The translations under genes and the position numbers were made by a program. Under the pieces are notes generated by a model. The model was not told the origin of the DNA, ran no database searches, and worked only from the letters and a program-made list of their open reading frames with translations. Below are positions 1 to 42,759 of a stretch of 42,759 nucleotides of DNA, one piece after another. The stretch is from Salinisphaeraceae bacterium. GTDB taxonomy: Bacteria > Pseudomonadota > Gammaproteobacteria > Nevskiales > Salinisphaeraceae. The DNA is taken from NCBI GenBank assembly GCA_002683405.1, contig NYTH01000012.1:1-42759 (forward strand). Reading direction: 5' to 3'. Position 1 is the stretch's first letter; every line of letters starts with the position of its first letter.

Positions 1-1
1 G

Positions 2-160
2 CCGGCAAAGCCGGCCGGCAAGAGCCGATCGAAATCCGCTGGCGCGAAGACGGGCAAGTCGGCAGCCGCGGCGTCAAAGAAAGGCGCAAAGTCGTCGGCG
101 ACCGCGGCCAAACCGGCCAAACCGCGCGGCTCCGGGAAGAAATCCTCTCGCAAGAGCTGA
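2..160 (+). CDS. C-terminal end of a Lys/Ala/Ser-rich protein (partial)
   Basis: The reading frame enters from the left edge and stops with TGA at 158-160. All 52 visible residues are a low-complexity basic tail made of Lys, Ala, Ser, Gly and Pro with repeated AAKPAK-like and KSxxKK-like blocks and almost no acidic residues. Such tails resemble eukaryotic histone H1 C-termini and occur on several bacterial DNA-binding proteins. What the folded part is cannot be told because it lies outside the window. The next gene starts 4 bases downstream and carries a similar tail, so the two may be co-transcribed. DNA or polyanion binding is an inference from composition only. Confidence 0.6.
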   Translation, partial: PAKPAGKSRSKSAGAKTGKSAAAASKKGAKSSATAAKPAKPRGSGKKSSRKS

Positions 161-164
161 GGCG

Positions 165-626
165 ATGGATTCGCACGCGCCGGAGTGGACAGTCTGGAAC
201 ACCCGCCAGCAGGCTCGCGTCTGGGAGTGGTTGGCGCTGAGTGTCGACGTCGATCCGCGCTATCTGGGCGTCAGCCATTTTCTGGCGTTGCGGCCCTCCG
301 AAAGCGGCATCGACTGGCGGCGGGAAGGCGACCCCGAATGGCTGCAGGAGATGGCCCGACGCTATCGATCGCTCGTCAGCAGCGCGGAGACGCAGGGGCA
401 GGCCGTTTCGCTGGAAGAAGAAATGTCCGCCACGCAGTTTCTGCCGTGGATTGTCGCGAAAAAATGCCGCTTGCCCGAGGCGCTGCGCGACCGGGCCCGA
501 CAAATTGATGCCCCGACGGCCGCCGCGCCGCCGCGCAAGACAAAACGCGCGCCGAAGGCCAAGAGTGCCTCTGGAAAAAAAGGTGCCTCAAAGAGCAAGG
601 CCGCCGCGGGGAAGAAGAAAGGCTGA
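165..626 (+). CDS. Hypothetical protein with H1-like basic C-terminal tail
   Basis: The product is 153 aa. Residues 1 to about 115 look folded: a Trp-rich start (WTVWNTRQQARVWEWLAL), a DPRYLG segment, and a later LPWIVAKKCRLPEALRD block. This spacing resembles small proteobacterial proteins in which a W-x-x-x-x-A-x-x-L segment is followed by a GIDP-like turn and a C-terminal WA...LPxxL helix, but I cannot name a family. Residues about 118-153 are a Lys/Ala/Ser/Gly tail (KTKRAPKAKSAS, KKGASKSKAAAGKKKG) much like that of the preceding gene. The start lies 4 bases after the previous stop with only a weak, close GAGG upstream. Function unknown; the tail suggests nucleic acid contact. Confidence 0.7.
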   Translation: MDSHAPEWTVWNTRQQARVWEWLALSVDVDPRYLGVSHFLALRPSESGIDWRREGDPEWLQEMARRYRSLVSSAETQGQAVSLEEEMSATQFLPWIVAKKCRLPEALRDRARQIDAPTAAAPPRKTKRAPKAKSASGKKGASKSKAAAGKKKG

Positions 627-644
627 CGCGCCGTCGGCTGGCGA

Positions 645-672
645 CCCGGCCGGTCTGACGACATCGGCCGGG
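645..672. terminator. Inverted repeat between convergent genes
   Basis: A perfect 8-bp stem, CCCGGCCG at 645-652 and CGGCCGGG at 665-672, encloses a 12-base loop in the 72-bp gap between the convergent 153-aa gene and ilvB. There is no T-tract on either side, so it may act as a roadblock or RNA 3'-end structure rather than a classical intrinsic terminator. Confidence 0.35.
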
Positions 673-698
673 CCGCCTGGAGGCCACTACCCGTCACG

Positions 699-2543
699 CT
701 AGAACGCCTCGGAGGGTCCCGCTTCCTGGGCGCCGCCGGGCTGCGCGTCGTTGCGGCTGGGGATATGGTCGCCCGTAATCATCTCGCCGTAGCTCATGCC
801 CGGTCCCACCATCGGGTACACGCCGGCATCGGGGTCGATGATGACTTCCAGAAACGCCGGCCCCGGGTACTCCACGAACGCCTTGATGACGGCGGGCAGA
901 TCGTCCTTGTTGTCCAGACGCTGCGCGAACTCGAAGCCGTCCGCCTGCGCGGCCTTCACGAAGTCCTTTTTGTGCAGCGACTTGTCGGACGCGGACAGGC
1001 GGCCCTTGAAAAAGAGCTTCTGCCACTGCTTGACCATGCCGTCGCCAAAGTTGTTCAGCACGACCACTTTGACCGGCAGATCGTAGGTGGTGGCCGTCTC
1101 CAGTTCGCCAATATTCATGCGGATGGACGCATCGCCATCGATGTCTATGACCATGCGGTCGCGGCAGGCAAACTGCGCGCCGATGGCGGCCGGCAGGCCG
1201 AAGCCCATGGTGCCCATCGAGCCGGAGGTCAGCCAGAGCCGCGGATGCTTGAAATCGAAGTACTGGGCGGCCCACATCTGGTGCTGGCCCACCCCCGTGG
1301 CGATAATCGCTTCGCCTGCCGTGATGCGGTTGATTTCCTCGATGACGGCATAGGGCTGGATCAGCGGCGACTCGCGATCATAGTTCATCGCATAGTCGCG
1401 CTTGAGCGCCTGGATCTGGCCGTGCCACTCGGAAAAATCCTTGTGGAAGCCCTCGGCCCGGCCGTATTCCAGCAGCCGCCGCAGGCTGTCGGCCAGCAGC
1501 CCGACGTGGTGCCAGTCGACAGCCTTCACCTTGTTGATCTCGGAGGCGTCGACGTCAAAGTGCGCAATGGCCCTGGCGTTGGGCGCGAAGGCCGCAGGGA
1601 CGCCGGCCACGCGATCGTCAAAGCGTGACCCCATGGCGATCAGCAGGTCGCAGTCCTCCACGGCGTAGTTGGCAAAGGCCGTGCCGTGCATGCCGAGCAT
1701 GTGCAGCGACAGGGCGTCCGTGGTGTCGAAGGCGCCGATGCCCATCAGCGTGGTGACCACCGGTATGCCGAAGGCCTGCGCCAGTTGCCGCATGTCGTGT
1801 GCGGCATCGGCATTGATCACGCCCCCGCCAGCATAGATAAGCGGACGCTCGGCACTGGCCAGCAGCTCGAAAAAGCGGCGGCATTCATCCTCGTCAATGC
1901 GGTTGTCGAGCAGGCTGTGCATGCGCTGGCGGTAGCCGGGTACGGGCAGCAGACCGGCGCCGGCGAACTCGCCCTGCCAGTTCTGTACATCCTTGGGCAC
2001 ATCGATGACCACCGGCCCCGGCCGGCCGGAGCGGGCGATTTCGAAGGCCGTGCGCACGGTGGCCTCCAGTCTGGCGGGGTCGGTGACCAGAAAGACGTGC
2101 TTGGCCGCGGCGCTCATGATGTTGGACACCGGCGCCTCCTGAAAGGCGTCGGTGCCGATGGCGGCCGTGGCCACCTGGCCGCAGATCAGCACCATGGGCA
2201 CCGAGTCGGCCATGCTGTCGCGCACCGGCGTGACGCAGTTCGTCGCGCCCGGACCTGACGTCACCATGGCCACGCCCACCTTGCCCGAGGCCCGGGCATA
2301 GCCGGCGGCCATGAAGCCTGCGCCCTGCTCATTGGCCGGCACGATCAGCGGCATGCGGTCGTGATGTTCGGCGTTGAAGCGGAAAATGGCGTCGTAGGTG
2401 GGCAGGATGGCGCCACCGGAGTAGCCGAATACGGTATCTACACCTTCATCGGCCAGAACCTGGACAATGATATCCGCGCCGCTCATCGGGCGGCCCGCGA
2501 GCGGATGCTTGGGGGAGTCGTGGCTTCTTGCCTGCGCCATCAT
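699..2543 (-). CDS. ilvB: Acetolactate synthase, large (catalytic) subunit
   Basis: This thiamine-diphosphate enzyme condenses two pyruvates to acetolactate, or pyruvate with 2-oxobutyrate, the first common step of Val/Leu/Ile synthesis. The 614-aa product has the N-terminal PYR domain with the catalytic Glu in PANEQ (about residue 72), VTSGPGATN (95-102), a DAFQEAPV loop (132-139), a central FAD-type domain, and the C-terminal ThDP/Mg motif around residues 469-498 (GDASIRMN ... NN) followed by MVKQWQ. The first ATG has AGAGGG 9 bases upstream; a second ATG follows directly. The gene is divergent from ilvH instead of preceding it, which is unusual. The N-terminal half (FGYSGGAILPTYDAI, ANEQGAGFMAAGYARA) differs from the E. 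coli IlvI pattern, which suggests another AHAS subfamily. Confidence 0.95.
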   Translation of the reverse strand: MMAQARSHDSPKHPLAGRPMSGADIIVQVLADEGVDTVFGYSGGAILPTYDAIFRFNAEHHDRMPLIVPANEQGAGFMAAGYARASGKVGVAMVTSGPGATNCVTPVRDSMADSVPMVLICGQVATAAIGTDAFQEAPVSNIMSAAAKHVFLVTDPARLEATVRTAFEIARSGRPGPVVIDVPKDVQNWQGEFAGAGLLPVPGYRQRMHSLLDNRIDEDECRRFFELLASAERPLIYAGGGVINADAAHDMRQLAQAFGIPVVTTLMGIGAFDTTDALSLHMLGMHGTAFANYAVEDCDLLIAMGSRFDDRVAGVPAAFAPNARAIAHFDVDASEINKVKAVDWHHVGLLADSLRRLLEYGRAEGFHKDFSEWHGQIQALKRDYAMNYDRESPLIQPYAVIEEINRITAGEAIIATGVGQHQMWAAQYFDFKHPRLWLTSGSMGTMGFGLPAAIGAQFACRDRMVIDIDGDASIRMNIGELETATTYDLPVKVVVLNNFGDGMVKQWQKLFFKGRLSASDKSLHKKDFVKAAQADGFEFAQRLDNKDDLPAVIKAFVEYPGPAFLEVIIDPDAGVYPMVGPGMSYGEMITGDHIPSRNDAQPGGAQEAGPSEAF

Positions 2544-2713
2544 GGCCTTGAACCCTCTTTGTCTGGAGGCTGACGTGTTTACAGCAGGAGTGAACCGCCC
2601 AGTCTAGCCGAAGACGGGCTTTTCAGGGTAGCGCAGGGCCGGAAATCGAGACGGTCCGCCTCGAGAGTGAATCCGGCGAGGGCGCCGCGCGCGTAATTGC
2701 TGCACTGCGGTAG

Positions 2714-2742
2714 TTGATTTTCGCCAAGGAGCGGATTAGGGT
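2714..2742 (+). promoter_or_regulatory. Possible promoter of ilvH-ilvC
   Basis: TTGATT (2714-2719) and TAGGGT (2737-2742) are separated by 17 bases in the divergent ilvB/ilvH gap. The -35 element is fair and the -10 element poor. I found no branched-chain-rich leader peptide in this gap on either strand. Confidence 0.25.
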
Positions 2743-2793
2743 GCGCGCTACTTTTTTCCCGGGGCCATGGGCGCCGGCACGCTGAATCGGCCG

Positions 2794-4385
<1,592 letters not shown>

Positions 4386-4410
4386 TGCGTGTCTGTACTC
4401 ATCCGGGCGG

Positions 4411-4443
4411 CCGGCGGGGGCATTATTAGCGCCCCGACCGGCA
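4411..4443 (+). other. Stem-loop between ilvC and the psd-like gene
   Basis: GCCGG (4411-4415) pairs with CCGGC (4439-4443), and inside it GGGG (4417-4420) with CCCC (4433-4436) plus two further pairs, closing a 7-base ATTATTA loop. No U-tract follows, so it is more likely a transcript-stabilising or processing element that separates ilvC expression from the phospholipid genes than a terminator. Confidence 0.4.
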
Positions 4444-4480
4444 CAACCGAACCGCAGGCCGGCCGAGCAGGACGGGCCTG

Positions 4481-5155
4481 ATGCGCAGAGCAACCTTTCT
4501 GCACATTGCCCGCGAGGGCTGGCCGCTTACGCTGTGCGTGCTGGTTCTGGCTGCGGTCAGCCATTTCTACGTGCATCACTTCGCGGCGCTGCTGCTGCTC
4601 TTGGTCGCGAGTCTGCTGCTGCTGTTCTTTTACGAGCCAAGCCGGACCGTCCCGTCCGAGCCGCTGGCCGTGCTGGCGCCGGTGGACGGCGTGATCACGC
4701 ACTGTGAAACCGGCCCCGACCCATGGCTGGATCGCGAGTCACTGCATGTCCGCGTCAAGCTGGGCGTGCTGGGGGCCTACATGGTGCGTTCGCCGGTGGA
4801 GGGCACCGTGCTCGAGGTGCCGGCTGATGCCCGGAACAGAAACCCCGGTATCGCCTCGTGGATCAAGACCGACGAGCAGGATGACGTGGTCCTGGCGGTC
4901 TCTCGCGGCAGCCTGCTTGGCGCGTCGCCGTTGACGGTACGCTATGGCGAGCGCGTGGGGCAGGGGCGCCGCAACGGCGTGCGCCGTCTGGCGCGGGCGG
5001 TGGATATCTACATGCCGGCCAACTCGCGGCTGGAAGTCGAGCTCGGCCAGAATGTCTGCGCCGGCCGCCACGTGCTGGCCACGCTGGTGCACAAGCAGAA
5101 CGGCCAGCAAAGCCACAATGGCGAGTCGAACGGCAACGGCGGCAAGCCGGCCTGA
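4481..5155 (+). CDS. Phosphatidylserine decarboxylase-related protein, probably inactive
   Basis: The 224-aa product matches short (type II) Psd proteins along its length: IAREGWP near the N-terminus, a hydrophobic segment (about 17-50), LAPVDGVI (65-72), RSPVEG (103-108) and AVDIYMP (173-179). Psd is a pyruvoyl enzyme made by self-cleavage at a Gly-Ser pair using an Asp-His-Ser triad. Here Asp69 is kept, but the His of the family's N/D-V-H-x-x-R-x-P motif aligns with Tyr100, and the Gly-Ser pair of RFGSRVDVYLP aligns with Ala171-Arg172. Both losses should prevent cleavage and decarboxylation. The C-terminus (about 205-224) is an extra Asn/Gly/Gln tail. It sits where active psd is found in the ilvC-psd-pssA-leuA order. 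The role is unknown; a membrane-bound pseudoenzyme that binds phosphatidylserine or PssA is possible. Confidence 0.75.
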   Translation: MRRATFLHIAREGWPLTLCVLVLAAVSHFYVHHFAALLLLLVASLLLLFFYEPSRTVPSEPLAVLAPVDGVITHCETGPDPWLDRESLHVRVKLGVLGAYMVRSPVEGTVLEVPADARNRNPGIASWIKTDEQDDVVLAVSRGSLLGASPLTVRYGERVGQGRRNGVRRLARAVDIYMPANSRLEVELGQNVCAGRHVLATLVHKQNGQQSHNGESNGNGGKPA

Positions 5156-5214
5156 TCCGGGGCGGTTCCGGCCGGCCCGGCCGCCATTCACTCGATTCCG
5201 ATACACTTTCGCGC

Positions 5215-6006
5215 ATGCAGAACGGCAGCGAATCCAAAGAAGAACCGGAAGACCGGCGCCAGCGGCGCGGCATCTACCTTTTGCCGAACCTGTTCACGAC
5301 GGGCACGTTGTTTGCCGGTTTCTACGCCATGATCGCCTCCACGCAGGGCCTCTACGGCACGGCCTGCGTGGCCATCTTCGCAGCCATGGTGACTGACATG
5401 CTGGACGGGCGAATTGCCCGCCTGACGAATACCCAGTCCGATTTCGGCATTCAGTACGACAGCCTGGCGGATCTGGTGGCCTTCGGGCTTGCCGCCGCGC
5501 TCACGGCCTACATGTACAGCCTTCAGAGCCTGGGCGATCTGAGTTTCGTGGCGGGCAAGATCGGCTGGCTGGCCGCCTTTTTCTACACCGCCTGCGCCGC
5601 GCTGCGGCTGGCGCGCTTCAATATCCAGCGTGGCGGGCCGTCGGAAAGCAAGGTGTTCTTCGGCCTGCCCAGTCCGGCCGCCGCGGGTCTGATTGTCGGT
5701 TTCGTTTGGACCGGCACCGATTTCGGATTTGACGGGCACACGCTCGTGGTTCCGGTGCTGCTGCTGACCATCGCCGCCGGTTCGCTGATGGTGAGCAACA
5801 TCCGCTTCCACAGCTTCAAGGATCTGAACATTTCCGGCCGCGTCCCCTTCACCTATATCCTGATTCTCGTACTGGGCTTCGTGCTGATATCGGTGGACCC
5901 TCCGCGCGTGCTGTTCCTGGGCTTTCTGGCCTACGCGTTGTCCGGACCGGGTCTGGCCCTGTGGCGTTGGCGCCAGCGGCGCCGGGCCGCTAACCAGGCC
6001 GGCTGA
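5215..6006 (+). CDS. pssA: CDP-diacylglycerol--serine O-phosphatidyltransferase (membrane type)
   Basis: It makes phosphatidylserine from CDP-diacylglycerol and serine, the first committed step to phosphatidylethanolamine. The 263-aa protein has the CDP-alcohol phosphotransferase signature D-G-x2-A-R-x8-G-x3-D-x3-D, seen from DGRIAR through G-IQY-D-SLA-D (about residues 63-85), and several membrane segments. The N-terminal 20 residues are charged and the C-terminus ends in an Arg-rich stretch. This is the integral-membrane type II enzyme, not the soluble E. coli type. It follows the psd-like gene by 59 bases. No strong Shine-Dalgarno precedes the ATG. Confidence 0.93.
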   Translation: MQNGSESKEEPEDRRQRRGIYLLPNLFTTGTLFAGFYAMIASTQGLYGTACVAIFAAMVTDMLDGRIARLTNTQSDFGIQYDSLADLVAFGLAAALTAYMYSLQSLGDLSFVAGKIGWLAAFFYTACAALRLARFNIQRGGPSESKVFFGLPSPAAAGLIVGFVWTGTDFGFDGHTLVVPVLLLTIAAGSLMVSNIRFHSFKDLNISGRVPFTYILILVLGFVLISVDPPRVLFLGFLAYALSGPGLALWRWRQRRRAANQAG

Positions 6007-6026
6007 AGGGCGTTGCCGTTCGGTGA

Positions 6027-6055
6027 TTGAATACGTTAGCCTTCCGGCCGATACT
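6027..6055 (+). promoter_or_regulatory. Probable sigma70 promoter of the leuA leader
   Basis: TTGAAT (6027-6032) and GATACT (6050-6055) are spaced by 17 bases, each matching 4 of 6 consensus positions. Initiation near 6062 would put the leader-peptide ATG about 20 bases into the transcript, a typical attenuator layout. The 6007-6335 gap also holds the leader peptide and hairpins listed separately. Confidence 0.5.
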
Positions 6056-6082
6056 ACATCTGTCAGTCACGTTAATCGTTTG

Positions 6083-6196
6083 ATGAATCACGCCGCCCAC
6101 AGCCCGAATGCTGCATCTGCCGCGCACTGCACCGGCGGCCGGCTGTCGTGGGTTGGTCCGCGCCTGCCCCTCGCGCTGCTTCGACTTCTGCCGTAA
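6083..6196 (+). CDS. Leucine-rich leader peptide of leuA (putative attenuator)
   Basis: A 37-codon reading frame starts at ATG 6083 and stops with TAA at 6194-6196. The first 20 residues are unremarkable (MNHAAHSPNAAS...), but the last part reads RLPLALLRLLP: six Leu in the last eleven codons (CTG, CTC, CTG, CTT, CTT, CTG). It lies about 20 bases downstream of a promoter-like sequence and 140 bases before leuA, the gene for the first leucine-specific enzyme. This is the pattern of amino-acid attenuation, in which ribosome stalling at Leu codons during leucine shortage changes the downstream RNA fold. The weak point is the lack of a clear Shine-Dalgarno. Function is inferred from position and composition. 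Confidence 0.6.
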   Translation: MNHAAHSPNAASAAHCTGGRLSWVGPRLPLALLRLLP

Positions 6197-6218
6197 GGCA
6201 GATACGCAAGCACGGCCC

Positions 6219-6245
6219 GGCGGAGCCGAAAACCGCCCGACTTTT
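6219..6245 (+). terminator. Candidate attenuator terminator upstream of leuA
   Basis: GGCGG (6219-6223) can pair with CCGCC (6233-6237) over a 9-base loop, followed by CGACTTTT. An overlapping competitor, CGGC (6213-6216) with GCCG (6225-6228), uses part of the same stem, as expected of alternative folds. The stem is short, so the call is tentative. Confidence 0.35.
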
Positions 6246-6276
6246 CCATTATTCTGATCGCGTCGATCGCGCCGGG

Positions 6277-6296
6277 ACCCTTGCCGTGTCAAGGGT
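6277..6296 (+). other. Hairpin in the leuA leader
   Basis: A perfect 7-bp inverted repeat, ACCCTTG (6277-6283) and CAAGGGT (6290-6296), with a 6-base loop lies 40 bases upstream of the leuA ATG. It could be part of the leader RNA fold or a protein-binding site. TACAAT follows at 6297-6302 but has no good -35 partner. Confidence 0.35.
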
Positions 6297-6311
6297 TACA
6301 ATGGCGTATAG

Positions 6312-8956
<2,645 letters not shown>

Positions 8957-8999
8957 GGCGGCACTCGCGCTCGCCGGTCCGGCCGGTTAGGCTAGTGTG

Positions 9000-9782
9000 A
9001 TGGACCCCGCGAGTCGTACCTACTACCTGCAGCAGATTGGTCTGACGGCGTGGCGGCAACGCCACTTCGACAGGCCATCAAAACTGGCCGAACCGTCGCC
9101 ACCGGCTCGGCCCGACTCGACCGTTACGCCGGCGGTTCCGGAGCCGGAACGCGCCGCGGCCGACGTCTCCGGGCCGGAGCAATCGGCGGCTCGACCGATC
9201 GACACCGCAACCACGAGCCCGGTGGCGCAGATGGACTGGGCGGCGCTGGAAGCCTGGCTGGCGGAGCAGGATCATCGCGGCGCCAGCCGGCCCGTGTTTG
9301 GCGCGGGTGCGCGGGATGCGAGCCTGCTGGTCATTGGTGAGGCCCCCGGCGCCGAAGAGGACCGCAGGGGCGAGCCGTTCGTGGGTCGCGCCGGGCAACT
9401 TCTGGACCGCATGCTGGCGGCGATTAGCCACAGTCGCGCCGACAACACCTACATTGCCAACATCTGCAAGTTCCGGCCGCCGGGCAATCGCGATCCCAAG
9501 GCAGACGAGATTGCCGCTGACCGGCCGGTGCTCGAGCGCCAGATCGAGCTACTGCGTCCGCGCGCCATTCTCGCGCTGGGCCGCGTCGCGGCGCAGACGC
9601 TGCTAGACAGCCGTGAGCCGCTGGGCAAGTTGCGCGGGCGCTGGCTGCAATACCCGGGGACCGATATTCCGCTGCTCATTTCCTACCACCCGGCCTATCT
9701 GCTGCGCAGCCCGCAACAGAAGAGCCTGGCCTGGGACGATTTGCGCCAGATGCACCGGTATCTGAAGGCAGGACCGCCATGA
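9000..9782 (+). CDS. HolD-like N-terminus fused to Fe-S-less family 4 uracil-DNA glycosylase domain
   Basis: The 260-aa protein has three parts. Residues 6-23 read [18 protein letters not shown] and match from memory the N-terminus of E. coli DNA polymerase III psi (HolD: RRDWQLQQLGITQWSLRR), the segment that binds the clamp-loader collar; Trp18 matches psi Trp17. Residues about 24-78 are a Pro/Ala-rich linker. Residues about 80-258 are a UDG family 4-like domain with GEAPGAEED (113-121), [15 protein letters not shown] and HPAYLL (230-235). All four usual Fe-S cysteines are gone: no CxxC before the domain, KFRPP (Phe158) for KCRPP, and Asp174 where the last Cys should be. Only Cys156 remains. 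It overlaps rimI by ATGA; in E. coli holD also precedes rimI. A clamp-loader psi role is inferred. A GTG at 8997 would add one residue. Confidence 0.75.
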
Positions 9783-10246
9783 GCGCCAGTCCGGAAGCCG
9801 CCTTTCAGGTGCGTCGGCTGGTCACCGAGGATGTGCCTGCGGTCCTGGAGATCGAGCGGCAGTCCTACCAGTATCCCTGGAGCGAGGGCATTTTTCGCGA
9901 CTGCCTTCGGGTGGGCTATCGCTGCTTTGTGGCGACCGATCTCTACGGCCACGTGCGCGGCTATTCACTGCTCTCGGTGGCCGTGGGTGAGGCGCATATC
10001 CTGAACCTGTGTGTTCACCCGGATTATCGGCGTCTGAGCATTGCCCGCCTTTTGCTGGATCAGCTCGTGCGGCAGGCGGTCAGCGAGAATGCCGAATCGG
10101 TCATGCTGGAGGTCCGGCCGTCGAACAAGGGAGCGATCAGGCTCTACGAGGGCTATGGCTTCAAGCGTATCGGGCGGCGCAAGAATTACTATCCGGCCGC
10201 CAGCGGCCGGGAAGATGCGCTCCTGCTCGCCTACTTCCTGCACTGA
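9779..10246 (+). CDS. rimI: Ribosomal protein S18-alanine N-acetyltransferase
   Basis: This GNAT-fold enzyme transfers an acetyl group to the N-terminal Ala of S18. The 155-aa length is normal. The diagnostic C-terminal half is present: MLEVRPSNKGAIRLYEGYGF, then RRKNYYP and GREDALL. The acetyl-CoA pyrophosphate loop is unusual: the family's R/Q-x-x-G-x-G/A reads RRLSIA here (near residue 84), with Ser and Ala for the two small Gly positions, which is tolerable but uncommon. It overlaps the upstream HolD-like gene by 4 bases and the MFS gene starts 2 bases after its stop, so all three form an operon. Confidence 0.9.
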   Translation: MSASPEAAFQVRRLVTEDVPAVLEIERQSYQYPWSEGIFRDCLRVGYRCFVATDLYGHVRGYSLLSVAVGEAHILNLCVHPDYRRLSIARLLLDQLVRQAVSENAESVMLEVRPSNKGAIRLYEGYGFKRIGRRKNYYPAASGREDALLLAYFLH

Positions 10247-10248
10247 TC

Positions 10249-11511
10249 ATGACAAGCGAAAAGCGCGGCCCGGTGTGGTACTGGGCATTCTACGACTGGG
10301 CGAATTCGGCCTTTGCAACCACGGTCATCGCCGGCTTCTTTCCGATCTTCTTCAAGCAGTACTGGAGCGAGGGCGTGCCGGCCACTCAGAGCACGCTGCA
10401 TCTCGGGTTGGGCAGTGCCCTGGCCAGCGCGGTCGTGCTGGTGCTCGCGCCCATCATGGGCGCCATGGCCGATCGGGGCGGTCGCAAGAAGCGCTATCTG
10501 CTGCTGTTCACGCTGCTCGGTGTGCTGTGTACCGCCGGGTTCTTCTGGACAGGGCAGGGGGAATGGCCACTGGCGATCGGTCTGTTCGTGCTGGCATCCA
10601 TCGGCTTTTTCGGCGGGTTGACTTTCTACGACAGCCTCATCACGAACGTCAGCCGTCCGCACGATTACGATCGTGTCTCCGCCCTGGGGTACGGGCTGGG
10701 CTATCTGGGCGGGGGCGTGTTGCTGGCGGTCAACGTGGCGATGACCCTCAAGCCGGAGTGGTTCGGGCTGGCCGGCAAGGCCGAGGCCATTCGCTGGTCC
10801 TTCCTGTGTGTTGCCCTGTGGTGGCTGCTGTTCTCGCTGCCCCTGTTTCTCGGCGTTCGTGAGCCGCGCCAGCCCGACGCGCCGGGATGGCGGAAGGCTG
10901 CCGGGGGCGCCGTGCGCGAACTCGGGCGCACGTTTGCCGATATCCGTGCCCGTCGCGCCGTGTTCGTCTTCCTGCTCGCCTACTGGCTGTATATCGACGG
11001 CGTGCACACGATCATCCGGATGGCGGTGGATTTCGGGCTGTCGCTCGGTTTTGCCGACACGAGCCTGATCACCGCGCTGCTGCTGGTGCAGTTCATCGGG
11101 TTTCCCGCCGCGGTGGCCTTTGGCTATCTCGGGGCCTGGTGGGGGACCAAGCGGGCAATCTACCTGGGCCTGATGGTATATGCCGGCGTCACCGCCTGGG
11201 GCTATTTTCTGCAGCACGAATGGCAGTTCTACTGCATGGCAGCCGTCATCGGCCTGGTGCAGGGCGGAGTACAGTCCCTGTCCCGCTCCTATTTCGCGCG
11301 GCTCATCCCCGAGGGCAAATCAGGCGAGTTCTTCGGGTTCTACAACATGATGGGTAAGTTCGCCGCCATCATCGGGCCGTTACTGGTGGGCTGGACCGCT
11401 GCGCTGACCGGCGATGCGCGGCTGTCGATCCTGTCCGTTCTGGTGCTGTTTCTCGCGGGCGGTCTGCTGTTGACTCGGGTTCAGCCCTCTGCGGACCCGG
11501 CGAACGGCTGA
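10249..11511 (+). CDS. MFS transporter, UMF1 (Atg22-like) family
   Basis: The 420-aa polytopic membrane protein begins WYWAFYDWANSAFATTVIAGFFPIFF, the hallmark of the UMF1/VacB-like family related to the yeast vacuolar Atg22 amino acid exporter. A loop motif GAMADRGGRKKR after the second to third segments is MFS-like, and the second half repeats the pattern (GYLGAWWGTKR). About 12 membrane segments can be counted. The substrate is not known for bacterial members. It follows rimI by 2 bases. Confidence 0.85.
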   Translation: MTSEKRGPVWYWAFYDWANSAFATTVIAGFFPIFFKQYWSEGVPATQSTLHLGLGSALASAVVLVLAPIMGAMADRGGRKKRYLLLFTLLGVLCTAGFFWTGQGEWPLAIGLFVLASIGFFGGLTFYDSLITNVSRPHDYDRVSALGYGLGYLGGGVLLAVNVAMTLKPEWFGLAGKAEAIRWSFLCVALWWLLFSLPLFLGVREPRQPDAPGWRKAAGGAVRELGRTFADIRARRAVFVFLLAYWLYIDGVHTIIRMAVDFGLSLGFADTSLITALLLVQFIGFPAAVAFGYLGAWWGTKRAIYLGLMVYAGVTAWGYFLQHEWQFYCMAAVIGLVQGGVQSLSRSYFARLIPEGKSGEFFGFYNMMGKFAAIIGPLLVGWTAALTGDARLSILSVLVLFLAGGLLLTRVQPSADPANG

Positions 11512-11594
11512 TGGACCGACTCATGGAGGCATTTAGATTCTTGACGAATGATATGGCGTGTCGGATTCGTTGGTCTGGGCACACGGCACGCTAG

Positions 11595-11948
11595 ATGGGC
11601 GGCTGGGATCCACTTTCGTGGCTGGAGCGGGGCAGTGACTACGCCCGGGCGCACGATGTCGACCCGCTGGTCTTCATCGGCATCTACCTGATCACCACGC
11701 CGCCCTTCATTTTTGTCAGCGGCTGGCTACTGCACAGCTTGCGGAAGAAAAAGCCGCTGGAGGTACTGCTGTTCCTCTGGGGTCTGCTGTACTGCGCGCC
11801 CTATATCTACGTGCTGATCGAAGGCGACAATCTGGCCTGGTGGATGTACGCCGCCATGACCGTGTTGCTGACCGGCGGCATCGGCATTTCAGCACTGGGT
11901 CTGCGCCGGCGCCTGCGCGAAGAGGACAACAACACGGTAGACGACTAG
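11595..11948 (+). CDS. Small integral membrane protein, unknown
   Basis: The product is 117 aa with three probable hydrophobic segments: about 27-46 (VFIGIYLITTPPFIFVSGWL), about 55-73 and about 80-100, followed by an acidic/basic C-terminus rich in Arg, Glu and Asp. A short amphipathic N-terminus contains WDPLSWLERG. I do not recognise the family. It lies 83 bases after the MFS gene and converges with the Nudix gene, sharing an inverted repeat that holds both stop codons. The coding call rests on composition and ordered membrane segments. Confidence 0.65.
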   Translation: MGGWDPLSWLERGSDYARAHDVDPLVFIGIYLITTPPFIFVSGWLLHSLRKKKPLEVLLFLWGLLYCAPYIYVLIEGDNLAWWMYAAMTVLLTGGIGISALGLRRRLREEDNNTVDD

Positions 11949-11966
11949 TGTGACGCACTACACTAG
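11945..11966. terminator. Inverted repeat holding the stop codons of two convergent genes
   Basis: CTAGTGT (11945-11951) and ACACTAG (11960-11966) form a perfect 7-bp stem with an 8-base loop. The TAG at 11946-11948 ends the upstream plus-strand gene and the CTA at 11963-11965 is the TAG of the minus-strand Nudix gene. No T-tract is present. Confidence 0.4.
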
Positions 11967-12544
11967 GCGGCTCCGTCGCCGCCAGGTCCGGGGGTGCGCG
12001 GCGCGTTCAGCCGGTCCATCTGCGCCTGCATGGCCGCCGGGAGCGGTCTCTCTTCGGGATGGTAACCGCGGTCCTCGAGGAATTGCTTGAGCACCAGTCC
12101 GGTACTCATGGGCCAGTACCGGACCTGGTCGAACGGAAGGCTCAGATATTCGACGAGTTCCTCGTTCAGCCGAATCTCTCCCCGGGCCCGCACGTGGTAG
12201 GATATGATGATCTGGTTCTTGATGCGGAAGTTGTGGTGGCCCAGAAAGGCCTCCACTTCGCCGTCCAGCGAGAGCTCCTCGGCCACCTCGCGAATCACCG
12301 CCGTTTCAGGTTCCTCATCCCGCTCGAGAAACCCCGTGATCAGGCCGAACATCCCGGGCGCCCAGGCCGCGTTGCGGGCCAGTACGATGTTGTTCTCGTG
12401 TTCCACGATGGCGGCCACGACCGGGACCGGGTTGTCCCAGAAGACATGACCGCAGCGCGGCCGATCGCAGCACTGGCGCTGCTGATCGCCCAGCCAGGCC
12501 ACCACGAGTTCGGCGCCGCATACGGGACAGAATCGGAAATGCAT
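11963..12544 (-). CDS. Zinc-ribbon Nudix hydrolase
   Basis: Nudix enzymes cleave nucleoside diphosphates linked to another group. The 193-aa protein starts with a zinc ribbon (Cys6, Cys9, then Cys25/26 and Cys31, as in CPVC ... CDRPRCG) and then VVAAIVEHENNIVLARN. The Nudix box spans about 71-93: G-F-L-E-R-D-E-E ... REVAEELSL, fitting G-x5-E-x7-R-E-U-x-E-E. The layout resembles the C-terminal half of NudC-type NADH pyrophosphatase, but the SQPWPFPxS array that marks NudC substrate use is not seen. It is the last gene of the minus-strand moxR group, 28 bases after the SseB-like gene. Confidence 0.85.
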   Translation of the reverse strand: MHFRFCPVCGAELVVAWLGDQQRQCCDRPRCGHVFWDNPVPVVAAIVEHENNIVLARNAAWAPGMFGLITGFLERDEEPETAVIREVAEELSLDGEVEAFLGHHNFRIKNQIIISYHVRARGEIRLNEELVEYLSLPFDQVRYWPMSTGLVLKQFLEDRGYHPEERPLPAAMQAQMDRLNAPRTPGPGGDGAA

Positions 12545-12572
12545 GGAGGCAGACTAGGGCAGGCGTCGGGCG

Positions 12573-13061
12573 CTAGTCCAGTGCCGCATCGATACGGTCG
12601 GAATAGCGCTCGCGCATCCGCAGCAGGCCGAAACTGGGAATCCGCATCCCCAGCGTCCAGCCGGGATTGATCGTGACGCCCAGGCCCGGCGCCGTATGGG
12701 CGAGCACCCAGATAAAATCGGTGCGAATGCCGTACTGGTACTGCGGATAGGTCGCTGCGACCCGATGCGCCATTTCGGGGCTGGTAAACACGGCGACCAT
12801 GTCGGCCTGGTCGTCCTGGCCCGGTATGACCAGCGGCTCGATATCGTCTGGTGACTCCTGTGCCAGCACGTTGCGTTTGGTGAGCAGGAGGACTTCGGAA
12901 TCCACCAGATTTTCCAGAAAGCCGGGCAGGCGGGACGCGTCGGTCTGCGCGGCCGACAGTTCACGCTCGAGCAGGTTGAGCGATTCCGGGGCAGCGCGCA
13001 GTGACGGCGCCATGAGCGACAGCAGCGCGCAGAGTGTCAGCAGTCGGGCGATCCGGCGCAC
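12573..13061 (-). CDS. Exported SseB N-domain-like protein
   Basis: The product is 162 aa from GTG at 13061, chosen because GGAG lies 6-7 bases upstream and because this start gives a clean signal peptide (MRRIARLLTLCALLSLMAPSLRA). An upstream ATG at 13124 would bury that signal behind 21 residues. The mature part resembles the SseB N-terminal domain: LERELSAAQ..., FLENLVDSEVLLL, DMVAVFTSPEMAHRV and GLGVTINPG near the end. SseB proteins are usually cytoplasmic, so export is notable. Function unknown. It follows tgpA by 59 bases in the same direction. Confidence 0.65.
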   Translation of the reverse strand: MRRIARLLTLCALLSLMAPSLRAAPESLNLLERELSAAQTDASRLPGFLENLVDSEVLLLTKRNVLAQESPDDIEPLVIPGQDDQADMVAVFTSPEMAHRVAATYPQYQYGIRTDFIWVLAHTAPGLGVTINPGWTLGMRIPSFGLLRMRERYSDRIDAALD

Positions 13062-13120
13062 GAGTTTCTCCGGGCAATAAGGTCCAAGGGCGAATTCTAT
13101 CGGTTCACGGCGGCGACTAT

Positions 13121-15085
13121 TCAAGACCGCGCCGCGCTGCGAGGGCGAAACTGGCGCACGGCCTGGGCCAGCGCACGATGATCATGGGTTCGGTTGCTGT
13201 AGCGCAGCGCCACGTAGAGCGCCACGATGCGGCGCACGGCCGACTGCAGTTCGGGCCGCGACTGTACCACCCGCTCACCAAAATCCCGGGGGCCTTCCTG
13301 GCGCGCGCGGACCAGGCCAATGCCGGCGAGCTTGGCGCAGAACTGCTCCCAGGCCCGCTGGGCCGGATCGGAGTTGCGGCGCGGGCGTGCCTGCCACAGC
13401 AGCAGTATGCCCAGAAGGCCGAGAAAGAGCGCCAGCAGCCCGGTCAGCGCCAGCAGCGTGGCGCGAAGATTGATCAATCCCATCGCGGCCAGGAAATCAC
13501 GCTGCAGCTCGGGGCCGTAACTCAGGAACCAGCCGTTCCAGCGCGCGTTGACGAGATCCCAGCGCATCTGCAGCCGATAGAGCAGGTCACCGCTGCGCCG
13601 CGCCAGATAGGGCAGCGGCTCATCGGCGCCCAGCGCGCCGGAGACACCCCGCTCGATACGCTCGGGTGACACCGCCGAGGTGGGGTCAATGCGGACCCAG
13701 CCGCGCCGGGGCAGCCAGACCTCGGACCAGGCATGAGCGTCGGAGGCTCGCACGATCATGTAGTCGCTCAGGTCGTTGAACTCGCCGCCCTGGTAGCCGG
13801 TGACCACGCGGGCCGGAATACCGGCTGCGCGCATGAGAAACGTGAAAGCCTCCGCGTAGTGCTCGCAGAAGCCTTCGCGGGTGTCGAACAGAAACCGGTC
13901 TATGCGGTTTTGCACACCGGTCGTGCGCGGCTGGAGGGTATAGCGGAACGGCTGCTGACGAAACATGGTGAGCGCGCGATCGACAATGGCCGCATCGTCA
14001 ATGCCCGCGCGACGCCAGTCGCCCGCCAGGTCGCGGCTGCGGTTATTGCCGTCCGCGGGCAGGCGCCGCGCGTAGTCCAGCAGCGAGCGGTTCGGCTGCT
14101 GCGCTTCCACATTGTGCTGCGGATAGGAGACGAGCTTGAGCAACTCTCGTTCGTACTGGGGCTTGCGGACGCGGAGCGAGCCGGCTGCGTCCATGTAGGC
14201 GCCGTCGGGAATGCTTTCCGCCAGATCAAGCGCCAGCAGCCAGTCCTGGCCGTGCGGCTCGTAGGTCACGCTGTAGCGGGCCGGTTCACCGCTGTAGCGC
14301 CGCTCGGGCGGGCCGGGCTGAATGCGGTTGGCCCAGCCCTCGCTCCAGCTGCGGCCGTTGAACTGCCAGAACACCGGCCCCCGCCAGTAGAGCTGTTGGG
14401 GCCCGGGGGGTGGGGTGTCGAAACGCACCCGGAAGGCGACTTCGTCGGACTGCGCCAGGTTGCTGATCATGCCCGGCGCCATGGTGTCGGACAGACCGGT
14501 GCGCGCGTTGGCGCCCGCCGAGGGCGCGCCCCAGATGGGGCCCGGAATGCGGGGGAACAGCACGAACAGCAGGATGGCGACCGGCAGTCCGTGCAGCATG
14601 AGCAGACCGGCACGGCGCCCCATGACCCGGGCGGGCAGGGCGCCGCTGGGGTGATTGGCGTCGAGAAACGCGGCGGTGATCAGCCAGCAGGCCAGAATCA
14701 GAAACAGCGCCATGACGATTTCCTGCGAGAACAGGAAATGTGTGATCAGCACGAAATAGCTCAGCGCGAGCAGCATCATTACGTCGCGATGCGCGTTCGT
14801 TTCCGCCAGTTTCAGCGTCATCATGAGCATGAGCAGCGCCACGCCGGCGTGCTGGCCGTCGACGCGGCCAAAGGCCAGATAGACGGCGGCAAAGGCCATC
14901 ATCGCCAGAGCCGCGCGGAAATACTTGCCGGGCTGGGGCCAGGCCCGCAGCGTGCCGATCGTCTGCCACAGAAGAATGGCGCCCGCGAACAGGCTGACCC
15001 ACACCGGCACCCGCAGAAAGTGCGGCAGCAGAACAATCAGCAGGATGCCGATCAGCCGCAGGCGCTGTGTCTGATCAAGAAACAT
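13121..15085 (-). CDS. tgpA: TgpA-type transmembrane transglutaminase-like protein
   Basis: The 654-aa inner-membrane protein has an N-terminal DUF3488 region with about six membrane segments (up to residue about 185), a periplasmic transglutaminase core and a final membrane segment near residue 550 followed by a cytoplasmic tail. The Cys-His-Asp triad is visible: Cys407 in GFCEHYAEAF, His451 in DAHAW and Asp467 in RIDPTSA. The Pseudomonas homologue TgpA is reported essential with periplasmic transglutaminase activity; the substrate is unclear. The start at 15085 overlaps the DUF58 gene by 11 bases; further upstream ATGs lie within DUF58. Confidence 0.9.
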   Translation of the reverse strand: MFLDQTQRLRLIGILLIVLLPHFLRVPVWVSLFAGAILLWQTIGTLRAWPQPGKYFRAALAMMAFAAVYLAFGRVDGQHAGVALLMLMMTLKLAETNAHRDVMMLLALSYFVLITHFLFSQEIVMALFLILACWLITAAFLDANHPSGALPARVMGRRAGLLMLHGLPVAILLFVLFPRIPGPIWGAPSAGANARTGLSDTMAPGMISNLAQSDEVAFRVRFDTPPPGPQQLYWRGPVFWQFNGRSWSEGWANRIQPGPPERRYSGEPARYSVTYEPHGQDWLLALDLAESIPDGAYMDAAGSLRVRKPQYERELLKLVSYPQHNVEAQQPNRSLLDYARRLPADGNNRSRDLAGDWRRAGIDDAAIVDRALTMFRQQPFRYTLQPRTTGVQNRIDRFLFDTREGFCEHYAEAFTFLMRAAGIPARVVTGYQGGEFNDLSDYMIVRASDAHAWSEVWLPRRGWVRIDPTSAVSPERIERGVSGALGADEPLPYLARRSGDLLYRLQMRWDLVNARWNGWFLSYGPELQRDFLAAMGLINLRATLLALTGLLALFLGLLGILLLWQARPRRNSDPAQRAWEQFCAKLAGIGLVRARQEGPRDFGERVVQSRPELQSAVRRIVALYVALRYSNRTHDHRALAQAVRQFRPRSAARS

Positions 15086-16049
15086 CGTCCTGCCCGTAGA
15101 GCGCCAGGGCCTGAAGGCAGCGCTGCGCATGACCCGCACCCTCGGCCGGCTGAAGTGTCTGCCCGGGCAGCGTCAGTCCAAAGACGAGGCCCAGGCGTTC
15201 GGCTTCCAGCACCCAGCTGCACAACTGCGACAGCCGCATTTCCGGGTCGCCCGGCGCGGCGTTCCAGTCCAGCCAGAGTTCGCGCTGGCGCGGATCGGCG
15301 AACTGTTTGACCATGAGCTGGCCGGTGCGCGGATAGGTTTTCCAGTGGATCAGATGCGCCGGATCGCCGCGCTCGTAGCGGCGCAGGCCGGCGAAATCCT
15401 CGCGGCCCGCGTGCGCGTTGGACAGACCGGTGCTGTCGCCCGCGCTGTGGTCGGGCAGGGGCATTGCCCCCCACGGTCTGGGATAGACCAGCCCCGACAT
15501 CGCCAGCGGCGCGAAGCACCAGGCCCGGAACAGCCCCATGGGAAAACTGGTGTACAGCCTGACCCGTGGCAGTGCCAGCCGGCCCCGCCGCAGCGCTTGC
15601 ACCGGAAGCACGATGACCGCCTCCCCGGCCGCAGGGACATCCGCGAACACGGGTTCCTCCAGATCCGGATGATCCAGCTTGACCGCGAGTCGTGTCAGCC
15701 GCGTCGGGTTGGTCAGCAGCAGCGTGAAGCGCATCTGCTGGCCCGCGTACACCGCTTGTGGCTGTCGTGCCCGTACCTGCAGATTCACCAGATTGCCGTG
15801 GGTGTGATGCATGCCCACCAGGGCCATACCGGCCAGCAGAAAAGTCAGCGCGAAGCCCAGGCTGTTGCTGTAGTTCATGCAGCCGACCAGCATCACGAAC
15901 AGCAGCAGGCCGAAATAGAAACCGGCGCGCGTTGGCAGGATGTAGATTTTGCTGCGCTTGATGTCGACAGGGCCGTCCTGCACGGGGTTGCGCCGGTCCA
16001 TCCAGCGCACGACGCGCGTCTTCAGCCGTTGTCTCAACGCCCCGATCAT
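15075..16049 (-). CDS. DUF58 domain protein
   Basis: The 324-aa protein has two membrane segments at about 42-60 and 63-82, then a beta-rich region and the DUF58 signature GREDFAGLRRYERGDPAHLIHWKTYPRTGQLMVKQF cut here as FAGLRRYERGDPAHLIHWK. DUF58 proteins are related to von Willebrand A domains and regularly sit between a MoxR ATPase and a transglutaminase protein, where they are thought to be the ATPase's client. It begins 22 bases after moxR and overlaps tgpA, so the three should be co-translated. Confidence 0.88.
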   Translation of the reverse strand: MIGALRQRLKTRVVRWMDRRNPVQDGPVDIKRSKIYILPTRAGFYFGLLLFVMLVGCMNYSNSLGFALTFLLAGMALVGMHHTHGNLVNLQVRARQPQAVYAGQQMRFTLLLTNPTRLTRLAVKLDHPDLEEPVFADVPAAGEAVIVLPVQALRRGRLALPRVRLYTSFPMGLFRAWCFAPLAMSGLVYPRPWGAMPLPDHSAGDSTGLSNAHAGREDFAGLRRYERGDPAHLIHWKTYPRTGQLMVKQFADPRQRELWLDWNAAPGDPEMRLSQLCSWVLEAERLGLVFGLTLPGQTLQPAEGAGHAQRCLQALALYGQDDVS

Positions 16050-16071
16050 GATCGTCTGAAGCAGCCGGCTA

Positions 16072-17013
16072 TCAGGGCAGTGGGACCTGTTTGAGCAGCG
16101 TCGAGGAGGGCGGTGCGCTGGCGTGCTCGCGGTCGACCGTGGCCAGGCGATGGTCTACCACGGCCGGCAGTACCGCCTGCACGTCTTCGGGCAGGACGTG
16201 ATCGCGACCGGCAAGCAGGGCCCAGGCCTGGGCCGCACGGCGCAACGCCAGCCCGGCGCGGGGCGACAGGCCCTGGCGAAACAGCACGGTTTCGCGGCTG
16301 CCGGCGAGCAGGGCCAGAATGTAGTCGAGCAGGGCATCGCTGACGGTGATGGCGTCGGCCTGCGCCTGCCAGTGCGCCAGCCCGTCGCTTTCCAGGCTGG
16401 GGAGTACGTCTTCCAGCATGGCGCGCCGGCTGCGCTGGCTCAGCAGCATCTTTTCGGCGCTGGCGGGCGGATAGCCCAGCCCGATGCGCATCAGAAAACG
16501 GTCCAGCTGGGACTCGGGCAGGGGAAAGGTGCCGAGCTGATCGGCCGGGTTCTGCGTGGCCACCGCGAAAAAGTGCTCGGGAAGCGCACGCGTGACGCCG
16601 TCGATAGTGACCTGCCGTTCTTCCATGGCCTCCAGCAGCGCGCTCTGGGTCTTCGGCGAAGCGCGGTTGACCTCGTCGGCCAGCAGCAGCTGGGTGAATA
16701 TCGGGCCCGGGTGGAACTCGAACCGTGCCTCGTGGGGTTCGAATATCGATACGCCCAGAATATCCGTGGGCAGCAGGTCGGCGGTGAACTGCACCCGCGC
16801 GAAATCCAGGCCGAATACGCGGGCCAGCGCGTGCGCCAGCGTCGTCTTGCCCACGCCCGGGATGTCCTCGATGAGCAGATGGCCCTGCGCCAGCAGGCAG
16901 GTTACCGCCAGCCGAACCTGCTGCTCCTTGCCCAGTATGAGCTCCGACACCGCGCTCACTGCGCCGGCCAGTCGGTTACCGCCGGCGGAATCGAAACGTT
17001 GGGCCAGAGACAT
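16072..17013 (-). CDS. MoxR-family AAA+ ATPase
   Basis: The 313-aa AAA+ protein has Walker A IPGVGKTTLA (51-60), Walker B LLLADEVNRA (109-118), sensor 1 in FFAVATQNP and the sensor 2 region in the C-terminal helical lid. MoxR ATPases act as chaperones in maturing metal- or vWA-domain proteins, and this one leads a moxR-DUF58-tgpA-SseB-like-Nudix group on the minus strand. About 170 bases separate its start from the divergent lipoprotein gene, a region that holds two adjacent palindromes. Confidence 0.92.
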   Translation of the reverse strand: MSLAQRFDSAGGNRLAGAVSAVSELILGKEQQVRLAVTCLLAQGHLLIEDIPGVGKTTLAHALARVFGLDFARVQFTADLLPTDILGVSIFEPHEARFEFHPGPIFTQLLLADEVNRASPKTQSALLEAMEERQVTIDGVTRALPEHFFAVATQNPADQLGTFPLPESQLDRFLMRIGLGYPPASAEKMLLSQRSRRAMLEDVLPSLESDGLAHWQAQADAITVSDALLDYILALLAGSRETVLFRQGLSPRAGLALRRAAQAWALLAGRDHVLPEDVQAVLPAVVDHRLATVDREHASAPPSSTLLKQVPLP

Positions 17014-17141
17014 AGATGCAATCCGGATTCGAAAAAGGGAACAGGGCGGCCCGCAGCGCGCCCCGGTTCTAGTTCATCGGCTGGCCGACCGGGTTACTGA
17101 AGCGTTCGACGGCAGCGGCCATTCATTTTTCGTACAGCTCG

Positions 17142-17163
17142 AGTCTGCAGACTGAAGGCCTTC
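17142..17163. repeat. Two back-to-back perfect palindromes
   Basis: AGTCTGCAGACT (17142-17153) is a perfect 12-bp palindrome directly followed by GAAGGCCTTC (17154-17163), a perfect 10-bp palindrome, 21 bases before the lipoprotein ATG. They could be operators or alternating RNA hairpins in the 5' untranslated region. Confidence 0.5.
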
Positions 17164-17183
17164 AAGGCAGCCGGAGAATCTTC

Positions 17184-17420
17184 ATGAGGCAGATAATCAA
17201 CACGGCGGCACTGATGCTGGCAATCGGCGCGCTGGCCGCCTGCACCAACAGCTTTTACGGTGGCGCGGTAGCGGGCGCTGGCGCGGCGGGCGTGACCCAC
17301 GAGGTGTACAACAAACGCCAGCTGGACCAGTTGGAGCGTGATTACGAACGGGGCGACATCAGCGCCGAGGAATACGAGCGCCGGCGGCGAGACGTGGAAG
17401 ACCGCTCGCTGGTTTACTGA
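17184..17420 (+). CDS. Small lipoprotein with SHOCT-like C-terminus
   Basis: The 78-aa product has a type II signal peptide (MRQIINTAALMLAIGALAAC) with lipobox LAAC and lipidated Cys20. A Gly/Ala-rich segment (GGAVAGAGAAG) follows, then an Arg/Glu-rich helix LDQLERDYERGDISAEEYER that matches the SHOCT pattern (L-x-x-L-x-x-G-x-I-[ST]-x-E-E-[FY]). SHOCT is a short oligomerisation-type motif often at protein ends. Asn-Ser after the Cys predicts outer membrane sorting. GGAG lies 8 bases before the ATG. Its 3' end overlaps convergent fxsA by 7 bases. Confidence 0.8.
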   Translation: MRQIINTAALMLAIGALAACTNSFYGGAVAGAGAAGVTHEVYNKRQLDQLERDYERGDISAEEYERRRRDVEDRSLVY

Positions 17421-17887
17421 TCCCGGCGATCACCGGTGTCATCCCGGCTGTATTCGCCCTCGATGGTGCGTTGCTGCGGGGGTCCGTCGGCGCGGTTCGA
17501 AGCGCGGTGCTGCCAGGCCGGCCCGGCCTGTATCGTGATCGCCCGGGCCAGTAGCTGCTGCGCCGCGGCTTGACGTAGCGCCGGGACCAGCAGCGCAAAT
17601 CCCAGGGTATCGGTGATGAATCCGGGCGTGATCAGAAAGGCACCGGCCAGTAGCAGCGCCGCGCCTTCCAGCAGCGGCACCGCGGGCATTTCTCCCCGCT
17701 GCTGGCAGCGCTGGATGTCGGCCAGCGCCTTGAGCCCCTGGTGACGCACGAGCTGAGAGCCCACCACGGCCGTCAGGATGACCAGGGCGATGGTCGTCAA
17801 CGCGCCGATAACGCTGCCGATCTTGATCAGCAGCCAGGTTTCCACCAGCGGAACGACGATGAAGATGAGCAGTAGTTTTCCGGCCAT
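17414..17887 (-). CDS. fxsA: FxsA family membrane protein
   Basis: The 157-aa protein has the FxsA pattern: a first hydrophobic segment with VPLVETWLLIKIGS, a second (ALTTIALVILTAVVGSQLVR), then ALADIQRCQQRGEMPAVPLLEG and LLLAGAFLITPGFITDTLG. E. coli FxsA when abundant relieves exclusion of phage T7 by plasmid F; its normal role is unknown. The C-terminal 35 residues are polar. It follows valS by 57 bases on the same strand. Confidence 0.9.
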   Translation of the reverse strand: MAGKLLLIFIVVPLVETWLLIKIGSVIGALTTIALVILTAVVGSQLVRHQGLKALADIQRCQQRGEMPAVPLLEGAALLLAGAFLITPGFITDTLGFALLVPALRQAAAQQLLARAITIQAGPAWQHRASNRADGPPQQRTIEGEYSRDDTGDRRDQ

Positions 17888-17944
17888 CGTCAGACGCTGG
17901 GGGCGTTGCGCAGCTTTTCCAAGCAGCGCGCCACGCGGGACAGG

Positions 17945-20707
17945 CTACAGGCTGGCGATGCGCGTTCTCTGCTCGTCGAGCGCCGCCAGGTCGGCCTCCA
18001 GCCGGGCGAGCTGTTCACGCGCCTTGTCCACCACCTCGGCCGGGGCCTTTTCGGTGAAGCTCGGGTTTTCCAGCCGCCGCGCCGCGCCGTCGCGTTCGCC
18101 CTGAAGTTTGGTCAGCCGCTTGTCGAGCCGCTTGAGCTCGGCGTCCTTGTCGATCAGGCCGGCCATGGGGACCAGCAGCTTCATGCCGCCAGCAAGCGCC
18201 GTGGCCGACTCGGGCGCGGCATCGCCCGGCGCCAGGAATTCGATCGATTCGGTCCCCGCCAGAAAGTCCAGCGACGGGCGGTGGCGCCGGAAGCGCTCGC
18301 GATCGGCTTCCTCGGCCTTGTCAACCAGGACCGGCAGCGGTTTGCGCGGCGCGATGTCCATTTCGCCGCGAATCTGCCGGAGCCCGAGTATGCAGTCCTG
18401 CAGCCACCGGATTTCCGCCTCGGCATCCGTATCCCGCAGCGCCTCGTCCGGCTGCGGGAACGGCTGGTCGACAATGCTGGTGCCCTGGACACCGGCCAGC
18501 GGTGCCACCGACTGCCATATTTCCTCGGTGATGAAGGGCATGACCGGATGCAGCAGACGCAGCAGCGCTTCCAGCGTGCGTAGCAGCGTCTGTCGCGTGC
18601 CCAGCTGCCGGGCGGGCGGCGCGTCTTCGCCCAGGGCGGGCTTGCTCAGCTCCAGGTACCAGTCGCAGAACGCGTGCCAGGTGAAGTCGTACAGCGCCTG
18701 GCTGGCGAGGTCGAAGCGGTAGCCGGTGATGTGCCGGTTCACGTCGCCCGCGACCTGCTGCAGCCGCGAGGTAATCCAGCGGTCGGCCCAGCCGTATTCC
18801 ACGCTGTCCCCGGTAACCGGCTTGTCGGCGCAGTTCATCAGCGCGAAGCGCGCGGCGTTCCACAGCTTGTTGCAGAAGTTCCGATAGCCCTCCACGCGGC
18901 CCAGGTCGAAGCGGATATCCCGCCCCTGGGAGGCCAGCGCGGCAAAAGTGAAGCGTAGCGCGTCGGTGCCGAATGCCGGAATACCCTCCGGAAACTCCTT
19001 GCGCGTGGCCTTCTCGATGCGCTTGGCCAGCTGCGGCTGCATCATGCCGGTGGTGCGTTTGGTCAGCAGCGCGTCCAGCTCGATGCCGTCGATCAGGTCA
19101 ATCGGGTCCAGCACATTGCCCTTGGACTTGGACATCTTGGCGCCTTCGGAGTCGCGCACCAGGCCGTGCACGTAGATTTCGTGAAAGGGCACGTCATCCA
19201 TGAACTTCAGGCCCATCATGATCATGCGGGCGACCCAGAAAAAGATGATGTCAAAGCCGGTCACCAGCACGCTGGTGGGGTAGAAGCGGCGCAGCGCGTC
19301 GCTGTCTTCCGGCCAGCCGAGCGTGGAAAACGGCCAGAGCGCGGAGGAGAACCAGGTGTCGAGCACGTCCTCGTCCTGCGTCAGCACGGCGTCGGGCGCC
19401 AGCTGCGAGGCGTACTTTTCCCGCACTTCGGCTTCGCTGCGGCCCGCGTAGATGTTGCCGGCGTCGTCGTACCAGGCAGGAATGCGGTGACCCCACCAGA
19501 GCTGACGCGAAATGCACCAGTCCTCGATGTTGCGCATCCACTCGAAGTAGGTCTTGTCCCAGTTGCCCGGCACGAAACGGATGCGCCCGCTTTCCACGGC
19601 CTCGATGGCCGGGCGCGCCAGAGGCTGGGCGTGCACGAACCACTGATCGGTCAGATAGGGTTCGATCACGGCGCCACTGCGGTCGCCGCGCGGCACCATC
19701 AAGCGATGGTCCTGGGTTTTCTCCAGCAGCCCGGCCGCCTCCAGGTCGGCAAGCACCTGCTTGCGCGCGACGTAGCGGTCCAGGCCGCGGTAGGCCGCCG
19801 GGGCGTTGTCGTTGATGCGCGCGTCTTCGGTGAAGATGTTGATCTGCGGCAGGCCGTGACGCTGCCCCAGCGCATGATCGTTGAAATCGTGTGCCGGCGT
19901 GATCTTCACGCAGCCGGAGCCGAATTCCGGGTCGACATAGTCGTCGGCCACCACGGGAATCTCGCGGTCGGTGAGCGGCAGGCGAATGGTCTTGCCGATG
20001 AGCGCCGTGTAGCGCTCGTCTTCCGGATTCACCGCGACCGCGGTATCGCCCAGCATGGTTTCCGGCCGCGTGGTCGCCACGCTGACGTGGCCGCTGCCGT
20101 CGGCCAGCGGATAGCGGAAGTGCCACAGGTGACCCGCTTCCTCCTCGGACACCACCTCCAGATCGGAAATGGCGGTAAGCAGCACGGGGTCCCAGTTGAC
20201 CAGGCGCTTGCCGCGGTAGATCAGACCTTCGTCGTACAGGCGCACGAACACCTCGCGGACCGCGCTGGACAGGCCCTCATCCATGGTGAAGCGCTCGCGC
20301 GACCAGTCCGGCGATGCGCCCATGCGGCGCAGCTGTCGGGTTATGTGGCCACCGGAGGTTTCCTTCCACTGCCAGACGCGCTCGACAAAGGCTTCGCGTC
20401 CGAGGTCATGGCGGCTGCGGCCCTCTTCGGCGAGCTGGCGCTCCACCACCATCTGGGTGGCAATGCCGGCGTGATCGGTACCCGGCTGCCAGAGCGTGTC
20501 GCGGCCCAGCATGCGGTGATAGCGAATCAGCGCGTCCATGATGGTGTCCTGGAACGCGTGTCCCATGTGCAGACTGCCGGTCACGTTCGGCGGCGGGATC
20601 ATGATGCAGTAGGGCGCGCCCTGGCCGCTGGGTGAGAAGCGCCCCTCGTGTTCCCAGCGCTCGTACCAGCGGGTTTCTATCTGGCGAGGATCAAAAGTCT
20701 TGTCCAT
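17945..20707 (-). CDS. valS: Valyl-tRNA synthetase
   Basis: The class I enzyme charges tRNA-Val and edits Thr. The 920-aa length is normal. The HIGH signature appears as [13 protein letters not shown] (38-50), the editing domain includes [19 protein letters not shown], and [12 protein letters not shown] lies near residue 524. A C-terminal coiled coil (about 855-915, [20 protein letters not shown]) packs on the tRNA. Neighbour order pepA-holC-valS matches E. coli. It follows holC by 48 bases. Confidence 0.97.
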
Positions 20708-20755
20708 GAAGGCTCTTCAAGTTCTAAAGTCCGTGCGGGCGGGCACGAAGGAGAA

Positions 20756-21184
20756 TCACTGGATATCGTGCTTGGCCAGCGGATAACCGCGGCTCTGGTA
20801 GAAACGGTAGCGCTCGCGCGCCTGATCACGATCCTGCGCGGGCACGAGTTCCAGACAGCGCTCGAACCGGCTGAAAAAATCCGGAATACGCTGACCAAGA
20901 TTGACGATCACGTCGTCGGCCCCCGCCGGGGGCGCCTCGCCGCCGATCACGACCGGCGTAGGATCATCCGCTCCGTCGAGGTTTTCAAGCAGGCCGTGTG
21001 GCACGAAGCTGCCCTGGCGAAAGGTCCAGAGCAGCTCGTCCAGGCGCTGGCGCAGGGCCGCGTCTTCGGTATAGATGAAAACGCGGTGGCCCGCCGCATG
21101 GGCCTTCTCGGCCAGGCGGCAGGCCACCTGCAGCAGAGCGTCCTGCCCGGGTTTGTCGACGACGTAGAAGTCGACCCGGGTCAT
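20756..21184 (-). CDS. holC: DNA polymerase III chi subunit
   Basis: Chi links the clamp loader, through psi, to single-strand DNA-binding protein. The 142-aa product starts MTRVDFYVVDKPG and contains the family's ACRLAEKAHAAGHRVFIYTED and LDELLWTFRQGSFVPHGL, with VIVNLGQRIPDFFSRFERCLE later. The ATG overlaps the pepA stop by ATGA. A candidate psi partner lies in the same window at 9000-9782. Confidence 0.93.
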   Translation of the reverse strand: MTRVDFYVVDKPGQDALLQVACRLAEKAHAAGHRVFIYTEDAALRQRLDELLWTFRQGSFVPHGLLENLDGADDPTPVVIGGEAPPAGADDVIVNLGQRIPDFFSRFERCLELVPAQDRDQARERYRFYQSRGYPLAKHDIQ

Positions 21185-22695
21185 TCCCCGTCGGCCTGAC
21201 CCGCGCGCCGGATCAGGAATTCGGAAAGCAGCCCCACCGGCCGGCCAGTGGCGCCCTTGCGCGCGCCCTTGTTCCAGGCCACGCCCGCGATGTCCAGATG
21301 GGCCCAGCGCATCTTGCGGGTGAATCGGTGCAGGAAGCTGGCCGCGGTGATGGCGCCGGCCTGGCGGCCGCCCACGTTGGCGAAGTCGGCGAAGTTGCTG
21401 TTCAACTGGCTCTGGTATTCCTCCCACAGCGGCAGGGGCCAGGCGCGATCGCCAATCAGGTCACCGGCGTCGCGCAGCGAGCGGCCCAGCTTGCGGTTGT
21501 TGGAGAATAGCCCGGCCGCGTGCGAGCCCAGGGCGATCACGCAGGCGCCGGTCAGGGTGGCAATGTCGACCACCGCCGCCGGCGAGTAGTTGCGCTCGAC
21601 CCAGGTAAGCGCGTCGCAGAGGATCAGCCGGCCTTCAGCGTCCGTATTCAGAATCTCGATGGTCTGGCCGGACATGCTGGTGAGAATATCGCCGGGCTTT
21701 ACTGCGTCGCCGTCCGGCAGGTTTTCCGAAGACGGCACCACGCCCACCAGATTGATGGGCAGGTTCAGCTCCGAAGCCGCGCGCATGACCCCGAACACCG
21801 TGGCGCCGCCGCACATGTCGAACTTCATCTCGTCCATCTCCGCGCCGGGCTTGAGGCTGATACCGCCGGCGTCGAAGGTGAGCCCCTTGCCCACCAGGAT
21901 GGTGGGTTTCTGGTCTTCGGGGCCCTGCATGTGCTCCATGACGATCAGCTTGGCCGGCTCCCGGCTGCCGCGGGACACCGCCAGCAGCGCCCCCATGCCG
22001 AGCTCTTCCATTTCGGCTTCCTCGATGACGCGGGTCGTCAGGCCGGAATAGGTCTGCGCCAGTTCCTCTGCCTGGCGCGCCAGGTAGGTGGGCGTGCAGA
22101 TGTTGCCGGGCAGGTTGCCCAGGGTCTTGGCCAGCTCCACGCCCCGGGCGATGGCTTCGCCTTCGCGCATGCCTGCTTCGCCTGCCGGCAGGTCGGACCG
22201 GCGCGGCACCTGGAAGGTCAGGCGGCTGAGCTTGCGCTCCCTGGCCTTGTAGTCGCTGCCACGGCAGGCCTCGAAGCGATAGAAGACGTCCTGGGTGACC
22301 AGCACGGCCTGCTTGACCGACCAGTTGAAGTCATCGCGGCCCTTGACGTTGAGTTCGGTCAGATAGTTCGCCGCATCGACGCCCCCGACGCGATCCAGGC
22401 GCTGCGCGGCCGCGCGCAGCACCCGGCGGTACTGCCGCTCCTCGAATTCGCGTTCCTTGCCGCATCCGACCAGCAGGATGCGGTCGCAGAACATGCCGGG
22501 GAGGTTGTGCAGCATGGCCGTCTGGCCGAGCTTGCCGTCCATGTCGCCGCGCCGCATGACGCTGGCGATGGCCCCTTCGCAGGCGTCATCCAGTATCTCG
22601 GCCTGCGGCGAGGGTTTGCGGCGATCGAAAATGCCCACCACCACACAGCCGACACGCTGCTTTTCCGGGCTACCGCTTTTGACAAGGAACTCCAT
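21181..22695 (-). CDS. pepA: Leucyl aminopeptidase (cytosol aminopeptidase, M17)
   Basis: A two-metal hexameric aminopeptidase that in E. coli also binds DNA in Xer recombination and carAB control. The 504-aa product has the catalytic domain motif LVGKGLTFDAGGISLKPG with metal ligands Lys270, Asp275 and Asp293, and the family signature NTDAEGRLIL. Two ATG codons are adjacent; I chose the second (22695) because GGAG is 6 bases before it and only 3 before the first. It leads pepA-holC-valS-fxsA, divergent from lptF. Confidence 0.95.
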   Translation of the reverse strand: MEFLVKSGSPEKQRVGCVVVGIFDRRKPSPQAEILDDACEGAIASVMRRGDMDGKLGQTAMLHNLPGMFCDRILLVGCGKEREFEERQYRRVLRAAAQRLDRVGGVDAANYLTELNVKGRDDFNWSVKQAVLVTQDVFYRFEACRGSDYKARERKLSRLTFQVPRRSDLPAGEAGMREGEAIARGVELAKTLGNLPGNICTPTYLARQAEELAQTYSGLTTRVIEEAEMEELGMGALLAVSRGSREPAKLIVMEHMQGPEDQKPTILVGKGLTFDAGGISLKPGAEMDEMKFDMCGGATVFGVMRAASELNLPINLVGVVPSSENLPDGDAVKPGDILTSMSGQTIEILNTDAEGRLILCDALTWVERNYSPAAVVDIATLTGACVIALGSHAAGLFSNNRKLGRSLRDAGDLIGDRAWPLPLWEEYQSQLNSNFADFANVGGRQAGAITAASFLHRFTRKMRWAHLDIAGVAWNKGARKGATGRPVGLLSEFLIRRAGQADGE

Positions 22696-22774
22696 CATCT
22701 ACTCCTGCAGGGTTTTTCTGGCATGATTGCCGCGCGAATCGCGGCAACCGCGGGTGGTGCGGTCAAGGCGCGCT

Positions 22775-22802
22775 ATTTTACGGAAAAGGACGCCAATGTC
22801 AC
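22775..22802 (-). promoter_or_regulatory. Probable promoter of pepA-holC-valS
   Basis: On the minus strand GTGACA (22797-22802) is followed after 16 bases by TAAAAT (22775-22780), each 5 of 6 to consensus. It would start a transcript with about 75 bases of 5' leader before pepA. Confidence 0.5.
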
Positions 22803-22863
22803 TAGTTGACCGAATGCGGGTTAAAACACAAAAAATTAACGGTCTACCGTAATTTCCCGCAGC

Positions 22864-23976
22864 ATGCTCCGCGTCTCCATCATCGACATCTATCTGTTCC
22901 GTGAATGCGCCAAGTCATGGGTGAGCGTGGCGGGCGTGCTGATCGTGCTGACTCTGGGCGTGGGCTTTGCCCGCTTCATTGCCAGCGCGGCCGCGGGTGA
23001 GCTGCCCGGCTCTACCGTCATGACTATCGTTGGCTTCAGCCTGCTGCAGAATCTGGAGATTATCCTGCCGATTTCGCTGCTGTTGGCGGTCATGCTGACG
23101 GTGGGGCGGCTGTGCAGTGATAACGAAATGGCCGCCATGACGGCCGGTGGGGTCGGTCCCCGCACGCTTTATCGCCCGTTCCTGCTGCTGGCCGGCCTGC
23201 TGACCCTTGGGGCGGCGTTGCTGTCGGTGCAGCTGGGGCCGGGTGTCGAGCGGCAGATGAGCCTGCTCAAGGAGCGTGGCGACGTGCTGGCGACGCTGGA
23301 ATCCTTTGATCCGGGACGTTTTCATACGCTGATGAGCGGCCGGGCGGCCTTTTATGCCGAACGCAGTGAAGCGACCACCGGCGAGATGGCGGACGTGTTC
23401 ATCCGCGTGAAAAGCCAGAACGCGCAGGAGACCGTGGTGCTGGCCGATCATGCCGTGCGTCAGAGTGATCCCGATTCCGGCCGGCAGACGCTGGTGCTGT
23501 GGTCGGGCTGGCGCTACGAGGGCATCCCGGGCCAGCCGGATTTCAGAATTACGCGGTTTTCCGAGCACGGCGTGCACATGGCGCCGCCCCAGAACGAGGT
23601 CAGCTTCGGGCTTGAGGAGGCCGAAACCGCCGAGCTCCTGGCTGCCGACTCGCCGGAGGCGGCCGCCGAACTGCATTTGCGGCTTTCCGTGCCGCTGTCG
23701 GTGTTTATCCTGGCGCTGCTGGCGCTGCCGCTGGGTTATCTGCCGCCCCGCTCGAGCCGCTACGGCAAGCTGGTGATCGGCATTCTCGTGTACGTGGTGT
23801 ACGCCAATCTGCTGCGATTGGGGGCGGTCTATCTGTCTGACGGCGTCATACCCGCCTGGCTGGGCCTGTGGTGGGTCCATCTTGTTTTTGCGGGGCTGGC
23901 GCTTGTGCTGATCGCGCGCCGCGAGGGGCGTTTGCGCTTCCGGCGGCCGGCCGCAGTCGGGGCGGCATCGGCATGA
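22864..23976 (+). CDS. lptF: LPS export ABC transporter permease LptF
   Basis: LptF pairs with LptG to form the membrane part of LptB2FG, which extracts LPS from the inner membrane. The 370-aa product has two N-terminal segments preceded by IIDIYLFRECAKSW, a third and coupling region (SDNEMAAMTAGG), a periplasmic beta-jellyroll domain (about 130-265) and three C-terminal segments. It is divergent from pepA, as in E. coli, and overlaps lptG by ATGA. Confidence 0.95.
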   Translation: MLRVSIIDIYLFRECAKSWVSVAGVLIVLTLGVGFARFIASAAAGELPGSTVMTIVGFSLLQNLEIILPISLLLAVMLTVGRLCSDNEMAAMTAGGVGPRTLYRPFLLLAGLLTLGAALLSVQLGPGVERQMSLLKERGDVLATLESFDPGRFHTLMSGRAAFYAERSEATTGEMADVFIRVKSQNAQETVVLADHAVRQSDPDSGRQTLVLWSGWRYEGIPGQPDFRITRFSEHGVHMAPPQNEVSFGLEEAETAELLAADSPEAAAELHLRLSVPLSVFILALLALPLGYLPPRSSRYGKLVIGILVYVVYANLLRLGAVYLSDGVIPAWLGLWWVHLVFAGLALVLIARREGRLRFRRPAAVGAASA

Positions 23977-25040
23977 AGATTCTCGACCGCTACCTGCAAA
24001 ACAACGTGCTGCACACGACAGCCATCGTTGCGGCCGCGGTTGCGGCGCTGGCCTTCGTCTCGCAGTTCATCAGTGAGGCGGACGATATCGGCGACGGCGA
24101 CTACGGGCTGTTCAAGGTTATTCAGTACGTCATGCTGGTCTTGCCCGACAGCCTGCATACCGTGTTTCCGGTCGTGGCGCTGCTGGGCGCGCTGCTCGGG
24201 CTGGGCGCGATGGCGGCCGATCGCGAACTGGTGGTTATTCGTTCATCCGGCGTGTCCATACTGCGCCTAGCCGTTTCGGTGGCGCGCGTGGGTCTGATTC
24301 TGGCGGCCTGCAGCCTTATTCTCGGCGAGCTGCTTGGACCGCAGGGCATCCGCATCGGCGAACAGCTTCGCGACCGCGCGCAACATGGCGACACGATGGA
24401 CGAGGCTGGCGACGGGCTCTGGCTGCGTGAGGGGAGCAGCTATGTGCGCATATCCGGCACGCTGGCCCAGGACACCATGGTTGATCTCACCATCTACAAG
24501 AAGAATGACGACGGACAGATCACGCGGATCACCCAGGCCGAGCGTGCCCGCTACGACGATGCGCGCGGCTGGATTCTGGAAGATGCACGAGTCAGCAATA
24601 TCAGCCTGTCGGGCGTGACGGTTGAAAACGTAGACCGGCTGCCCTGGGACATCAACATCAGCCCGAATGTGCTGCGTCTTTCGGTCACCAAGCCCGATGA
24701 GCTGAGTCTGGCGGGGCTGTACCGATACATCCGGTTCCTGGAAGCGAATAAGGTGGCGTCCGGCCAGTATCGATTTGCGTTCTGGCGGGATCTGGTCAGT
24801 CCGCTGACGGTGCTGGTGCTCACCGTGTTCGCGCTGCCGTTCGCCTTTGGCCAGCTGCGAACCGCGGGCGCCGGCCAGCGCCTGCTGGTGGGCGGCGGCG
24901 TCGGGCTGCTGTTTTTCATGGTCAACGAGATCGTGGCATCCAGCGCGGTCGTTTACGGCCTCCCGCCCTGGTTTGCGGCGCTGGCGCCCACGCTGGCGCT
25001 GGCAGGCATAACGGTCTACTGGCTGGCGCATCTGCGCTGA
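23973..25040 (+). CDS. lptG: LPS export ABC transporter permease LptG
   Basis: The second permease of LptB2FG. The 355-aa protein starts MKILDRYLQNNVLHTT and shows the LptF/G layout: two to three N-terminal membrane segments, the coupling-helix region AADRELVVIRSSGVS, a jellyroll domain (about 130-255) and SPLTVLVLTVFALPFAFGQL followed by two more segments. The start overlaps the lptF stop by 4 bases, coupling their translation. Gene ends convergent with the RDD gene after 21 bases. Confidence 0.95.
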   Translation: MKILDRYLQNNVLHTTAIVAAAVAALAFVSQFISEADDIGDGDYGLFKVIQYVMLVLPDSLHTVFPVVALLGALLGLGAMAADRELVVIRSSGVSILRLAVSVARVGLILAACSLILGELLGPQGIRIGEQLRDRAQHGDTMDEAGDGLWLREGSSYVRISGTLAQDTMVDLTIYKKNDDGQITRITQAERARYDDARGWILEDARVSNISLSGVTVENVDRLPWDINISPNVLRLSVTKPDELSLAGLYRYIRFLEANKVASGQYRFAFWRDLVSPLTVLVLTVFALPFAFGQLRTAGAGQRLLVGGGVGLLFFMVNEIVASSAVVYGLPPWFAALAPTLALAGITVYWLAHLR

Positions 25041-25061
25041 CCGGGCGCGGCGAGCGGGTGG

Positions 25062-25496
25062 TCAGCCTTTGCGGACGCGCGGCAGAACGACGATTTCGGT
25101 GGCGCAGATCAGGTCGTGCACGCTGCGCTTCTGGCGATCAAACAGGCAGAAGAGCATGCCGACAACGCTCACCCAGGATGCCGCGGCGCAGATATAGCGC
25201 AGCGGCACCTGGCGCCAGCCGATCAGCTCCCCGCTGGCCGCGTCGCGCAGCTGCAGGCGCCAGGCGCGCATCCCCAGCGTCTGGCCGCCGTGGGTCCAGA
25301 ACCAGCCAAGGAAGACCAGCGGTACGAGCAGGATGTACAGCCGGAACCACCAGGTGCCCGACGGGACGGCGTCACCGGCATAGAACGGCAATATGATCCC
25401 GGTGGCCGCGAACAGCAGCGCTACCAGCAGGAACAGGTCGTATACGGCCGCTGCCAGTCGGCGCCAGAGCGAGGCGGGGTAGGGAACAGCAGGCAT
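25062..25496 (-). CDS. RDD family membrane protein
   Basis: The 144-aa protein has the RDD domain: an N-terminal amphipathic start with SLWRRLAAAVYDLFLL (the Arg and Asp that name the family), a second segment in the middle (LYILLVPLVFLGWFW), the motif GGQTLGMRAWRLQL, and a last segment ending LFDRQKRSVHDLI. Some RDD proteins transport Na+ or other ions; here no function can be assigned. It lies next to lptFG in several gammaproteobacteria. Confidence 0.88.
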   Translation of the reverse strand: MPAVPYPASLWRRLAAAVYDLFLLVALLFAATGIILPFYAGDAVPSGTWWFRLYILLVPLVFLGWFWTHGGQTLGMRAWRLQLRDAASGELIGWRQVPLRYICAAASWVSVVGMLFCLFDRQKRSVHDLICATEIVVLPRVRKG

Positions 25497-25549
25497 GGAC
25501 CGGGGCCGGATGAAAACTTAATGGCTTGCGGCAGATAGCCGGCGGAAAA

Positions 25550-25624
25550 TGGCGCTCCCTACGGGACTCGAACCCGTGTTTCAGCCTTGAGAGGGCCGCG
25601 TCCTAACCGCTAGACGAAGGGAGC
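25550..25624 (-). tRNA. tRNA-Glu (CTC anticodon)
   Basis: Read on the minus strand, the acceptor stem GCTCCCT pairs with AGGGAGC. The D arm is GTCTAGCGGTTAGGAC, the anticodon stem CGGCC/GGCTG (one G-U) encloses loop CTCTCAA with anticodon CTC, and the T arm is ACGGG-TTCGAGT-CCCGT. Discriminator G and encoded CCA are present at the 3' end (25550-25553). It reads GAG, a codon favoured in high-GC genomes. A TTC isoacceptor must exist elsewhere. Confidence 0.95.
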
Positions 25625-25671
25625 GTGCAGCGAAGCAGGCGTTGTCGGGACGACGTGTTCGCGCAGCGCTT

Positions 25672-25679
25672 AGTATACT
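25672..25679. promoter_or_regulatory. Symmetric -10 element between tRNA-Glu and pcnB
   Basis: AGTATACT is self-complementary, so TATACT (5 of 6 to the -10 consensus) reads on both strands between the divergent tRNA and pcnB. No strong -35 is visible either way, so promoter use is tentative. Confidence 0.3.
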
Positions 25680-25707
25680 CGCGCATTCGCGGCAGAAAAA
25701 CAGGGCA

Positions 25708-27117
25708 ATGGATTCGGACGAGATTCCGGCCTGGCCCGCCACCGCCGCCGGCGCCGGCTCGCGCCGAGAGGGATGTTCTCGAGCCTTGAAAAACCGACCA
25801 TTACACAGGGGGCTGGCAATCAGCGAACCGTTGATCATCCCGCGCGCCGAGCACGGCATTTCACGCCGGCAGATATCGGACAGCGCGCTTAAGGTGCTTT
25901 ATCGGCTGAATCAGGCGGGTTACCGCGGCTGTCTGGTCGGGGGCGGCGTGCGCGATCTTCTGCTGGGTGTTCAGCCCAAGGATTTCGATGTCGCGACCGA
26001 CGCGTCGCCCGAAGAGATTCGTGAGCTTTTCTCCAATTCGCGCCTGATCGGCCGCCGCTTCCGGCTGGCGCACGTGCGATTCGGCCGGGAAATCATCGAG
26101 GTTTCCACGTTTCGGGCCGATATGAGCGGCGACGAATCGCCCGACGAGGAGGACGACCGGCGGGCGATGGACGATGCCGGCCGCATACTGCGCGACAACG
26201 TCTACGGCAGTATTGAAGAGGATGCCCGCCGGCGCGACTTCACGGTCAATGCGCTGTATTACGACATTGCGGATTTCGGTATTCACGACTACGTGGGCGG
26301 CATGGCCGATATCGAACAGCGCCAGTTGCGGCTCATGGGTGACCCCGAAACGCGCTATCGCGAGGATCCGGTGCGCATGCTTCGCGCGCTGCGCATTGCG
26401 GCCAAGCTCGATCTCGAGATCGAGCCGGCCACGCTGGATCCGATTCCGCGCATGGCCGGTCTGCTGGCCGATGTGCCCGCAGCGCGCATGTTCGACGAGG
26501 TGCTCAAGGCGCTGATGAATCCCGACGGGCCGGCCGCCTTCGAGACCGTCTACGAGTACGGGCTGCTGGACGTGCTGTTTCCGGCCACGGGCGCGGCGCT
26601 CAAGCATGATTCGGCCGGGTTGATGATCATCCGCCGCGCCATCGCCAACACCGCTCAGCGAATCCGCGACGATCGGCCCGTCACGCCGGCCTTCCTGTAC
26701 GCCGCCTTTCTCTGGCCTGGCGTACAGGCCCTGGCGGCCCGCTTTCAGGAGGAGGGCCGGCCGCCCGCGCAGGCACTGGCCATGGCGCAGCGCGATATTC
26801 TCGTCGAACAGGTGCAGCGGGTGAGTCTGCCCAAGCGCTTTGCGGTGCCCATGCGCGAGATATGGCAGCTACAGCCGCGCTTTCACAAGCAGCGGGGCAA
26901 GCAGCCCGCCCGGCTGATGAGCCATCCCCGCTTCCGCGCCGCCTATGATTTTCTACTGCTTCGCGCCGAGGCGGGCGAGGTTGATCAGGCGACCGCCGAT
27001 TTCTGGACTCAGGCGCAGGAGGCCACGGATTCGCCGGCGCCCGCACCCTCGCGGCCGGGCTCGGCCGGCAGGCGGCGACGCCGCCGGCGCCGGGGTGGTC
27101 AGGGCGGTGGTGGCTAG
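25708..27117 (+). CDS. pcnB: Poly(A) polymerase I
   Basis: PcnB adds poly(A) to RNA 3' ends, promoting decay. The 469-aa product has the nucleotidyltransferase core LVGGGVRDLLLGVQPKDFD with catalytic Asp92 and Asp94, and the segments RLIGRRFRLAHV and ARRRDFTVNALYYD. The preceding IPRAEHGISRRQIS matches E. coli PcnB rather than a CCA-adding enzyme. The C-terminus ends in an Arg/Gly-rich tail that probably binds RNA. The start is uncertain: ATG 25708 has only a close CAGGG, and a TTG at 25786 is in frame; the conserved part begins near residue 45. folK overlaps its end. Confidence 0.93.
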   Translation: MDSDEIPAWPATAAGAGSRREGCSRALKNRPLHRGLAISEPLIIPRAEHGISRRQISDSALKVLYRLNQAGYRGCLVGGGVRDLLLGVQPKDFDVATDASPEEIRELFSNSRLIGRRFRLAHVRFGREIIEVSTFRADMSGDESPDEEDDRRAMDDAGRILRDNVYGSIEEDARRRDFTVNALYYDIADFGIHDYVGGMADIEQRQLRLMGDPETRYREDPVRMLRALRIAAKLDLEIEPATLDPIPRMAGLLADVPAARMFDEVLKALMNPDGPAAFETVYEYGLLDVLFPATGAALKHDSAGLMIIRRAIANTAQRIRDDRPVTPAFLYAAFLWPGVQALAARFQEEGRPPAQALAMAQRDILVEQVQRVSLPKRFAVPMREIWQLQPRFHKQRGKQPARLMSHPRFRAAYDFLLLRAEAGEVDQATADFWTQAQEATDSPAPAPSRPGSAGRRRRRRRRGGQGGGG

Positions 27118-27625
27118 CCCCCGACGCTGCTACATCGGCCTGGGCGCGAATCTGGGCGATCCGGCAGACCGGGTCGTCCAGGCCATGGGCTGGCTCGATG
27201 CGTTGCCGGGCACCGCCGGCGTGGCCCGCTCGTCGCTGTATCGCAGCCCGCCGCAGGGGCCGCAGGATCAGCCGGATTTCTGCAATGCCGTGTGCGCGCT
27301 GGATACCGCGCTCGAACCGATGGCGCTGCTGGATCACCTGCAGGCGCTTGAACAGCGCGCCGGCCGCACGCGGGGCGAACACTGGGGGCCTCGCACGCTG
27401 GACCTGGACATCATCAGCTACGACCAGCGCGTCGTGCACCACGCGCGGCTGACGCTGCCGCATCCCTGGGCGCATCGCCGCGCGTTCGTGCTTGTCCCCT
27501 GGCTGGAGATTGCGCCGGATGCCTGCTTGCCGGGGCTCGGGGCGGCCCGCGAGCACCTGTCGGCCGCCGACCGGGCCACCGTCCGACCCTGGTCTGCCGC
27601 CAGTCCATCAGCCGGTTGCGCATGA
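27107..27625 (+). CDS. folK: 6-hydroxymethyl-7,8-dihydropterin pyrophosphokinase
   Basis: It transfers pyrophosphate from ATP to 6-hydroxymethyl-dihydropterin in folate synthesis. The product is about 172 aa: CYIGLGANLGDP near the N-terminus, YRSPPQGPQDQPDFCNAV in the middle, and the HPPK signature WGPRTLDLDI with LPHPWAHRRAFVL after it. The start is GTG; 27107 and 27110 are adjacent choices, and another in-frame GTG lies at 27095. It overlaps pcnB by 11 bases and the next gene by ATGA. Confidence 0.92.
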   Translation: MVASPRRCYIGLGANLGDPADRVVQAMGWLDALPGTAGVARSSLYRSPPQGPQDQPDFCNAVCALDTALEPMALLDHLQALEQRAGRTRGEHWGPRTLDLDIISYDQRVVHHARLTLPHPWAHRRAFVLVPWLEIAPDACLPGLGAAREHLSAADRATVRPWSAASPSAGCA

Positions 27626-28254
27626 GTCTCAACCCGCATTACATCGCCATTGAAGGGCCCATCGGCGTCGGCAAGACCACGCTGGCTCACCGGCTTGCCG
27701 ACTCGCTGGACTTCAATCTGCTGCTCGAGGCGCCCGAAGAGAACCCGTTCCTCGGCGCCTTCTACGATGATCGCCGCGCCTACGCCCTGCAGGCGCAGCT
27801 GTTCTTTCTGCTGCAGCGCGCCCGTCAGGTGGACAGTCTGCGCCAGAAGCAGCTGTTCGCCGGCGGTTGGGTGACCGACTTCATGTTCGAAAAAGACCCG
27901 ATGTTCGCGGCGCTGAACCTGTCCGGTCCGGAAATGAAGCTGTACGAGGAGATTTACCAGCGGTTGGCCTGGCAGGCGCCGGTGCCCGACTGCGTGATCT
28001 ATCTGTACGCGCCCATCGAGCGGTTGCTGGAGCGCGTCGAGCTGCGGGGACGCCCGCAGGAGCAGCACATGCAGCGTGACTATCTGCTCCGGGTGGCAGA
28101 GAGCTATGCCGAGTATTTTTCCCGCTATGACGCCGCGCCGCTGATTCGCGTCAATGCCGACGCTCTGGATCTGGTGGGCAGCGAGCGTGACTATGCGCGG
28201 CTGCTCGAGGCCCTTGCGTCGACCGAACGGCTGATTGACCTGCCCGCGCTTTGA
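27622..28254 (+). CDS. Deoxynucleoside kinase family protein
   Basis: The 210-aa product is a P-loop kinase of the deoxynucleoside kinase family. P-loop EGPIGVGKTT (11-20) is followed by LLEAPEENPFL, LQAQLFFLLQRARQ, and WVTDFMFEKDPMFA, where the Asp and Glu-Lys-Asp occupy the substrate/catalytic loop. An Arg-rich lid (RGRPQEQHMQRDYL) follows. Substrate (dC, dG or dA) cannot be read from sequence. It overlaps folK by 4 bases, so it is co-translated with a folate gene and followed by the pantothenate genes. Confidence 0.85.
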   Translation: MSLNPHYIAIEGPIGVGKTTLAHRLADSLDFNLLLEAPEENPFLGAFYDDRRAYALQAQLFFLLQRARQVDSLRQKQLFAGGWVTDFMFEKDPMFAALNLSGPEMKLYEEIYQRLAWQAPVPDCVIYLYAPIERLLERVELRGRPQEQHMQRDYLLRVAESYAEYFSRYDAAPLIRVNADALDLVGSERDYARLLEALASTERLIDLPAL

Positions 28255-28314
28255 GGCCGGGCGAGACTTTTCTGGCCGGGAGCCGGTAAAATGCCGCTGC
28301 TTGAGTCAGCTTCG

Positions 28315-28343
28315 TTGATAAATCAAGTACTTACGCTTCTATT
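28315..28343 (+). promoter_or_regulatory. Probable promoter of panB-panC-panD
   Basis: TTGATA (28315-28320) and TCTATT (28338-28343) are 17 bases apart. The -35 lies in a small inverted repeat, TTGAT-AA-ATCAA (28315-28326), a possible operator. Confidence 0.4.
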
Positions 28344-28424
28344 TGTGCAGGCGCGACGGCTCGATGGGTATTTCCGGCCCGCCTGCGGTGATCAACCCGC
28401 GCCGTGTCGCCAGGGGCAGTCATA

Positions 28425-29267
28425 ATGAAAGGTTCACTTTACCCGTATCCGCACCTGCAGGAGCGGGCCGAACAACCGGTTACGCTTACCGATCTGGCGA
28501 AGATGAAGTCGGAAGGCCGCAAGATCGCGAGCATGACCGCCTACGACGCCAGTTTCGCCGCGCTGGAGGACCGCGCCGGCATGGACGTGGTGCTGGTGGG
28601 CGATTCGCTGGGCATGGTGATTCAGGGTGCCGACACGACGGTGCCCGTGACCGTGGACGAGATGATCTATCACAGCCGCGCGGTCGCGGCCGGCCTTTAC
28701 CGCCCGTTTCTGATCGCCGACTTGCCGTTTTTGTCCTACGCCACCAAGCATCAGGCGCTGGAAACCTCGCGCCGCCTGATGCAGGAAGGCCGCGCGCAGA
28801 TGGTGAAGTTCGAGGGCGGCGAGATTCAGGCCGAAACCGTGGAGCACCTGAGCATGCGCGGCGTGCCGGTCTGCGGTCATATCGGCCTGCAGCCCCAGCT
28901 GATCCACAAGCTGGGCGGTTTCAAGGTGCAGGGCCGCAACAGCGATGCCGCGAAGGAAATGCTTAACGACGCGCGGGCGCTGGAGCAGGCCGGTGCCGAC
29001 TTGTTGATCCTGGAGTGCGTGCCGGCGGCGCTGGGCGCGGAAATCACCCGTGAAGTCTCCATTCCGGTCATCGGGATCGGGGCAGGCCCTGATACGGATG
29101 GCCAGATTCTGGTCGTTTACGACGTAATAGGGGTGTCCGCTGGGCGCACGCCGCGCTTTGTGCGGAATTTTCTGGAAGAGGGCCGTAACGTCGAGCAGGC
29201 GGTGCAGGCGTATGTCGAAGCCGTGCGTGACGGCAGCTATCCCTCATCGGAACACAGCTTCGGCTGA
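28425..29267 (+). CDS. panB: 3-methyl-2-oxobutanoate hydroxymethyltransferase
   Basis: PanB adds a hydroxymethyl group from methylene-tetrahydrofolate to 2-ketoisovalerate, giving ketopantoate. It therefore draws on the product of the ilv genes and on folate. The 280-aa product has KIASMTAYDASFA, the metal-binding VLVGDSLGMV, VKFEGG and GHIGLQPQ, and GIGAGPDTDGQILV. ATG 28425 is chosen for AGGGGCAG about 8 bases upstream. panC starts 6 bases after its stop. Confidence 0.95.
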   Translation: MKGSLYPYPHLQERAEQPVTLTDLAKMKSEGRKIASMTAYDASFAALEDRAGMDVVLVGDSLGMVIQGADTTVPVTVDEMIYHSRAVAAGLYRPFLIADLPFLSYATKHQALETSRRLMQEGRAQMVKFEGGEIQAETVEHLSMRGVPVCGHIGLQPQLIHKLGGFKVQGRNSDAAKEMLNDARALEQAGADLLILECVPAALGAEITREVSIPVIGIGAGPDTDGQILVVYDVIGVSAGRTPRFVRNFLEEGRNVEQAVQAYVEAVRDGSYPSSEHSFG

Positions 29268-29273
29268 CGGGTC

Positions 29274-30161
29274 ATGACTGAGCGCCAGCCGTTTGCGGCC
29301 GAATCCCCTGCAGCGCTGAAGGTCTGCCGCGAGGTCGAGACCCTGCGGCAACTGCTGTCCGGGCCGCGGCAGACCGGCCGGATTGCGCTGGTGCCCACCA
29401 TGGGCAACCTGCACGACGGTCACCTTTCGCTGGTGCGCGAGGCACGCCGACTGGCGGACACCGTGGTGGTCAGTCTGTTCGTCAATCCGCTGCAGTTCGC
29501 CGCCGGCGAGGACTTCGAGAGCTATCCCCGCACGCTCGAATCGGATGCCCAGGCGCTCGAAAAAGAGGGGGCCCAGCTGCTGTTTGCCCCCACCGTCGAG
29601 GAAATGTATCCCGCGGGCCAGAGCCGGACCCGCATTGACGTGGGCGATATTGGCGACATGCTCTGCGGCGCGCATCGCGCCGGGCACTTCAGCGGCATGG
29701 CCACGGTGGTGTGCATGCTGTTCAACCAGGTTCGGCCGCATGTGGCGGTGTTCGGCGAAAAGGATTATCAGCAGCTTCAGGTCATCCGCCAGATGGTGCT
29801 CAACCTGCACATCCCGGTGTCCGTGAGGGGGGTGCCCACCGTGCGCGAGGCCGACGGTCTGGCCATGAGTTCGCGCAACCAGTATCTCACCCCGAAGCAG
29901 CGCGGCGTGGCGCCGAAGCTGCACGAATGCCTGGTCGAGGCTGCCCGACGCGTCCGGTCAGGCGGCGAAAATTTCGGCCGAATTCAATCGGATATGAAGA
30001 CTGAGCTCAAGGCGGCCGGTTTCGAGCCGGATTATTTCGAGCTGCGGGCCGCTGATCTTTCGCGGCCGCATGCCGATACCCGTCAGCTGGTCGTGCTGGC
30101 GGCCGCGCACCTGGGCCGGGCTCGGCTGATTGATAATCTCCAGTTTGACTCCAAATTGTAA
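29274..30161 (+). CDS. panC: Pantothenate synthetase
   Basis: PanC joins pantoate and beta-alanine with ATP. The 295-aa product has the nucleotidyltransferase motifs PTMGNLHDGHLSLV (HIGH-type) and MSSRNQYL (KMSKS-type), plus FVNPLQF, FGEKDYQQL and a C-terminal domain. Compared with most family members it has a longer N-terminus (about 18 residues) ahead of the VETLRQLL segment. It follows panB closely; panD comes 86 bases later. Confidence 0.95.
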   Translation: MTERQPFAAESPAALKVCREVETLRQLLSGPRQTGRIALVPTMGNLHDGHLSLVREARRLADTVVVSLFVNPLQFAAGEDFESYPRTLESDAQALEKEGAQLLFAPTVEEMYPAGQSRTRIDVGDIGDMLCGAHRAGHFSGMATVVCMLFNQVRPHVAVFGEKDYQQLQVIRQMVLNLHIPVSVRGVPTVREADGLAMSSRNQYLTPKQRGVAPKLHECLVEAARRVRSGGENFGRIQSDMKTELKAAGFEPDYFELRAADLSRPHADTRQLVVLAAAHLGRARLIDNLQFDSKL

Positions 30162-30247
30162 AAAACGTCTGGACGAGGCCGGATGCGTTCCGTTAGCATG
30201 CCGCCTCTCCCGGATTTGACGAGTATGCCGTTAGGGCAGGGAACCTT

Positions 30248-30628
30248 ATGCAAATCACCCTCCTAAAAGCCAAGCTTCACCGCGTTTGCACCACCCACGC
30301 AGAGCTGGATTACGAAGGTAGCTGCGCCATCGATGGCGACTTTCTGGATGCCGCCGGGATCCTCGATTACGAGCAGATCGAAATTTACAACCTCGGCAAC
30401 GGCGAGCGCTTTTCGACCTACGCGATCCGCGCCGAGGCCGGTTCCCGCATCATTTCCGTCAACGGCGCCGCGGCGCACAAGGCCAGCGTGGGCGATCGGC
30501 TCATCATCTGCGCCTATGCCCGCATGAGCGAGGGCGAGGCACGCAGCCACAAGCCGCGGCTGGTCTACTTCGACGAGACCAACCAGGTCATCCGCACGAG
30601 CAACAGCATCCCCGTGCAGGCTGCCTGA
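30248..30628 (+). CDS. panD: Aspartate 1-decarboxylase proenzyme
   Basis: PanD makes beta-alanine from aspartate using a pyruvoyl group formed by self-cleavage. The 126-aa product starts [20 protein letters not shown] and keeps the cleavage site Gly24-Ser25 (YEGSCAID), Tyr58 region (TYAIRAE), and [12 protein letters not shown]. All residues needed for maturation appear present. It completes the pantothenate set panB-panC-panD. Confidence 0.96.
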
Positions 30629-30712
30629 TCACGCGTCGCCATGGTCCGCCATCCGGCGGACCGTTACACTCCACGGCCAACCCGCCCGGTCCGTCCATGG
30701 AGTAGCGCAGCC

Positions 30713-32329
30713 GTGTCCGATCCCACCCAACAGCCACTTTGGCAAACGCTTTGCGAACGCGCCGAAACGCTTGGCGCCAGCCGCCTGAGCGAGCTGTTCG
30801 AAACGGATCCCGAGCGGGTTGACCGCTTCAGCTTCGAGGCTTGCGGATTGCTGCTGGATGCCTCCAAGCAGCGTCTGGATGCGGCCACGCTGACGCAGTT
30901 AATCGATCTGGCCCGCGACGCCGGTATCGAGCCGGCCATCCGCGCGATGTTTGCCGGCGATATCGTCAATCGCAGTGAATCCCGGCCGGCCTGGCACGTA
31001 GCCCTGCGCGACCCCGACGGGCCCGCTGAGGTCAGCGAGGTGCTTGCGCGCATGCAGCACTTTGTCGATCGCGTACGCAGCGGCCAATGGACCGGTCATG
31101 ACGGTCAGACCATGACCGATGTCGTCAATATCGGCATTGGCGGTTCGGACCTGGGTCCTCGCATGGTGTATCACGCCCTGGCCGGACCGACCGACCTGCC
31201 CCGGGTGCATTTCGTGGCGAATGTGGACCCCTTCGATCTCGATGCCACGCTCGCCCTGCTGGACCCCGCGCGCACGCTCGTGGTGATCACATCCAAGAGT
31301 TTCACCACCGCCGAAACGCTGGCGAATGCGCGGGCGGCACGCGACTGGCTGCTGTCCAGCGGCGCGCCGGAATCGGCTATTGCGAGGCACTTTGTGGCGG
31401 TGTCGACCAACGCTGAGGCCGTGGCGGACTTCGGGATCGATACCGACAATATGTTCGGATTCTGGGACTGGGTGGGCGGTCGCTTCTCGCTGTGGTCGGC
31501 TGTAGGGCTGCCCATCGCACTGGGGCTGGGCATGGCGCGGTTTCGTGACCTGCTGGCCGGCGCACACGCCATGGATCGCCACTTTTCTACCGCGCCGCTG
31601 GCGCAGAACCTGCCGCTGCAGCTGGCGGTGATCGGGATCTGGAACCGCAATTTCCTGAATTATTCCGGACTGGTCATTGCCCCGTACGCGCAGCGCCTGG
31701 CGCTGTTTCCAGGCTGGCTGCAGCAGCTGGAAATGGAGAGTAACGGCAAGTCGGTCAGCGCCGACGGCAGGCAGGCCCGCACCCACACGGCGCCGGCAAT
31801 CTGGGGCGAGACCGGCACCAACGCCCAGCACGCCTATTTCCAGATGCTGCACCAGGGCACCGACGTCATTCCCGTGGATTTCATTCTGCCGGTGCCCGAT
31901 CGCGGTCGGGGCGGCGGCGATGACCGCGGCCTGCAGCTGGCCGCGAACTGCCTGGCCCAGGCCAAGGCCATGATGCTCGGCCGCGATCGCGACGCGCTGG
32001 CGACGCGGCTTGCGGACCAGGGGCTGTCGGGGGAGGCGCTGGATGAAATGCTCATGCACCGGCGCTTCGAGGGCGATCGCCCCAGCAGTCTGCTGCTGCT
32101 GCCGCGGCTGGACGCCTGGCACCTGGGAGCGCTGCTGGCCGCCTACGAGCACAAGACCTATGTGCAAGGCGTGATATGGGGCATCAACAGCTTCGACCAG
32201 TGGGGCGTAGAGCTCGGCAAGCAGCTGGCCGAGGACATTCTGCGGGACTGGGCGACCGGGGCATCCGGACAGCACGATGCCTCCACGCGCGCCTTGATGC
32301 AGCGCATAAAGCAGCTCATGGATTCATGA
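30713..32329 (+). CDS. pgi: Glucose-6-phosphate isomerase
   Basis: It interconverts glucose-6-phosphate and fructose-6-phosphate. The 538-aa product has NIGIGGSDLGPRMV, the first signature DWVGGRFSLWSAVGLP, EMESNGKSV, and the second signature VIWGINSFDQWGVELGK. GTG 30713 is chosen because GGAG is about 10 bases upstream and the translation SDPTQQPLWQTL fits family N-termini; an upstream ATG at 30641 would add an unlikely Arg/Pro-rich stretch. The pan-pgi order is seen in Xanthomonadales. Confidence 0.94.
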   Translation: MSDPTQQPLWQTLCERAETLGASRLSELFETDPERVDRFSFEACGLLLDASKQRLDAATLTQLIDLARDAGIEPAIRAMFAGDIVNRSESRPAWHVALRDPDGPAEVSEVLARMQHFVDRVRSGQWTGHDGQTMTDVVNIGIGGSDLGPRMVYHALAGPTDLPRVHFVANVDPFDLDATLALLDPARTLVVITSKSFTTAETLANARAARDWLLSSGAPESAIARHFVAVSTNAEAVADFGIDTDNMFGFWDWVGGRFSLWSAVGLPIALGLGMARFRDLLAGAHAMDRHFSTAPLAQNLPLQLAVIGIWNRNFLNYSGLVIAPYAQRLALFPGWLQQLEMESNGKSVSADGRQARTHTAPAIWGETGTNAQHAYFQMLHQGTDVIPVDFILPVPDRGRGGGDDRGLQLAANCLAQAKAMMLGRDRDALATRLADQGLSGEALDEMLMHRRFEGDRPSSLLLLPRLDAWHLGALLAAYEHKTYVQGVIWGINSFDQWGVELGKQLAEDILRDWATGASGQHDASTRALMQRIKQLMDS

Positions 32330-33816
32330 CCGACGCAGCCCCCCGGCATCTATACCGGGCCGAACAGGTTCGCGAGTTAGACCGGCGATTCATCGAAGTG
32401 CACGGCGTGCCCGGCTTCGAGCTGATGCAGCGGGCTGCGCACAGCGCGTTCGACGCCCTTCGCGGCCAGTGGCCCGGCGCGCGCGCGCTCGGTATCGTCG
32501 CAGGGCCCGGCAATAACGGCGGTGATGGCCTGCTGGTGGGTGCGCTGGCGCTGCAGGCCGGACTGAACGTGCAGCTGAGCCTTGTGGGGGATGCCGACCG
32601 CGCGCGCGGCGCCGCGGCTCAGGCACTGGCGGCGTTTCGCGAAGCCGGCGGGGTGGTCGACAGCGAGTTGAAGCTGCCCGATCACGATGTTGATGTCGTG
32701 GTCGATGCCCTGCTGGGCACAGGGTTATCGAGGCCTCTCGAGGGCCGTTTTCTAGAGGCGGTTCGCCTGATGAACAGCGCGGCCTCGGCCGGCGCCGGGC
32801 TGGCGGCCGTGGACATCCCCACCGGGCTGGACGCCGATACCGGCCGCGTGTGGGGCGAATGCGTTCGCGCGGACATCACGCCCAGCTTCATTGGAGCCAA
32901 GCTCGGCTTGTACACGGGCGCGGGCCCTGCTTACAGCGGCCGTATCCTGTTTGATGGGCTGGGCGCGCCGGCTTCGGTGTATGCCGATGTCCCGGTGGCC
33001 GCCTGCCGGCTCTGTGCCGAGGATCGAATGCCGGCTCTGGCCCCGCGCGATCGCGCGGCCCACAAGGGACGGTTCGGTCACGTACTGTGCGTGGGCGGCA
33101 ACACCGGCATGGCGGGCGCGGTTGTCATGGCGGCCGAGGCGGCCCTGCGCACGGGAGCCGGCCTGACCAGCGTCGCGACCCGGGCCGCGCATGCCGGGCT
33201 GACCGCCATGATCCGGCCCGAAATCATGTGTCGCGGCGTTGAAACCAACGGCGAGCTGGCTGCGCTGTTGCGCTCGGCCAGCGTTGCGGCGATCGGGCCC
33301 GGTCTGGGGCAGGATGGCTGGGCGCGTCGCGTCCTCGCGCGGGCGCTGGACAGCCGGCTGCCGCTGGTCGTGGATGCCGATGCCCTGAATCTGCTGGCCC
33401 AGGAGCCGATTGCGCGCGGCGACTGGGTGCTCACGCCGCATCCGGGCGAGGCCGCGCGCCTGCTCGGCTGCAAGACATCCGCCGTGCAGGACGATCGTCC
33501 CGAGGCGGCCCGGCGGCTGGCGCGCGAGTTCAATGCCGTCGTTGTGCTCAAGGGCGCGGGTACGCTGGTCGCGACGCCGTCTGGCGCGCTCTGGCTCAGC
33601 GATACCGGCAACCCCGGCATGGCGTCCGGCGGTATGGGCGATACGCTGACCGGCGTCATCGCCGGCCTGCTGGCGCAGACCGCTGACTCTGCGCTGGCCG
33701 CGAGGCTGGGCGTATGGATTCACGGCCGGGCTGCTGATCTGGCTGCCGCCGATGGCGAGCGCGGGCTGGCCGCGTCGGATTTGCTGCCGCACGTTCGCCG
33801 ACTGGTCAATCCCTGA
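32326..33816 (+). CDS. nnr: Bifunctional NAD(P)H-hydrate epimerase / ADP-dependent dehydratase
   Basis: The enzyme repairs hydrated NAD(P)H: the N-terminal domain epimerises R and S hydrates and the C-terminal domain dehydrates the S form with ADP. The 496-aa protein has GPGNNGGDGLLVG in the YjeF N domain (about 62-74) and GLDADTGRVWGE later. The C domain shows GRFGHVLCVGGNTGMAGA, LTPHPGEAARLLG, VLKGAGT and NPGMASGGMGDTLTG. The ATG overlaps the pgi stop by 4 bases; tsaE follows after 22 bases, matching the E. coli nnr-tsaE-amiB-mutL order. Confidence 0.95.
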   Translation: MTDAAPRHLYRAEQVRELDRRFIEVHGVPGFELMQRAAHSAFDALRGQWPGARALGIVAGPGNNGGDGLLVGALALQAGLNVQLSLVGDADRARGAAAQALAAFREAGGVVDSELKLPDHDVDVVVDALLGTGLSRPLEGRFLEAVRLMNSAASAGAGLAAVDIPTGLDADTGRVWGECVRADITPSFIGAKLGLYTGAGPAYSGRILFDGLGAPASVYADVPVAACRLCAEDRMPALAPRDRAAHKGRFGHVLCVGGNTGMAGAVVMAAEAALRTGAGLTSVATRAAHAGLTAMIRPEIMCRGVETNGELAALLRSASVAAIGPGLGQDGWARRVLARALDSRLPLVVDADALNLLAQEPIARGDWVLTPHPGEAARLLGCKTSAVQDDRPEAARRLAREFNAVVVLKGAGTLVATPSGALWLSDTGNPGMASGGMGDTLTGVIAGLLAQTADSALAARLGVWIHGRAADLAAADGERGLAASDLLPHVRRLVNP

Positions 33817-33838
33817 GCAGGCGCAGACCGAAGCTCTG

Positions 33839-34345
33839 ATGGCGGCCGCAATCACGCTCGTGCTGGCAGACGAATCCGCCACGCAGGCCCTGGGTGCGCG
33901 ACTCGGTCGCGCGCTCCAAGCGCTGAAGGCCGGTGCGGTGATTTACCTGCAGGGCGATCTGGGCGCCGGCAAGACCTGTCTCGCCCGAAGCCTGCTGCGT
34001 GCGCTGGGCCATGCGGGCGCCGTGGTCAGCCCCACCTACACGATCATGGAGCCTTACGACGTAAGCGGTCGCCGTCTGCTGCACGTAGATCTGTATCGTC
34101 TATCCGATCCGGAAGAGCTTGATTTTATTGGTATAGACGATCAGTACGAGCCGCAGGGGTGGCTGCTGATCGAGTGGCCGGAGCGGGGCGAAGGCCGGAT
34201 CCCGGCCGCCGATCTGCGGGTGACGCTCTCGGTGCCCGGTGAAGGGCGTGAGGCGGGGCTGGCCGCCGATTCAGCGCGGGGTCAGGTGCTGCTGGAAAGA
34301 CTGGCTGACCTGTCGAAAATTGATGGGGATACGCAGAATTTCTAA
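33839..34345 (+). CDS. tsaE: tRNA threonylcarbamoyladenosine biosynthesis ATPase TsaE
   Basis: TsaE is the ATPase that, with TsaB and TsaD, puts threonylcarbamoyl on A37 of ANN-decoding tRNAs. The 168-aa product has Walker A GDLGAGKT (39-46), SPTYTIM (64-70), HVDLYRL and LIEWPERG. Its start is the ATG before AAAITLVLAD; no good Shine-Dalgarno is seen, so translation may depend on coupling with nnr. The C-terminus after residue 130 is variable. Confidence 0.93.
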   Translation: MAAAITLVLADESATQALGARLGRALQALKAGAVIYLQGDLGAGKTCLARSLLRALGHAGAVVSPTYTIMEPYDVSGRRLLHVDLYRLSDPEELDFIGIDDQYEPQGWLLIEWPERGEGRIPAADLRVTLSVPGEGREAGLAADSARGQVLLERLADLSKIDGDTQNF

Positions 34346-34380
34346 TGTGCCGATAAAGGTAGTCCTCAGTAGTCACTGTT

Positions 34381-34386
34381 TATAAT
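34381..34386 (+). promoter_or_regulatory. Possible -10 element upstream of amiC
   Basis: A perfect TATAAT sits 122 bases before the amiC ATG in the 162-bp tsaE-amiC gap. The hexamer 17 bases upstream (GGTAGT) is a poor -35, so an activator or weak promoter would be needed. Confidence 0.35.
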
Positions 34387-34507
34387 CAGGATTCGATGAT
34401 TTGTTCCGCTTGCAGCGAGCAGAAAATCGGTCTATCTTCTGGTCGGTGCGCTCAGGTTGCGTGCCGCCGGGGAGGTTCTGACGGCGCCGGGTACGGGGTT
34501 CCCAGTC

Positions 34508-35935
34508 ATGCGTCAATACATTGTCTTTGCAGTCTTGTGGCTTGCTGCCACGACGGCCTGCGCAGCCGCGGGGCAGATTCAGGACGCCCGCATCTGGGAT
34601 GCGCCGGAGCGTACGCGCGTGGTGTTCGACCTGGACGGGCCGGCCGAATACAACCTGTTCACGCTCTCGGAGCCCGAGCGCGTGGTCATTGATATTGCCG
34701 ATGCCGCGTCCTCACGCGCGCCGGCAGAGCGTTTGCAGGGTATGGGCTTCGTGCAGCAGGTGCGTACCGGCATCCGGGAAGGCCGAAATCTGCGCGTGGT
34801 CCTCGAGGTCAACCGCAGCGTTCAGCCCAAGGCGTTCGTGCTCACGCCCAACGATGAATATGGCCACCGTCTGGTCGTCGACCTGGAGGCCGGCATTTTC
34901 AGCGCGCCCGATCAATCGGAAACGGCCAGGCACGAGGCCGAATCCATGGCTGTCGCCGCGGCTGAAGCCGCCACCGCGACGCCCGAAGCCGGCAAGACGC
35001 GCGACAAGCCCGCCGCCAGTCCGCCTACACCCGCAGCAAGACCGAGTTATTCCTACACCCCGCGCAAGTTCGTGGTGGCGGTGGATGCCGGCCATGGCGG
35101 CAAGGACCCGGGCGCGATCGGCCCGCGCGGAACCTACGAGAAAAATGTCGTCCTGAATATCTCGCGCCGCCTGGCGCGTTTGATCGACGAGCAGCCGGGC
35201 ATGAGCGCCGTGCTGATCCGCGACGGAGATTATTTCGTGGGCCTGCGGGAGCGGATCGAAAAGGCGCGGGCGGCCAAGGCCGATCTGTTCATCAGCATTC
35301 ACGCCGACGCGGCGCGCAACCACCGCGCCAGCGGCTCGTCGGTCTACGTGCTGTCTGAAAACGGCGCGTCCAGCGAGCACGCTCGATGGCTTGCCCGGCG
35401 GGAGAACGAGGCCGGTCTGATGGGCGGCGTGACGCTCAAGGACAAGGACGACGTGCTGGCGTCGTTCATGCTGGACCTGTCGCAGGGGGCCAGCATTGAA
35501 GCCAGCTTCGATGTCGGTAACCGCCTGCTGTCGAAATTGCGCAATCTGGGTGATGTCCACAAGTCGGAAGTCCAGCAGGCCGGTTTTCTGGTACTGAAAT
35601 CGCCCGATATTCCCTCGGTGCTGGTGGAAACGGCCTTCATTTCCAACGCCGCGGAAGAGCGCAGGCTGCTCAACGGTCGCCATCAGGATCGCCTGGCCCG
35701 GGCGCTGCTGGAGGGCATTCAGGGCTATGTGGCCAGCTATCGTCCGGCTACGTCGGTCGCGAGCAACGCTGTGATTCATCAGGTCAGCGCGGGTGAAACG
35801 CTGTCGGAGATTGCCGAGCAGTACGGCGTGAGCCTGTCCAGCCTGCGCCGGCTCAACAAGCTGAACGGCGACCGCATCCGCGTAGGCGCCAAGCTGGAGA
35901 TTCCCGGCAGTACCCTGGCCGCCTCGGGCTCTTGA
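34508..35935 (+). CDS. amiC: N-acetylmuramoyl-L-alanine amidase (AmiC/AmiB type) with LysM
   Basis: A periplasmic zinc amidase that splits septal peptidoglycan during cell separation. The 475-aa product has a signal peptide (1-20), an AMIN domain (about 23-128) that targets the septum, a Pro/Ala-rich linker (about 140-185), an Amidase_3 domain (about 187-410) and one C-terminal LysM (about 428-472, HQVSAGETLSEIAEQYGVS). Zinc ligands include His196 (DAGHGGKD) and Glu211 (TYEKNV), with a later SIHADA His. The LysM resembles AmiB/AmiC of pseudomonads and E. coli AmiB. Confidence 0.94.
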   Translation: MRQYIVFAVLWLAATTACAAAGQIQDARIWDAPERTRVVFDLDGPAEYNLFTLSEPERVVIDIADAASSRAPAERLQGMGFVQQVRTGIREGRNLRVVLEVNRSVQPKAFVLTPNDEYGHRLVVDLEAGIFSAPDQSETARHEAESMAVAAAEAATATPEAGKTRDKPAASPPTPAARPSYSYTPRKFVVAVDAGHGGKDPGAIGPRGTYEKNVVLNISRRLARLIDEQPGMSAVLIRDGDYFVGLRERIEKARAAKADLFISIHADAARNHRASGSSVYVLSENGASSEHARWLARRENEAGLMGGVTLKDKDDVLASFMLDLSQGASIEASFDVGNRLLSKLRNLGDVHKSEVQQAGFLVLKSPDIPSVLVETAFISNAAEERRLLNGRHQDRLARALLEGIQGYVASYRPATSVASNAVIHQVSAGETLSEIAEQYGVSLSSLRRLNKLNGDRIRVGAKLEIPGSTLAASGS

Positions 35936-35957
35936 GCAGGGTGTTTGCCGCAGGCTG

Positions 35958-36737
35958 ATGTTCTTCTTTCTGGGCGTTGTCGCGGGGCTGGTCTACGGGC
36001 TGACCGCCGTGGGGGGGGCGCTGCTGGTGGCGCCCATGCTGGTCCTGGTCGGTGGTCTGACCTGGCCCGCCGCCATCACCATGACTCTGTGCATCCTGGT
36101 CGTGCTGACCACCATTACGGCCGGCGACGGCATTCGCGCACGTCTGCCGCGTCCGGGTGAGGTCTGGCCGGCCGCGGTGTCCGCCGCCCTGCTGGCGCCG
36201 GCGGCCGTGTGGCTGATCGGCAGTCTGGGTCAGCCCGAGCCGGCGCTGTATCGATGGGCGCTGCTGCTCGGCGGAATCGCCATGCTTGCCAGCGTGCGGC
36301 TGCTGCCCGTGGATGTGCTCTGGCCGCGTGCCGGCCTGGCCGATCTGCGGGCCCTGCCGTCCATGCAGCCCAGCCGGACGAGCCTGGCGCAGCGCCTGTG
36401 GCTGGCGGCGGGCGGCGGCCTGTGCGGCCTGCTGACCGGTGTGTTCGGCGCCGGCGGCAGCCTGGCCAATCTGCCGGTCATCGGCCGCTATCAGAACGAC
36501 GAAAAAGGCCGGGCCACGGCCTCGTCGGAGATGGCCATGCTGCCGGCCGTCATACTGGCCGCGTCCGCGTGCATCTGGCTGGGAAGAACGGCCGACTGGC
36601 GCGACACCGGACTGGCCATTTTCGGTGCGCTGGCCGGCATCAGCGTCGCCCGGATGGTGGCGCTGCGCATGCCGCTGCTCGTCTGGCAGGGGCTGGCCGG
36701 GCTGGTAGCCGTGGCGCTGGCATTCGCGATCGGGTAG
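35958..36737 (+). CDS. TSUP (TauE/SafE) family permease
   Basis: The 259-aa membrane protein contains two similar halves: GLVYGLTAVGGALLVAPMLV near the start and GLCGLLTGVFGAGGSLANLP after residue 150, the repeated G-x-x-x-G-x-x-G-x-G-G pattern of TSUP carriers. Members move sulfite, sulfoacetate or other anions; a few act on thiosulfate or sulfide. The following rhodanese gene makes a sulfur-compound role plausible but not proven. It lies 22 bases after amiC. Confidence 0.85.
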   Translation: MFFFLGVVAGLVYGLTAVGGALLVAPMLVLVGGLTWPAAITMTLCILVVLTTITAGDGIRARLPRPGEVWPAAVSAALLAPAAVWLIGSLGQPEPALYRWALLLGGIAMLASVRLLPVDVLWPRAGLADLRALPSMQPSRTSLAQRLWLAAGGGLCGLLTGVFGAGGSLANLPVIGRYQNDEKGRATASSEMAMLPAVILAASACIWLGRTADWRDTGLAIFGALAGISVARMVALRMPLLVWQGLAGLVAVALAFAIG

Positions 36738-36834
36738 CCGCCGCTGGTCAGCCGCGTGTTGTGGCGGGTATTTTCCGGCCCGGAATCCTTTCCTGCTATC
36801 TTGTGCCGCCGTTCATCACCACGAGGAGCAAGCG

Positions 36835-37203
36835 ATGATCAAGCAAGCGGCTCAGAAGCAGATTCAGGGTCTGATGGAAAACGTCGAGCGCAAGCCCGCC
36901 GCGGATATCAGCGACGACGAACTGGCAAACTGGATCGTGCTCGATGTGCGCGAACAGTTCGAATTCGAGCAGGGGCATCTGCCGGGGGCCATCAACCTGC
37001 CGCGTAGCCGGATGGAGTTGCTGCTGACCCAGTCGGATGAGCTGGAGCAGGCAAACGAGAAGCCGGTACTCGTCTACTGCGCGAGCGGCAAGCGGTCGCT
37101 GCTGGCCGCCCAGGCCCTGACCGACCTTGGCGCGAATCGCGTGGTGTCCATGGATGGCGGTTTTCAGGGCTGGGCCGAGAAGGGCGGCGCGGTCAGCGGC
37201 TAA
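36835..37203 (+). CDS. Rhodanese-like domain protein
   Basis: The 122-aa single-domain protein has IVLDVREQFEFEQGHLPGAINLP (shown here by its LDVRE...GHLPGA core) and the active-site loop YCASGKRS with Cys82, a six-residue loop fitting sulfurtransferase activity on small acceptors. GFQGWAEKGG closes the fold. About 25 N-terminal residues precede the domain and carry no signal peptide, so it is cytoplasmic. AGGAGCAAGCG lies just upstream of the ATG. Confidence 0.9.
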   Translation: MIKQAAQKQIQGLMENVERKPAADISDDELANWIVLDVREQFEFEQGHLPGAINLPRSRMELLLTQSDELEQANEKPVLVYCASGKRSLLAAQALTDLGANRVVSMDGGFQGWAEKGGAVSG

Positions 37204-37237
37204 CCTCTCAGCCGGATTATCCACAGGGAGTCGTGTC

Positions 37238-38584
37238 TTGGCGCGCAGTCGTGGCGAAATTCTCATTGTTGATGACGATCCGGCCCTGCGCCGGCTGCTT
37301 TCCATGCGGCTCGAGGGCGAGGGCTACCGGCTCCGGGTTGCCGAAGAGGGTGAAAAGGCGCTGGCGGAAATCGCCCAGCGCCGCCCCGATCTGGTGATCA
37401 GCGATCTGCGGATGGAGCCGATGGGGGGCATGGCCCTGCTGCATCGGCTGCAGGAACTGCATCCGGGGCTGCCGGTTCTGCTGATGACGGCCTACGGGAC
37501 CATTCCCGACGCCGTGGAGGCCACCCGCAGCGGTGCCTACGGGTTCATTACCAAGCCGGTCGACAAGACCGAGCTGCTCGAGCGGATCGACGAAGTGCTG
37601 TCCATGCACAAACGTCCCCGAAGCCGCGAGAAGGAGATGGACTCTTCCGACAGCGACGTCATCACGCGCAATACCGAAATGCGCGAACTGCTGGCCGAGG
37701 CCAGCATGGTGGCGGGGGCCGAGGCGAGCGTGCTGGTGCAGGGCGAAAGTGGCACCGGCAAGGAGGTGCTGGCGCGCTACATCCATGCGCACAGCAAGCG
37801 CAGTGACCGGCCTTTCGTGGCGGTCAACTGCGGCGCGATTCCCGAGGATCTGCTCGAATCCGAACTGTTCGGGCATGTGAAGGGCGCCTTTACCGGCGCG
37901 AACCGGGACCACACCGGCCTGTTCCGCAGCGCGGATGGCGGCACGGTCTTTCTCGACGAGATAGGCGACATGCCTGCTTCGCTGCAGGTCAAGCTGCTGC
38001 GCGCTCTGGAAGACCGCAAGGTGCGCCCGGTGGGCAGCACCGAAGAGATCAGCATTGACGTGCGGGTGGTGTCGGCCACGCATCAGAATCTGGCAGAGGC
38101 CATTGAAAACGGTGGATTCCGCGAGGATCTGTATTACCGGCTGAACGTGGTCGGTTTGCGCCTGCCGCCACTGCGGGACCGGCGCGAGGATATCCCGCTG
38201 CTGGCCTCGCACTTCCTCAAGAGCCTGTCGGCGCGCAACGACCAGCCGCAGAAGAGCTATTCGCCCGAGGCCATGACGCTGCTGGTGTCGGGTGACTGGC
38301 CCGGCAACGTGCGGCAGTTGCAGAACGTGGTGGAGAGCAACGTGGCGCTCTCACCCGGGCGGCTGATCAGTCTGCGCCAGACCGAAAAGGCCATGGGCAG
38401 CATGAAGCGGTCGATGCGTTCCTACTCGGAGGCCCGGGCGGACTTTTCGCGGGAATATCTGTCCAAGTTGCTGCACATCTGCGAGGGGAACGTCAGCCGT
38501 GCCGCGCGGCTGGCCAAACGCAACCGGACCGACCTGTACAAGCTGTTGTCGCGCCATAATCTGGACCCGGCCGACTTCAAGTAG
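37238..38584 (+). CDS. glrR: Sigma-54-dependent response regulator, GlrR-like
   Basis: The 448-aa protein is an NtrC-type regulator: receiver (about 6-118, phospho-acceptor Asp56 in VISDLRM), AAA+ domain with Walker A GESGTGKE (169-176), sigma-54 contact loop GAFTGA (216-221) and Walker B GGTVFLDEIGD (234-244), and a Fis-type HTH (GNVSRAARLAKRNRTDLYKLL). Its receiver, VTKP-like linker and C-terminal LLSRHNLDPADFK ending match E. coli GlrR, which with kinase GlrK activates glmY and rpoE. The start is TTG 37238 with AGGGAG 7 bases upstream. No histidine kinase or QseG lipoprotein gene is adjacent, so its partner is elsewhere or lost. Confidence 0.88.
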   Translation: MARSRGEILIVDDDPALRRLLSMRLEGEGYRLRVAEEGEKALAEIAQRRPDLVISDLRMEPMGGMALLHRLQELHPGLPVLLMTAYGTIPDAVEATRSGAYGFITKPVDKTELLERIDEVLSMHKRPRSREKEMDSSDSDVITRNTEMRELLAEASMVAGAEASVLVQGESGTGKEVLARYIHAHSKRSDRPFVAVNCGAIPEDLLESELFGHVKGAFTGANRDHTGLFRSADGGTVFLDEIGDMPASLQVKLLRALEDRKVRPVGSTEEISIDVRVVSATHQNLAEAIENGGFREDLYYRLNVVGLRLPPLRDRREDIPLLASHFLKSLSARNDQPQKSYSPEAMTLLVSGDWPGNVRQLQNVVESNVALSPGRLISLRQTEKAMGSMKRSMRSYSEARADFSREYLSKLLHICEGNVSRAARLAKRNRTDLYKLLSRHNLDPADFK

Positions 38585-38654
38585 CCCTCATGTCCGCACT
38601 GCGCCACACATCACGCCCGGAGGCAGAAAGAAGCCTGCCGGCCCGCCGACCTGG

Positions 38655-38677
38655 CGGCCGGCTGCCGGGCCGTTTTT
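38655..38677 (+). terminator. Intrinsic terminator after glrR
   Basis: The 18-base segment 38655-38672 folds with CGGCC pairing GGCCG, two further pairs inside and a CTG loop, directly followed by TTTTT (38673-38677). A larger overlapping fold (GCCGGC repeats at about 38637-38662) is also possible. The next gene's presumed GTG is only 4 bases after the T-tract. Confidence 0.65.
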
Positions 38678-38680
38678 CTC

Positions 38681-40537
38681 GTGGCTGAGGGCCGCGTCTC
38701 CAATCGAGGCGCCGGTCTGGCGCTCGCGGTATTCCGGCGCAAGGGCGTCATGCTGGCCTGTCTGGTCCTGGCGCTTGCGCTGGGTTGTCTGTACGCGATC
38801 ACGGCCGAGCGTGAATATCTGGCGACTGCGGCGCTGCAGTTTGACCCGGCCAGCGGGGCCCGGCCCGTCGTTTCGGCCGATCAGCTGGCCGCGCTGCGCA
38901 GCGCGACTTTGGCGGGCGAGGTGCTCGCCGTCATGGAGCCTGCTCGCAAGGCGCGCCTGGCGCGCACGCTGCGCGCCGCGCCCGACGGGGAGCAGGGCGA
39001 GCAGGCGCTGGTCGGCGCCATTCAGGCGCGTGTCTGGGCCGAACCGCTCGGCAGCCCGGGCCTGAGACTGCATTTCATTGCGCCGGCGGCCGATACGGCG
39101 GCGTTCATGGCCAATCAGTATGCGGAAAGCTACGTCACGCTCTGGAACGGCGCGGCCCGGGCGCTGGAGGAACCGGTGGAAAACTGGTGGCGGGAGCAGC
39201 GCCGCGAGCTTGGCCAGCAGCGCCGTGGCACCGATCAGCGTATCAATGAACTGCGCTACAAGCTGAATGCGACGCTGGACGCCGAGCCGCCGGGCCTGCC
39301 CGCCGGGCTGCCGGACGCGGCATCGGGTTATATCGAGGCGCACGCCCAGTATGTGCTGCGCCAGCGAAAGCTGGAGCTTGCCCAAGCGGCGGCTGCGCAG
39401 GGAGAGGCCTTTGCTCGGGTGCTGGTGCCGGAAGACCAGGGCGTGGACGCCTATCTGACCAGCCTGCGCGAGCAGGTCGCGGCCAGCCAGGCCGCGCGTG
39501 AAGAGCAGGCCCAGTCGCCGGCGGTGCTGGATCTGCGCATCAGCGCCACCCGCAGTGATCTGCTGCGCTTGTCCGAGATGATCGTATCCGGCCAGGCGCT
39601 GGCTTCGCTGGAGCAAATACTGACCGGCCGTCTGCGCGGTGCCCGGGTGTTCGATACGCCGCCGCAGGCCAGTCTGGTGCTGGCTCGCCGCGCGCCGGTG
39701 CCGTCGGTCAGCGTCACGCCGGTCTGGACGCGCGCGCTGGGTCTGTCGCTGCTGCTGGGCACGCTGGCCGGGCTGATCGCGGTGGTGGTTGCCGAGCGTT
39801 TTGCGCTGACCTCCAGGGATGCCGAGGAACTGGAGCGACGCAGCGGGATACGGGTACTCGGGGCGCTGCCGCTGGGCGGCAACCGCCCTGCGGTACTGCA
39901 GCATGTGCTTGCTCGGCCGGGGTCCGCGGCCGATCGGGCGGTCGAGGACATCCGCGCGCAGCTTGAAAGCCGCCGCAATGACGACGGAAGCCTTGTGGTG
40001 GTGGTCAGTTCCGCCCTGCCGGACGAGGGCAAGACCGCCCTGAGCAGCAATCTGGCCTCGGCCTGTGCCCGTCACGGCGATACCCTGCTCGTGGACGCGC
40101 ATCTGACTCGGCCGGGTCTGCGGCGGCTGGGCCAGCGGCACGGGTTGACGGATTTTCTGGCCGGATCGGTCGACTCGGCCGACTTTCTGGCGAGTATTGA
40201 TCCCGGCGGGCGCCTGAAGGTCATGTCGTCGGGCGCAACGCCTGTCGACGGCGATGAATTCCTGGCCGGACGGGCGATGTCCGAATTCATCGTGCAGGTT
40301 CGAAAGCGCTTTGAGACAATTGTTGTGGACAGCGCGTCGCTGGCGTCCAGCCCGGCTGCGGTGCATCTGGCGCAGCAGGCGGATGCCGCCGTGCTGGCCG
40401 CCCGTGCCGGGCGAACGTCCGCGCCCGTTGTCCGTCGGGCGGCCGAGCAGGTACAGGGCGGGGGCGGTCGTGTTGCCGGCCTGGTGCTCATGCACGCGGC
40501 GCTGGCCGAGTCGCCCGGCTCGTCGAGTCCGGTCTAG
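38681..40537 (+). CDS. Wzz/BY-kinase-like polysaccharide co-polymerase without tyrosine tail
   Basis: The 618-aa protein has a short cytoplasmic N-terminus, membrane segment 1 (about 24-42), a large Arg/Ala/Glu-rich periplasmic helical region, membrane segment 2 (about 352-372) and a cytoplasmic ParA/BY-kinase-like domain (about 410-605). Walker A is SALPDEGKTAL (444-454), Walker A' LLVDAHL (469-475) with His where a second Asp is usual, and Walker B TIVVD (546-550). No Tyr occurs after the Walker B, so the autophosphorylated Tyr cluster of Wzc/CapB is missing. Such proteins control exopolysaccharide chain length, but no glycosyltransferase or Wzx/Wzy gene is near. The start is uncertain: GTG 38681 follows a terminator and has no Shine-Dalgarno; ATG 38750 would begin inside segment 1. 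Confidence 0.75.
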   Translation: MAEGRVSNRGAGLALAVFRRKGVMLACLVLALALGCLYAITAEREYLATAALQFDPASGARPVVSADQLAALRSATLAGEVLAVMEPARKARLARTLRAAPDGEQGEQALVGAIQARVWAEPLGSPGLRLHFIAPAADTAAFMANQYAESYVTLWNGAARALEEPVENWWREQRRELGQQRRGTDQRINELRYKLNATLDAEPPGLPAGLPDAASGYIEAHAQYVLRQRKLELAQAAAAQGEAFARVLVPEDQGVDAYLTSLREQVAASQAAREEQAQSPAVLDLRISATRSDLLRLSEMIVSGQALASLEQILTGRLRGARVFDTPPQASLVLARRAPVPSVSVTPVWTRALGLSLLLGTLAGLIAVVVAERFALTSRDAEELERRSGIRVLGALPLGGNRPAVLQHVLARPGSAADRAVEDIRAQLESRRNDDGSLVVVVSSALPDEGKTALSSNLASACARHGDTLLVDAHLTRPGLRRLGQRHGLTDFLAGSVDSADFLASIDPGGRLKVMSSGATPVDGDEFLAGRAMSEFIVQVRKRFETIVVDSASLASSPAAVHLAQQADAAVLAARAGRTSAPVVRRAAEQVQGGGGRVAGLVLMHAALAESPGSSSPV

Positions 40538-40574
40538 AGAGTCAATGACGTTGGCGTAACGCTAAGGATCAGGC

Positions 40575-41486
40575 ATGCCTTCATACTCAGATTTCACGCC
40601 GCGGTCGCAGACAGCCCGCGCGAATCAGCCCGGCCACCGGATGATGCGCAGCGAGGCCGAAATTCGACGTGCCGCGCGCGCCCAGCGCTTTCAGCAATGG
40701 ATCGCCACCGGGTTCATCGTGCTCTGTCTCGCTGTCGGCGGGTTTCTTTTGATCCGCAGCGAAATGACTGATCCACGCTCTCCGGTGGTGGGGCCGGCTG
40801 CTGATATTCCCGACAGCCAGCCCGCTATGCCGGCCGATGAGCCCTCGGCCGATGCCCTGTCGGCTGATGCTTCGTCGGTCGCGGACGAGCCCATCCGCCG
40901 GGGCGACGCGCAACCGCCCGTACGCACCGAATCCTTGCTGGACGACAGTCCCGAAGAGGTCACCGCATCAGCCGCCGCGGGCAGCGGCGCGGCCGACTCG
41001 GCTGCGGCGCCGCAAGGCCAGGCGGCCCAATCGCCCGCCGCGGCAACCGAGGCGCCCGAAGCGGTCGAGCCCGCCGGCAGTGATGGCCGAATGGCGTCCG
41101 GCGCGGGATCGGTTACCACGGACGCCTCGCCCGCTCCCACGGCAGCCGCGCCGAAGGTGGAGGTGCGCCAGGCCCAATTCAGCTACGGCGTGCAGAACGG
41201 TGGACCGGGTCCGGCGGTGGACTATATCCAGCAATCCTCGCTGCGCAACGGGGCCATCCATTTCTATACCGTGGTGGAAGGCCGCCCCGGAAGCGAGCTT
41301 GAGCATGAATGGCACCGCGACGGTGAGGTGGTGGATCGGCAGACATTCCGCCTGGCCGACGCCCGCGAGGTGCTGGTGTCCAGTCACGCCGTGCCGCCGC
41401 AAAGCTATGGCACCTACCGCGTCTACGTGCGCGACGCCAGCGGTAACACCCTGCGCATCGGATCGGCGCTGTTCGAGGCGCAGTAG
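40575..41486 (+). CDS. DUF2914 domain membrane-anchored protein
   Basis: The 303-aa protein has a basic N-terminus (about 1-40), one membrane segment (about 43-61, ATGFIVLCLAVGGFLLI), a long Ala/Pro/Ser/Asp-rich periplasmic linker (about 65-200), and a C-terminal domain (about 205-303) with the DUF2914 pattern: VEVRQAQFSYGV, HFYTVVEGRPGSELEHEW, VSSHAVPPQSYGTYRVYV. DUF2914 is an uncharacterised beta-domain, often next to envelope or polysaccharide genes. It follows the Wzz-like gene by 37 bases and may be its periplasmic partner. Confidence 0.8.
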   Translation: MPSYSDFTPRSQTARANQPGHRMMRSEAEIRRAARAQRFQQWIATGFIVLCLAVGGFLLIRSEMTDPRSPVVGPAADIPDSQPAMPADEPSADALSADASSVADEPIRRGDAQPPVRTESLLDDSPEEVTASAAAGSGAADSAAAPQGQAAQSPAAATEAPEAVEPAGSDGRMASGAGSVTTDASPAPTAAAPKVEVRQAQFSYGVQNGGPGPAVDYIQQSSLRNGAIHFYTVVEGRPGSELEHEWHRDGEVVDRQTFRLADAREVLVSSHAVPPQSYGTYRVYVRDASGNTLRIGSALFEAQ

Positions 41487-41541
41487 CGCGCCGGCCCGGT
41501 TGGCACGGGCGCCTTGCCGGCTGGTTTAGAATCCTGAGCCC

Positions 41542-42759
41542 ATGAGTATCAATGTCCTGCCCCCGGAGCTGGTCAGCCAGATCGCGGCTGGCGAAGTGGT
41601 CGAAAGGCCCGCGTCCGTCATCAAGGAACTTGTCGAGAACAGCCTCGATGCCGGCGCCGCGGCCATTACCGTGGAGCTGGAAGAGGGTGGTCTGCGCCTG
41701 ATTCGGGTGCGCGACGACGGCCGCGGCCTGCCGGGTGGCGAACTGCCGCTGGCCCTGCGCCGCCATGCCACCAGCAAGATCAGCAGCCTGGCTCAACTTG
41801 AGCGCGTGGCGACCCTGGGTTTCCGGGGTGAGGCGCTGCCCAGCATTGCGTCAGTAAGTGATCTCACCATGACGTCCAGAACTGCGGACGATACCCACGG
41901 CTGGGCGGTCAGCGGTCGCGGGGATGACGCCCCCCTGGAGGCTCGGCCCGCGGCTCACCCGCGAGGCACCACGGTCGAGGTGCGCGAGCTGTTCGCACGC
42001 ATACCCGCCCGGCGCAAGTTCCTGCGCACGCCCGCTACCGAATTTCGGCATGCCCAGCTCGGCTTCCGCCGCATGGCGCTCTCGCGGCCGGACGTGGCCT
42101 TCCAGCTGTTGCACAATGGGCGCCGTGTCTTGAACCTGCCGGCCGCCAGCGATGACGGCACCCGCCGTGTAGAGGGCGTTTGCGGCGAGGATTTTCTGGC
42201 ACACGGGGCACGCGTCGAGGCCCGTGCGGCCGGTCTGGCGCTGGATGGCTGGGTGGCCACACCGGGTTTTTCGCGATCCCAGGCCGACATGCAGTACGCC
42301 TTTGTCAACGGCCGAATGGTGCGCGACAAGTTGATCAATCACGCAGTCCGGCAGGCCTATCAGGACGTGCTGCACAATCAGCGATTTCCCGCCTTCGTGC
42401 TGCATCTTTCGCTTGATACGGCGCAGGTGGACGTCAACGCCCACCCCGCCAAGGCCGAAGTGCGGTTTCGCCAGTCCGGCCTGGTCCACGACTTCATTTG
42501 TCGCAGCCTGCACGAGGTTCTGGCCCACGGCACGGACAGCCCGGGCCATGCGGTGCAGCTACCCGTTCGTCCGCCGCCGCCGGCGGAAACGAATGAATAC
42601 AGGCCAGGCACGCGGCTGTTCGACGCTGTGGCGCAGGGTAGCTCGGCCTATTCCTTCCAGGCACCGGCGGAGCCGGCGCCCGGGGTGCGTGACGGCGAGC
42701 AATCGTGCCCCCGGCTGCCAGCCCATCAAGCGCGAGCCGAGCCGACCCGCCAGCAGGCA
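41542..42759 (+). CDS. mutL: DNA mismatch repair protein MutL (3' end beyond window)
   Basis: MutL links MutS mismatch recognition to downstream nicking and excision. The 406 visible residues cover the whole GHKL ATPase and start of the linker. ATPase motifs are intact: [11 protein letters not shown] (motif I, with catalytic Glu), RDDGRGLP (motif II), RHATSKI, and [15 protein letters not shown] (motif III). The transducer ends with [14 protein letters not shown] near residue 310. The frame is open to the window edge. In many gammaproteobacteria mutL directly follows an amidase gene; here 5.6 kb separates them. Confidence 0.95.

Follow-up and report, generated by a model that had tools for sequence, protein, structure and literature searches.

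The phosphatidylserine decarboxylase (Psd) of E. coli, a type I enzyme, self-cleaves and carries a pyruvoyl group. In PMC7952604 (in part), its self-cleavage residues are given as D90/D142-H144-S254; there, the S254A protein remains uncleaved, His144 mutants produce no phosphatidylethanolamine (PE), and slow cleavage persists in the H144A and G253A proenzymes. The same paper names Tyr137, Ser166 and the Val167 amide as the groups that hold the PE phosphate. That a pyruvoyl-dependent decarboxylase can have a dead paralogue turned partner is exemplified by the AdoMetDC prozyme of T. brucei (PMC5201418, in part), and the synthesis of phosphatidylserine (PS) has itself been described as regulated, the peripheral PssA of E. 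coli being controlled by anionic lipids (PMC8027125, in part). Closest to the gene presented here are the type II, or short, Psds (NF003680/NF003678). It shares with them the PF02666 domain, the Asp of the PVDG motif, an N-terminal hydrophobic stretch and the ilvC-psd-pssA position, but differs from them in lacking the catalytic His, the self-cleaving Gly-Ser and a segment that we refer to as the NER segment, and in scoring below the NF003680 cut-off.

The gene, denoted psd', lies at 4481..5155 (+) of the window (the whole stretch of 42,759 nt of Salinisphaeraceae DNA that was analysed) and encodes a protein of 224 aa, which its ORF, its Pfam match, an alignment and a tree identify as a presumptively dead homologue of type II Psd. 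The match to PF02666 (PS_Dcarbxylase) reaches 27.2 bits, above the cut-off of 22 (E 3.6e-6), but the best NCBIfam type II Psd model gives 106.2 bits, under the cut-off of 262 used as the criterion for an active enzyme. Across the four dead-type proteins scanned, NF003680 scores ranged between 93 and 187 bits, as compared with 321.6 and 325.5 bits for two canonical proteins of the same locus. Throughout, "dead" designates a protein that does not have both the His and the Gly-Ser at the aligned columns, and "canonical" one that keeps both.

Upstream of psd' is a conserved neighbour that we take to be ilvC (3369..4385, +; ORF, with the start codon chosen by us), and downstream is pssA (5215..6006, +), encoding a CDP-diacylglycerol--serine O-phosphatidyltransferase of the CDP-OH type (TIGR00473, 109.8 bits; cut-off 107). 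Positions 2767-4385 (+) belong to a row that runs small-subunit gene, ilvC, psd', pssA, leuA; the gene at 699-2543 (-), presumably that of the acetolactate synthase large subunit, is divergent from this row and does not lead it. Both ilvC and pssA are same-strand neighbours of psd' in 30/30 loci of the window's order, the window's included. Flanking by both genes on the same strand was found in 125/135 dead-type loci and 15/21 canonical loci, and both neighbours were present at 71 of the best 80 loci from named genomes (8 of the 80 canonical). Long open frames in two genomes, G397 and G299, had the appearance of an IlvC-psd' fusion, which was ruled out since the reading frame of the ilvC match is not that of the long open frame.

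Direct reading of psd' gives Asp69, Gly98, Tyr100 and Ala171-Arg172 at the positions that matter for catalysis. Asp69 (4685..4687, +) is the retained Asp of PVDG, equivalent to E. coli Asp90, and Tyr100 (4778..4780, +) stands where Psds conserve the catalytic His (E. coli His144; role in PMC7952604, in part), while Ala171-Arg172 (4991..4996, +) replaces the self-cleaving Gly-Ser. These are the residues that the earlier note had reported, and both their identity and their numbering are borne out by the direct reading and by a 30-row alignment. Gly98, which had gone unnoticed there, represents the loss of the equivalent of E. coli Asp142. The correspondences of Tyr100 with His144, Gly98 with Asp142 and Arg172 with Ser254 were drawn by us through the canonical alignment. 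Because cleavage persists, slowly, in the E. coli H144A and G253A proteins, it is the absence of the Ser that decides against cleavage, and that of the His that decides against decarboxylation.

Tyr fills the His column in 30/30 rows of this alignment, made up of the window protein and 29 relatives from its order, and no row (0/30) has Gly-Ser at the cleavage site. The substitutions are thus common to all of these relatives, which rules out both a sequencing error and a recent mutation. An intact Gly-Ser elsewhere in the protein, the finding against which the earlier note had set its reading, did not turn up: the sole Gly-Ser of psd' is formed by residues 143-144, away from the site, and Ser is present in 42 of the 204 dead-type rows with a letter there, a conservation so poor that we rejected this pair as a substitute cleavage site. 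Judged from these residues, psd' is almost certainly catalytically dead.

The dead type is not confined to the window's relatives. Within the order, 36/85 genomes carry a relative at E<=1e-3, 35 of the dead type and one canonical (G036), the latter clustering with Psds from outside the class; in the family to which the window belongs, psd' occurs in 16/17 genomes, the window's included, and the genome missing it is 85% complete. A class-level draw of 369 genomes yielded 123 with a relative at E<=1e-6, divided into 103 dead and 20 canonical. Among the 156 loci read from the order and class searches, 21 have both the His and the Gly-Ser and 135 do not, of which 12 have Gly-Ser without His and 2 His without Gly-Ser. 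The best 80 of at least 258 confirmed relatives in a scan of named genomes comprised 72 dead and 8 canonical proteins, with names including Thiohalobacter, Thiogranum, Ectothiorhodospiraceae, Acidiferrobacteraceae, Chromatiaceae and Woeseia. The 72 dead rows partly overlap the 135, so that the 207 dead rows counted below are not independent genomes; rows L034-L036 were dropped as repeats of other loci, and the dead rows L115, L151 and L161 are truncated by contig ends. A contig scan with the single window protein as query confirmed no relative. The dead Psd type is therefore conserved and class-wide rather than a local accident, a breadth that, together with the loss of the NER segment, goes beyond what the earlier note saw.

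In canonical proteins the NER segment, typically PG.F.NA..DKAS..NERN, has a length of exactly 32 residues in 47/47 rows of the tree alignment. In the window protein it is replaced by a shortened, motif-free stand-in of 21 residues (residues 109-129; 4805..4867, +), and across 97 dead-type rows the length varies between 14 and 46 residues (median 24). The motif itself occurs in 0/207 dead rows as compared with 25/29 canonical ones. Comparing its motifs with those of the E. coli sequence and of the type I Psds in the window's genome, we would place Ser166 and Val167 of the E. coli enzyme in this segment. The lost segment would then be the expected PS-phosphate binder, which weakens the simple idea that psd' is a PS sensor.

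New conserved positions accompany these losses. The His column over the 207 dead rows holds Tyr in 139 and Phe in 52 (191/207 together) and His in 2, and column 172 shows no fixed residue (Arg 60, Gly 57, Ala 40, Ser 27, and others); 22/207 rows have a Gly-Ser at the cleavage position. Alignment and column counts delineated two motifs: TDEQDD at residues 130-135 (4868..4885, +; family motif TDExDD) and GERVGQG at residues 156-162 (4946..4966, +). The pattern TDExD/E is found in 197/207 dead rows vs 10/29 canonical rows. The TDE motif is already present in four canonical Psds (L062, L073, L089 and L099) placed close to the root of the dead clade, and hence seems older than the loss of catalysis. 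When 117 thinned dead rows were compared with 16 thinned canonical rows, the residues gained in the dead type were Glu107 (frequency 0.96), Glu132 (0.97), Asp134 (0.89), Arg158 (1.0), Gly160 (0.98) and Gln161 (0.90). Cys165 is present in 175/207 dead-type rows and 0/29 canonical rows, and is associated with the ancestral Cys151 (Fisher p 1.3e-6 over 132 rows of <70% identity, with kinship uncorrected). In relatives the two cysteines could form a disulphide or a metal site; the window protein has neither, carrying Leu151 and Asn165 instead.

To place the dead type among the Psds, a quick maximum-likelihood tree (144 rows, no bootstrap) was built after identity thinning, which also preceded the column counts, and with the trait columns removed. 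Its canonical rows comprised 23 from the class and order searches and the named scan and 24 from a phylum search; L144 and L155 were excluded from the rooted tree owing to their long branches. A single branch (SH-aLRT 100), which is nested among the class's own canonical type II Psds, separates all dead rows (97/97), the window's row (L004) included, from the canonical ones. Over 34 pairs, the median dN/dS (Nei-Gojobori) was 0.136 for psd' (maximum 0.25) and 0.091 for pssA; these pairs remained from 39 after five with an undefined dS of psd' or pssA were dropped, several have dS >1, and one pair is in twice with identical values (L229/L230 and L129/L154), evidently because both collections include these genomes. 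Thus, psd' is under purifying selection, and the low dN/dS together with the new conserved motifs indicates that it is preserved for something other than the old reaction. The sequence accordingly upholds the proposal that psd' is a pseudoenzyme beside pssA, as the protein has been conserved despite the loss of the His, the Gly-Ser and the NER segment; its new job is probably a non-catalytic one.

The earlier note had raised the possibility of a second active Psd elsewhere in the genome, and this fits what we found. The window's genome encodes two type I-like Psds, at G000:C20:82917-83573 and G000:C3:40334-40972 (183 and 180 bits), and both retain the YHR His motif and Gly-Ser-Thr and are predicted to be active. 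Here "type I-like" denotes a PF02666 match of at least 165 bits, the catalytic residues having been read in the window's genome. In the class draw, a type I-like Psd was present in 97/103 genomes with the dead gene vs 0/20 with the canonical one. A Fisher value for this contrast overstates the independence of the genomes: given the single origin of the dead type, the contrast comes down to roughly one displacement followed by losses. Each of the 20 canonical genomes, one of them only 55% complete, has a single PF02666 match (117-161 bits), at the locus. Exceptions among the 103 are G273, G323, G170, G397 and G299, without any Psd, and G260, with fragments only. G397 and G299 (the L102/L103 pair) are the only two sampled genomes of their genus, and both have psd' and pssA and no recognised Psd; recognised Psds leave their PE synthesis unaccounted for, and assembly gaps may explain this. 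Counting psd', the relatives G071 and G080 each have four PF02666 matches, which together with the two type I-like Psds of the window's genome shows a family with many Psd paralogues.

The AlphaFold2 model of psd' (80-row alignment; mean pLDDT 91.1, pTM 0.84) consists of two N-terminal helices followed by a beta domain. The helices, at residues 13-30 and 33-49 (4517..4627, +), are predicted to form a membrane hairpin, which would be expected to anchor the domain on the cytoplasmic side. The best fold match of the domain was IIA-Glc (PDB 3our, 1f3g; Z 12.5 over 126 residues, 3.0 A), and LytM-type domains were also among the matches. E. coli Psd (PDB 7cnx, 6l06) matched psd' residues 50-170 with Z 7.5 over 115 beta-chain residues at 2.8 A; as a Z below 8 is weak evidence by itself, the kinship of psd' with Psd rests on sequence. 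Phmmer with the window protein against solved structures returned nothing at E<=10, and a profile reached Psd only at E 0.17. Psd structures in the PDB consist of chains that stop at the cleavage site, to the detriment of their scores, and we therefore do not read the higher rank of IIA-Glc as kinship. IIA-Glc is a regulatory protein that acts by contacts; for all the likeness in fold, this phosphocarrier shows no sign of a function in common with psd'. M23/LytM peptidases have a conserved set of zinc-binding His residues, and such a peptidase was rejected for psd' since no His in positions 1-204 except H204 is conserved in >60% of the 207 dead-type rows. H204 (169/205 rows) is the only His conserved to this extent; IIA-Glc has a phosphorylatable active-site His, and its likeness to psd' is one of fold.

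Tests of a link between psd' and PssA gave no direct sign of a contact. In a joint AlphaFold2 model of the two proteins (read-through translation, 37/90 rows paired) both halves were folded (mean pLDDT 89.7), and the PssA half matched the PS synthase 7pow with Z 23.4, but a pTM of 0.65 and a low-confidence linker give no confident arrangement of the two. Partial rate covariation with psd' over 51 genomes was 0.44 for PssA, 0.43 for IlvH and 0.28 for IlvC; with LeuA added (30 genomes) it was 0.42 for PssA, 0.34 for IlvH and 0.02 for LeuA. In neither set was PssA singled out as the partner of psd'. Moreover, ilvC is followed by pssA with no psd' between them in 7/9 psd'-less genomes of the order that we examined, indicating that PssA can work without psd'; in the remaining two, no ilvC match lies beside pssA in the piece covered.

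Among the best 80 named-genome loci, five (L219, L221, L234, L237 and L238; three of them from Woeseia or Woeseiaceae) have neither ilvC nor pssA near psd'. In L221 (Woeseia) and L237 (Woeseiaceae) psd' lies between what we take to be proS and a uracil-DNA glycosylase gene; in the window, a pair that is presumably UDG-rimI occupies positions 8997-10246. All five genomes with a relocated psd' have a type I-like Psd, yet in four the sole PssA is a distant one (33-38% identity) and the fifth has none at E<=1e-3. Hence psd' is not strictly tied to a PssA neighbour, which limits the idea that it is a PssA subunit.

With these constraints, the reading that we tentatively favour is that psd' is a pseudoenzyme derived from a type II Psd with an accessory or regulatory role at the PS step next to PssA; the suggestion in the earlier note of a regulator or scaffold of PS synthesis is plausible and is compatible with a second active Psd. 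The acquisition of a type I Psd would have freed the operon's own Psd from catalysis: the newcomer would have taken over decarboxylation and the old operon copy would have become a pseudoenzyme with a new role. The protein would remain anchored in the membrane as one uncleaved chain, carry no pyruvoyl group and work by binding, through the newly conserved Tyr/Phe100, Glu107, Asp131/Glu132/Asp134 and Arg158/Gln161, most likely as an accessory or regulatory subunit beside PssA that may hold, sense or pass on PS or set the output of PssA. More speculatively, this class-wide gammaproteobacterial pseudo-decarboxylase might be a non-catalytic subunit dedicated to gating the PE branch, at PssA or at the hand-over from PssA to Psd, with a single origin in the displacement of the operon's own enzyme by an acquired type I Psd. 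A prozyme-like role, in which psd' binds, activates or stabilises the type I Psd encoded elsewhere, seems unlikely to us, despite the co-occurrence of such a Psd in 97/103 psd' genomes, the precedent of the T. brucei AdoMetDC/prozyme pair (PMC5201418, in part) and the build of E. coli Psd as a dimer of heterodimers (PMC7952604, in part). The co-occurrence may reflect only the cell's need for some Psd, the operon neighbour is PssA and not a Psd, and G397 and G299 contain psd' and no recognised Psd. To our knowledge, E. coli Psd works without any such partner, which also speaks against this role. The prozyme, which we take to belong to another family and pathway, further differs from psd' in that its effect on a partner has been demonstrated, whereas that of psd' is one that we infer.

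Residues such as E132, R158 and Q161, charged or polar and near-invariant only in the dead clade, together with the gain of Cys165 in association with Cys151, would also suit a new enzyme or ligand binder, its pocket rebuilt around Tyr100, Glu107, Asp131/Glu132/Asp134 and Arg158/Gln161; the window protein, however, has neither cysteine, and we consider this distinctly improbable. We give an equally low probability to a membrane function unrelated to PS, with psd' kept in the operon by inertia: the presumed proS and uracil-DNA glycosylase neighbours in L221 and L237, and the distant or missing PssA of genomes with a relocated psd', speak for it, but the order ilvC-psd'-pssA in 125/135 dead-type loci speaks against it. 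A decaying leftover without function is very improbable, for although the absence of psd' from between ilvC and pssA in 7/9 psd'-less genomes examined shows that it can be lost, decay is contradicted by the dN/dS values and by the class-wide conservation of the new motifs. Least credible of all is that psd' is still a decarboxylase using another nucleophile. The Gly-Ser at 143-144, the 22/207 dead rows with a Gly-Ser at the usual place and the slow cleavage of E. coli H144A and G253A proenzymes (PMC7952604, in part) could be cited in its favour, but Ser144 is not conserved, and the rows with the usual Gly-Ser are by our sorting rule without the His, the residue whose E. coli mutants make no PE (PMC7952604, in part).

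Pseudoenzymes are already known as a kind, and the psd' clade would add one to the Psd family; in the titles and abstract openings of the open-licence PMC matches listed, we found no description of an inactive bacterial Psd family. Since psd' and many of its relatives score above the Pfam cut-off for Psd, they are easily annotated as PE-making, and pathway maps may therefore misassign PE synthesis. If the role we favour is true, psd' would show that bacteria, too, can turn a dead pyruvoyl-type decarboxylase into a partner protein, and a part in regulating PS synthesis, if confirmed, would be relevant to the balance between PE and anionic lipids in bacteria with an integral-membrane PssA.
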